Source of the DNA: Muribaculaceae bacterium Isolate-013 (NCI)
GTDB taxonomy: Bacteria; Bacteroidota; Bacteroidia; Bacteroidales; Muribaculaceae
NCBI GenBank assembly: GCA_004102785.1
Contig: SCEJ01000027.1
Coordinates: 1-41,773, forward strand
Length of the DNA stretch: 41,773 nt
Direction: 5' to 3'
Below the pieces are notes generated by a model that worked only from the letters and a program-made list of their open reading frames with translations, ran no database searches and was not told the DNA's origin. Position numbers and translations under genes: made by a program. Positions 1 to 41,773 of this stretch are shown here, in pieces. Position 1 is the stretch's first letter, and the number at the start of each line of letters is the position of its first letter.

Positions 1-105
1 GCAGCTTGTCCTCTGGGATTAACAACACCAAACTGTACAAATAAATCAGGCGACCTTGAAAGGCCGCCCAATACTCTATGTCTTTTGCTTGGTTGAAAAT
101 CATAA
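1..105. other. Left-edge sequence, unassigned
   Basis: This AT-richer stretch has no confidently identified gene. A minus-strand frame stays open from the regulator fragment to the window edge, with an ATG at position 103 and a hydrophobic stretch, and a plus-strand frame is open to about position 128 in another phase. Neither shows a motif I recognise. It may be the end of a gene lying mostly outside the window, or the inserted or recombined DNA that removed the 5' end of the next gene. Confidence 0.25.
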
Positions 106-570
106 AGTTCTTATCCCGAACTCGCGTTAAAACGTATATGGGGGTACGTGCAGAGCTCCCATACTCCCACTTATACAACCCTATCCTTATTGAGCCGCTA
201 TCTGGGGCATCGCGACTGGATTTCATTCTGCAACAGCCTCCGCGATATGGATGAGCCGGGGAATGATTCAAAATTCACAACCCTCTCCGTGGTGCTTCTC
301 GGGGATGAGCCCATCGGCGCCACATTCCAACTGGAGTGGGATGCCGGGAAAGGATGCGTCATTCGCAAAATCGCCAATCCGTCGCGTTTTGAGATTCTTG
401 AAGCCCGTAACATAAAACTCATGGCGGGAGATACCTCGACCATTCAGACTCTCGCACTTGGCCAAAGCATGTATGCTGCCCACTGTTGCCGCGGGCGCCA
501 CGAACTCGGCACGTATGTCGGGGCACGCAACGGTGGGCTTCTCTCAATCAAGCGCCTTGATTCCGAGTAA
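106..570 (+). pseudogene. 5'-truncated Bacteroidales HTH-like regulator
   Basis: The frame reads LALKRIWGYV followed by TLSLLSRYLGHRDWISFC. This is the motif pair seen in a common Bacteroidales family of roughly 200-residue presumed DNA-binding proteins (LKRLWGY, then LSRfLGYrdWddFc). The C-terminal half also fits the family: a Trp-containing strand, a short NIKLMAGD segment and a terminal YVGARNGG. The motif starts upstream of the first usable start, GTG at 148, and the frame meets a TAA at 103-105, so about 30-40 N-terminal residues are missing. It is therefore more likely a remnant than an intact gene starting at 148. The family assignment is from memory of its motifs; the biological role of the family is not established. 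Confidence 0.55.
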
Positions 571-584
571 AGCGGATAAACCGC

Positions 585-758
585 GTGACTGATTCCGGCA
601 ATTTTCATGTTATCCAATCTTTCGAGCAGTGGAGCTTTGACAGCGGCTATTCAATCTTCCCGGCGGAGGATGCCACGGAGGTTGACGGCTCGAACCGAGA
701 GATTGAGGTGCATCTCAACGACAATGACTACGACTACTGTTCGTTTGTGAATTATTGA
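585..758 (+). pseudogene. Small coding-like fragment, unknown
   Basis: The frame is open from 561 to a TGA at 756-758, and the only plausible start is GTG at 585. It encodes about 57 residues with protein-like composition (FEQWSFDSGYSIF, then an acidic stretch with HLNDNDYDYCSF) and the third-position bias of neighbouring genes, so it looks coding rather than random. I do not recognise a family. It could be a small intact protein or the C-terminal end of a lost gene; given the truncated gene just upstream, a remnant is more likely. Confidence 0.35.
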
Positions 759-792
759 GGGGGATTAGGGGGAGGTTATGATGGTTTTTTCG

Positions 793-800
793 TAACTTTG
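793..800 (+). promoter_or_regulatory. Bacteroidota -7 box for rpoN
   Basis: TAACTTTG matches the Bacteroidota -7 consensus TAnnTTTG and lies 47 bp before the rpoN ATG. No good TTG is found 19-20 bp upstream, so the -33 element is weak or absent. The box supports starting rpoN at 848 rather than at the GTG at 818. Confidence 0.5.
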
Positions 801-847
801 CAGATTGACGCGCATGTGTGCGTCGCCGGTTTCCTTATCAATCAGTT

Positions 848-2275
848 ATGGCCCACAACCAACAGAGACTTACCACCGAGCAGCGGCTGCAGCAGCGATT
901 GACGCCGCTGCAGGTGCAGTTTGTGCGTATGCTCGAGATGCCGCAGGCACAGGCTGAGGAGGAGGTGCGCCGCGCTCTGGAGGAGATGCCGGCCCTGGAA
1001 GCCGCCGACCCGGCCGGGGAGGGGGCTCCTGATGCCTCCGGCGAATATGCCGGAGGCGTGGAGGCATCGCCCGGCTGGGGGCGCCCCGACTTTTTCGCCC
1101 GTGAGGGTGCGGGGTATTATGCTGAAAGTGTGCTTGCGCAGAGCGAGGATACCGCCGGGCTTTATGAGGCGCTGACGGCGCAGCTCGACCAGCGCGAGGG
1201 GCTTTCGGAGAAGGAGCTTGCCGCCGGACGGTATATCATCGGCTCGCTCGACGACAACGGTTACCTGGAGCGGCCGCTCCAGGCACTGGCCGATGACCTG
1301 GCGGTGACCGACGGCATTGACGTGACTCCGCAGCAGATGCAGCGGGCCTTCGAGGCGGTGCGCTCGCTTGAGCCGGCCGGCGTCGGGGCCGTGGACCTGC
1401 GCGACTGCCTTCTGCTGCAGTTGCGCCGCCGCGAGGCTTCGCCGGAAGTTGACCACGCCCTGGAGATTGTGACCCACTGCTTCGACCTTTTCTCGAAGAA
1501 GCATTTCGACCGCATACTCTCGGCGGCCTCCCTCTCGGAGGAGGAGCTGCGCCGGGCGCTCGCTGTAATCACCCGCCTCAACCCCAAGCCCGGGGCGGCC
1601 CTTACCGGCGGCGGTGTGGCAGAGGAGGTGTCGGGACAGATTACCCCCGATTTCACCGTGGAGGCCGACGAGGCGCACGGGGTGCTCACCCTCACTATGC
1701 CGGGCAACATCCCCCGGCTGCAGGTGGAGCGCTCTTTTGCGGAGGATACCCCGCTGCCTGAGGGTAATGACCGCCGTGCGCGCGACGCCAGGCTGTTCAT
1801 TCAGTCAAACCGCCAGGATGCACGCAATTTTATCCGCATCGTGGAGATGCGCCGCACCACTCTTTACCGCGTGATGTCGGCCATTCTCAAGCTTCAGCGT
1901 CCTTTCTTCCTTTCGGGCGACGAGGCGCTGATACAGCCCATGGTGCTCCGCGATGTGGCGGCCCTCACCGGCTATGACCTTTCGGTGATTTCACGCGCCA
2001 CACAAGGCAAATATGTGGCCACTGCCGCGGGTGTCTACCCCCTGAAGTTCTTCTTTAACGAAAAGGGGCGCGACATGGCCGAGGGCACCACGGCGCATTC
2101 CGTCATGGCGCGTATAAAGGAGATTATCGGGGAGGAGGACAAGTCGTCGCCCCTCAGCGACGAGCAGATTACGGCACTCCTGGCCGAGGCCGGCCTGGAA
2201 GTGGCCCGGCGCACCGTAGCCAAGTACCGCGAGCGCCTGGGCTTCCCGGTGGCGCGTCTGCGCAAAGAGATTTAG
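848..2275 (+). CDS. rpoN: RNA polymerase sigma-54 factor RpoN
   Basis: Sigma-54 replaces sigma-70 family factors on RNA polymerase and recognises -24/-12 promoters, needing AAA+ activators to open them. The 475-residue protein has the Gln/Leu-rich region I at its N-terminus (about residues 1-45), the central core-binding domain, and at the C-terminus the RpoN box ARRTVAKYRE (about residue 453), which contacts the -24 element. The ATG at 848 is chosen because it gives the usual MAHNQQRL-like start; an upstream GTG at 818 would add ten unlikely residues and sits close to the promoter box. It is followed 3 bp later by a PAP2-like membrane protein, so the two are probably co-transcribed. No enhancer-binding partner is visible in this window. 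Confidence 0.95.
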   Translation: MAHNQQRLTTEQRLQQRLTPLQVQFVRMLEMPQAQAEEEVRRALEEMPALEAADPAGEGAPDASGEYAGGVEASPGWGRPDFFAREGAGYYAESVLAQSEDTAGLYEALTAQLDQREGLSEKELAAGRYIIGSLDDNGYLERPLQALADDLAVTDGIDVTPQQMQRAFEAVRSLEPAGVGAVDLRDCLLLQLRRREASPEVDHALEIVTHCFDLFSKKHFDRILSAASLSEEELRRALAVITRLNPKPGAALTGGGVAEEVSGQITPDFTVEADEAHGVLTLTMPGNIPRLQVERSFAEDTPLPEGNDRRARDARLFIQSNRQDARNFIRIVEMRRTTLYRVMSAILKLQRPFFLSGDEALIQPMVLRDVAALTGYDLSVISRATQGKYVATAAGVYPLKFFFNEKGRDMAEGTTAHSVMARIKEIIGEEDKSSPLSDEQITALLAEAGLEVARRTVAKYRERLGFPVARLRKEI

Positions 2276-2278
2276 TAT

Positions 2279-2902
2279 ATGGAAAAGTTTACAAATATAT
2301 TCGCGCGTGTGGTGTCGGGGGTGTTCTCCCCCCTGATGTCGGGCACCTACGCCATGATTCTGGCCATATGGCTGTCGTTTCTCACGTATAATCCGTTTAA
2401 GGCCAAGGCTATCGTGCTGATGGTCACATTCGTGGCCACCTGCGTGGTGCCTGTGCTGGCTATTTTCGGATTGTGGAAGGCCGGGGTGGTCAAAGCCCCC
2501 GGGCTGAATGACCGCCGCGACCGCCTGGCGCCTTACCTGGTTACAGTGGCCGGCTATTGCGCGGTGGCGGTCTACACCCGTTTTGTCAACGCTCCGGTGT
2601 GGCTCACCTTCATGGTCTCCGGTGCCGCGCTGGCGCTTCTTGTGATAACGGTGGTCAACCGTTGGTGGAAAATCTCGGGGCACGGCGCCGGTATGGGCGG
2701 CCTCTGCGGCGTGGTTTTCTTCATGATGCTCAGCGGCGTGGAAGTGGCACCCCTCACGGTGGAGTTCCTGGCGCTGATACTCCTTTCGGGGATTGTAGGC
2801 TCGTCGCGCCTCGTGCTCGGCCGCCATACCCCCTGGCAGGTGGCCGCCGGCTGGGCCACGGGCTTCGCAGCCTCGTTCGGGCTGCCGCTGCTGGCCATCT
2901 GA
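2279..2902 (+). CDS. PAP2-like integral membrane protein
   Basis: This 207-residue protein has about six hydrophobic segments and starts 3 bp after rpoN. It resembles the PAP2 (type 2 phosphatidic acid phosphatase) superfamily: NDRRDRLAPYL stands where the KxxxxxxRP motif lies, WKISGHGAG resembles PSGH, and SRLVLGRHTPWQV resembles SRxxxxxHxxxD. The last motif has Gln in place of the usual Asp, and the first motif lacks the expected Lys, so phosphatase activity is uncertain. A membrane lipid phosphatase or a non-catalytic relative are both possible. It shares an operon position with rpoN. Confidence 0.7.
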   Translation: MEKFTNIFARVVSGVFSPLMSGTYAMILAIWLSFLTYNPFKAKAIVLMVTFVATCVVPVLAIFGLWKAGVVKAPGLNDRRDRLAPYLVTVAGYCAVAVYTRFVNAPVWLTFMVSGAALALLVITVVNRWWKISGHGAGMGGLCGVVFFMMLSGVEVAPLTVEFLALILLSGIVGSSRLVLGRHTPWQVAAGWATGFAASFGLPLLAI

Positions 2903-2905
2903 GCT

Positions 2906-2955
2906 TTATATAACTTATAAATAAATTTTATAAGAATTATAAGAATTAAATCTAA
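2906..2955. repeat. AT-rich TTATAA repeat block
   Basis: Directly after the PAP2-like stop codon lies a run containing several TTATAA hexamers, including two adjacent 9-bp copies of TTATAAGAA. A similar block of three 9-bp units lies at 24915-24941, also directly after a stop codon. The unit has no obvious terminator form. It is reported as a short intergenic tandem repeat of unknown role. Confidence 0.5.
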
Positions 2956-2977
2956 AAATAATTTACAGCTTAAATAT

Positions 2978-3484
2978 ATGAATCCCACAGTAAGCATAAT
3001 AATGGGCAGCACCTCCGACCTGCCCGTGATGAAGAAGGCCGCCGATTTCCTCAACTCGATGCAGGTGCCTTTTGAAATGATAGCCCTCTCGGCCCACCGC
3101 ACTCCCGATGAGGTGGCCGACTTCGCCCACAACGCCGAGGCGCGCGGAGTGAAGGTGATTATAGCCGGCGCAGGCATGGCCGCCGCCCTTCCCGGCGTGA
3201 TTGCTGCAATCACGCCGCTCCCTGTTATCGGAGTGCCTCTGGGCGCCACTCTGATGGGGCAGGACGCTCTGCTGTCGATTGCCCAGATGCCCCCGGGGAT
3301 ACCGGTGGCCACTACCGGCATTGACGGTGCCATGAACGCTGCTGTGCTGGCGGTGCGCATCCTGGCGCTGGCCGACACGGAGATAAAGCTCCGCTATGAT
3401 GCCTGGCGTGCCTCGCTGGGGGAGAAAATCGTGAAGGCCAACGAGTCGCTCCGCGATGTGGCCTACGAATTCAAAACCAACTGA
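2978..3484 (+). CDS. purE: N5-carboxyaminoimidazole ribonucleotide mutase PurE
   Basis: PurE moves the carboxyl group of N5-CAIR to C4 to give CAIR in de novo purine synthesis, in the cytoplasm. The 168 residues are the normal class I length. The N-terminal IIMGSTSDLPVM phosphate-binding loop, the ALSAHRTPDE segment with the catalytic His, and the IAGAGMAAALPGVIA glycine-rich motif are all present, with the GVPLGA segment following. The ATG at 2978 is preceded by an AT-rich leader. purE and ispG are 8 bp apart, so they are probably co-transcribed. A PurK partner is not in the window. Confidence 0.95.
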   Translation: MNPTVSIIMGSTSDLPVMKKAADFLNSMQVPFEMIALSAHRTPDEVADFAHNAEARGVKVIIAGAGMAAALPGVIAAITPLPVIGVPLGATLMGQDALLSIAQMPPGIPVATTGIDGAMNAAVLAVRILALADTEIKLRYDAWRASLGEKIVKANESLRDVAYEFKTN

Positions 3485-3492
3485 GCGGCGAT

Positions 3493-5034
3493 ATGGGATA
3501 CAAGCCTTACAGCCGCCGCAAAACCACGGTGACACATGTTGGAAAGGTGAAGGTCGGCAGCGATTTTCCGATACGGCTGCAGTCGATGAACAACACCTCT
3601 ACCACCGATGTGGAAGTCTCGGCCGCCCAGGCGCTGCGGATAGCTGCCGCCGGAGCCGACATCAACCGGCTCACAGCACAGGGGGTGCGCGAGGCGCATG
3701 CCATGGGTGAAATCCGGCGCTTGCTGCGTGAGCGTGGCTGCGACATGCCGCTGGTGGCCGATATCCACTTCAATCCCAAGGCGGCATTCGCCGCCGCCGC
3801 CGAGGTGGAGAAGGTGCGCATAAACCCCGGCAATTTCGTTGACCCGGGACGTGTGTTCAAGAAAATCGAGTTTACCGACCTGGAGTATGAGCGTGAAATC
3901 GGAAAAATCGCCGAAACGTTCGTGCCCTTTCTGCAGCTCTGCCGCGAGCACGGCACCGCCATTCGCATCGGGGTGAACCACGGCTCCCTTTCCGACCGCA
4001 TCATGAGCCGCTACGGCGACACCCCGGAGGGGATGGTGGAAAGCGCCATGGAGTTTCTGCGCGTAGCCGTTAAAGAGAAATTCTTCGATATAGTCATCTC
4101 GATAAAGGCCTCGAATGTGGTGGTGATGACGCGCACGGTGCGGATGCTTGTCGAGGCTATGGACCGCGAGGATATGCATTTTCCGCTGCATCTGGGTGTC
4201 ACCGAGGCCGGCGACGGCGAGGACGCCCGGGTGAAGAGCGCCCTTGGCATAGGCTCGCTCCTTGCCGACGGCATCGGCGATACTATACGTGTGTCGCTCA
4301 GCGAGGACCCGGAGGCTGAGATTCCGGTGGCCCGGATGATTGTGGCGCATATCGACGCTATTGCCGCCGACCCCGGGGAGCCGGGCGACTGCGACGGGCC
4401 TCTCCCGGCGCGTGTGGTCGATGTGCCTCTGATTGCTGACGTGGACCCTATTCCCGACGGGGTGAGGCAACTGCGCGTGGAGGGCACCGGCAATGTGCCG
4501 GGCAAGATACGCTCTGCGCTGCGTGATGCCTTCGGCTGCGGTGTGCCGGTGATGGTGCATGTGGAATATCCTGCGGCGATGACGGCCGACGAGGTGCGTG
4601 TGGCGGCGTCGGTTGATCTCGGCAGTGTGCTGCTCGACGGGCTTGTGGATGTTGTTTCGGTCGGGTCGCCGCACCTTTCCGGCGATGAGCGCCGCGACCT
4701 TCTGCTGGGCATCCTTCAGGCATCCCGCCTGCGTTTCACGAAAACGGAGTTTATCGCCTGCCCAGGCTGCGGGCGCACCATGTTTGACCTCCGGCAGACG
4801 CTCGCCCGCGTGAAGGAGGCGTTGCAGGGTTATCCCGGTCTGAAAATCGGGGTGATGGGCTGCATTGTCAACGGTCCCGGCGAGATGGCCGATGCCGACT
4901 ACGGATATGTCGGTGCCGGTGTGGGGCGTGTGTCGCTCTACCGCGGCAAGGAGTGTGTGCTGAAGAATATCCCCTCGGAGGAGGCTGTGGAGCATCTGCT
5001 TGCACTTCTGAGGGCTGACGGACGTATTGAATGA
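3493..5034 (+). CDS. ispG: 4-hydroxy-3-methylbut-2-enyl diphosphate synthase IspG
   Basis: IspG (GcpE) is a [4Fe-4S] enzyme that converts MEcPP to HMBPP in the non-mevalonate isoprenoid pathway. The N-terminal TIM barrel carries RLQSMNNTSTTDV, GADINRLTAQ and ADIHFNPK, and the C-terminal iron-sulfur domain carries CPGCGRTMFDL and GVMGCIVNGPGEMADADYG with the cluster cysteines. Between them, roughly residues 290-400, is an insertion absent from the E. coli-type enzyme, as is usual in Bacteroidota, Chlamydia and plants. At 513 residues the protein is shorter than the roughly 600 I recall for Bacteroides IspG, so the insert looks reduced. Its stop overlaps closely with the next gene's start, which suggests coupled translation. 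Confidence 0.95.
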   Translation: MGYKPYSRRKTTVTHVGKVKVGSDFPIRLQSMNNTSTTDVEVSAAQALRIAAAGADINRLTAQGVREAHAMGEIRRLLRERGCDMPLVADIHFNPKAAFAAAAEVEKVRINPGNFVDPGRVFKKIEFTDLEYEREIGKIAETFVPFLQLCREHGTAIRIGVNHGSLSDRIMSRYGDTPEGMVESAMEFLRVAVKEKFFDIVISIKASNVVVMTRTVRMLVEAMDREDMHFPLHLGVTEAGDGEDARVKSALGIGSLLADGIGDTIRVSLSEDPEAEIPVARMIVAHIDAIAADPGEPGDCDGPLPARVVDVPLIADVDPIPDGVRQLRVEGTGNVPGKIRSALRDAFGCGVPVMVHVEYPAAMTADEVRVAASVDLGSVLLDGLVDVVSVGSPHLSGDERRDLLLGILQASRLRFTKTEFIACPGCGRTMFDLRQTLARVKEALQGYPGLKIGVMGCIVNGPGEMADADYGYVGAGVGRVSLYRGKECVLKNIPSEEAVEHLLALLRADGRIE

Positions 5035-5035
5035 T

Positions 5036-6274
5036 ATGATGAGAGATTCCCGTGCCGACTGCCGTCCTGTTGTTTTCATGCTCTCCGGGGGGATGAGGCT
5101 GGTGTGCTGCCCGGCGGTGTCGCCGGCCGAATATTTCGGCGTGGCGGTGAATGCCGGCAGCCGTGATGAGCAGCCTGGGGAATACGGGCTGGCCCACTTC
5201 GTGGAGCATACGATTTTCAAGGGCACCGCCCGCCGCCGGCCGCATCATATCATCAACCGCATGGAGTCGGTGGGTGGAGAGCTTAACGCTTTTACCTCGA
5301 AGGAGGAGACCTATGTTTACTCCGCTTTCCCTGCCGGCAACCTTCCACGCGCCATGGAACTTGTGGCCGACCTTATGCAGAACTCGGTTTTCCCGGCGGC
5401 GGAGCTCGACAGGGAGCGCTCGGTGGTGGGCGAGGAGATTGATGCCTGCCTCGACACCCCGGCCGAGAGAGTGTACGACGATTTCGAGGATATGGTTTTC
5501 GCCGGGTCGCAGCTCGGTCACAATATTCTCGGGTCGGCCGACACTCTGGCCGGTTTTTCGTCGGAGGGATGCCGCCGGTGGATTGAACGGAACTACACTG
5601 CCGGCCGCATGACGGCTTTCTATTACGGTGCGGTGGCTCCGGCGCGCGTGTGCCGCGCGCTGGAGCGGCTGTTCGGCGATGTGCGCTGCGGTGCCTCACC
5701 CCGGCGCACGGCTCCGGCTCCGGTGGCTGTGTTCGGCGAAAGACGTAGGGTTGACTCACATCAGGCCAACACCGTGGTGGGCGCCCGCGTTGGCGGAATC
5801 TATTCGCCCGACCGCCATGCCCTGGCGCTTGTGGTGAATATACTCGGAGGCCCGGGGATGAATTCGCGGCTGAATGTGGCTCTGCGCGAGCGCCGCGGAC
5901 TGGTCTACTCGGTGGAGGCGTCGCTCACAAGATTTACCGACTGCGGTCTCTTCACGGTGTATTACGGATGCGACCCGGCCGATAACGACCGGTGTCTGGA
6001 GCTTGTGCGCACGCAGTTGAGAGTAATCGCCGAGCGTCCGCTCACGCCGGCGGCCCTCCGAGCGGCCAAAAAGCAGTTTCTCGGCCAGGTGCAGCTTTCG
6101 GCCGTGAATGTGGAGCAGACGGTGATGAATGCGGCGAGGTCGGTGATGTTCCGCGGCGAGGTCGCTCCGGCTGAGGAGCTGGTAAGGCGGGTGGAGGCCG
6201 TCACTGCCGACGATGTGATGCGTGTGGCCGCGGACCTGCGCCCGGAGTGCTGCTCGTGGCTGACCCTGGGATAG
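5036..6274 (+). CDS. M16 family zinc metallopeptidase
   Basis: This 412-residue protein is an M16 (pitrilysin/processing-peptidase type) protease. The inverted zinc motif HxxEH is HFVEH at residues 54-58, followed by the typical GGELNAFTSKEETYVY stretch and then the acidic region that supplies the third zinc ligand. The C-terminal half is the second M16 domain with the conserved R/Y region (LRERRGLVYSVEA). It is a single-unit M16 protein of normal length. No clear signal peptide is seen, so it is likely cytoplasmic. The ATG at 5036 follows the ispG stop (5032-5034) by 1 bp; an upstream TTG at 5027 would overlap it. Substrate is unknown. Confidence 0.85.
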   Translation: MMRDSRADCRPVVFMLSGGMRLVCCPAVSPAEYFGVAVNAGSRDEQPGEYGLAHFVEHTIFKGTARRRPHHIINRMESVGGELNAFTSKEETYVYSAFPAGNLPRAMELVADLMQNSVFPAAELDRERSVVGEEIDACLDTPAERVYDDFEDMVFAGSQLGHNILGSADTLAGFSSEGCRRWIERNYTAGRMTAFYYGAVAPARVCRALERLFGDVRCGASPRRTAPAPVAVFGERRRVDSHQANTVVGARVGGIYSPDRHALALVVNILGGPGMNSRLNVALRERRGLVYSVEASLTRFTDCGLFTVYYGCDPADNDRCLELVRTQLRVIAERPLTPAALRAAKKQFLGQVQLSAVNVEQTVMNAARSVMFRGEVAPAEELVRRVEAVTADDVMRVAADLRPECCSWLTLG

Positions 6275-6320
6275 ACTGTTGGTGAAAATTTCTCAAAAAA
6301 ATGTATAAAAATCCAATATA

Positions 6321-6351
6321 TTGGCCGACAGGGATTAAATTTGTACTTTTG
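6321..6351 (+). promoter_or_regulatory. Promoter of dusB
   Basis: TTG at 6321-6323 and TACTTTTG at 6344-6351 form a Bacteroidota promoter with a 20-bp spacer. The dusB ATG is only 8 bp beyond the -7 box, so the transcript probably has almost no 5' leader. Confidence 0.6.
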
Positions 6352-6359
6352 CGAAAAAT

Positions 6360-7361
6360 ATGAAGATAGCCGGAATAGACTATGGCGACCAGCCGGTGAT
6401 GCTGGCGCCGATGGAAGATGTTACTGACCGCTCGTTTCGCCTGATTTGTAAGGAATTGGGCGCCGATGCCACGTACTCGGAGTTTGTGTCGGCCGATGCG
6501 CTGATACGCAACATCGCGGCTACCACCCGCAAGCTCGCCATCGACCCGGCCGAGCGCCCCACGGCGATACAGATCTACGGCCGCGAAGTAGAGCCGATGG
6601 TGGAGGCCGCCAGGATGGTGGAGGAGGCCGGGCCCGATATCCTTGACATCAATTTCGGATGCCCGGTGAAAAAAGTCGCGGGAAAGGGTGCCGGCGCCGG
6701 CATGTTGCGCGACATACCGAAAATGCTTGAAATCACCCGCGCGGTGGTCGATGCCGTGAAGATTCCGGTAACGGTGAAGACCCGCCTGGGGTGGGACCAC
6801 AACAACAAGGTGATAGTGGAGCTTGCCGAGCAGCTCCAGGACTGCGGCATCGCGGCCATCACCGTGCATGGGCGCACCCGCTCGCAGATGTACACCGGCG
6901 AGGCTGACTGGGAGATGATAGCACGGGTGAAGGAGAACCCACGGCTGACTATACCGGTGATCGGCAACGGCGACATCGACTCGCCCGAACGTCTGCGCGA
7001 CGCTTTCAGCCGCTACGGCGTGGACGGGGTGATGGTGGGGCGCGCGGCCATCGGCAATCCGTGGATATTCAATGAACTCAAGCATGGCCTTTACCCGGAC
7101 GACAACCGCTACACCCCCCTTTCGCTGGAGCAGAAATTCGCCATAGTGAGGCGCCAGATTCAGGAGAGCATCGGGCGCATCGACGAATACCGCGGCATTC
7201 TTCACATCAGGCGGCACCTGGCGGTATGCTCGCTGTTCAAGGGGATACCGAATTTCCGCCAGACGCGCATTGCGATGCTGCGGGCCTCGACTTTCGCTGA
7301 GCTTGCCGCGGTTCTCGACAGCGTGGAGGCGAAGCTCAGGAGTGGCGAACCGTTTGAATAA
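6360..7361 (+). CDS. dusB: tRNA-dihydrouridine synthase (DusB type)
   Basis: Dus enzymes reduce specific uridines of tRNA to dihydrouridine using FMN and NADPH. The 333-residue protein has the FMN-binding APMEDVTDRSFR segment near residue 16, the catalytic Cys101 in INFGCPVKKVAGKGAGAGML, and the later GNGDIDSPE and MVGRAAIGNPWIF phosphate-binding segments of the TIM barrel. The C-terminal helical domain is present. The DusB assignment follows the overall layout and the usual annotation of the single Bacteroidales enzyme; a DusB/DusC distinction is not certain from sequence alone. It starts a probable three-gene operon with the GIN-domain protein and flippase. Confidence 0.9.
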   Translation: MKIAGIDYGDQPVMLAPMEDVTDRSFRLICKELGADATYSEFVSADALIRNIAATTRKLAIDPAERPTAIQIYGREVEPMVEAARMVEEAGPDILDINFGCPVKKVAGKGAGAGMLRDIPKMLEITRAVVDAVKIPVTVKTRLGWDHNNKVIVELAEQLQDCGIAAITVHGRTRSQMYTGEADWEMIARVKENPRLTIPVIGNGDIDSPERLRDAFSRYGVDGVMVGRAAIGNPWIFNELKHGLYPDDNRYTPLSLEQKFAIVRRQIQESIGRIDEYRGILHIRRHLAVCSLFKGIPNFRQTRIAMLRASTFAELAAVLDSVEAKLRSGEPFE

Positions 7362-7387
7362 AAACCTCTTAAAACCAAATTCTGACG

Positions 7388-8185
7388 ATGAAAAAAGTAT
7401 ATACACTGATTCTATTGCTGGCCTGCATCCCTCTGTGGACCATGGCTCAGGATGCGGATAATCTCGAGGATGCCGCGCCCGACACTGCGGCTCTGTCGGA
7501 GAGCCTCCCTTCAGGCCTTGGCCGATATGAACTGAGAGTCGAGGAATTCACGCACCTCAATGTGGTCGACGGCATAAATGTGGAATATCATTGCTCGAAT
7601 GATTCGGCCGGCCTGGTCACTTTCACCACTACCGCTGATATTGCCTCAAACCTTCTTTTCGGAACCAACGGCAAGGGGAAACTCACCGTGGAAAAGGCGT
7701 TTCACCCCGAAGGGGAGATGCAGCAGGGGCTTCCGGTGGTGCATGTCTACTCGCGCTTTCTCACCGAGGTCACCAACGCCGGCGACTCGCTGGTGCGCGT
7801 GCATTCGCCAAAGCCAACCCCGAAGTTCAAGGCCAGCCTGATAGGCAACGGCAAACTGTCTGTGCGTGGCCTTGACTGCGGCAAGGTGGAGGGGGCGATA
7901 AAGACCGGCAACGGCACGCTGACCCTCTCGGGAGAGTGCCGTGAGGCGGTGCTCGGCAACACCGGAGTTGGTGTGATTATAGCCGACAGCCTGAAGGCGC
8001 AGAAGGCGGTATGCAAATTCTTCGGCAACGGCACCACGGGTGTGTGGGCCATCGACGAGCTGATTGTGAAGGGGATGCTCCCCGGCAAACTCTACTACAA
8101 GGACACGCCGCAAAAAATCCGCAACTATTCAGTGGGGGTGAAACTAATTCCGATGCCCTCCGACGAGGATATACAGTATCAGTAA
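7388..8185 (+). CDS. Secreted GIN-domain (DUF2807-like) protein
   Basis: The 265-residue protein begins with a signal peptide (MKKVYTLILLLACIPLWTMA, cleavage near residue 20) and then shows the repetitive beta-structure of the Bacteroidota GIN/DUF2807 head domain: FTHLNVVDGINVEYHC, GKGKLTVEK, ASLIGNGKLSVRGL and AIKTGNGTLTLSG. Such proteins are exported to the periplasm or surface, and the fold is often compared with adhesin-like beta-helices; no enzymatic activity is known to me. It lies 26 bp after dusB and ends 1 bp before the flippase gene, so it is probably in the same transcript. Confidence 0.75.
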   Translation: MKKVYTLILLLACIPLWTMAQDADNLEDAAPDTAALSESLPSGLGRYELRVEEFTHLNVVDGINVEYHCSNDSAGLVTFTTTADIASNLLFGTNGKGKLTVEKAFHPEGEMQQGLPVVHVYSRFLTEVTNAGDSLVRVHSPKPTPKFKASLIGNGKLSVRGLDCGKVEGAIKTGNGTLTLSGECREAVLGNTGVGVIIADSLKAQKAVCKFFGNGTTGVWAIDELIVKGMLPGKLYYKDTPQKIRNYSVGVKLIPMPSDEDIQYQ

Positions 8186-8186
8186 A

Positions 8187-9698
8187 GTGGCTCTCCCGGA
8201 AAACAACGCCGACCCCGGCCTGAAGCAACTTACGGCCAGGAGCGTGAAGTGGAATCTTATCGACAAGGTTTCGCAGCAGGCGCTGTATCTTATCACCGGG
8301 GTTGTGCTCGCCAATCTGCTGACACAGGAGGATTTCGGCCTTGTGGGGGCGGTGCTGGTGTTTCAGGCGTTCGCGTCGCTGCTGGTCGACAGCGGATTCT
8401 CCTACGCTCTGCTGCAGCGGAAGAACCCCACGCGCACGGATTACTCCACCGTGCTGTGGTTCAATCTTGCGGTGGCGGCGGTGCTGTATGTGGTGCTGTT
8501 TTTCTGTGCGCCGCTTATAGCCGGGGTGTTTCAGCACGACGAGCGCCTGGTGCCTCTGAGCCGGGTGATGTTTCTCAGTTTCATACTCAATGCCTCGGCC
8601 ATAGTGCAGACCAACCGGTTCATGAAGGAGATGAACGTGCGCCCTGTGGCGGCGGCCAACTCGCTGGGGCTTTTTGCCGGAGCCGTCGCTGGGATATGGC
8701 TGGCCGTGAGCGGGGCGGGAGCCTGGGCTATCGTGTGGCAGACAATCACGCTGGCGGCGGTGAAGAGCCTCACGCTGTGGCTCTCGTCGGGGTGGAGGCC
8801 GGAGTGGCGCTTCTCTATGGCGTCGCTGCGGGGCTTTTTCGCCGTGGGGTCGGGGATGATGGCCACCTCGTTTCTCAACACCGTTTTCCAGAACATATAT
8901 TCGTTTTTCATCGGTTACCGGGCCGGACTGGCTCCGCTGGGATATTACACACAGGCCGACAAGTGGAGCAAGATGGGCATCACCACCATATCGCAGACCC
9001 TCACATCGGCGTTTCTGCCCACACTATCGCAGGTGCAGGACGACTGCGAGCGGTTTGCCCGCGTATCGGCCAAGATGAACCGCTCCACCTCCTATCTGCT
9101 CTTCCCCTGCATGGGGTTCCTGCTGGTTATGGCCACCCCGCTGTTTCATGCGCTGTTCGGCGAGAAATGGGATTTCTCCATACCGCTCTTTCAGATACTG
9201 CTGCTGCGCGGTGTGTTCACTGTGCTTACGGCCGGATATAACAATTTCGCAATAGCAAGGGCGCGCACCCGGCTGGTGTTCCGTATGGAGCTTCTGCGCG
9301 ACGGGGCGGCGCTTCTGTTCCTTGCCGTGACCTACCCCTGGATTGCCGACAGCTATGAGACGGACCTGGTGTGGGGCATCAAGATACTGCTGTGGGGGCA
9401 GTTGCTTGCCTCGGGGCTTACGTGGCTGGCCATGCTGCGCGCCACGGCGCCGGTGGCGCGGCGCCCTATGTTGTCGCTGCTGGCCGACTCGCTCCCTTAT
9501 CTGCTCCTTACGCTGGTTTGCATGGCGCCGATGTGGGGCATCACCCTGGCGGTGGCTAATCCGTGGCTGCAGCTCCTGCTCCAGGGAGTGTGCGGGGCTG
9601 TGATATATATCGGTGCCTGCCGGCTGAGCGGCTCTGCCATACAGCGCGACCTGCTGCAGTATCTGCGCGGAAAAAATAGTTCATCCGTCAAATCCTGA
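8187..9698 (+). CDS. Wzx-type polysaccharide flippase
   Basis: This 503-residue, highly hydrophobic protein is a MATE/MVF-superfamily polysaccharide exporter of the WzxC type, which flips lipid-linked glycans across the inner membrane. About 12-14 transmembrane segments can be seen. The early region LTARSVKWNLIDKVSQQ and the following VVLANLLTQEDFGLVGAVLVF match the family's first helices. The GTG at 8187 is the only close start, 1 bp after the previous stop. No glycosyltransferase genes are next to it, so its glycan is unknown; LPS/O-antigen or capsule precursors are possibilities. Confidence 0.85.
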   Translation: MALPENNADPGLKQLTARSVKWNLIDKVSQQALYLITGVVLANLLTQEDFGLVGAVLVFQAFASLLVDSGFSYALLQRKNPTRTDYSTVLWFNLAVAAVLYVVLFFCAPLIAGVFQHDERLVPLSRVMFLSFILNASAIVQTNRFMKEMNVRPVAAANSLGLFAGAVAGIWLAVSGAGAWAIVWQTITLAAVKSLTLWLSSGWRPEWRFSMASLRGFFAVGSGMMATSFLNTVFQNIYSFFIGYRAGLAPLGYYTQADKWSKMGITTISQTLTSAFLPTLSQVQDDCERFARVSAKMNRSTSYLLFPCMGFLLVMATPLFHALFGEKWDFSIPLFQILLLRGVFTVLTAGYNNFAIARARTRLVFRMELLRDGAALLFLAVTYPWIADSYETDLVWGIKILLWGQLLASGLTWLAMLRATAPVARRPMLSLLADSLPYLLLTLVCMAPMWGITLAVANPWLQLLLQGVCGAVIYIGACRLSGSAIQRDLLQYLRGKNSSSVKS

Positions 9699-9729
9699 GT
9701 GCCCGCTACATGATATTACAGCCGGTTGC

Positions 9730-10566
9730 TTATTCAAAGAGAAGAGCCGTGCGGGCCGGGTCGATGCCGAGCTGCTCGGCCTTTTTGGCATCGGCTTTGG
9801 CGTCGGCATCGCGATAGCGCAGACGGTTCAGGTAGGCGCGGCAGAAGTACAGCTCGCCGTTTTCGGGGTCGAGTTTAAGGCCCGCGGCTATATCCTCCGA
9901 CGCCTCGGTGAGGTTCTCCAGCGCAAGGTGGCACATGGCGCGGGCAGCATAAGAGTCGGCGCCGGGGAGGAGTTCGAGCAGACGGGTGTAGTAGGGCAAC
10001 GCCTCGGCCGGACGGTCGGTGTTGGAGTAGAGCACCGCCAGGATAGCCACGGTGTTGGTGTCGTCGGGCGACAGCTCGGCGAGCCGTCCCAGGTCGGCCT
10101 CGGCCCCTTCCACATCGTCAAGAGAGAGGCGCATGTATCCGCGGTTGAAGAGCACCGTGGTGTTTGTAGAGTCCAGCTCAAGCACACGGTCATAGTCGGC
10201 GCGTGCCTCGTCGTAGCGTTGCAGCGACTGGTACACCTTGCCGCGGTTGGCGAGCACCGTCACCGAGTTGGGGCCGATTTCATGGGCATGGGTGAGGGTC
10301 TGGAGCGCCTTCTCGTCTTCCCCGGCGCGATGCTGCACGATGCCGAGATTGGTGAGCAGCAGCAGGTTCGAGGGGTTGTCGGGCTGGAGGCGCATTGCCG
10401 ACAGATAGCAGTCCTGGGCCTTGGTCCAGTCGCCGGCGGCCACTGCGGAGTCGGCCACGCCCACCAGGTCGAGATACTTCTGATCGTTGTTGCCGGCATG
10501 TAGCTGTGCTGTGGCAAGCAACGCCGCCGCCATAAATATCACACGTTTGATTGCTCGTATTCCCAT
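9730..10566 (-). CDS. Periplasmic TPR-repeat protein
   Basis: The 278-residue protein starts with a signal peptide (MGIRAIKRVIFMAAALLATAQLHA) and then consists of about seven tetratricopeptide repeats, for example AKAQDCYLSAMRLQPDN-like units and YDEARADYDRVLELDSTN. TPRs mediate protein-protein contact; the partner is unknown. The ATG at 10566 is chosen because of the signal peptide and the -7 box just upstream. A longer frame reaching 10719 adds a proline-rich artefact that would overlap the promoter. The gene is downstream of the BspA-like gene and has its own promoter. Confidence 0.75.
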   Translation of the reverse strand: MGIRAIKRVIFMAAALLATAQLHAGNNDQKYLDLVGVADSAVAAGDWTKAQDCYLSAMRLQPDNPSNLLLLTNLGIVQHRAGEDEKALQTLTHAHEIGPNSVTVLANRGKVYQSLQRYDEARADYDRVLELDSTNTTVLFNRGYMRLSLDDVEGAEADLGRLAELSPDDTNTVAILAVLYSNTDRPAEALPYYTRLLELLPGADSYAARAMCHLALENLTEASEDIAAGLKLDPENGELYFCRAYLNRLRYRDADAKADAKKAEQLGIDPARTALLFE

Positions 10567-10583
10567 AGATATATTGTTTTTTG

Positions 10584-10591
10584 CAAAATTA
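10584..10591 (-). promoter_or_regulatory. -7 box for the TPR gene
   Basis: On the minus strand this reads TAATTTTG, matching the Bacteroidota consensus, 17 bp before the ATG at 10566. No TTG is found at the proper distance upstream. Confidence 0.45.
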
Positions 10592-10630
10592 GCGAAAAAA
10601 ACGATATTGGAAAAAATGTGGGGGCGGAGG

Positions 10631-12769
10631 TCAGAGGGAGAGGCGGAGGGTGGCTGTGGAGCCGGGGGTGGTGGCGCGGATGATGTAGAGGCCGGAGGGT
10701 AGGGAGGAGAGGGAGGCATGGGTGCCGCGGCCGCAAAGGAGGGAGATGCCGGCGGTGTTGAAGAGGGTCCAGTCGGCTTCGGCGCTGAACTCTGCCCGGG
10801 AGTCAGGGCGCAGTGTGATGGTGAGCGTGGCGGCTGTGGGGGTGTCGGCGGAGGTGTACTGGTAGGGATATTCGTAGGTGGTGGTCATCGGGCAGTTGGC
10901 TACCTTGTAGCTTACGGTGACGTTGTAGCGGCCGTCGGTCACCACGGCGTCGGGGGCGGTCCAGCGTCCGCCTCTGTAAACGGCATCGACCCCCTCGATG
11001 TTTACTCCCGTGATTTTCACGTCGGGCATGAGCGAGGTCACTTCCACGGCTTTCTCGGCGGGGAAGGTATTGTAGGTGTACATCTCGTAAACGGGGTTGG
11101 AGGTGAGCGGTGCGTAGATTTCGCCGGCGCGGCCGGGGGCGCATACCTGTTTCCATCCCTTGCCGAGTCTCATGCCGGGCGAGAGCATCGACATGTAGAG
11201 GCTCACGCGGTTGCCTTCAATGTCGTCCTGTGCGTCAAGGCGCCGTATGGCGGGGTTGTTTACCACAATCATGGGGTTGTCGGCGATGAGGTCGACTTCG
11301 GTATAGCTTGTGAGCTGGCGTGTGTTTACGGGGAAGTACAGGCGCGAGAGCCGGTCGCATCCGAGAAAGGAGGAATAGTAGTACCATTCCACGCCGTTGA
11401 GCGCCACTGCCGGCAGGCCGGAGTTGCGGAAGGCGTCGATTCCTATATCCTCGGTGGTTTCCTTGAGATTTATCTTCTCGAGGTTGTGGCAGTCCATGAA
11501 GCATCCCTGCGGTATGCGCGTGATGGCCGACGGCCAGTGCATCTGCCGGAGTCCCGAGCCGGCGAACTGGTATCCGCCGCTGTCGAATTCCTGAATCGTG
11601 CCGAAGAGAAATGATTCCAGCGAGGAGCATCCGGCGAAGGCGCGCCTGTGGAGAAAGGGGATTTTCATCTTCGAGGTCATTGGGAAGGAGGTGAGGCTTG
11701 CGCAGTCCTCGAAGGCGCTGTGACCGATTACGATGGTTTTCAGACCGTCGGGCAGGGTGATGCTTTCCAGCGAGGTGCAACCGGCGAAGGCGCAGTAGCT
11801 GATGTCGAGAGTGCTGCCGGCGTCCATCCCCAGGTCAATGTGTTTCAGGGAGGAGCACCACTGGAAACAGGAGGCCCCGATGTTTTTGGGGGCTGTGGGG
11901 GCTGTGACGGTCTCCACGTCGGAGTTCATGTATGTGCTGGTCGAGGTGTAGTATTGAATCCCTTCGGGTATTATTATATTTTTCACCGAGGCGTTGCAGA
12001 ATGCGCCGGAGGATATGCTGCGGGTGTCGGCCGGCAAGGTGTAGGTGTCGAGCGCCACTCCGGGGCAGATTGCTTCGAGATTCTTTCCCCACCATATTGT
12101 GCCGTTGTCGCCCTCATGGTAATATTTTGCCGCCGAGCAGTCTACGCTCTCGATACTTTTGTTGCCGAGCTGCCAGCAGGTGGACAGGGTGTGCTCGCCG
12201 GAGATGTATATTTTTTTTAGATGAGTGTTCGCGGCGAATGCGCCGATATCGATGTTCTCCACATCGGCGGGAACGGCGAATGTGGGGCTTTCGGCCGCCG
12301 AGGGGTAGCGGAACAGGCTCCAGCGGTCTTCATCCTGAACCTTTGCCTCATAGAGCAGGTTGCCGGAGTTTCGGAAATGGGTGGAGCCGGGCGCCACTGT
12401 GTAGCGTGCTATGTTGGGGCATCCGAGAAATTCGTACTGGCCGATGAAGCGGAGTGTGGCCGGGAGCGATACTGATGTAATTCCCTCGAAGTTGCCGATT
12501 ACGGGTTTGTCGTAGGTGTGGCCCGAATAGCTCGACCATCCCAGGCCCACCACATCGAACTCTTCGCCGTTGTAGGTCACTTTTTCAGGAATCACCAGTT
12601 CGCCCGTTGGCTCGAACCCTTCGCGCACTCCGGAGATTACCATCTCGGTGCGGTCGTATCCCCAGAATTTCGTTTCCTCGTAAATGAAATCGCCGATTAC
12701 CACATCGGCGGCTGAGGCGGCCGCCGGCGCTATTGCCGCCGCGGCGAATGTAAGCAGATAAAGTCTCAT
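10631..12769 (-). CDS. Secreted BspA-type leucine-rich repeat protein
   Basis: The 712-residue protein has a signal peptide (MRLYLLTFAAAAIAPAAASA) and then a long set of LRR_5/BspA-like repeats with the pattern (L)xxIxLPxxLxxIxxxAFxxCxxL; GFEGITSVSLPATLRFIG and CTSLESITLPDGLKTI are typical. Such proteins are surface or secreted adhesin-like factors that often bind host or bacterial partners. The C-terminus LFNTAGISLLCGRGTHASLSSLPSGLYIIR resembles a type IX secretion sorting domain, which implies transport to the surface by T9SS. Start is the ATG at 12769; the longer frame to 12820 overlaps the promoter region. It is divergent from the HTH regulator gene. Confidence 0.8.
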   Translation of the reverse strand: MRLYLLTFAAAAIAPAAASAADVVIGDFIYEETKFWGYDRTEMVISGVREGFEPTGELVIPEKVTYNGEEFDVVGLGWSSYSGHTYDKPVIGNFEGITSVSLPATLRFIGQYEFLGCPNIARYTVAPGSTHFRNSGNLLYEAKVQDEDRWSLFRYPSAAESPTFAVPADVENIDIGAFAANTHLKKIYISGEHTLSTCWQLGNKSIESVDCSAAKYYHEGDNGTIWWGKNLEAICPGVALDTYTLPADTRSISSGAFCNASVKNIIIPEGIQYYTSTSTYMNSDVETVTAPTAPKNIGASCFQWCSSLKHIDLGMDAGSTLDISYCAFAGCTSLESITLPDGLKTIVIGHSAFEDCASLTSFPMTSKMKIPFLHRRAFAGCSSLESFLFGTIQEFDSGGYQFAGSGLRQMHWPSAITRIPQGCFMDCHNLEKINLKETTEDIGIDAFRNSGLPAVALNGVEWYYYSSFLGCDRLSRLYFPVNTRQLTSYTEVDLIADNPMIVVNNPAIRRLDAQDDIEGNRVSLYMSMLSPGMRLGKGWKQVCAPGRAGEIYAPLTSNPVYEMYTYNTFPAEKAVEVTSLMPDVKITGVNIEGVDAVYRGGRWTAPDAVVTDGRYNVTVSYKVANCPMTTTYEYPYQYTSADTPTAATLTITLRPDSRAEFSAEADWTLFNTAGISLLCGRGTHASLSSLPSGLYIIRATTPGSTATLRLSL

Positions 12770-12802
12770 AGTCCGTTTGGAAGGTGTGTTGGATAATCTC
12801 TG

Positions 12803-12810
12803 CAAATTTA
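12803..12810 (-). promoter_or_regulatory. -7 box for the BspA-like gene
   Basis: The minus-strand sequence TAAATTTG fits the Bacteroidota consensus and sits 33 bp before the ATG. It faces away from the HTH-regulator promoter, and the operator-like palindrome between them could affect both genes. Confidence 0.5.
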
Positions 12811-12854
12811 GGCATGGCATCCGGTTTTGGCCCCCGATACAGGGTATATACGCG

Positions 12855-12927
12855 GTCTACATGCATAAAAAGCTTATAAACAGCCTGGAGTAGACGGAGT
12901 GTAGACGCCCGGGGCGCTCGTCTACAC
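12855..12927. promoter_or_regulatory. GTAGAC-containing operator-like repeats
   Basis: Four copies of GTAGAC/GTCTAC lie in the divergent intergenic region: reverse at 12855-12860, forward at 12890-12895 and 12901-12906 (11 bp apart, one helical turn), and reverse at 12920-12925. The last two form a perfect 9-bp inverted repeat, GTGTAGACG (12899-12907) and CGTCTACAC (12919-12927), spaced by 11 bp. The palindrome ends 12 bp upstream of the -7 box of the regulator gene, where the -33 element should be; no TTG is present there. This suggests a protein-binding site, possibly for an activator. Confidence 0.45.
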
Positions 12928-12939
12928 ATATGTTTTTCG

Positions 12940-12947
12940 TAATTTTG
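12940..12947 (+). promoter_or_regulatory. -7 box for the TPR/HTH regulator
   Basis: TAATTTTG matches the -7 consensus 45 bp before the ATG at 12993. The upstream ATG at 12930 lies inside the promoter and so cannot be the start. Confidence 0.55.
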
Positions 12948-12992
12948 CGCCCGGAACGTGATAAACTTTTGCTTGTGGCAGGAATAAAGACA

Positions 12993-14657
12993 ATGTTACC
13001 GGCTGTGGCCTTGGCCGCAGTGATGGCGGCGGGGTGTGCCCGCTCTCCGCGCACGGTGGCCCCTACCGGATGGCGCTCTTTCGGCGAGCCTTATGATTCG
13101 CTTACGCTGCTCCTCGAAACGGGTTTTGTCGGCGATGCCGGCGCCGACTCGCTCGGGAACATGGCCCGGCGCCTGGCTGAGGCCGCCGCTGCTCCCGGTG
13201 CTCCGGATGGGCTTGAGGGGCGGGTGCACTTCTGGCGCGGGCGTGTGGCCTCGCGCCGCGGCGATGAGGAGGGGCGGCGGAGCGAGATGGCTCTGGCTGC
13301 CGGCGGCTCGGGCGATGAGGCTGAATATCTGCGGCGTCGCATGGCGTGGCTTGAGGAGGATAAGACCGGTTTCTCCAATGTGGAGTGGTACAGGCATCTG
13401 CTCGACGAGATAGACTATTATGCCGCGCGGCGTGACTCGGTGATGCTCTACACCCGCTATGTGGAACTTACCGATCTGATGCGCGAGGCTGGTTTCCGCG
13501 ACCGCGCGGCGGCTTACCTCGCCTTGGCCGATTCATGCGGCAGGGCGATCGCCGCGCGTATCCCTTTCCCTGGGATGGATATAAACCGGGCGTGCCTCCT
13601 CTACGAGGTGGGGCTGAAGGAGGAGGCCGGGGAGGTCTTCAGACGTCTGAGCGGCAATGACGCGGCAATGGCCGACCCCTCGGTGAGCGCGCTGGTTGAC
13701 TATAATCTCTATTCGGTGTATGGCGACACATCGGCTCTGAGGCGCGCTTGCGCCACCCTGGAGAGCTCCACCGACTATTATTCACTCTATCCGATAGTGA
13801 GCGCTTCGGTGGCCGGGGAGGCTCTGCGGCGCGGCGACCGCGCCGAGGCCGCGCTTTATGCGCGGCGTGCCCGCCAGGGGGTGGAGGCGCTGGGGCAGGC
13901 CGACCACCGACTGATGGCGCTCCGTGTCATTGCCGAGGCCGCCGAGGCCTCAGACGATGCCGCGGCGGCGGCGCGTGCCTACAAGGATTATGCCCTTGCG
14001 GCCGATTCGGTGCGGCGAGTGTTCAGCGACGGCGAGGTCGTCACCCTCGAGACGCGGGCCATGATCGAGGAGGCCGACCGCGAATATGCCTTGCGCCTGG
14101 CGGCACGCCGGCGCAACCTGTGGGCGGCCGTGTGCGCCGCCGTGGCAGTGGCGGCGTGCGCGGTGTTCTATGCCCTGCGGCGGATGGCGGTGCTGCGGCG
14201 GTCGGAGCGTGAGGCCGTGATGAGGCACCGCGAGGCCGAGCGGCAGACCATGGTCATGCGCATAGCCTCCGACATCAGGGAGAATACCGCCGTGGAGGCT
14301 GTGGAGCACCTTCTGCGGCTCGAGGCCGCCGGCGCCCTCGGGCGAGCCGACTCGCGACGGCTGGTGCGTCTTCTGCGCGAGGGGAAGGAGGAGGGCACAT
14401 CGCCCGATGATTTCCGCGAACTATTCTCGCGTGTGCGTCCCGAGTTTATAGGCCGTCTGCGTGAAATTGCCCCGGCATTGAGCGACCAGGCCGTGAAACT
14501 GGCCTGCTATACTCTGCTGGGGCTTGACACCAGGGAGATCGCGGCGGCCATGAATGTGCGCCCCGAAAGCGTAAAACAGGCACGCTGGCGCCTGCGCAAG
14601 GCTCTGCGGGTGCCTGCCGGCGAGTCGCTGCATCTGTTTCTGCGCTCGCTCGGATAG
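12993..14657 (+). CDS. TPR lipoprotein regulator with C-terminal HTH
   Basis: The 554-residue protein belongs to the Bacteroidales group of TPR/transmembrane/HTH regulators. It starts with a lipoprotein-type signal (MLPAVALAAVMAAGC), has helical TPR-like repeats to about residue 370, a membrane helix near 375-395 (AAVCAAVAVAACAVFYALRR), and a C-terminal HTH of LuxR type: KLACYTLLGLDTREIAAAMNVRPESV. It is probably membrane-anchored with the sensor in the periplasm and the HTH in the cytoplasm, though a lipobox plus an internal TM is unusual. It lies next to the RiPP-type locus, which it may control; this is inferred from position only. A second protein of the same layout is at 21667-23355. Confidence 0.7.
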   Translation: MLPAVALAAVMAAGCARSPRTVAPTGWRSFGEPYDSLTLLLETGFVGDAGADSLGNMARRLAEAAAAPGAPDGLEGRVHFWRGRVASRRGDEEGRRSEMALAAGGSGDEAEYLRRRMAWLEEDKTGFSNVEWYRHLLDEIDYYAARRDSVMLYTRYVELTDLMREAGFRDRAAAYLALADSCGRAIAARIPFPGMDINRACLLYEVGLKEEAGEVFRRLSGNDAAMADPSVSALVDYNLYSVYGDTSALRRACATLESSTDYYSLYPIVSASVAGEALRRGDRAEAALYARRARQGVEALGQADHRLMALRVIAEAAEASDDAAAAARAYKDYALAADSVRRVFSDGEVVTLETRAMIEEADREYALRLAARRRNLWAAVCAAVAVAACAVFYALRRMAVLRRSEREAVMRHREAERQTMVMRIASDIRENTAVEAVEHLLRLEAAGALGRADSRRLVRLLREGKEEGTSPDDFRELFSRVRPEFIGRLREIAPALSDQAVKLACYTLLGLDTREIAAAMNVRPESVKQARWRLRKALRVPAGESLHLFLRSLG

Positions 14658-14659
14658 GT

Positions 14660-14857
14660 TCAGAATCCCAGCAGGTGGCGCATAATCGACTGCGACGGCT
14701 CCGGAGGGTAGGGGAGCGCCGAGGCCAGGATTGCCAGCAGGAGTATGCTTGCCGGCACCGCCACCGATGCCACCGTCAGCGCGCGCGGCAGCGGACCGGA
14801 GAGTCGTCCGAGTTTTGGCGAGGGGTCGCTGTCGTGAGTGTCGCGGGGTGTTGTCAT
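14660..14857 (-). CDS. Small single-helix membrane protein
   Basis: This is a 65-residue protein with one strong transmembrane segment near residues 28-48 (TVASVAVPASILLLAILASAL) and a charged, Pro-rich N-terminus. Its ATG at 14857 overlaps the stop of the ABC exporter by 4 bp, so translation is probably coupled. I do not recognise a family. It could be a remnant of an HlyD-type adaptor, an immunity protein or an exporter subunit. The convergent regulator gene ends 2 bp away. Confidence 0.5.
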   Translation of the reverse strand: MTTPRDTHDSDPSPKLGRLSGPLPRALTVASVAVPASILLLAILASALPYPPEPSQSIMRHLLGF

Positions 14858-17067
14858 GAGCCGAGTTCAAGCTGGTTTTTCACAAGATTGTAGTATAGTC
14901 CGCGCAGAGCCGTCAGTGATTCATGGCTGCCGGTCTCGGCCACGCGGCCACCGTCGAGCACGATGATATTGTCGGCGTGGCGCACGGTGGAGAGGCGGTG
15001 CGCCACTACCACCACTGTGCGCCCGCGGTAGAATCCGGCTAGATTCTCCACGATGGCGCGCTCGTTGGCGGCGTCGAGCGAGTTTGTGGCTTCGTCGAGG
15101 AAGATGAAGTCGGGGTCGCGGTAGACGGCGCGGGCTATTAGTATGCGCTGGCGCTGCCCCTGGCTTATGCCGAGGCCGTCGGGGCCGATTACGGTGTCGT
15201 AGCGCAGCGGCAGCGACTCTATCCACTCCCTGACATTTGCAGTGGCCGCGGCCCGACGCATACGTTCGCAGTCAATTTCCGAATCATCCACCGCAATGTT
15301 GCGGGCTATGCTTTCAGAGAAAATCACGCCGTCCTGCATCACGGCGCCGCAGTGCGAGCGCCACCACCGCATGGAGTAGGCATTCAGTGGCGCCCCGGCC
15401 ACCTCGATTTCGCCTTTTTCGGGAGGATAGTATCCCAGCATGAGTTTTATCAGGGTGGTTTTGCCCGAGCCGGATGCCCCCACTATGGCAGTGGTTTTCC
15501 CTTCCGGAACGGTAAGGCTTATGTTGTCGAGAACAAGGGCCGGGTTGTGGCGGTCGTAGCGGAATTTCAGGCCGGAAACAACGATTGATTTATCGCCCGG
15601 AAATGTGGTCAGCAGAGAGTCGGATACGTTCTCCTCGTTCGGGCCGCAGTGCACCTCGTTGATGCGTTCAAGCGATATTTTTACATCCTGGAGAGTGTAG
15701 ATGAAACTCATTATCCGCGACACCGGCGAATTGAGCTGACCCACTATATACTGGATGGCCAGCATGGCGCCGAGTGTTATCGAGCCGTTGATCACGCAGG
15801 TGGCGGCCAGCACGGTGATAACGATATTTTTCACCTCGTTGATGAATATCGAGCCGGCCTCCTGGGTCTGACGCAGGCGCAGGTTCTCCAGTTCGATTTC
15901 AAAGAGGTCGGCCTGCGAGTCCTCCCATTCCCAGCGGCGTCGGCGCTCGCATTGCTGCAGCTTTATCTCCTGCATGGAGGTGACGAAGCGGTATGTGCGG
16001 TTCTGCGCCACCGACTGCGCCTCGAACAGCCGGTAGTCCAATACTCTGCGCCGGGGCAGAAACCATGCGATCCAGCCTCCGTAAACAATGCTTCCGGCCA
16101 GGAACACCATGAAAATCCCGGTGTTATAAACAAGGAGCACAGCGCCGAAAACAACGAAGCTGAGCGCGGTGAAAACAATGTCGAGCAGTTCCTGCGTGAG
16201 AAAACTCTGCACCCGCCGGTGGTCGGCTATGCGTTGCAGCAGGTCGCCCATCAGCCGGGTGTCGAAGAAGCCCATCGGGAGCCGCAGCAGTTTGATGAAG
16301 AAATCGCGCACGAGCGCCAGGTTCACACGCATGGAGATGTGGGTCAGCAGGCGCGAGCGGATGAAGTCGGTGGCCGTGCGTCCCAGCACAATCATCAGTT
16401 CGCCCAGGAGCACGAGCCATATAAACCCGAGGTCGGACCCGGCAATGCCCACATCCACTATCCATTGGGTGAGAAAGGGCATTGTCAGTTGCAGCAGGCA
16501 CCCTACAAGTAGACCGCCCAATATCAGCCCCAGATGCCGCAGATAAGGCTTTATATAGCTGAAAAGGAAGCGTATGGAGCGGCGCGAGTGTCTCTCCTCC
16601 TCTGCCCTTGCGGCGAAATCATCGCGCGGGTCGAACATCATGGCAATCCCTTTGGCGGCATCCGTGGCGGAGGCGGCGACGGCACCGGAGGTGGCGAGCC
16701 AGTGTTTCTCCATAGCCGCAGTGCGGCAGGTGTATTTCCCTTTGCCGGGGTCGGCGATATGGAAGCGTGCACCGCGGCGGCTCACGCGGTAGAGCACCAC
16801 GAAATGGTTCTGATTCCAGTGCAGGATAGCCGGCAGTGGCTCCCGGGCGAGCTCGGCGAGAGTCATGCGGGCGGCAGCGCTGTCGAGCCCCAGGTCGTCG
16901 GCGGCATCGGCTATCCCTTTAAGCGACACCCCCTGCACGGTGGCGCCGCAGTGTGCCGCCACCGTCTCCAGGCTCACCTGCCGCCCGAGGATACGGCATA
17001 CCATCGTAAGGCATGCCACTCCGCACTGCATGGCATCGCGCTGGCGCACGAATCTGAACCGGGGCAT
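14854..17067 (-). CDS. C39 peptidase-containing ABC exporter
   Basis: The 737-residue protein is a peptidase-containing ABC transporter (PCAT), which cleaves double-glycine leaders and exports the core peptide. The N-terminal C39 protease shows Cys15 (AMQCGVACL), His88 (NQNHFVVL) and Asp106 (IADPGKG), with Gln9 as the likely oxyanion residue. A membrane domain follows. The ATPase has Walker A GASGSGKTT at about 530-538, signature GISQGQ near 633, Walker B FIFLDEAT near 655, and the H-loop His near 690. The leader VLGG in the nearby precursor peptide fits this protease. It lies 7 bp after the outer-membrane barrel gene. No HlyD-type adaptor is adjacent. Confidence 0.9.
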   Translation of the reverse strand: MPRFRFVRQRDAMQCGVACLTMVCRILGRQVSLETVAAHCGATVQGVSLKGIADAADDLGLDSAAARMTLAELAREPLPAILHWNQNHFVVLYRVSRRGARFHIADPGKGKYTCRTAAMEKHWLATSGAVAASATDAAKGIAMMFDPRDDFAARAEEERHSRRSIRFLFSYIKPYLRHLGLILGGLLVGCLLQLTMPFLTQWIVDVGIAGSDLGFIWLVLLGELMIVLGRTATDFIRSRLLTHISMRVNLALVRDFFIKLLRLPMGFFDTRLMGDLLQRIADHRRVQSFLTQELLDIVFTALSFVVFGAVLLVYNTGIFMVFLAGSIVYGGWIAWFLPRRRVLDYRLFEAQSVAQNRTYRFVTSMQEIKLQQCERRRRWEWEDSQADLFEIELENLRLRQTQEAGSIFINEVKNIVITVLAATCVINGSITLGAMLAIQYIVGQLNSPVSRIMSFIYTLQDVKISLERINEVHCGPNEENVSDSLLTTFPGDKSIVVSGLKFRYDRHNPALVLDNISLTVPEGKTTAIVGASGSGKTTLIKLMLGYYPPEKGEIEVAGAPLNAYSMRWWRSHCGAVMQDGVIFSESIARNIAVDDSEIDCERMRRAAATANVREWIESLPLRYDTVIGPDGLGISQGQRQRILIARAVYRDPDFIFLDEATNSLDAANERAIVENLAGFYRGRTVVVVAHRLSTVRHADNIIVLDGGRVAETGSHESLTALRGLYYNLVKNQLELGS

Positions 17068-17074
17068 AGGGCGT

Positions 17075-19207
17075 TTATTTTTCGTAGTGGTTGAGGCTGC
17101 GCACCTGTTTGCCGCCGGAGAACTGGTAGTAGACTGTGAGCACAAAAGAGTTGTCGGAGCGTAATGCATTATTGTCCCAGGCCCGCCCTACCAGGGGGTC
17201 GGAGTTGAACACTGTTGTCCTTTCGCAGTTGGTGAAATGCACCGGCAGGTAATAACTGAGCTGCATACCCCATTTCGACCGGAACTCTTTGGCGATAAAC
17301 AATGCGAAGCTGTCGTAATATCCATAGTTTACATACTGTGGAGTCACTCCGCTATTGCCCCCTAAATCGTACATCAGGGCGGCAGTGATTCCTTTGGGCT
17401 GACTGAAGTATTTCAGAAACATTGAGCCGAAAGCGTATGTGCGGCGGTTGCTCGAGGCCTTGTAGCGTTGGTAATATTGCGTAAAGCCTGCCGAGCAGTT
17501 TACCTGTAAGGCGTTGAAGAAAATACGGTTGAACGATGCTGTCAGGCCCCATTCGCTCCGGCGGCTGTTGATCCAGTCGTAGCGCACAAACGGACCCTCG
17601 ATGCCGTCGGGGCGTAGCCCGTAGCCTGCAGACATGAATGTGCGCATATCTGTTGGGGCGATATTGGCCCAAAGTCTGAACGAAATTATACGGTTGATGG
17701 TTGTGTAGAGGTTCAGGCTGTGCATGAAGCCAGGTTTCAGCGCCGGATTGCCGCATTGATATTCCAGCGAGTCGGTGAACGCACCGTAGTTCTCAATCTG
17801 AAACAGACTTGGTTGCATATTGCCTGACTCGTAGTTGAATCGCAGGGATATTTTGTTCGACGGATTGAAAGCCACCTGCAGTCCGCCCCAGGGGTTGGCG
17901 TCGCGGTAAGTCTTGCCGTCGGCGCTGTTCTGATAAAGCAGAACGCCCCCTTTCAGCGACATGCTCCAGGCGGAGCCATCAGGATTGAAATAGACGTCCA
18001 GTTCCGGAAACTGGTTAATGTCGACGCTATGCGCCAGTTTTCGTTTGTCGGCCAGGGCATACTGGTTGTGCGAGTTTCGGTTGTAGTAGTATCTCGCCGA
18101 TGCCGTCCATTCGTTGTTGGCGAAGCTTCGCGAAATCTGGCCGCCGGCCCATATCTTGTCGGTGTGTATGTGGCGGTTGTCGGTCACTGCGAAACTGTTG
18201 CGTTCGGTGGTGCTGTAAGAGTCCAGGCTGTTGGAGTTGTAACTGGCGAATGCGTGAAGCCTCCAGTTGCGCACGTTGCCCCAGTAGTATGCCACGGCGT
18301 TGTGGCTTAATGAATTGTGGGTGTGGTTATTGGAGTGAAGTTCATTTATTGAGGATGTGTTGCGGTTGAAGTCGTCGACCTGCAGACGGTAGCGGGTGTC
18401 GGAGTTTGAATCGCCGAAACGGAAGAAATAAGATGCGGCGATCACGTTATTGTCGTCGATATGATAGTCAACGAAAGCATTGGCCGAGGTGTTACGGTCG
18501 ATTGAGATCGTAGCCGGGTGGTTGAAGGGGGTATGTAGAACGGTTTGCTTGATGCCGTTCAGTGGGTAATAATTCTCATAATAAGATGTTGAGCCCTGTT
18601 TGCCCCATGAATTGCCGATACTGCCACCCACATTTATCTTATCGTATGTGTAAGTGAACTGGCCGGAGACCGATTCTGAGCCTAAAGCGTTGCCGTTGCC
18701 GTTGCGGTTGCCGGTGTAGGCCGTTCCGTAGAATTCGACGTTACCATCATACCCCTGGTAATGTGGGCGCGTTTTGAGATTTATCACGGCGTCATAGCCA
18801 CGATATTTGCCTGAGGGATTATACGTTATATTGATTTTGTCGAAACGCTTCTGGTTGAGGCGTGCTATATAGTTGAAGTCGTGCTCGATGCTGTCGACCA
18901 GCACAATGATGTTGCGCGAGCCGTAGAACGAAAGCGAACGGTTGATGGAATTATACATGGCTCCGGGGATATTGCCCAGCAGCTCCCCGGTGTTGCGTGC
19001 CCCCAGGCGCATATCTTTCGTGATGGTTATCAAGTCGCCCTGCGCCGAACGTTTCACGGTCTGATGCTTCACCACAACCTCATCAAGGGCTTTGTCGGCG
19101 ATGGAATCGGCCGCCTGAGTGCTTCCATCCGGAATACCTGCGGCATATACACCTTGAATGAAACAGAGCAGCATTGCAATGAGTAGAGTAACGGTACGCA
19201 TAGGCAT
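17075..19207 (-). CDS. Outer-membrane beta-barrel protein with TonB plug
   Basis: The 710-residue protein has a signal peptide (MPMRTVTLLIAMLLCFIQGVYA), then a plug-like domain (LDEVVVKHQTVKRSAQGDL, GELLGNIPGAMYNS, then NIIVLVDSIEH), followed by a long aromatic-rich beta-barrel. It resembles the Bacteroidota 'outer membrane beta-barrel family' of TonB-dependent-like receptors without the carboxypeptidase-like N-terminal domain. The barrel ends in hydrophobic strands rather than a sorting domain. It has its own promoter and is 7 bp before the C39 exporter gene, so it is likely the outer-membrane partner in peptide export or uptake; this is inference. The sequence is visibly AT-richer than the exporter. 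Confidence 0.8.
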   Translation of the reverse strand: MPMRTVTLLIAMLLCFIQGVYAAGIPDGSTQAADSIADKALDEVVVKHQTVKRSAQGDLITITKDMRLGARNTGELLGNIPGAMYNSINRSLSFYGSRNIIVLVDSIEHDFNYIARLNQKRFDKINITYNPSGKYRGYDAVINLKTRPHYQGYDGNVEFYGTAYTGNRNGNGNALGSESVSGQFTYTYDKINVGGSIGNSWGKQGSTSYYENYYPLNGIKQTVLHTPFNHPATISIDRNTSANAFVDYHIDDNNVIAASYFFRFGDSNSDTRYRLQVDDFNRNTSSINELHSNNHTHNSLSHNAVAYYWGNVRNWRLHAFASYNSNSLDSYSTTERNSFAVTDNRHIHTDKIWAGGQISRSFANNEWTASARYYYNRNSHNQYALADKRKLAHSVDINQFPELDVYFNPDGSAWSMSLKGGVLLYQNSADGKTYRDANPWGGLQVAFNPSNKISLRFNYESGNMQPSLFQIENYGAFTDSLEYQCGNPALKPGFMHSLNLYTTINRIISFRLWANIAPTDMRTFMSAGYGLRPDGIEGPFVRYDWINSRRSEWGLTASFNRIFFNALQVNCSAGFTQYYQRYKASSNRRTYAFGSMFLKYFSQPKGITAALMYDLGGNSGVTPQYVNYGYYDSFALFIAKEFRSKWGMQLSYYLPVHFTNCERTTVFNSDPLVGRAWDNNALRSDNSFVLTVYYQFSGGKQVRSLNHYEK

Positions 19208-19300
19208 TTTAAATTAGAGTTGAAAGATGGAGTTGTTGATAGTCTGAATGGTTATTCTGCAGCATAAAGATTTTAACACATTCAAAACATTGTTCAGCCA

Positions 19301-19330
19301 CAAAGATAGTTATATTAATTGATAATGCAA
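19301..19330 (-). promoter_or_regulatory. Promoter of the barrel/exporter operon
   Basis: On the minus strand TTG (19330-19328) and TATCTTTG (19308-19301) are separated by exactly 19 bp, an ideal Bacteroidota promoter. It lies about 94 bp before the barrel start. The barrel, exporter and small membrane protein can thus be expressed independently of the precursor and maturase. Confidence 0.7.
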
Positions 19331-19385
19331 GTTTTTTTAACACATAATTTATAACGTACTTTGTGACTGAGCAATTTGGAGTAAA

Positions 19386-20645
19386 TCAGATGCTGTGTTT
19401 ATCTATTGCGCGACAGAAATTTAGCAACATTTCTTTTACGTATGGTTCATTGAAGACGCAAGAATCCAGTTTCTTAAGATGCTGCCTTTTTCCGATACAC
19501 GGACCAAAGCAAACGGGATAGTATTTACAAGTACTACAAATAGAGCCGTCGCCGGGTTTTACATCTGGAATGTCCGTGATCTGCTTTGTCCATGATATAG
19601 AACCATCTTCCTCCAAAACAGAAGTGAGATTCTTGGGATTGTCATTGTCGCATTTCGACACTTTTCCGTTTGGAAACACACAACAGAAATTCAGGAAGTC
19701 GGCATAGCATAATCCTAAAGTGCCAAAACCGGGTTTCAGACCGATTTCTCGTGCGCTGTTAAATAACGCAGATACTTTATCGTTGTCTACAAGCGTTGCG
19801 TCTTCCTGCCATACTTTGTATATCATGAAGTCGCATTTTCCCAAAGTTTCCTGAGAAAGATGACTTTTTAAATCTTTTATGATAGCCTCAGGATTTAGAT
19901 TTTTATGCGTGTAGTTGAATCGGATAGTACATTTTGCATTTCCTTTAGCAACTAATTCAATATTACGCATAGCTTTAGCGAAGGCGGATTCTTTATTTAG
20001 AATTTTTATCTTGTCATGAAAATCCTTGCATCCGTCTATTGTGATTTGATAAGAGGTGATTCCAAGCGAAATCAATTCTTTAATCCTCTTTTCATTAAGG
20101 AGAGTACTGTTAGTTGTAATGTCGGAATTGAATACTTTACCAAATTCCTTACATTTTTCAGAGGCGTACTTCGTAAGTTCAACAACAGTTTCATAACATA
20201 TCAGCGGTTCACCCCCAAACCATGAGAGGGTGAAAAAGTATATGTCGGACCTCTGTACGTTTTTATCGATAAGTTTCTTGATACGACGAACCGTTTCATC
20301 GGATATAAAGAAATTTTCGTGTTCCTGGGTACAATACCAGCACCGCAGATTACATTGGTAGGTTGGAAGAACCATGAGCCTGAATAGATTAGGCTCTTTT
20401 GTTGAGGTGTATTTTCGGGTTATGGCTTCTTGTTCCTGTTCGAGGTTGTCAGTCAGGAAATTCCCAGCATACATCTTTTCGTAAAACGTAGGGAAAGTTT
20501 CCTTGCATTCATCCTCGTTTTTAAGGAGGTATTCTACTTTGTCGGCCTTTTCTTTCTCGACTTTGAAGAATTCCTCTGAAATGCCATTCATAAAATACAC
20601 TGTATCGCCATTGTCAAGACGGTATGTATATTTGCTTAGTGCCAT
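19386..20645 (-). CDS. Radical SAM/SPASM peptide maturase
   Basis: The 419-residue protein has the radical SAM motif CNLRCWYC (Cys98, Cys102, Cys105) binding the [4Fe-4S]-SAM cluster. The C-terminus is a SPASM domain with cysteines at about 313, 321, 322, 332, 370, 373, 379, 383 and 396, including CSTCKYYPVCFGPC, binding auxiliary Fe-S clusters. Such enzymes act on ribosomal peptides, usually making thioether or carbon-carbon crosslinks. The 80-residue N-terminal extension may bind the leader. It lies downstream of the Cys-rich precursor and probably acts on it; the bond type is not predictable from sequence. The gene is AT-rich compared with the neighbours. AAGGA lies just before the ATG. 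Confidence 0.85.
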   Translation of the reverse strand: MALSKYTYRLDNGDTVYFMNGISEEFFKVEKEKADKVEYLLKNEDECKETFPTFYEKMYAGNFLTDNLEQEQEAITRKYTSTKEPNLFRLMVLPTYQCNLRCWYCTQEHENFFISDETVRRIKKLIDKNVQRSDIYFFTLSWFGGEPLICYETVVELTKYASEKCKEFGKVFNSDITTNSTLLNEKRIKELISLGITSYQITIDGCKDFHDKIKILNKESAFAKAMRNIELVAKGNAKCTIRFNYTHKNLNPEAIIKDLKSHLSQETLGKCDFMIYKVWQEDATLVDNDKVSALFNSAREIGLKPGFGTLGLCYADFLNFCCVFPNGKVSKCDNDNPKNLTSVLEEDGSISWTKQITDIPDVKPGDGSICSTCKYYPVCFGPCIGKRQHLKKLDSCVFNEPYVKEMLLNFCRAIDKHSI

Positions 20646-20661
20646 TCCTTATGAGTTTAAT

Positions 20662-20697
20662 ACTATCAGGAACAGTAATAAAACAGTTCCTGATAGT
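20662..20697 (-). promoter_or_regulatory. Perfect 12-bp hairpin between precursor and maturase
   Basis: ACTATCAGGAAC (20662-20673) and GTTCCTGATAGT (20686-20697) form a perfect 12-bp stem with a 12-nt loop that is U-rich in the transcript. It lies between the precursor stop and the maturase start. There is no U-run after the stem, so it is not a classic intrinsic terminator. It may stabilise the precursor mRNA, be a processing site, or attenuate maturase expression. Confidence 0.6.
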
Positions 20698-20728
20698 TCG
20701 TTGATATACTTCGGGTATATGTCAGATA

Positions 20729-21001
20729 TTAACAAGTTTTATTGCAATCTATCGTCTTGTGCGCAACGCATGGGCCAGGGCAGTTTGCCCCCGATGAGTT
20801 TATCGAGGAGCATGGATCTGTGGTGCCCCCGCATCCGACGTCAATGCATCCACATTTCTGTACGCAATTACCGTTATTACAGTTGTCTGTGATACACTTA
20901 TATCCAATGTTTGTGTTCATTGGCTGTGCGGAGCCGCCGAGGACTTGCAGGGATTCCATCTCTGTGATGAATTCGCCTGAGAATTTTCTCTTTTCTTTCA
21001 T
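20729..21001 (-). CDS. Cys-rich GG-leader RiPP precursor peptide
   Basis: The 90-residue peptide has a 23-residue leader ending in MESLQVLGG at residues 15-23, the double-glycine signal cleaved by C39 exporters. The 67-residue core contains 11 cysteines (36, 41, 46, 50, 52, 57, 64, 74, 78, 86, 90), ends in Cys, and is rich in Gly, Asn, Ser and Thr. It lies directly upstream of the radical SAM/SPASM maturase and in the same direction as the exporter. It is most likely a radical SAM-modified RiPP, by context a crosslinked peptide such as a thioether type. Activity, final structure and target are unknown. A simple disulfide-rich secreted peptide is the main alternative. Confidence 0.8.
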   Translation of the reverse strand: MKEKRKFSGEFITEMESLQVLGGSAQPMNTNIGYKCITDNCNNGNCVQKCGCIDVGCGGTTDPCSSINSSGANCPGPCVAHKTIDCNKTC

Positions 21002-21084
21002 AAGCAGAAAATTTGGTTAGAGAATTGGTTGATATATGGATAGGAGAGAGGGCGTGAAAGGCAGGGGGTTGTTGAGAGATTGAA

Positions 21085-21456
21085 TCAGAGGTAGAGATAG
21101 CCGGAGAAAGTTTTTCCCTGGTCAGTAACGGTGGTGATGTAGTAAGAGCCTGGGGCTTCGGGTGCGGAGACTGTGGGAGCTTCGGGGGTAGCGGTGCCGG
21201 TCCAAACCCGGTGGGTGTTTTCATCCTCCACGGTCACGTAGATGGCCGAGTACTCAAAGTTAGGCTCCAGTTCCAACTGCCCCGCATCATAATAATAATA
21301 GATGCGCTCGAGCGACGGGATGCGTTTCTTTTGCCCACTTCCAGGTTTCAATTCCCTAATGGGTGGACGCGTGTCTTCTGCAAATGCGTGGGGAAGACTA
21401 AATGTCAATCCCATTGCCATCACACAGAAAATTCGTAAATTCTTGCTTATTTCCAT
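21085..21456 (-). CDS. DUF3244-like small secreted protein
   Basis: The 123-residue protein has a signal peptide (MEISKNLRIFCVMAMGLTFS, cleavage after HAFA near 26) and one Ig-like beta domain ending in PGSYYITTVTDQGKTFSGYLYL. This matches the pattern I know for the Bacteroidales DUF3244 family, whose function is unknown. It lies 83 bp upstream of the precursor peptide, with no convincing promoter in between, and so may share its transcript. A link with peptide immunity or maturation is only positional. The -7 box is 4 bp from the ATG, so the transcript is likely leaderless. Confidence 0.55.
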   Translation of the reverse strand: MEISKNLRIFCVMAMGLTFSLPHAFAEDTRPPIRELKPGSGQKKRIPSLERIYYYYDAGQLELEPNFEYSAIYVTVEDENTHRVWTGTATPEAPTVSAPEAPGSYYITTVTDQGKTFSGYLYL

Positions 21457-21460
21457 ATCG

Positions 21461-21468
21461 CAAATTTA
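21461..21468 (-). promoter_or_regulatory. -7 box for DUF3244-like/precursor genes
   Basis: The minus-strand sequence TAAATTTG is 4 bp from the ATG at 21456, and a TTG lies 21 bp upstream of it. Transcription would start at or just inside the start codon. It probably serves the secreted protein, the precursor and perhaps the maturase. Confidence 0.5.
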
Positions 21469-21666
21469 CGACCTAAATTCTGCTAAGGCCAAATTTTGGG
21501 TTAAAAATCGTTAGGCATCCGGCTTTGTTAAGTGTCAGTATCTCAGTGTGTTGGCTGGATGGTAGTTTCAAAAATTAGGCAAATAAATCCAACAGGCTAT
21601 AAGTCAATGATTTATAAATCGATAGTGCTGATGCGATTGTATAAGAGTCTGTATTATAGATGGTTG

Positions 21667-23355
21667 TTAAAAGAAAGATAGATATTTTTCAGCAAGTTCA
21701 GGCTGATAGGCTACAATTTTGGCCTTGACTCTCTTCTTTCGTGAATACACGGTGGGCATGGTTACATCGAGAAGCAACATTATGGAATAATTGGAAAAGC
21801 CGCACACAAGGTAGAGAAACAACATATAGTCGTCCTCTTTCAAATCGGGGAAATCTTCTCTAAACCTACTGGCCATACCTTCAAAGTAAAGGTCGACCGA
21901 TTCAATAAGGCGTTTGTTGATTTCAGAACTTTCAAATGAGCTCAAAAGCCGGTCAACCTCCTCATAGATTTTCTTCCGCTCAATTTTTGTGCCTTTATGA
22001 GCGGAATATATGGCGAGTAGCGAATCGATCGTTTTGAAGCGTTCACCGAATAATTTATTTATGCTCCCACCAAGAGCACTGTTCGCTGTTTTGAGGGAAT
22101 TAGTCTCCTCAATCAGTAATTGCGCTCTGTTTATGAGTGCATTTATGGCTTTCTGATTCCTCTCTTTCCTTTTTCTCAGGATAAGCAGAAGTATGGTGAT
22201 ACCGGACAGAACGATTACGGTGCCGACTATGAGCCATAATTTTAACTTTTTCGCTTCTTTATCTTTTTTGTTCAGCTCGTTTATGTGATATTCGGTATCA
22301 GTTATGGTTAATTCCTGCAACATATTGGTGCGGAACCATTTCCAGTCGTGCTCTGCTTCTTTCTTACCTGCCAGATATGCCTGTTTGAAATCCCCTTGGC
22401 TTTCATATATATAAGATGGGACAAATCCAGCCGAGTCAGCGAGGATATGATTCTTCAGAATTGAGTCTGCTTCATCTTTATTCCCCGATCGTATGGCGGT
22501 ATAAAGATGATTATTAGCAAGTTGCAAAGTGTATTCTGAAGGGAATCGGCTCTTGAGTTCGTTAAGAAGTGAGTATGCTGAATCATTGTTGCCTAAAGTA
22601 TAATGACAGATAGACAGCAAAATAATCGATTCACTTTTAAGATTGACGTCTTCATTAATGAGTGTAGTTTGGGAGAGTATTGAGTCAAGGATGGGTATTG
22701 CTTCGCTATGACGGTAGTTGTTTATCAGGGCTCTTGCCACTTCGCACTGTCCCCATACAGTGTAATCGGGATGATTCCAGGGTTTCAGGATTTCATAGAC
22801 TTTCCGGGCATATAAAAGTTCTTCTTTGACACAAAGAACCTCACCATATAGTATTGCAAGGTCACCGTAAATCTGACTTATATAAAATGTGTCGCGGAGT
22901 TCGATACTTTCATATTCGGCTTTACGGTATTGTGCTATCGCTGCTGTTTTTTCTCCTTTGTTCTTCAATATTCTGGCGTAATAAAACCGGGCAAGCATCA
23001 TGTGATGTTTGTCGGGGAAAAGAATCTCCTTTATTATATGTGTGAAATTATTGAGAGATATTTCCCTCGGTGACGGGGAATAATAATCGAGCGCTGAAAC
23101 AATAAGCGAGTCATCGGTCAGGTCGATGTAGTTTTTGTCGAGGGCCTGGGTGAGGAGGAGGGCGTGGAGGGCGCGGGCCTCGGCAGAGTGGAGGGTGGAG
23201 TCGGGGATAGAGCGGATGATGGCCAAAGCGGAGTCGGGGCTGGTGTGCATTATGGCTTCGGCATGGCGCATGCGCTCGAGCGTGGCGTTGTCGCGGCGGC
23301 ATGAGGCGATGGAGAGTAGGAGGGCGGCGAGTATGGCGTAGGGGAGTAGCTTCAT
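21667..23355 (-). CDS. TPR lipoprotein regulator, GC-mosaic
   Basis: The 562-residue protein has the same layout as the gene at 12993-14657: lipoprotein signal (MKLLPYAILAALLLSIASC), TPR-like helices, a membrane helix near residues 365-388 (LIVGTVIVLSGITILLLILR), a coiled region and a C-terminal HTH (CGFSNYSIMLLLDVTMPTVYSRKKRVKAKI). The ATG at 23355 is used; a longer frame to 23946 adds an Arg/Pro/His-rich artefact overlapping the next gene. The first 75 or so residues are GC-rich like the genome, while the rest is AT-rich like the RiPP genes, with the change near position 23100-23145. It probably regulates the adjacent cluster, by position. Confidence 0.65.
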   Translation of the reverse strand: MKLLPYAILAALLLSIASCRRDNATLERMRHAEAIMHTSPDSALAIIRSIPDSTLHSAEARALHALLLTQALDKNYIDLTDDSLIVSALDYYSPSPREISLNNFTHIIKEILFPDKHHMMLARFYYARILKNKGEKTAAIAQYRKAEYESIELRDTFYISQIYGDLAILYGEVLCVKEELLYARKVYEILKPWNHPDYTVWGQCEVARALINNYRHSEAIPILDSILSQTTLINEDVNLKSESIILLSICHYTLGNNDSAYSLLNELKSRFPSEYTLQLANNHLYTAIRSGNKDEADSILKNHILADSAGFVPSYIYESQGDFKQAYLAGKKEAEHDWKWFRTNMLQELTITDTEYHINELNKKDKEAKKLKLWLIVGTVIVLSGITILLLILRKRKERNQKAINALINRAQLLIEETNSLKTANSALGGSINKLFGERFKTIDSLLAIYSAHKGTKIERKKIYEEVDRLLSSFESSEINKRLIESVDLYFEGMASRFREDFPDLKEDDYMLFLYLVCGFSNYSIMLLLDVTMPTVYSRKKRVKAKIVAYQPELAEKYLSFF

Positions 23356-23438
23356 GGGAGTGGCAGTGTGGGTGTGGGTGTCGTGGAGGGTGGATGTGAT
23401 ATTGCGGCGGATAATGATGATTTGATTATAATAATGTG

Positions 23439-24884
23439 TCAGAGAATCGGGGCGAAGAGGCGCATGAATGATTCCATGCCGCGCTCGAGCAGCGGGCGCG
23501 AATGCCAGGTGGCGGGCTGCACGCGCAGTGAGTCGGCCTGGTCGCGCAGGAAGATTTCCTTGAGGCGGCGGTTGAAGGAGCGTGAGTAGACGAGCATGTT
23601 GGCCTCGAAATTGTGCTCGAACGAGCGGAAGTCGAAGTTGCAGGATCCTACGGTGGCGAGGTCGTCGTCGATGATGATGGCTTTGGAGTGGAGCATCCCC
23701 GGCTCGTAGAGGTAGACTTTGACTCCGGCGCGGAGGCATTCGGAGATGTAGCTGAAGGAGGCCCATCGGAGCATGTCGCTGTCGGAGCGGCGGGGTAGCA
23801 TCAGGCGCACGTCGAGGCGCGCCAGGGCGCACATCTGCAGGGCGTGGAGCAGGCCCTCGGAGGGGAGGAAGTAGGGGGTCTGGAGCCATACGCATTTGCG
23901 GGCGTTGGAGATGGCTTTCTGAAAGATAAGTGTCATGTTCATCCATCGGCTGGTGGGGCCTCCGGCTATGAGCTGCATCCCCATCGGTGAGGGTATCTGC
24001 AGTGGGCGTGCCTCGACAGGTTCCTCGGGGAGGGGGTTGCCCATGAAATTCCAGTCGATGGCAAAAAGCTGCTGGAGCGATGCCACGGCGGGGCCCTGGA
24101 TGCGCAGATGCAGGTCGCGCCAGGTGGGGAAGTTACCGCCGGTGATGTATCGGTCGGCCACGTTCATGCCGCCGATGTAGCCGGTGTGGCCGTCGATCAC
24201 CACTATCTTGCGGTGGTTGCGCCAGTTGATTCGCGTGCCCAGGAAGGGGAACACCACCTTGAAGAATGGGTATGCCTCGACCCCGGCGGCCCGCATGGCC
24301 TTGAAGAAAGCGTTGCGGGCCTTGAACGAACCGACATGGTCGTAGATCACGCGCACTTTCACCCCGGCGCGGGCGCGCTCCTGGAGGGCGCGGGCAAGCG
24401 CGGTGCCGATTTTGTCATCGGCAATGATGTAGTATTCGAGATTGATGTAGGAGCGTGCCGCGCGGATGTCGGCCAGGAGCGCCTCGAATTTGTCGGTGCC
24501 GTTGTCGAACACCCGGGCGTCGCACCCCTCGTAAAGCTCGGCTCCGCAGAGCGAATAGGCCAGGTGAGCCAGTTGCGAAGCGGGGCGCGATGAGCCCAGT
24601 GTGCTTAGGCGTATGCGTCCGCGGGTGTCGGCGCCCATGCGCCGCAGCCGTCGGCGGTTGCGGCGCGATATAATGCGCTTGCTCTGAATGTTGCGGCCGA
24701 ACACGATGTAAAGCACCAGCCCCAGGCCGGGCACAACGAGCAGCACCGTGACCCATGCGAGCGATTTCACAGGGTTGCGGTTTTCCGACACCACCACCAC
24801 TACCGTTGACAGGATTACGGCGGCGTAGAGCAGGGTGACGGTCCACCACACCCAGGTGAGGTTAATGTAGTCGCTGAGGTTCAT
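23439..24884 (-). CDS. cls: Cardiolipin synthase (phospholipase D family)
   Basis: Cardiolipin synthase joins two phosphatidylglycerol molecules, or PG and PE, to form cardiolipin in the inner membrane. The 481-residue protein has two N-terminal membrane helices (the PLDc_N domain) and two HKD motifs: HRKIVVIDGHTGYIGG near residue 224 and HSKAIIIDDDLATVGSCNFD near residue 397. Both motifs keep His, Lys and Asp. It lies upstream of the regulator and downstream of a SPOR-like lipoprotein on the same strand. Nothing suggests a special role. Confidence 0.9.
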   Translation of the reverse strand: MNLSDYINLTWVWWTVTLLYAAVILSTVVVVVSENRNPVKSLAWVTVLLVVPGLGLVLYIVFGRNIQSKRIISRRNRRRLRRMGADTRGRIRLSTLGSSRPASQLAHLAYSLCGAELYEGCDARVFDNGTDKFEALLADIRAARSYINLEYYIIADDKIGTALARALQERARAGVKVRVIYDHVGSFKARNAFFKAMRAAGVEAYPFFKVVFPFLGTRINWRNHRKIVVIDGHTGYIGGMNVADRYITGGNFPTWRDLHLRIQGPAVASLQQLFAIDWNFMGNPLPEEPVEARPLQIPSPMGMQLIAGGPTSRWMNMTLIFQKAISNARKCVWLQTPYFLPSEGLLHALQMCALARLDVRLMLPRRSDSDMLRWASFSYISECLRAGVKVYLYEPGMLHSKAIIIDDDLATVGSCNFDFRSFEHNFEANMLVYSRSFNRRLKEIFLRDQADSLRVQPATWHSRPLLERGMESFMRLFAPIL

Positions 24885-24914
24885 CGCGGGGGTGTTTTAG
24901 CGGGGTTGTTGAAT

Positions 24915-24941
24915 CTTATAAATCTTATAATTTTTATAAGG
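24915..24941. repeat. 9-bp TTATAA tandem repeat
   Basis: Three adjacent 9-bp units (CTTATAAAT, CTTATAATT, TTTATAAGG) begin within 2 bp of the stop of the SPOR-like gene. A related block lies at 2906-2955. The unit may mark a repeated intergenic element; no function is evident. Confidence 0.5.
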
Positions 24942-24942
24942 A

Positions 24943-25455
24943 TTAGCGGGAGCCGAGCTTCTCGAGGATGTAGGGGCAGGGGGCGCGCATCGGCATCGGC
25001 GGCGCGGAGTCGACATGGTGCAGAAGCACCACGGCGGAGTCGAGGGTGGCGGCCGACACGGCCGATACGTAGTAGCGCTTTTCGTTGTCGAAAAGCACGC
25101 GGGCGTCGGGGTAGCCTCCGGTGCGGGCGCGCTCGGCGGCGCTCGTGGCGTTGAACCGCTGGGTGAACTCGGCCACTATGATGTTATAGCGTGCCGCGGC
25201 AGTGGTCTGCGGGGTTTCGGCCATGGTTCTGGCGTAGCGTGCGCGCAGGGGTATGGAGTCGCCGCGCCATATGCTCACCGGCACGGCTTTCTCGCGCTCG
25301 AAGCCCTGGAGTTCTTCCGGCGTGAGACCTTCGTTCTGTCGGGCCACGGCTTTTTCGTAGGCCGCCCGGTAGTTTGCTTCGGTTGTCTTGCAGCCGTTGG
25401 CGGCAAGGAGGAGGGCCACGGCCGCGGCGGCGCTGAGAGTGCGGAACTGTTTCAT
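24943..25455 (-). CDS. SPOR-like domain lipoprotein
   Basis: The 170-residue protein has a lipoprotein signal (MKQFRTLSAAAAVALLLAANGC, lipobox LAANGC). Its second half, roughly residues 88-150, resembles a SPOR domain (YNIIVAEFTQRFNATSAAER, GGYPDARVLFDNEKRYYVSAVSAATLDSA). SPOR domains bind denuded peptidoglycan glycan strands, often at the division septum. It follows the phosphoesterase gene by 10 bp, so they are probably co-transcribed, but no functional link is obvious. Confidence 0.65.
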   Translation of the reverse strand: MKQFRTLSAAAAVALLLAANGCKTTEANYRAAYEKAVARQNEGLTPEELQGFEREKAVPVSIWRGDSIPLRARYARTMAETPQTTAAARYNIIVAEFTQRFNATSAAERARTGGYPDARVLFDNEKRYYVSAVSAATLDSAVVLLHHVDSAPPMPMRAPCPYILEKLGSR

Positions 25456-25465
25456 GTTGTAGTGT

Positions 25466-25981
25466 TTAGGGTCGGGTGTCTGTGTCGGTTCCGGTGCCGA
25501 ATTCGATGACCTCGAGGTCGGAGGGGATGCCGCTGTTGATTTCGAGGCGCACCAGGGTGCGGCGGGTCTGCCATCCGGCGGTGCCTGCGGCTCCTGGGTT
25601 GATGTGGAGTAGGCCCAGGCGGTTGTCGTACATCACCTTGAGTATATGGCTGTGGCCGCACACCATGATGTGTGGGCGCACTTCGGCCAGATGGGCGGCC
25701 ATCCCGGTGGAGTACCGTCCGGGATAGCCGCCGATATGGCGCAGGAGCACACGCATCCCCTCCGCTTCAAACACCAGTTCTTCGGGGCATGTGCGCCGCA
25801 CGATGCCGGAGTCGATGTTGCCGCTGACGGCGCGCACCACCGGGGCCACGGCGCGCAGGCGCTCTATGATGTCGATGCAGCCGATGTCGCCGGCGTGCCA
25901 TATTTCGTCGCATCCGGCGAAATGGCGGGCATATCGGTCGTCCCAGGTGGAGTGAGTGTCGGAAAGGATGCCTATCTTCAT
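25466..25981 (-). CDS. YfcE/MJ0936-type metallophosphoesterase
   Basis: The 171-residue protein is a calcineurin-like phosphoesterase with all metal motifs: ILSDTHS (Asp8, His10), HAGDIG (Asp32), SGNID (Asn55) and GHSH near residue 113. It is the single-domain YfcE type that hydrolyses phosphodiesters with two metal ions; its cellular substrate is unknown. It is 42 bp downstream of the GH13 gene and 10 bp upstream of the lipoprotein gene. The protein is predicted cytoplasmic. Confidence 0.85.
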   Translation of the reverse strand: MKIGILSDTHSTWDDRYARHFAGCDEIWHAGDIGCIDIIERLRAVAPVVRAVSGNIDSGIVRRTCPEELVFEAEGMRVLLRHIGGYPGRYSTGMAAHLAEVRPHIMVCGHSHILKVMYDNRLGLLHINPGAAGTAGWQTRRTLVRLEINSGIPSDLEVIEFGTGTDTDTRP

Positions 25982-26023
25982 TTTTAATAACAGTTAAAGT
26001 TTATCTGTTTGCCGTCAGTTCTG

Positions 26024-27913
26024 TCAGAAATTCTGGAGAATCATCACCTGGCGTGGCGCGAAGGTCATTTCAGGAGTAATTTCCACCTCCGTGCCGGAGA
26101 TCAGGTCGTGGAGGCGCGAGCCGTAGGGGAGCACTTCGAGGGTGCGCTCCATGGTGACTGTCTGCGGGGTGTCGTTGCCGTTGAGGAGCACAATGACCTC
26201 CTTGTCGTCCAGGGCGCGGCGGTAGGCGTAGATGCCGTTCTGGGGCATGAAATGCTTGAGCGAGCCGCGTGCTATTACGTCGTTGGCCTGTCCGCGGCGC
26301 CAGTGGAGAAGCTTCTGCAGGTAGGAGAAGGCGTCGTTCTGCACCGGTGTGCGCCCCTGGGGGGTGAACGCCGAGAGGGTGTCGCCGGGGAACCCGCCGG
26401 GGAAGTCGCGGCGCACATAGCCGTCGGAGCCCTCCTTCGAGCCGTTCATCAGCAGCTCGGTGCCGTAGTAAAGCTGCGGTATTCCGCGGGTGGTTAGGAG
26501 GAATGCGACGGCCTGCTTCCATGGGCCGAGAGCGGCGGTGTCGGCCGGCATTTCATCGAGGAAGCGGTCGGTGTCGTGGTTGTCGAGGAAAGTGAGGATG
26601 TGCTGCGGGTCGGGGAATAGAAAATCCTGGGCGAGATGGTCGTAGACGGCGTTGAGACCGTTCCAGGGGTCGGTCTGCGAGTTGAATGCCTTTCGGCCGT
26701 TGATGGTGAGCCAGAAGTCCATCACCGTGGGGAGGTTTGTCTCCACCGGGTTGAGGCGGTTGCCGCGCTGCCAGAAAGCCGAGCCGGCCTCGTTGGCATA
26801 CCAGCATTCGCCCACGATGTTGAATGCGGGGTATTCCCTGAGGAGGTCCTTTGCCCAGGATGCCATGCCGTTGATGTCGGCATAGGGGTATGTGTCCATG
26901 CGTATGCCGTTGATTTTCGATGATTCCACCCACCATATGGAGTTCTGTGTGAGGTAGCGCATCAGGTGCGGGTTGCGCTGGTTGAGGTCGGGCATGGAGG
27001 GCACGAACCAGGCGTTGACGGTGTGGTCGAGGTCGTAGTCCGACACATAGGGGTCGTGTATGGTGGTGAGGCGGAAGTTGGTCATTTCGTCGCCGTCCGG
27101 GTGGTTGTACCAGTCGGGAGAGGGAGCGTTCTTCATCCAGCGGTGGTTTGAGCCGGAGTGGTTGAAAATCATATCCATCACCACTTTTATGCCGCGTTTC
27201 TGAGCCTCGGCCACGAGGGTCTGCCACTGCTCGTTGGTGCCGAATCGCGGGTCGATGCGGTAGTAGTCGGTAGTGGCGTAGCCGTGGTATGAGCCGCCGG
27301 GCATGTCGTTCTCGAGCACGGGGCACACCCATATGGCGGTAACGCCCAGCGAGTCGATATAGTCGAGATGGTCGATTATGCCCTGGATGTTTCCGCCATG
27401 GCGGCCGTTATGGTCGGCGCGGTCGGGAGCCACGGCATATTCGAGGCCGTCGAATTCGAGTTCTTTGGCCTTGCCCTGCGGCTCAGTGCGGGCGAACCGG
27501 TCGGGCATTATGAGGTAGAGCACATCGGAGGCGTCGAAGCCCTTGTAGTCCTCGGGGCGTCGGTCACGGGCGCAAAGGCGGTAATCTACCTTCTGCGAGC
27601 GCTTGCCGAGGGTGAACCGCAGGGGCACCTCGCCCGGTCGCGCGTCGGGGGCCACGGTGAGGTACAGCAGTTTGTAGTCGGGCGAGCCGGGCTTCACCTC
27701 CTCCACGATTTTCACACCGGGGTAGTCGGCGGTAACGTCGGCCTCGGCAATTCCGGGGCCTTCGATCATAAGCTGGAGGGTGTCGGATGCCATCCCCACC
27801 CACCAGTACGGCGGCTCAATGGCCGATACCAGCGGAGCCTTCTTGGCCGCTGCGAGCGATGCCGCCGAAGCGGCCACTCCGAGAGCTATCATCGATAGTT
27901 TTTTGATTATCAT
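26024..27913 (-). CDS. GH13 alpha-amylase (neopullulanase/SusA-like)
   Basis: The 629-residue protein has a signal peptide (MIIKKLSMIALGVAASAASLAAA), an N-terminal beta domain as in cyclomaltodextrinases, and the GH13 barrel. Catalytic residues are Asp340 (GIRMDTYPY, nucleophile), Glu369 (VGECW, acid/base) and Asp447 (LDNHDTDR). A beta-sandwich C-domain follows. It cleaves alpha-1,4 glucans and maltodextrins in the periplasm or at the outer membrane. It lies 12 bp after a six-hairpin lipoprotein, so the two form an operon. The SusC/SusD pair of the starch locus is not in the window, so the name susA is not assigned. Confidence 0.85.
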   Translation of the reverse strand: MIIKKLSMIALGVAASAASLAAAKKAPLVSAIEPPYWWVGMASDTLQLMIEGPGIAEADVTADYPGVKIVEEVKPGSPDYKLLYLTVAPDARPGEVPLRFTLGKRSQKVDYRLCARDRRPEDYKGFDASDVLYLIMPDRFARTEPQGKAKELEFDGLEYAVAPDRADHNGRHGGNIQGIIDHLDYIDSLGVTAIWVCPVLENDMPGGSYHGYATTDYYRIDPRFGTNEQWQTLVAEAQKRGIKVVMDMIFNHSGSNHRWMKNAPSPDWYNHPDGDEMTNFRLTTIHDPYVSDYDLDHTVNAWFVPSMPDLNQRNPHLMRYLTQNSIWWVESSKINGIRMDTYPYADINGMASWAKDLLREYPAFNIVGECWYANEAGSAFWQRGNRLNPVETNLPTVMDFWLTINGRKAFNSQTDPWNGLNAVYDHLAQDFLFPDPQHILTFLDNHDTDRFLDEMPADTAALGPWKQAVAFLLTTRGIPQLYYGTELLMNGSKEGSDGYVRRDFPGGFPGDTLSAFTPQGRTPVQNDAFSYLQKLLHWRRGQANDVIARGSLKHFMPQNGIYAYRRALDDKEVIVLLNGNDTPQTVTMERTLEVLPYGSRLHDLISGTEVEITPEMTFAPRQVMILQNF

Positions 27914-27925
27914 GGCGATTTGGTT

Positions 27926-30151
27926 TTATGAATGTAAAAAAGTAAGATTTATAGATTCGATAAGCACAGTGTTGTGGGCCGGGTCGAGATACACCGGCGA
28001 CGGCTGGTGGTAGCGTATCGTCACGGTGTTGCTGCCACTTTCGAGCCTTACAGGCAGCGAGTTGGTGCGTGCGGCCAGCTCCTGCCACTGTTCGCCGAGA
28101 TTCTTGTCCCACCAGGCGGCCGAGAGCTGCGGGAACACCAGGGTGCCGGCCGGCTGTGAGTTCACCTCCAGGCGGCGGAGCACCGCGCGCCGCTGGCGGT
28201 TGACGATGCCCAGGCCGTTGATATAGCGCACATCGAGGAGGTATGTGCCGGCGCGCGGGGCCTCGACCTCGAAGGTCATGTTGCGGTTGCGGTAGCGGTT
28301 CTGCTCCACCAGTCGGGCTGCCGCCGTCTTGTCGCTGACGATGCGTGTGCCCGTGCGCCCCACGGCAGCCGCCGGTATGGTTATGCGCTGCCCCGTGGGG
28401 ATGTATGTGTAGGGCGCACCGGCAAAACCGGTGGCGTTGTCGGAGTTGACCGGGGCGAAGAGCGCCGTTGTGGTCTCCGGGGCATCGTAGAGGGTGTATG
28501 AGTCGCGGTAGATTTCTTCGGCGAGGGTGCCGTTGAGATAGACAAGATAGCGGCTGTCGCCGTTGCCGCAGGAGGGGAGTATGGCGGCGGTACGTTCGTT
28601 GTTCCAGCTCACCCGGGGCGGCGGCGGCATGGCGTTGCCGGCGCTTTCAGTGATGTTTGCCACACCGCGCAGGGCCGAGGCACCGGCCAGGGTTATCGTC
28701 ACGGTGTGGTTCCCCTCCATGTCGGCGGGGAGGAACGGCTCGGCCGGGGTGCCGTCGATGGTGAACGTAGATATGGCGTTGCCGGTGCCCGAGATGCGTA
28801 TTGTAAGTGTGGAGCGGCGGTAGCGCAGCCCCTCCACCACCTTTTCGCCGGGGAGGTTTTCGGGCACGAAGGGGGCGAACTCTATCCCTCCGGCTATAAA
28901 GCGCATCCCTAAGAGACCGCGCAGAATCAGCGATGTCACAGCTCTGTCGGCGCTTCCGTCCGTCGGCCGGGAGTCGGCGGTGAGCAGGTGCAGGCGGCGG
29001 TAGAGGAGCGCCGCCACAGCCGAGGAGTAGGCGGCCTCGTTGCCGCTGCGGGCGCATACGGCCGTCCACAGCGCCTGCCGCAGCAGCCCCGAGGGGGAGG
29101 CGGCAGGGAGGGTGTCGTTCCATTCCGGGGTGCAGTGGCCTATGCCGGTGTCGGCCACCGGGGTGCGGCGCACAGCCGTCTCAGTCATTGCATCGGAGGC
29201 CACCCCGCCGAGGATTGCCAGCGCCATGGCGGCATTGTCCGACGACAGCAACTGCACCGGATATGCCGGCGAGCCGTAGAGCAGCCCCGAGTAGCGCCCC
29301 AGGTTTGGGAGCCACATGCGGGTGTTGATGTTGCGGCGCAGGGAGTCGGGAGTCACCGGGAGGTATCCGTTGGCGGCCAGTCCGTAAAAAGAGTCGAGGG
29401 CCTGGAGCGATGTCGCCGCGATGGTGCGTGCCACATTGTCGGCCAGGGCCATGCATTCAAAAATGTCGGTCGGCTCCATCCATGCGGGCAGACCGGCGTT
29501 TTTGGCCGCGAGGTAGGTGGGTATCCCCTGGAAGAGGCCGCTGTAAGAGTTCCAGAACACCGGGGCGTCGCGTTCGGCCAGAGTGCGGGCAAGCTGCCGC
29601 AGTCGTCGGTATCCGCTCTGGTCGCCCGACACTGTGGCCGCTTCGGCGGCTGCCATCAGCCACAGCGGGTCGTCGTTGACCACCGGCCAGGCATAGCGGC
29701 GCGTTTCGGCCGGGCGCAGCACATTGACGGCGCGGTGCGTATCGAGCAGCGCGGCCACGGAGTCGGCCGGCAGGGGCACCAGGTAGGCGCGCCAGGGGGT
29801 TGCCGAAGAGTATGCCGCGGCAGGGGCGGCAGCCTCCAGTGCATATAGGGCGTCGACCACCGGCTGCGAGCTTCGGTAGGTGAAGCGCCCCGGCAAGGGG
29901 GAGGGAAGGGTGTCGGTCAGGTGCTCCTGGCCGTGCCATATGCGCATGATGCGGCCGTCGACGGCCACCGCTCCCTCGCCGTTTATCGCCGCCGAGTCGG
30001 CGCCGATGTAGAATGCCGGGGTGTCGGCAATCACGCCGGAATCGCCGGCACTCCCTTTTTCGGCAGGGGCGCACGCCGCCAAGGGCGCCGCCGCCACCAG
30101 TGCGACCGCGCCCTTGCATATCATTCTGCCTTTGCGGGTGAATATAGTCAT
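27926..30151 (-). CDS. Six-hairpin glycosidase-like lipoprotein
   Basis: The 741-residue protein has a lipoprotein signal (lipobox LAAC at about residue 27) and a central helical region with the look of an (alpha/alpha)6 six-hairpin glycosidase (WNSYSGLFQGIPTYLAAKNAG, LDSFYGLAANGYLPVTPDSL, then MRFIAGGIEFAPFVPENLPG). The C-terminus is a beta-rich, carbohydrate-binding-like domain. The catalytic acids are not certain, so the substrate is unknown. It is the first gene of an operon with the GH13 amylase and probably takes part in alpha-glucan use at the cell surface. The MITE-like element at 30175-30292 lies just upstream. Confidence 0.6.
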   Translation of the reverse strand: MTIFTRKGRMICKGAVALVAAAPLAACAPAEKGSAGDSGVIADTPAFYIGADSAAINGEGAVAVDGRIMRIWHGQEHLTDTLPSPLPGRFTYRSSQPVVDALYALEAAAPAAAYSSATPWRAYLVPLPADSVAALLDTHRAVNVLRPAETRRYAWPVVNDDPLWLMAAAEAATVSGDQSGYRRLRQLARTLAERDAPVFWNSYSGLFQGIPTYLAAKNAGLPAWMEPTDIFECMALADNVARTIAATSLQALDSFYGLAANGYLPVTPDSLRRNINTRMWLPNLGRYSGLLYGSPAYPVQLLSSDNAAMALAILGGVASDAMTETAVRRTPVADTGIGHCTPEWNDTLPAASPSGLLRQALWTAVCARSGNEAAYSSAVAALLYRRLHLLTADSRPTDGSADRAVTSLILRGLLGMRFIAGGIEFAPFVPENLPGEKVVEGLRYRRSTLTIRISGTGNAISTFTIDGTPAEPFLPADMEGNHTVTITLAGASALRGVANITESAGNAMPPPPRVSWNNERTAAILPSCGNGDSRYLVYLNGTLAEEIYRDSYTLYDAPETTTALFAPVNSDNATGFAGAPYTYIPTGQRITIPAAAVGRTGTRIVSDKTAAARLVEQNRYRNRNMTFEVEAPRAGTYLLDVRYINGLGIVNRQRRAVLRRLEVNSQPAGTLVFPQLSAAWWDKNLGEQWQELAARTNSLPVRLESGSNTVTIRYHQPSPVYLDPAHNTVLIESINLTFLHS

Positions 30152-30174
30152 CTGTCAATACGAGGCCTGAGGGG

Positions 30175-30292
30175 CAAAAAGCCGGAAACTGATCTGCGGC
30201 AGGGAGAGTGTCCGGAGAACCGACTGATTTTCAGTCTTTTGTGCGGATGCTCCACGGAGCGTCCCTACATCAAGGCTGTTTCCGGCATTTTG
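30175..30292. repeat. Palindromic MITE/REPIN-like element
   Basis: The arms CAAAAAGCCGGAAAC (30175-30189) and GTTTCCGGCATTTTG (30278-30292) are inverted copies with 14 of 15 matches. Between them are two hairpins: GACTGA/TCAGTC at 30222-30236 followed by TTTT, and GGATGCTC/GAGCGTCC at 30245-30264. The layout fits a small non-coding repeat element between the C1 peptidase and glycosidase genes. It may also be part of the transcript structure. Its copy number cannot be judged here. Confidence 0.5.
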
Positions 30293-30336
30293 ACACACCA
30301 TCTAAACAACCACGCGGCCATTATGGATTTTTACGC

Positions 30337-31581
30337 TCAGCCTTTGTTGATTTTTTTGGCAATCTCCTTGGGCACCGCGTTGCGGTTCACGACCACCTGG
30401 AGAGTCTTGGCCAGGAAGTAGGGCTCGGAAACGTAGAAGAAGCCGTCGTAGATCTGGTTCGTATCCCATGAGTTGCGCACCTTGTAGTAGCGCTTGCCCC
30501 CCTGGTCGGTTGCCCAGCCGATGATTTCCATGCCGTGGTCGTCGGTGGTCTCCTGGTTGTCGAACATATCCTGGCGCATCTGCTGTGTCACCTCAATCTC
30601 CTCCACGGGGTATTTGATTTCGTCCTGCAGCTCCTGGCGCTCCTTGTCGGTGAGTTTCACCCAGCGCGAGAGTTCGGTGCCCTCCATGTCGGCGGCGGTG
30701 CGCTCGCGGGGCATCACTGCGAAGCCCTCTTTCCATTTGAAGCCGTTCTCGCTCACGTCGGCGGCCCATGCCACGGGGTAGCCGTTTTCGAGGGCGTTGT
30801 CAACGATGGCTTTCATCTCTTCCATCGGCACGTTTACGGATTTCTCCCAGAGCCAGTTGTCGGGCACCTCGATGGCGAACGATGTGTAGAACGGATGGTG
30901 AGAGAACGAAGTGAAGGGCACATAGTCGCTCATCTTCACCGGCAGCGACTCGGCGAAGCTCTTCGGGGTGTAGGTCTTCCCCTTGTAGGTGAATGTTTCG
31001 GGCACCTCGCCGAGGTATGCGTCGAGAATGCCGTCGACCCCTTTGCTCCATGCGGGCGACAGCTTTTTGTTGGGCTTCGACACCATCACGTCGAGGTAGG
31101 CCTTGAGCGCGGCGTCGAGTTCGCCGTGCACATGCTTCTCCTCGCCATAGTTGAGGCCGGTGTACACCTCTTCGGGCACGCACCCCACGGTTTCCCAAAC
31201 ATGGAACACATCGGGGGTGGCGCCTCCGGCGGCGAAGTTTGCCTGGCCGTACATGCGCACATAGCGCTCGGCTTTCTCCTTGTAGCACTGGCGCACGGTG
31301 AACATCTCGCTGATGTCGAGCGAGTCGCCCCCCTGCCGCAGAATCTCGTCCTCGAGGAATGAGGTGGTGGCGAAGCACCAGCATGTGCCCGATTTGTTCT
31401 GGTCCTTCACGGAGGTGTGGGGGAGCACTTTCACGTCGGTGAACACGAACCCGGTTGAATCGGCCTTTTCAGCCGTAGCCTCTTCATCAAAGCCTTGTAA
31501 TGCACGGAATACCAGGCCGTCGGCGGCCTGGATGGCCAGCGCCGAGGCGCCTGCGGCCACTAAAACAGCAAGTTTCTTCAT
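30337..31581 (-). CDS. Bleomycin-hydrolase-like C1 peptidase
   Basis: The 414-residue protein has a signal peptide (MKKLAVLVAAGASALAIQAA) and the papain-like core of aminopeptidase C / bleomycin hydrolase: Gln61, Cys67 (GTCWCFATTSFLEDE), His349 (DDHGMEI) and Asn370 (RNSWD). These are the C1 catalytic residues. The signal peptide predicts export, unlike the usual cytoplasmic PepC; a periplasmic or surface peptidase is expected. The gene is divergent from the large secreted protein at 31737. Confidence 0.85.
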   Translation of the reverse strand: MKKLAVLVAAGASALAIQAADGLVFRALQGFDEEATAEKADSTGFVFTDVKVLPHTSVKDQNKSGTCWCFATTSFLEDEILRQGGDSLDISEMFTVRQCYKEKAERYVRMYGQANFAAGGATPDVFHVWETVGCVPEEVYTGLNYGEEKHVHGELDAALKAYLDVMVSKPNKKLSPAWSKGVDGILDAYLGEVPETFTYKGKTYTPKSFAESLPVKMSDYVPFTSFSHHPFYTSFAIEVPDNWLWEKSVNVPMEEMKAIVDNALENGYPVAWAADVSENGFKWKEGFAVMPRERTAADMEGTELSRWVKLTDKERQELQDEIKYPVEEIEVTQQMRQDMFDNQETTDDHGMEIIGWATDQGGKRYYKVRNSWDTNQIYDGFFYVSEPYFLAKTLQVVVNRNAVPKEIAKKINKG

Positions 31582-31626
31582 GTGTATATCTGGTTGGAAC
31601 TATTCGGACAAGATGTTTTGTTTCCA

Positions 31627-31634
31627 CAAATATA
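31627..31634 (-). promoter_or_regulatory. -7 box for the C1 peptidase
   Basis: TATATTTG on the minus strand matches the -7 consensus 45 bp before the ATG at 31581. No TTG is spaced correctly upstream. Confidence 0.45.
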
Positions 31635-31677
31635 CATCATTTTTGCATAATATGATGAAAATACAAGCAATTTTTTA

Positions 31678-31685
31678 TATCTTTG
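31678..31685 (+). promoter_or_regulatory. -7 box for the large secreted protein
   Basis: TATCTTTG lies 51 bp before the ATG at 31737 and fits the -7 consensus. The ATG-free upstream frame starting at 31683 overlaps this box, which supports the later start. Confidence 0.5.
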
Positions 31686-31736
31686 CCACTTGACACGATT
31701 ACCACCCGAAACAGTAAACCAATCAATATAAACCGA

Positions 31737-34700
31737 ATGAAGAAATGGATTATCCCCGCCGTAGCAGCCTCGTTAGGGCTGGCGGCATGGGCAGGGTTCA
31801 GTTCGCCGGACACAACGATGATAGTGCCGGAGAAGACCCGCGCCGCATCCACCGAGGTCACTAACCCCGCGAGGATTGCCCGCAAGGCGCTCCGTGCCCC
31901 CGGCGATGCATTCACGCTCCCCGTGGAGCTTGCTCCCACCGCGGCCCAGGCCGGCAATTTTGTGTATCTTGACGTGAATTGCGACGAGAAGACATGGACG
32001 TGCACCGAGGGGCAGATGCAATATACGTGGCATTCCAAAAACAACGCCGACGACTGGTTCTTCGTGCCGGTGCGCCTCTCAGCCGCTGACCGCATGCTCC
32101 AGATTTCCTTCAAAATGAAGTCCCAGGGGAACTATGAAGAGAAACTGGAGGTGTTTTATGGCGCGGCTGCCACGCCCGCATCGATGACCGAATCCCTCTT
32201 CTCGATCGTAAGAACCGGTGGCCAGTTTGAGGATTATACAAACACTCTGACAGTCGACCCCTCCACCGGAATCGGTTATTTCGGTTTTCACGCCGCATCC
32301 GATGCCGATAAATATGGAATCAATGTCAAGGATATAGTTATCGAGAGTCTTAGCCAGCCGATACCGCTTGCTCCGTCAATCACCGCAAGTTCTATCAATG
32401 AACTGGAGTACAGTGCCACCGTCACTCTTCCCGCCTCGACCCTCCAGGGCGAGCAGATCAGCGGCAATGTAGGGCTTCAGGTGAGCGTTGACGGCGTGGA
32501 GGTGGAGAATCACGCTGACTGCGCTCCCGGCTCGACCAAGGATGTGAGCCTCACCCTCACAAAGGGTACGCATTCCATCAGCTATGCGGCCTATCTCGTA
32601 ACCGACGGCGTTGCGAAGTATTCGCAGGCTGTGGCCGAGGAGGTGCGCGCCACTGCTGCCGCCGTGGCCGAGCAGCTCCCGGTGCTCTTCGAGCCTTCCG
32701 ACGAGGATTTCGAGAACTCGGTGGTAATCGATGCCAACAACGACGGCTCCACATGGTCTCTTCACTCCAACGGATCATTCCGCTATTATTACAATGGACT
32801 CAATGCCGGCGACGACTGGCTGATTCTCCCCATAGTGGACTTCGGTGCCGACAACGGCACCTTCGAGATTTCGATGGATGTCAACGGCGAAGGATATAGC
32901 TATACAGAGACATTCGAGGTATGTGTGGGCCGCACACTGTCGCCGGCGGATATGACGGTGGTGTTCTCTCCTGCAGCCGTGCAGACCTCCAACTGGGAGC
33001 CACGCTCGGGCAAATTCTCCCTCACCGAGGGGGGCAAATGGTATGTGGCGCTCCACGCCACCAGCCCGAAGGACCAGTATAGCCTTTATGTGAAGAATAT
33101 CGCCATCAGCCGCTCGGCCGACCGCACTCCCGCCGCAGCCGTAATCAAGAGCCTGGAGTTCAACGGTCTGGAAGGTGAGCTCGTGGCCACACTCCCCACC
33201 GAGACTGTCGACGGCGTGGCGCTTGAGGGCAATGTTGGCGTGGCCGTGACGGTCGACGGCGTTGACTACGCCACATCGGCAATGGCCGCTCCCGGCTCGG
33301 ACGTGCCCGTGCCCGTGACCCTCACCCTCGGCAAGCACACCATCGGTGTGGCCGCTTTCATCGAGGATGGCGGCACACGCCTCACCGGCGCGCAGGTGCT
33401 CCGCGAGGTCGTGGCCCGCAACGCCGCAGGGTTCGCCTACCCGATACCATTCACCATGCATCCCACTCTCGGCGAGTTCGAGACCCTTGATATTGTCGAC
33501 GCCAACAACGACGGCTTCACATGGGACTATAACGCCGGAGCGGCCAACGGCACCGGAGCCGCTGTGTGCCGCACCTCCGGCGACGAGACCGCCGACGACT
33601 GGCTCTTCTTCCCCGCCGTGGCAGTGACCGACATCACCCGCATCTACTCCGTAAGCGTGGAGGCCCGCGCATACCTCGAGCAGTATCCTGAGGATTTCGA
33701 CCTCTGCATCGGCACCTCGCCCACTCCCGAGGCTATGACAAAGGTCGTCGAGGCCGAAGGCTTCAAGACCTATCTCTACGCTCCGGTGGCCGGCGAATGG
33801 ATAGCCCCGGCCGCGGGCAACTACCATGTGGGCATACACCGCCGCTCGGCAGGGTCGGCCCACACCCTCTCGATAATGAATGTTTCGGTGACCGATGCCG
33901 GCAAGTCGGTGCTCGCCCCGGCGGCATGCTCCGATATTGACGCCGCAGGCGATGTCTCGGGCGCGCTCCTGGCAAATGTGTCGCTGACTCTCCCCACCGA
34001 GGCCATCAACGGCACGGCTCTTGACGCCTCGGCATCACTTACCGCTACCGTTACCTCCGCCACCGGCGCCACCGCCACCGTCACCGGCCTGCCGGGCGAG
34101 AGGGTGAGCGTGTCGCTGGCCGCCCCCGACGGCCACAGCACCATCACCGTGGTGGCCTCGTCGGCAGCATACGGAGCCGGCGAACCGGCAGAGACCACGG
34201 TGTACTGCGGCCTTGACCGTCCGTCGAGCCCGGTGGTGACCTCCGAAGTGTCGGCCGACAACATGAGTCTGACCCTGACATGGACCGACCCCGCGCGCGG
34301 CGAGCAGGGGGGCGCAATCGATGTGGCCGGCCTCTCGCACACCATCTATACCCCGATTGACCCCCAGGGCCTTTACTGGAGCAAGGTTGTGGAGCTTCCC
34401 GTAGGCCAGAATTCATATACATTCGAGGCCGGACTCCTCCAGGATATCACCTTTGTGGGCGTAAGCGCCACCAACTCGAAAGGGGAGTCGCAGATCGGCG
34501 TGGGCTACGGCGTGACAGGCGCCCCCTATTCGCTGCCGCTGACCGAGGACCTCTCAAAGGGCACCTACACCTACTCGCCGGTGGTGACCGACACCCCGAC
34601 CGAGGATTACTCCACAAACTGGTTCCTTGACAGCCCCGCGCTGATTTATCCCTCGCTCGGCGAAGATGCCGGAAGCGCGCTGATGTGTATCGAGGCTTCG

Positions 34701-36380
34701 GCACCGGTGTCGCCCCTGGGTCGCGTGTCGCTCCCGAAATTCTCCACCGTGGGCGCCCATGCGCCGCAGATCACCATGTGTGTCTACGATGCCCCGCAGG
34801 CCGCCCCTGCCACCGTGTATGCCGCATCCTACGGCATGGACGATGTGAAAATCGGCGAAATCTCCGGCAAGGGCTCCGAGGGATGGAAGGATTATACGTT
34901 CGACCTCCCCGCCTCGCTTCTTGACAAGGCATGGGTGAACCTCTACATCGTGGCCTCGTTTGATGCCGCGCCCCAGGCGTTCGTGCTCCGCAGCTACTCG
35001 GTGAAGTCGACCTATGGCAAGCAGCTCTCGACCCGCCTGCAGGCGCCCGCCGAGATGAAGGTGGGGCAGCTCTATACCCTCACCGCCAAAGTGACGAACG
35101 GCTCGCTCACCGCCCAGCAGCTCCCCGACTTCAGCCTGACTGTTTCATACGGCGATGTCACCGAGACCGTGGAGCCTTCGCGCGTGCCCGCCGACAACAG
35201 CATCGCCCCGGAGGCTTCGCTTGAAATCGGATTTGATTTCCGCCCTGTGGCGGAGATGATAGGGGAGGCACGCCTCACTTTCTCGCTCACGGAATACTCC
35301 GACGAGATGCCCGACGATGACTCCGACTATGCCGACGTGAGGATTGTGACCGGCGGACGCCCCGTGGTGACCGACCTCTCCGGCTCGCACTCTGACAACG
35401 GGCTTCTACTGGGCTGGACCGCCCCTGAGCTCGGCTCGACCGGCAACGACGATTTCGAGGGCTATGCTCCTTTCGACTTCAGCGAAAACCTCGGTTCATG
35501 GCTCAATATAGATGCCGACGGAAAAGTGCCATACGCCATCGCACAGAATGTGACCTATCCGGGCTGCGACTCACCCCGCGCTTTCCAGGTGATGAACGCC
35601 TCGGCTGAAAACGGCATTGACCTCGACCTCAAGGCCCACAGCGGCGACCAGTACCTTCTGGCGGTATGCCCCGACGACGGCTCAGCCGCCGACGACTGGC
35701 TCATCTCGCCCGAGGTGGCCGGAGGCTCCAAGGTGTCGTTCCGCTTCAATGTGCTCAACTCGCTCTACGGCACCGAGCAGATTGACCTGATGTACTCCTC
35801 GACCGGACGCGAGCCTGCCGACTTCACCCTCCTGCAGACCTATTCGCAGAATATGCGCGGCTGGAACCCGCTGGAGAAAACTCTCCCCGACGATGCCCGC
35901 TACTTCGCTTTCCACTACCGCAGCAAGGATATCTTCGGCGTGGCTCTCGACGATGTGTTCTACACACCGGTGTCGGAGGTGCCCCTGACCGGCTACCACA
36001 TCTACCGCAACGGTGACAGAATCGCCTCGGCGCATCCTGAAACCAGCTTCGCCGTAGATTCATGGAAGAAGGGCGACCGCTTCAATGTGGCTGCCGTGGC
36101 CGTTGCCAACGGCAATGAGGTGGAACACCCGATGTCGAACACCTTCGTGGCCCTGACCTCCTCGCTCGGCGAGACCGTAAGCTTCGGCGCAATCCGCGGC
36201 GAGGCCGGGGCGGTTGTCGTTGAGGGTATGCAGGGACGTGCCGCCTCGGTTCTGACCCCCGACGGCCGTGTGGCAGCATCGGTGGCGTCGCTCGGCGACT
36301 GCGAGCGCGTGGCTCTTGCCCCCGGCGTCTACATAGTGCATGTATCCGGCGGTGCCGTTGCCAAAGTGCGCGTCGACTGA
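31737..36380 (+). CDS. Large secreted choice-of-anchor J repeat protein
   Basis: The 1547-residue protein has a signal-like N-terminus (MKKWIIPAVAASLGLAAWAG). About four choice-of-anchor J / cleaved-adhesin-like modules can be seen, marked by VIDANNDGSTW, DIVDANNDGFTWDY and a last NLGSWLNIDADGKVPY; each has a downstream DDWL(I/F) motif. Between them are Ig-like modules with near-repeated GNVGVAVTVDGVDY and GKHTIGVAAF segments, then an FN3-like and a CARDB-like stretch. The C-terminal 80 or so residues (RAASVLTPDGRVAAS, APGVYIVHVSGG) resemble a T9SS sorting domain. It is likely a cell-surface or secreted multi-domain binding protein; no enzyme domain is seen. Confidence 0.75.
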   Translation: MKKWIIPAVAASLGLAAWAGFSSPDTTMIVPEKTRAASTEVTNPARIARKALRAPGDAFTLPVELAPTAAQAGNFVYLDVNCDEKTWTCTEGQMQYTWHSKNNADDWFFVPVRLSAADRMLQISFKMKSQGNYEEKLEVFYGAAATPASMTESLFSIVRTGGQFEDYTNTLTVDPSTGIGYFGFHAASDADKYGINVKDIVIESLSQPIPLAPSITASSINELEYSATVTLPASTLQGEQISGNVGLQVSVDGVEVENHADCAPGSTKDVSLTLTKGTHSISYAAYLVTDGVAKYSQAVAEEVRATAAAVAEQLPVLFEPSDEDFENSVVIDANNDGSTWSLHSNGSFRYYYNGLNAGDDWLILPIVDFGADNGTFEISMDVNGEGYSYTETFEVCVGRTLSPADMTVVFSPAAVQTSNWEPRSGKFSLTEGGKWYVALHATSPKDQYSLYVKNIAISRSADRTPAAAVIKSLEFNGLEGELVATLPTETVDGVALEGNVGVAVTVDGVDYATSAMAAPGSDVPVPVTLTLGKHTIGVAAFIEDGGTRLTGAQVLREVVARNAAGFAYPIPFTMHPTLGEFETLDIVDANNDGFTWDYNAGAANGTGAAVCRTSGDETADDWLFFPAVAVTDITRIYSVSVEARAYLEQYPEDFDLCIGTSPTPEAMTKVVEAEGFKTYLYAPVAGEWIAPAAGNYHVGIHRRSAGSAHTLSIMNVSVTDAGKSVLAPAACSDIDAAGDVSGALLANVSLTLPTEAINGTALDASASLTATVTSATGATATVTGLPGERVSVSLAAPDGHSTITVVASSAAYGAGEPAETTVYCGLDRPSSPVVTSEVSADNMSLTLTWTDPARGEQGGAIDVAGLSHTIYTPIDPQGLYWSKVVELPVGQNSYTFEAGLLQDITFVGVSATNSKGESQIGVGYGVTGAPYSLPLTEDLSKGTYTYSPVVTDTPTEDYSTNWFLDSPALIYPSLGEDAGSALMCIEASAPVSPLGRVSLPKFSTVGAHAPQITMCVYDAPQAAPATVYAASYGMDDVKIGEISGKGSEGWKDYTFDLPASLLDKAWVNLYIVASFDAAPQAFVLRSYSVKSTYGKQLSTRLQAPAEMKVGQLYTLTAKVTNGSLTAQQLPDFSLTVSYGDVTETVEPSRVPADNSIAPEASLEIGFDFRPVAEMIGEARLTFSLTEYSDEMPDDDSDYADVRIVTGGRPVVTDLSGSHSDNGLLLGWTAPELGSTGNDDFEGYAPFDFSENLGSWLNIDADGKVPYAIAQNVTYPGCDSPRAFQVMNASAENGIDLDLKAHSGDQYLLAVCPDDGSAADDWLISPEVAGGSKVSFRFNVLNSLYGTEQIDLMYSSTGREPADFTLLQTYSQNMRGWNPLEKTLPDDARYFAFHYRSKDIFGVALDDVFYTPVSEVPLTGYHIYRNGDRIASAHPETSFAVDSWKKGDRFNVAAVAVANGNEVEHPMSNTFVALTSSLGETVSFGAIRGEAGAVVVEGMQGRAASVLTPDGRVAASVASLGDCERVALAPGVYIVHVSGGAVAKVRVD

Positions 36381-36400
36381 ATACAATGACAATTCATTAA

Positions 36401-36441
36401 CCGGGGTGCGGTTTCAAATATAACCGCACCCCGGTTTTTTT
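36401..36441 (+). terminator. Intrinsic terminator
   Basis: The arms CCGGGGTGCGGTT (36401-36413) and AACCGCACCCCGG (36422-36434) pair perfectly over 13 bp with an 8-nt loop and are followed by seven T. It ends the large secreted protein's transcript. Confidence 0.9.
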
Positions 36442-36487
36442 CTCTTTTTGGCAAAAATCAGTCCGACAGGCAGGGATAATGCGAATT

Positions 36488-36532
36488 TATGCATTGTTTT
36501 GTATGATTATTCAAAATAAATGCATATCTTTG
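36488..36532 (+). promoter_or_regulatory. Promoter with overlapping inverted repeat
   Basis: The -7 box TATCTTTG is at 36525-36532, 85 bp before the ATG at 36618. An imperfect inverted repeat, TATGCATTGTTTTG (36488-36501) and CAAAATAAATGCATA (36512-36526), overlaps its left edge. It looks like an operator, but no regulator is known. Confidence 0.45.
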
Positions 36533-36617
36533 CCAATGTAAATCGGCATCGGATATGATTCTTTGCCCGGAGATTAATTCAGATAGAGAATAGTTCTTTA
36601 ATTTTAAATCACATCGA

Positions 36618-37802
36618 ATGAAAAAACTTTTACTCGCCACCCTTTTTGCCGGCGCTATGATTCCGGCAAAGGCCGTGTTCATGCTCCCCGCCCCGGAAAT
36701 GCTGTCAGAAACAGTGGAGGACGGCAAGGTTACCATTACATGGCAGGCAAATACTGACGAGGAAATAACCAACTACCATTTGGTTGTCTACAAGAAACAC
36801 AAGGCAGCCGCCGAGGAGCGTTTCCTCCTGGCCGATACCGACTTCGGTCATATCGAGTCGACAGGCACGATGACAAAGCACGAGGAGCGCGGCGCCGTAT
36901 GGGATTATCTTCCCGACTGCCCCGGATGGTATGTGAAGACTCCGCTGTATATGGATAAAGCAATCGGTATCGACACTTTCAACCAGTTCGCCGGCTCTGA
37001 CAACAGCGATATCTTCGGCGGCGCATACATGCTCTCGCCTGACTACAACCTCCTGGGTGTGGCTCCCGAAAACCGCAGGCTCTTCGTGCAGTGCGCGCTG
37101 GCAAATGAGGCCGAATCTGTGACCGGTGGCTTCGCTCTCTACACCTGGAGCGACGACTGGTGGAACGAGGCCAACTACGACTACAAACCCGTAGAAGGCC
37201 ATATCTACGAATATTCCGACCTGAGCAAGACCAAGTTCCAGGATTATTCGGAGGAATGCGTGCCGCAGATTTATGTGAACCGTACCCGTCTGAGCTTCTA
37301 TGGCTCGGGTTATTCGGCGCTGTGGATCAATAACCTCAAGGTTGAGGCCCAGCTCGGCGCCGGCGATGTGATCGGTTATGCGGCGGATCTTCATGTGCTT
37401 GACGCGCAGGAGGGTGTGAATTCGTTTGAAATCGACACCACCGCCGATACCGACGATGATTTTGTTTACGGCTACATACTCCGCGCCGTGCGTATGGAGT
37501 TCGACGAATACCGCAATGTGTCAACCCTGCGCTTAATCTCCCCCTGCCCCGAAGTGCACAACATCGGCGATGATTTCGTGGCTATCGACGAGATAGGCGC
37601 CGACAATGACGGCGAAATCAAGGTGTCGGCCGCAGCCGGAATGATTTCGGTGGAGGGTGTTGACGCCGCCACTGCCGTAGAGGTGTTTGACCTCACCGGC
37701 CGCAAGGTTGCCGCCGGCACCGCCGCAGCACCCGTGGCTGTCGACGCCAGCGGTGTGTTCGTGGTGAAAGCCGGTGCCGCCGCCGCCAAGGTTGTGCTCT
37801 GA
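36618..37802 (+). CDS. Secreted protein with Fn3-like and sorting domains
   Basis: The 394-residue protein has a signal peptide (MKKLLLATLFAGAMIPAKA), an FN3-like N-terminal domain (VEDGKVTITWQANTDEEITNYHLVVY), a central aromatic-rich domain and a C-terminal T9SS-like sorting domain (AVEVFDLTGRKVAAGTAAAP). It is likely exported to the surface or medium. The central domain is not recognised. It is transcribed separately from the large protein upstream, from which it is divided by a terminator and promoter, but shares the sorting-domain style. Confidence 0.7.
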   Translation: MKKLLLATLFAGAMIPAKAVFMLPAPEMLSETVEDGKVTITWQANTDEEITNYHLVVYKKHKAAAEERFLLADTDFGHIESTGTMTKHEERGAVWDYLPDCPGWYVKTPLYMDKAIGIDTFNQFAGSDNSDIFGGAYMLSPDYNLLGVAPENRRLFVQCALANEAESVTGGFALYTWSDDWWNEANYDYKPVEGHIYEYSDLSKTKFQDYSEECVPQIYVNRTRLSFYGSGYSALWINNLKVEAQLGAGDVIGYAADLHVLDAQEGVNSFEIDTTADTDDDFVYGYILRAVRMEFDEYRNVSTLRLISPCPEVHNIGDDFVAIDEIGADNDGEIKVSAAAGMISVEGVDAATAVEVFDLTGRKVAAGTAAAPVAVDASGVFVVKAGAAAAKVVL

Positions 37803-37874
37803 TGCCGCGCCGAGCGTCAGCGCCGGCAGTCAGCCGGCATTGGCGCTTGCTGATAATGAAATATTGAACTGAAA

Positions 37875-37922
37875 CCGGTGTGCCCGAATCAATGTGATTC
37901 AGGCACACTGGTCTGCTTTTTT
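37875..37922 (+). terminator. Intrinsic terminator
   Basis: The stem pairs CCGGTGTGCCCGAATC (37875-37890) with GATTCAGGCACACTGG (37896-37911), with mismatches, and a T-run follows at 37917-37922. A second GC-rich hairpin lies at 37819-37847. Together they end the previous gene. Confidence 0.7.
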
Positions 37923-38050
37923 CGGGTGTTTGGCGCGTGGTGTGGCCGTAAGAGTGGTAATCTATTGAAAATCAACTTTGTTCCGGTTGCGGCGCCCCGC
38001 GAGCCTACTGGCGGAGGGCGGTTGTGTTGAAAAAAGGCGCGGGCACTTGT

Positions 38051-38081
38051 TTGTATAATTCGCTGAAAGTTTGTACCTTTG
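38051..38081 (+). promoter_or_regulatory. Promoter of the rplM operon
   Basis: TTG at 38051-38053 and TACCTTTG at 38074-38081 are spaced by 20 bp, a good Bacteroidota promoter. It precedes a long leader for rplM. Confidence 0.65.
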
Positions 38082-38087
38082 CAGTCC

Positions 38088-38192
38088 GATTACTATCCAA
38101 AACAATCGAATCGGCCGAGCGCGGCAAAGCCTTTGGCCGGGCTTTAATGTGGTTCGTGCCATCTTAATTTTTTATTAATCAAAGTTTTAAAA
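38088..38192 (+). promoter_or_regulatory. rplM 5' leader with hairpin
   Basis: About 105 nt separate the promoter from the rplM start. A stem of CGGCC (38112-38116) and GGCCG (38135-38139) encloses a GC-rich loop, followed by an AT-rich stretch before the start codon. L13 autoregulation through its leader is known in other bacteria; whether this leader does the same is inference. Confidence 0.4.
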
Positions 38193-38672
38193 GTGGATAC
38201 TTTAAGCTACAAAACCCTTACTCCTAACGCTCAAAACGTAGAGCGCGAGTGGCTCGTAATCGACGCCACCGACCAGGTACTGGGCCGTCTTTGCTCGAAA
38301 GTTGCCAAACTTCTCCGCGGCAAGAACAAACCCTCCTACTCACCCTTCGTGGAGTGCGGCGACAACGTTATCATCGTAAATGCCGACAAGTGCGTGCTCA
38401 CCGGCAACAAGATGACCGACCGCATCTACTACAACTACACCGGCTATCCCGGCGGTCAGCGCGAGCTTACCCCCGAAGTGCTCATGAAGAAATCCTTCAA
38501 CAAGCACCTCAAGCCCGGTATGCACCCCCTCTACATCCGTGTGGTAAAAGGCATGCTCCCCAAGAACCGTCTGGGCCGCAAGCTCATCAAGAACCTCCAC
38601 GTGTACAACGGACCGGAGCATCCCCATCAGGGCCAGAACGTGAAGGTGGTAGATGTCAACACCATCAAGTAA
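38193..38672 (+). CDS. rplM: 50S ribosomal protein L13
   Basis: L13 is an early-assembly protein of the large ribosomal subunit. The 159-residue sequence has the family core: REWLVIDATDQVLGRLCSKVA, RGKNKPSYSPFVECGDNVIIVNA, the KMTDRIYYNYTGYPGGQRE loop and the LPKNRLGRKLIKNLHVYNGPEHPHQGQ tail. The start is GTG at 38193, the only in-frame choice. It heads a ribosomal cluster; rpsI follows after 34 bp and is probably co-transcribed. Confidence 0.97.
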   Translation: MDTLSYKTLTPNAQNVEREWLVIDATDQVLGRLCSKVAKLLRGKNKPSYSPFVECGDNVIIVNADKCVLTGNKMTDRIYYNYTGYPGGQRELTPEVLMKKSFNKHLKPGMHPLYIRVVKGMLPKNRLGRKLIKNLHVYNGPEHPHQGQNVKVVDVNTIK

Positions 38673-38706
38673 TTAACGCCAAAACCAACCACTCCACCTA
38701 TTAATT

Positions 38707-39105
38707 ATGGAAAATGTAAATGCAGTTGGCCGCCGTAAGGCCGCCGTGGCCCGCGTTATCCTGAAGGAAGGTAACGGCGTGATCACGATCTCCTGCCACC
38801 ACAACCGCCGCACACTCGACAAGTACTTCCCCTCGTCGATTCTCCAGTACATCGTGCTCCAGCCCCTCAAGACTCTTGACTGCGTAGAGAAGTACGATAT
38901 CGCCGTTAACCTCGACGGCGGCGGCTACAAAGGCCAGGCCGAGGCTCTCCGTCTCGCCATCGCCCGCGCTCTCGTTAAGGTTAATCCCGACGACAAGAAA
39001 GCTCTCCGTGCCGAAGGCTTCATGACCCGTGACCCCCGCGTTGTTGAACGTAAGAAACCCGGTCGTCCCAAAGCACGCAAACGCTTCCAGTTCTCCAAGC
39101 GCTGA
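38707..39105 (+). CDS. rpsI: 30S ribosomal protein S9
   Basis: S9 sits in the small-subunit head and its C-terminal tail reaches the P-site tRNA. The 132 residues include VGRRKAAVARV near the N-terminus, the GGGYKGQAEALRLAIARAL helix and the basic tail KKPGRPKARKRFQFSKR ending in the conserved SKR. The ATG is at 38707. The gene lies 34 bp after rplM, the usual rplM-rpsI order. Confidence 0.97.
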   Translation: MENVNAVGRRKAAVARVILKEGNGVITISCHHNRRTLDKYFPSSILQYIVLQPLKTLDCVEKYDIAVNLDGGGYKGQAEALRLAIARALVKVNPDDKKALRAEGFMTRDPRVVERKKPGRPKARKRFQFSKR

Positions 39106-39274
39106 TCATTCCCATCACATGCCGGCTGTCCTGCACGGCGCAGACGCCTGTCCCGCAGCCGCATGAACGTCACCTCCTCTCCAGAGTTTAGTATCTAAAT
39201 CCCGCGGATGGACCCCTACGTTCCCTACCCCGGGGTTGTAACAAAAAAGAACGTAAACACATCTTTTTACAAAA
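39106..39274 (+). other. rpsI-rpsB intergenic region
   Basis: The 169-bp gap holds a short inverted repeat TTTAG-TAT-CTAAA at 39187-39199 and an ACCCCGGGGT palindrome near 39230. No TAnnTTTG box is visible, so rpsB may be read from the upstream promoter. An rpsB leader structure is possible but not shown. Confidence 0.35.
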
Positions 39275-40102
39275 ATGTCAACTCCCACTTTTGACCAACT
39301 TCTCGAGGCAGGCTGCCACTTCGGTCACCTCAAACGCAAATGGAATCCTGCCATGGCTCCGTACATCTTCATGGAGCGCAACGGTATCCACATCCTTGAC
39401 CTCTACAAGACCGCTGCTAAAGTTGAAGAAGCTGCCGCAGCTCTCAAAGGGATAGCTAAATCGGGCAAGAAAGTTCTCTTTGTTGCCACTAAAAAACAGG
39501 CCAAACAAGTTACTGCCGAAAAGGCCCAGGCCGTAGGGATGCCCTACGTGATCGAGCGCTGGCCCGGCGGTATGCTCACCAACTTCCCCACCATCCGCAA
39601 AGCCGTGAAGAAAATGGCTTCCATCGACAAGATGACCAAGGATGGCACTTTCGATAACCTCTCGAAGCGCGAGAAACTTCAGATTTCACGCCAGCGCGCC
39701 AAACTCGAAAAGACTCTCGGCTCGATCGCCGACCTCAACCGTCTCCCCTCGGCTCTGTTCGTGGTTGACGTGCTGAAGGAGCGCATCGCCGTTGCCGAGG
39801 CCAACCGTCTGGGTATCCCCGTATTCGCTATGGTCGACACCAACTCCGACCCCACCAACATCGACTACGTGATCCCCTGCAACGACGACGCCTCGAAGTC
39901 GATCGAACTCATCCTCGACACCGTTTGCGCCGCTATGGCCGAAGGTCTCGAAGAGCGCAAGGCCGAGAAAGTTGACAACGCCGCCGCCGGCGAAGAGGCC
40001 GCTCCCCGCCGCGAGCGCCGCCGCGCCGTTCGCCGCAACGAAGGCGAGGCTGAAGCCATCGAGGCTCCCGCTGCCGAAGCTCCCGCAGAGGCTGCCGAAT
40101 AA
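39275..40102 (+). CDS. rpsB: 30S ribosomal protein S2
   Basis: S2 is a late-assembly small-subunit protein. The 275 residues include LLEAGCHFGHLKRKWNPAMAPYI, the IERWPGGMLTNFPTIRKAVKKM segment, and VVDVLKERIAVAEANRLGIPVFAMVDTNSDP. An acidic, Ala-rich C-terminal extension after about residue 230 (EEAAPRRERRRAVRRNEGEAEA) is longer than in E. coli, as often in Bacteroidales. The tsf gene follows after 41 bp. Confidence 0.97.
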   Translation: MSTPTFDQLLEAGCHFGHLKRKWNPAMAPYIFMERNGIHILDLYKTAAKVEEAAAALKGIAKSGKKVLFVATKKQAKQVTAEKAQAVGMPYVIERWPGGMLTNFPTIRKAVKKMASIDKMTKDGTFDNLSKREKLQISRQRAKLEKTLGSIADLNRLPSALFVVDVLKERIAVAEANRLGIPVFAMVDTNSDPTNIDYVIPCNDDASKSIELILDTVCAAMAEGLEERKAEKVDNAAAGEEAAPRRERRRAVRRNEGEAEAIEAPAAEAPAEAAE

Positions 40103-40143
40103 TAAATTCAAATTTCAAACTACCAATTAAACTTCAGATAGTT

Positions 40144-41136
40144 ATGGCAGTAACAATGGCAGAAATCACCAAGCTGCGCCACCTCACACAGGCCGGCCTG
40201 ATGGACTGCAAAAAGGCTCTTGCCGAGACCAACGGCGACATTGAGGCCGCAGTTGAAATCCTCCGTAAGAAGGGCCAGGCCGTAGCCGCCAAGCGCGAAG
40301 ACCGCGTGGCTGCCGAAGGCTGCGTGCTCGCCAAGAACGACGGCAACTTCGCTGCTGTGATCGCCCTCCAGTGCGAGACCGACTTCGTGGCTAAGAACGA
40401 AGGCTTCGTGAACCTCACCAAGAAACTCCTCGACCTCGCCGTGGCAAACCGCTGCAAGAATGTCGACGAGCTCAAGGCTGTGACCGTTGATGGCCTCACC
40501 GTTGCCGACCTCGTTACCGAGGAGTCCGGCAAAACCGGCGAGAAGACCGAAATCGGCGCATACGAAGTTGTGGAGGCTCCCACCACCGCCGCCTACAACC
40601 ACTTCAACAACAAGCTCGCCGCTATCGTGGGCTTCAACCTCGAGGGTGTTGACCCCCAGGTGGGCCGCGAAGTGTGCATGCAGATTGCATCGATGAACCC
40701 CGTGGCTGTAAGCCGCCAGGATGTGCCCCAGGCCACCATCGACCAGGAAATCGCCGTTGCCGTGGAGAAAACCAAGGCCGAGCAGGTGCAGAAGGCTGTT
40801 GAAGCCGCTCTCAAAAAGGCCGGTCTCAACCCCAACCACTTCGATACCGACGACCACATCGAATCAAACATGGCCAAAGGCTGGATTACAGCCGAGGATG
40901 TGGAGAAGGGTCGCAAAATCATGAAGGAAGCCGCTGAGGCCAAGGCTGCAAACCTCCCCGAGCAGATGATTCAGAACATCGCCAACGGCCGCCTCAACAA
41001 GTTCTTCAAGGAGAGCTGCCTCATGGAGCAGGAGTACGTACAGGACTCGAAGCTCACCGTAGGCCAGTTCCTCGACCAGACCCAGAAGGGCCTCGTTGCA
41101 GTCGCTTTCAAGCGCGTGAACCTCAACGAGGACTAA
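40144..41136 (+). CDS. tsf: Elongation factor Ts
   Basis: EF-Ts exchanges GDP for GTP on EF-Tu. The 330-residue protein has the N-terminal UBA-like domain (LRHLTQAGLMDCKKALAETNGDIEAAVEILRKKG), the core with LQCETDFVAKNEGF (the TDFV residues contact EF-Tu), the second repeat HFNNKLAAIVGFNLEG, and the C-terminal QFLDQTQKGLVAVAFKRV. Length is normal for Bacteroidota. It ends the rplM-rpsI-rpsB-tsf cluster. Confidence 0.97.
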   Translation: MAVTMAEITKLRHLTQAGLMDCKKALAETNGDIEAAVEILRKKGQAVAAKREDRVAAEGCVLAKNDGNFAAVIALQCETDFVAKNEGFVNLTKKLLDLAVANRCKNVDELKAVTVDGLTVADLVTEESGKTGEKTEIGAYEVVEAPTTAAYNHFNNKLAAIVGFNLEGVDPQVGREVCMQIASMNPVAVSRQDVPQATIDQEIAVAVEKTKAEQVQKAVEAALKKAGLNPNHFDTDDHIESNMAKGWITAEDVEKGRKIMKEAAEAKAANLPEQMIQNIANGRLNKFFKESCLMEQEYVQDSKLTVGQFLDQTQKGLVAVAFKRVNLNED

Positions 41137-41178
41137 TCACACCCGCTTAGTCATAACACCAAGCATACCTCCGGAAGT

Positions 41179-41200
41179 CCGGCGCCATCTCGGCGCCGGG
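41179..41200 (+). terminator. Probable terminator after tsf
   Basis: CCGGCGCC (41179-41186) and GGCGCCGG (41192-41199) form a perfect 8-bp stem with a 5-nt loop. The following T-run is weak and interrupted, so termination strength is uncertain. Confidence 0.5.
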
Positions 41201-41410
41201 CTTTCATTATTTGCACGGCGAGGCCGGGAAGTTGCGAATGGCCGCGGTGATTGTACCCGTATCCGGTCCCGGTTCGGGCAGTCGGGTGGGGAGGTGACAT
41301 GGAGATGCGGTGGCAGGAAGATGAGGTGCGGAGGTACTCTTTTATGAATTCGCCGGAGGCTGAATTGCCGGAAAACGCGAGTTCGGGATAAGGAACACCA
41401 TAAAAAAGCT

Positions 41411-41444
41411 GAATCGGCAGCTTGAAAAAGCTGCCGATTCTTTT
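41411..41444. terminator. Perfect hairpin, possible bidirectional terminator
   Basis: GAATCGGCAGCTT (41411-41423) and AAGCTGCCGATTC (41428-41440) pair perfectly over 13 bp with a GAAA loop. Four T follow on the plus strand and a six-T run follows on the minus strand after AGC. It may end transcription from both sides and protect tsf from the IS. Confidence 0.65.
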
Positions 41445-41773
41445 GGTAATATCACTGATATTTAGTAATTTAGAGGTGCCAAACAATAAATACTATATCA
41501 TGATTACCGAAAGTAAAGTTACAGAAATTTTTTGTATTGCCGATGATTTCTGCAAGGAATTTGAGGTTGAGATGGCAAAAAACGCCCTTCCGTCCACAAC
41601 TGACACTCCAAAACGGAAAAGAAAGCGCATGATGTCGGATGCCGAGGTCATCACGATTCTGATCTGTTTCCACTTCAATTCGTACCGAAACTTCAAGCAC
41701 TATTATCTGGGATGTGTGCGCATTCACTGGAAGCATCTGTTTCCGCAGACATTCTCCTACAACCGCTTCGTGG
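41445..41773 (+). mobile_element. IS982-family insertion sequence, partial
   Basis: The sequence enters an IS982-type element whose transposase begins at 41500; the right end is beyond the window. The left terminal inverted repeat was not identified, so the start given here is approximate and could be up to 100 bp further left. Confidence 0.6.
41500..41773 (+). CDS. IS982-family transposase, 5' part
   Basis: The open frame from the ATG at 41500 runs off the window after 91 residues. It shows the IS982 N-terminus: MITESKVTEIFCIADDFCKE, a basic stretch TPKRKRKRMMSDAEVITILI, then FNSYRNFKHYYLGCVR and FPQTFSYNRFV. These closely match what I know of Bacteroidales IS982 transposases. The DDE catalytic residues lie beyond the edge, so whether the enzyme is intact cannot be judged. 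Confidence 0.85.
   Translation, partial: MITESKVTEIFCIADDFCKEFEVEMAKNALPSTTDTPKRKRKRMMSDAEVITILICFHFNSYRNFKHYYLGCVRIHWKHLFPQTFSYNRFV

Follow-up and report, generated by a model that had tools for sequence, protein, structure and literature searches.

A radical-SAM peptide cluster of a Muribaculaceae bacterium whose last gene appears to encode HlyD reduced to a membrane anchor

How peptides exported by C39 transporters cross the outer membrane of Bacteroidales when no membrane-fusion protein is visible is left open in the available sections of PMC10352776. The question is raised by a locus of Muribaculaceae bacterium Isolate-013 (NCI), of which we analysed positions 1-41,773 of contig SCEJ01000027.1 (assembly GCA_004102785.1), here called the window. 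The initial annotation had placed six genes of a peptide cluster in one transcriptional direction, and all six open reading frames were found on the minus strand between 14660 and 21456 (Table 1). A regulator gene that accompanies the set lies beyond the stretch then annotated. As far as the accessible parts of PMC10352776 and PMC8939145 show, Bacteroidales clusters of this kind are already known, and the new part is the last gene. Its product appears, judged from its sequence, to be HlyD reduced to a membrane anchor, and such an anchor at the end of the cluster suggests an unusual two-step exit route. Our overall reading, to which we give an even chance, takes the locus for a radical-SAM RiPP cluster whose type I exporter is reduced: the core peptide would be cross-linked, freed in the periplasm and taken out by the outer-membrane barrel.

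Table 1. Features of the cluster in the window, in the order of transcription
Feature	Position	Strand	Remarks
Membrane one-component regulator	21667-23355	-	From first Met; lipobox/signal, TPR repeats, one TM helix, C-terminal HTH-like region
Bacteroidota-type promoter-like site, TTTG-N21-TAAATTTG	21461-21493	-	Fronts DUF3244-like gene
DUF3244-like secreted protein, putative Ig fold	21085-21456	-	About 123 aa; from family profile and partial model
Precursor peptide	20729-21001	-	90 aa; GG leader (VLGG, residues 20-23); 11-Cys core
Stem-loop between precursor and maturase	20662-20697	-	12-bp stem
Radical SAM/SPASM peptide maturase	19386-20645	-	419 aa; Radical_SAM 65 bits (cut-off 29.5)
Second Bacteroidota-type promoter-like site, TTG-N19-TATCTTTG	19301-19330	-	Fronts barrel gene
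Outer-membrane beta-barrel, PF14905	17075-19207	-	N-terminal plug-like region; TonB-box-like LDEVVV, residues 41-46
C39 peptidase-containing ABC exporter	14854-17067	-	Open frame reaches 17169; M35 likelier start
Apparent micro-HlyD, 65-aa membrane protein	14660-14857	-	Divergent member of HlyD-derived N-terminal anchor family; periplasmic adaptor absent

Peptide, maturase and the recurring gene set

The translated frame of the precursor agrees with its first description in length, VLGG leader and cysteine content, and all 11 cysteines are C-terminal to the GG. The search against RiPP and GG-Bacteroidales precursor families that had been proposed for it was negative: with E values up to 1 allowed, none of the NCBIfam models matched, the GG-Bacteroidales precursor models included. 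The radical SAM/SPASM identity of the maturase is borne out by a Radical_SAM score above cut-off and by a 40-row alignment in which the CX3CX2C motif and five cysteines of the SPASM region are invariant (C98, C102, C105, C313, C332, C370, C373 and C379). Its best match among solved structures is 5wgg, which we take to be CteB, and a search of genome contigs with the maturase led to one locus.

A peptide was found near 51 of 66 maturase genes, compared with 5/66 on the opposite strand and 3/81 control genes, an association far above chance. These counts extend to 1.5 kb from the maturase gene and follow a looser rule that was chosen after viewing those peptides and was used for both controls alike; the strict GG pattern gives 23/66. 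Among the 15 maturases left without a peptide, three are no more than 200 bp away from the end of their contig, and for at least two (L034 and L038) the peptide is found past the 1.5-kb limit. In the eleven precursors compared, leader identity is raised because they were picked by leader type; their cores are variable. The stem-loop that follows the precursor gene folds with -22.3 kcal/mol over 84 nt (z -4.2), equalled by one of 200 shuffles, and is a possible attenuator that would yield more precursor than enzyme.

The gene-order comparison across Muribaculaceae advised in the initial annotation showed that relatives repeat the set, namely a TPR/HTH regulator, a DUF3244-like protein, a Cys-rich GG peptide, a radical SAM/SPASM maturase, a PF14905 barrel, a C39 exporter and a small membrane protein, with members often absent. 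We sampled 30 neighbourhoods from 90 listed maturase matches and 56 from 91 listed exporter matches, in the latter case skipping those near contig ends or already in the set. Beside 57 C39 genes picked by exporter similarity, counted after removal of C39 frames below 600 aa (as was also done for the tree test described later), the five traced families are all present in 10 cases. A maturase lies upstream in 33, an adjacent barrel is found in 37, and 23 have both; a barrel and exporter with no maturase in the fetched upstream stretch make up 14 cases, the small protein being present in 11 of them. No Cys-rich GG peptide was seen in the maturase-less loci inspected (e.g. L074, L082, L083 and L084), and the peptide without its maturase, the case named at the outset as speaking against the cluster, was not encountered among these non-systematically inspected loci. 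The recurring neighbourhoods thus support a RiPP cluster in which peptide, maturase and exporter act together.

At the upstream end of the set, the term DUF3244-like comes from the family, as the window protein itself has no Pfam match. DUF3244 is matched by 6 of 33 aligned family members. Searched against solved structures, the profile of the family hits DUF3244 proteins with E values of 2e-4 to 8e-3, ranked after or level with designed 'Pizza' proteins, and the structure closest to the partial model (mean pLDDT 65) is the DUF3244 protein 3d33 (E 2.1e-3). Pfam matches of the regulator to TPR and DUF6377 are both under cut-off; from the topology read in its sequence, the TPR repeats are probably periplasmic. 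Regulator and DUF3244-like protein would, we speculate, sense the periplasmic peptide or guard against it. That the regulator family stands next upstream of 35 of 39 DUF3244-like frames, on either strand, would also suit a peptide that is a signal for the regulator and not a toxin, and that is kept in the periplasm or comes back to it, and the available text of PMC10352776 raises both signalling and pheromone binding by TPR proteins for such clusters. However, the variable core fits antagonism at least equally and no target operon is known, and we regard signalling as somewhat unlikely. The two promoter-like sites follow what we take to be the Bacteroidota-type promoter consensus: the TTTG form occurs twice in the window against 0.16 expected from mononucleotide block shuffles, and the TTG form four times against 0.89.

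The small gene after the C39 exporter

PF03412 (100 bits), ABC_membrane (97 bits) and ABC_tran (109 bits) all match in one chain, which upholds the assignment of the exporter as a C39 ABC protein, and its catalytic Cys49, His and Asp (numbered in the 771-aa frame) can be seen by eye. The listed start at 17169 would give a 95-bp overlap with the barrel gene. Since residue 38 is the first of the C39 domain and relatives mostly align from about residues 27-43 (a few from 5-24), the start at M35 (17067) is likelier.

The small membrane gene, merely listed in the initial annotation, is indeed present, overlapping the exporter stop by 4 bp, and it proved the most informative part of the cluster. The family to which it belongs corresponds, from sequence comparison, to the N-terminus of HlyD, made up of the cytoplasmic tail and the membrane helix; the periplasmic adaptor has been lost. 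A profile of 25 small proteins matches the N-termini of many Bacteroidales frames of 430-460 aa, and the three full-length members tested all scored above cut-off for HlyD_3. The gene slot of the family, after C39, is the same as that of HlyD: in 40 of 40 fetched neighbourhoods, hand-picked as 20 full-length and 20 middle-size cases, the profile match follows a C39 frame, with a 123-aa frame in between in two and with some C39 frames fragmented or cut by a contig end. In the reverse test, a profile made only from the N-termini of full-length HlyD was run, with an E limit of 0.01, on 11,141 frames no longer than 130 aa; it matched 43, and 42 of the 43 stand directly after C39; among frames of 131-260 aa, 23 matches were after C39 and three elsewhere. 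By length, relatives fall into a graded series of roughly 435, 228, 165 and 50-97 residues. For the middle-size forms, an N-terminal match only was found in 5/24.

The window protein contains none of the lipoyl, hairpin and beta-barrel parts of the HlyD adaptor. It matches the small-protein profile built without it weakly (E 2.3e-4) and is missed by the HlyD N-terminus profile made from full-length members only; it is therefore a divergent member, detected solely through the family. In Parabacteroides distasonis, outside Muribaculaceae, a locus with the order radical SAM, barrel, C39 and a 62-aa protein gave a match of E 1.8e-14 for the latter, and a 169-aa protein of Rhizosphaericola matched weakly (E 0.0014); a 47-aa protein of Flammeovirga gave no match to the family. 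Plasmid records were examined for 3 of 68 with maturase matches and 7 of at least 5000 with exporter matches, and in two of them the exporter ends the record, which puts the next gene out of view. In both annotated Bacteroidales records where we recognised the small gene, it is labelled 'hypothetical protein'. Apart from PMC10352776 and PMC8939145, both available in part, the literature searched, whose coverage leaves out most subscription journals, describes neither a truncated HlyD nor such a layout.

Three other accounts were set aside. A frameshifted HlyD is contradicted by the lack of a downstream HlyD remnant in all 49 micro loci, three of which offered less than 1.5 kb to search. Matches of the small-protein profile to 17 chains, mostly photosystem II protein H, at E 0.005-0.9 centre on the TM segment and were taken as chance. 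Neighbours of exporters of about 46% identity, considered as full HlyD, look like other proteins by eye.

Immunity to a bacteriocin is often conferred by a small membrane protein encoded next to its exporter, and no other immunity gene was recognised among the cluster genes. The 65-aa protein could be an immunity protein derived from an HlyD anchor or merely resembling one, and the divergence of the window copy would agree with this. Immunity genes usually vary with their peptide, whereas in the short and middle-size members both the HlyD N-terminus and the slot after C39 are retained, although the neighbouring peptides differ widely and in some loci no maturase is found. We consider an immunity function improbable.

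The barrel and a possible two-step exit

We propose the following route. The SPASM maturase would recognise the conserved leader and cross-link the core, most likely through Cys thioethers to judge from its enzyme kinship. The exporter would then cleave after the GG, as is established for its family, and carry the core across the inner membrane. HlyB is contacted by the N-terminal region of HlyD (in the available part of PMC11026475), and the HlyD part of the 65-aa protein, by family homology that is weaker for the window copy, may likewise touch the ABC protein. Since a periplasmic hairpin is lacking, no sealed tunnel to TolC is expected, so that the peptide would be released in the periplasm and might cross the outer membrane through the dedicated, apparently plugged barrel, perhaps driven by TonB.

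The barrel had been annotated as a TonB-plug barrel, of which the barrel part stands (PF14905, 51 bits against a cut-off of 27). The Pfam Plug model does not match it and matches 3 of 40 aligned barrels; 'plug' comes from our reading of the sequence and from the LDEVVV stretch, conserved among the aligned barrels and likened to a TonB box by eye. The barrel profile reached nothing among solved structures at E up to 0.01, and since a model from one relative has a pLDDT of 30, structure lends no support.

After removal of C39 frames below 420 aa, an adjacent barrel accompanies 42/49 micro forms, 9/21 middle-size (mini) forms, 1/20 full HlyD and 14 of the 26 C39 genes with no such small protein, which leaves 7/49 short and 12/21 middle-size forms without one. 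In exporter-selected loci only, the figures are 31/38 (micro), 1/5 (mini) and 5/15 (no match). On the tree, the association of barrel and truncation is non-significant once relatedness is considered, with only four supported independent pairs and the short forms nearly one clade.

That the barrel completes the passage across the outer membrane is consistent with these data, and TonB-receptor-like proteins have been proposed as exporters in related Bacteroidetes clusters in the accessible text of PMC8939145. Secretion of PopC requires the TonB-dependent transporter Oar, and according to the same available part of PMC6434023 it was import for which such transporters had been known until then. 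An uptake receptor is a rival reading: the peptide, whose 11 cysteines could bind metal, would be a metal carrier or signal exported otherwise and re-imported, possibly to be sensed by the TPR regulator, or the barrel would serve self-recognition. PF14905 and the TonB-box-like stretch fit import, and the barrel gene is preceded by a separate promoter-like site. The barrel, however, usually lies between maturase and exporter where both occur, and export therefore fits better; we find uptake rather unlikely. Some loci have two barrels, which is compatible with either direction.

Alternatively, secretion could be a single type I step, with the tunnel completed by HlyD and TolC proteins from another locus and with some different function for the barrel. 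Five contigs of the genome carry TolC-family (OEP) matches, and these five also carry the HlyD_3 matches; colicin V relies on a TolC whose gene lies outside its cluster (PMC10352776, available sections). One locus (L151) has a barrel, a full HlyD and a TolC, so that barrel and tunnel are not mutually exclusive. Against this, each HlyD_3 match lies, by coordinates, within 7 kb of a TolC-family match on its own contig, and the pairs are therefore probably parts of other pumps. Moreover, with an E limit of 0.001 the genome contains no C39 match besides the window exporter, and the HlyD gene follows C39 in the 20 full-length cases fetched, a slot that the short form occupies in the window. A tunnel supplied in trans is in our view unlikely.

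Returning to release in the periplasm and exit through the barrel, a bolder form of the proposal is a distinct, TonB-powered two-step route, widespread in Bacteroidota, in which HlyD was whittled to a docking anchor and the barrel replaced TolC, the 435/228/165/65-residue series being its evolutionary record. We offer this tentatively, as less probable than not. If true, a type I system would be able to evolve into one that secretes in two steps. The HlyD remnant in the expected slot provides a concrete handle, as the missing adaptor may exist reduced to an anchor, and a gene for 50-230 aa could mark such clusters.

Comparison with known systems

Ranthipeptide and Cys-rich-peptide maturases (PapB, CefB, TIGR04463, Clo7bot, CcpM, SCIFF and CteB) are, like the window maturase, radical SAM/SPASM enzymes on Cys-rich peptides; the window maturase, in contrast, scored far under the curated cut-offs of all the NCBIfam models named (best 111 against 525 bits). 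Ranthipeptides are defined by thioethers that join Cys to a beta or gamma carbon. In the available sections of PMC10352776, clusters BGC1-BGC9 have a GG precursor, a radical SAM enzyme in 8/9 and a C39 exporter in 7/9, several with an outer-membrane protein or TPR gene, and BGC6-9 have an exporter and an outer-membrane protein with no membrane-fusion protein identified. Compared by description, they share radical SAM enzyme, GG precursor and C39 exporter with the window cluster, whereas the two available sections of that paper mention neither a small protein derived from HlyD nor a gene of the DUF3244-like kind. Bacteroidetes graspetide loci likewise count a C39 exporter, a SPASM enzyme, HlyD and a pfam14905 barrel among their associated families in the accessible part of PMC8939145, but they are built on an ATP-grasp enzyme, and none was recognised in the window cluster.

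Type I secretion of colicin V and haemolysin (ABC protein, HlyD and TolC) has in common with the window system the C39-type exporter and, at the level of the small-protein family, the HlyD N-terminus and the gene position, while in the window the periplasmic part of HlyD is missing and the cluster holds no TolC. For the outer membrane, the nearest likeness, drawn by description from the available text of PMC6434023, is Oar of Myxococcus, a plugged barrel with a TonB box that moves the periplasmic protein PopC outward, as we propose for the window barrel; the substrate of Oar is a protease, whereas that of the window barrel would be a C39-exported peptide.

Genes and transcription signals of the cluster

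The six-gene cluster proposed in the initial annotation is real: all six genes were recovered on the minus strand, encoding a secreted DUF3244-like protein, a 90-aa precursor peptide (VLGG, 11 Cys), a radical SAM/SPASM maturase, a PF14905 barrel, a C39 ABC exporter and a 65-aa membrane protein. The genome has one maturase match and one C39 match. At its listed start, the exporter gene overlaps the barrel gene by 95 bp. Since alignments with most relatives start at about residue 27–43 and the C39 domain at residue 38, M35 is the likelier start. The start of the small gene overlaps the exporter stop by 4 bp.

Four Bacteroidota-type promoter-like sites occur in 41.8 kb against 0.89 expected from shuffles; one of them directly precedes the DUF3244-like gene and another the barrel gene. 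The 84-nt stretch between the precursor stop and the first maturase base has a folding energy of −22.3 kcal/mol (z −4.2) and contains a 12-bp stem. The sites and the fold therefore suggest two putative transcription units, one of peptide and maturase and one of barrel, exporter and small protein.

Coordinates of features in the window and in related loci fetched for comparison
Locus	Position	Strand	Feature
Window	10631–12820	−	729-aa protein, read by eye as leucine-rich-repeat (BspA-like) surface protein
Window	12930–14657	+	Second TPR/TM/HTH-type regulator, converging on the cluster from its other flank; BT3442-family match weak and far under cut-off
Window	14660–21456	−	Six-gene cluster
Window	14660–14857	−	Small membrane protein
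Window	17067	−	Likelier exporter start (M35)
Window	21667–23355	−	Regulator upstream of the cluster: TPR repeats, membrane helix, HTH-like C-terminal part
Window	23439–24884	−	481-aa protein, read by eye as phospholipase D / cardiolipin synthase
L031	9589–13053		Tandem set: two peptide–maturase pairs in series, single exporter
L051	8779–9027		Precursor with nearly perfect CTGNS repeat, Cys at every fifth residue

Recurrence of the neighbourhood, its peptides and its maturase

Relatives of the maturase (E up to 1e-30) are present in 64 of 397 Muribaculaceae genomes, and those of the exporter (E up to 1e-180) in 71 of 297 genomes. The gene-order comparison suggested in the initial annotation covered 88 loci: the window, one public contig, 30 loci selected through the maturase and 56 through the exporter. 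It showed that the layout recurs, in the order regulator, DUF3244-like gene, peptide, maturase, barrel, exporter and small protein, with parts absent in many loci. Modules were counted on 57 C39 genes from exporter-selected loci, a choice that does not favour the maturase. A maturase lies within 9 kb upstream in 33 and an adjacent barrel in 37; both occur in 23, both with a short small protein in 20, and these with the DUF3244-like gene and regulator in 10. In 14 the barrel is present and the fetched stretch contains no maturase, and 11 of these have the small protein, so barrel, exporter and small protein appear to form a separate module. Among 39 DUF3244-like frames, 35 are directly preceded by a TPR/HTH gene, in either orientation, and 31 are followed by a maturase within 1.8 kb. 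Like L031, loci L046 and L048 carry tandem sets with two maturases. Loci L100 and L102 have two 481–494-aa proteins, possibly extra modifying enzymes, between maturase and exporter.

Candidate peptides were defined as ATG-started frames of 45–135 aa with a G/A-G/A/S pair near residues 13–61, at most one Cys before the pair and at least four after it, within 1.5 kb and not mostly inside a larger gene. Such a peptide lies on the same strand beside 51 of 66 maturase genes and on the opposite strand beside 5, compared with 3 of 81 control genes. In eleven precursors the last 17 leader residues have a mean identity of 51%, a value raised by their being picked for the window's leader type, and the cores 34% (28% without Cys columns). 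Precursors of another type, found beside more distant maturases in L057, L060, L046 and L103, combine leaders like EEDAVLLDGM with Cys-rich cores that often contain CXC. The best NCBIfam matches of the window maturase are maturases of Cys-rich peptides and ranthipeptides, all far under cut-offs, and its best solved-structure match is 5wgg, which we take to be CteB. As the nearest matches act on such peptides, thioether formation would be the likeliest chemistry.

The small protein and the HlyD size series

Single-helix proteins of 48–97 aa follow the C39 gene in many loci. A profile of 25 members had matches in 111 of 295 Bacteroidales genomes, many of them N-termini of 430–460-aa frames and others of 155–230-aa frames. 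In each of the 40 neighbourhoods fetched, the gene that matches comes after a C39 frame (two have a 123-aa frame in between), and the three full-length members tested are all HlyD_3 above the Pfam cut-off. When 24 middle-size forms were compared with a full-length HlyD profile (20 proteins, 434 columns), 19 gave an N-terminal match, reaching about column 66 (78–100 in 226–228-aa forms), and a second match from column 293–341 on, with the middle missing; five matched at the N-terminus only. Read in order of size, the forms may have lost the hairpin first, the lipoyl part next and finally the entire adaptor.

Conversely, a profile of full-length N-termini alone, run on 12,997 frames, matched 43 of 11,141 frames of up to 130 aa (E up to 0.01), 42 directly after C39 and the remaining one (locus L055) after C39 and a barrel. 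Among 131–260-aa frames, 23 matches follow C39 and 3 do not. No periplasmic HlyD remnant was found downstream of short forms in 49 of 49 cases, three with <1.5 kb searchable. The window copy matches the small-protein profile built without it (E 2.3e-4) and gave no match to the full-length-only N-terminus profile; its gene place, helix and C-terminal PYP...SIxxHxLG tail support its putative membership as a divergent form.

Named genomes agree with an HlyD-derived small protein. In Parabacteroides distasonis a maturase, a barrel and an exporter are accompanied by a 62-aa 'hypothetical protein' (E 1.8e-14 by the full-length N-terminus profile), Prevotella nigrescens combines a barrel and an exporter with a 161-aa form, and the unannotated Phocaeicola massiliensis has a 763-aa frame reading as barrel together with the exporter and a form of 165 aa. 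In Emticicia, Spirosoma and Aureibacter the exporter occurs with full HlyD, and no barrel is annotated nearby. Counter-cases are a 169-aa Rhizosphaericola protein, matching weakly, and a 47-aa Flammeovirga protein with no match to the N-terminus profile. Genes of the vitamin K epoxide reductase family are found near the exporters with full HlyD in loci L195, L197 and L199, which suggests disulfide-bearing peptides at these loci.

With maturase-selected loci included, a PF14905-type barrel lies upstream of C39, its end at most 700 bp away, in 42/49 short-form, 9/21 middle-form, 1/20 full-length and 14/26 no-match cases (Fisher short vs full 2e-10, computed ignoring kinship). A tree of 113 exporters places the short forms in nearly a single clade and mixes middle with full forms (for example L152 beside L186, L166 beside L188). 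Only four independent pairs are supported, so that a link between barrel and truncation beyond shared descent is not established on this tree. Truncated forms without an adjacent barrel also exist. In L186 and L188 a middle-size form follows C39, no barrel was called, and the opposite strand carries a frame of ~1000 aa that matches the TPR/HTH profile.

Export route and known clusters

The type I tunnel requires a periplasmic adaptor, and the short family keeps just the HlyD N-terminal region. PMC11026475 describes this region as touching HlyB, and PMC6434023 states that a TonB-dependent transporter is needed to move periplasmic PopC outward. Since the tunnel adaptor is gone and PopC needs such a transporter, we favour a two-step route, in which the exporter would set the peptide free in the periplasm and the barrel would then carry it onward out of the periplasm. 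Alternatively, an HlyD/TolC pair encoded elsewhere may act in trans, for which speak TolC-family and HlyD_3 matches on the same five contigs elsewhere in the genome.

The cluster type and the idea of export by the barrel are already known in kind from PMC10352776 and PMC8939145. The former reports Bacteroidales clusters of this type and raises the question of how export proceeds when an exporter and an OMP are present with no MFP. The latter names pfam14905 barrels, HlyD and SPASM enzymes among the proteins of graspetide loci and proposes export by TonB-receptor-like proteins. Relative to these known clusters, the HlyD-derived anchor, of which no description was found in the literature searched, is what we rate, within that literature, as the new part.
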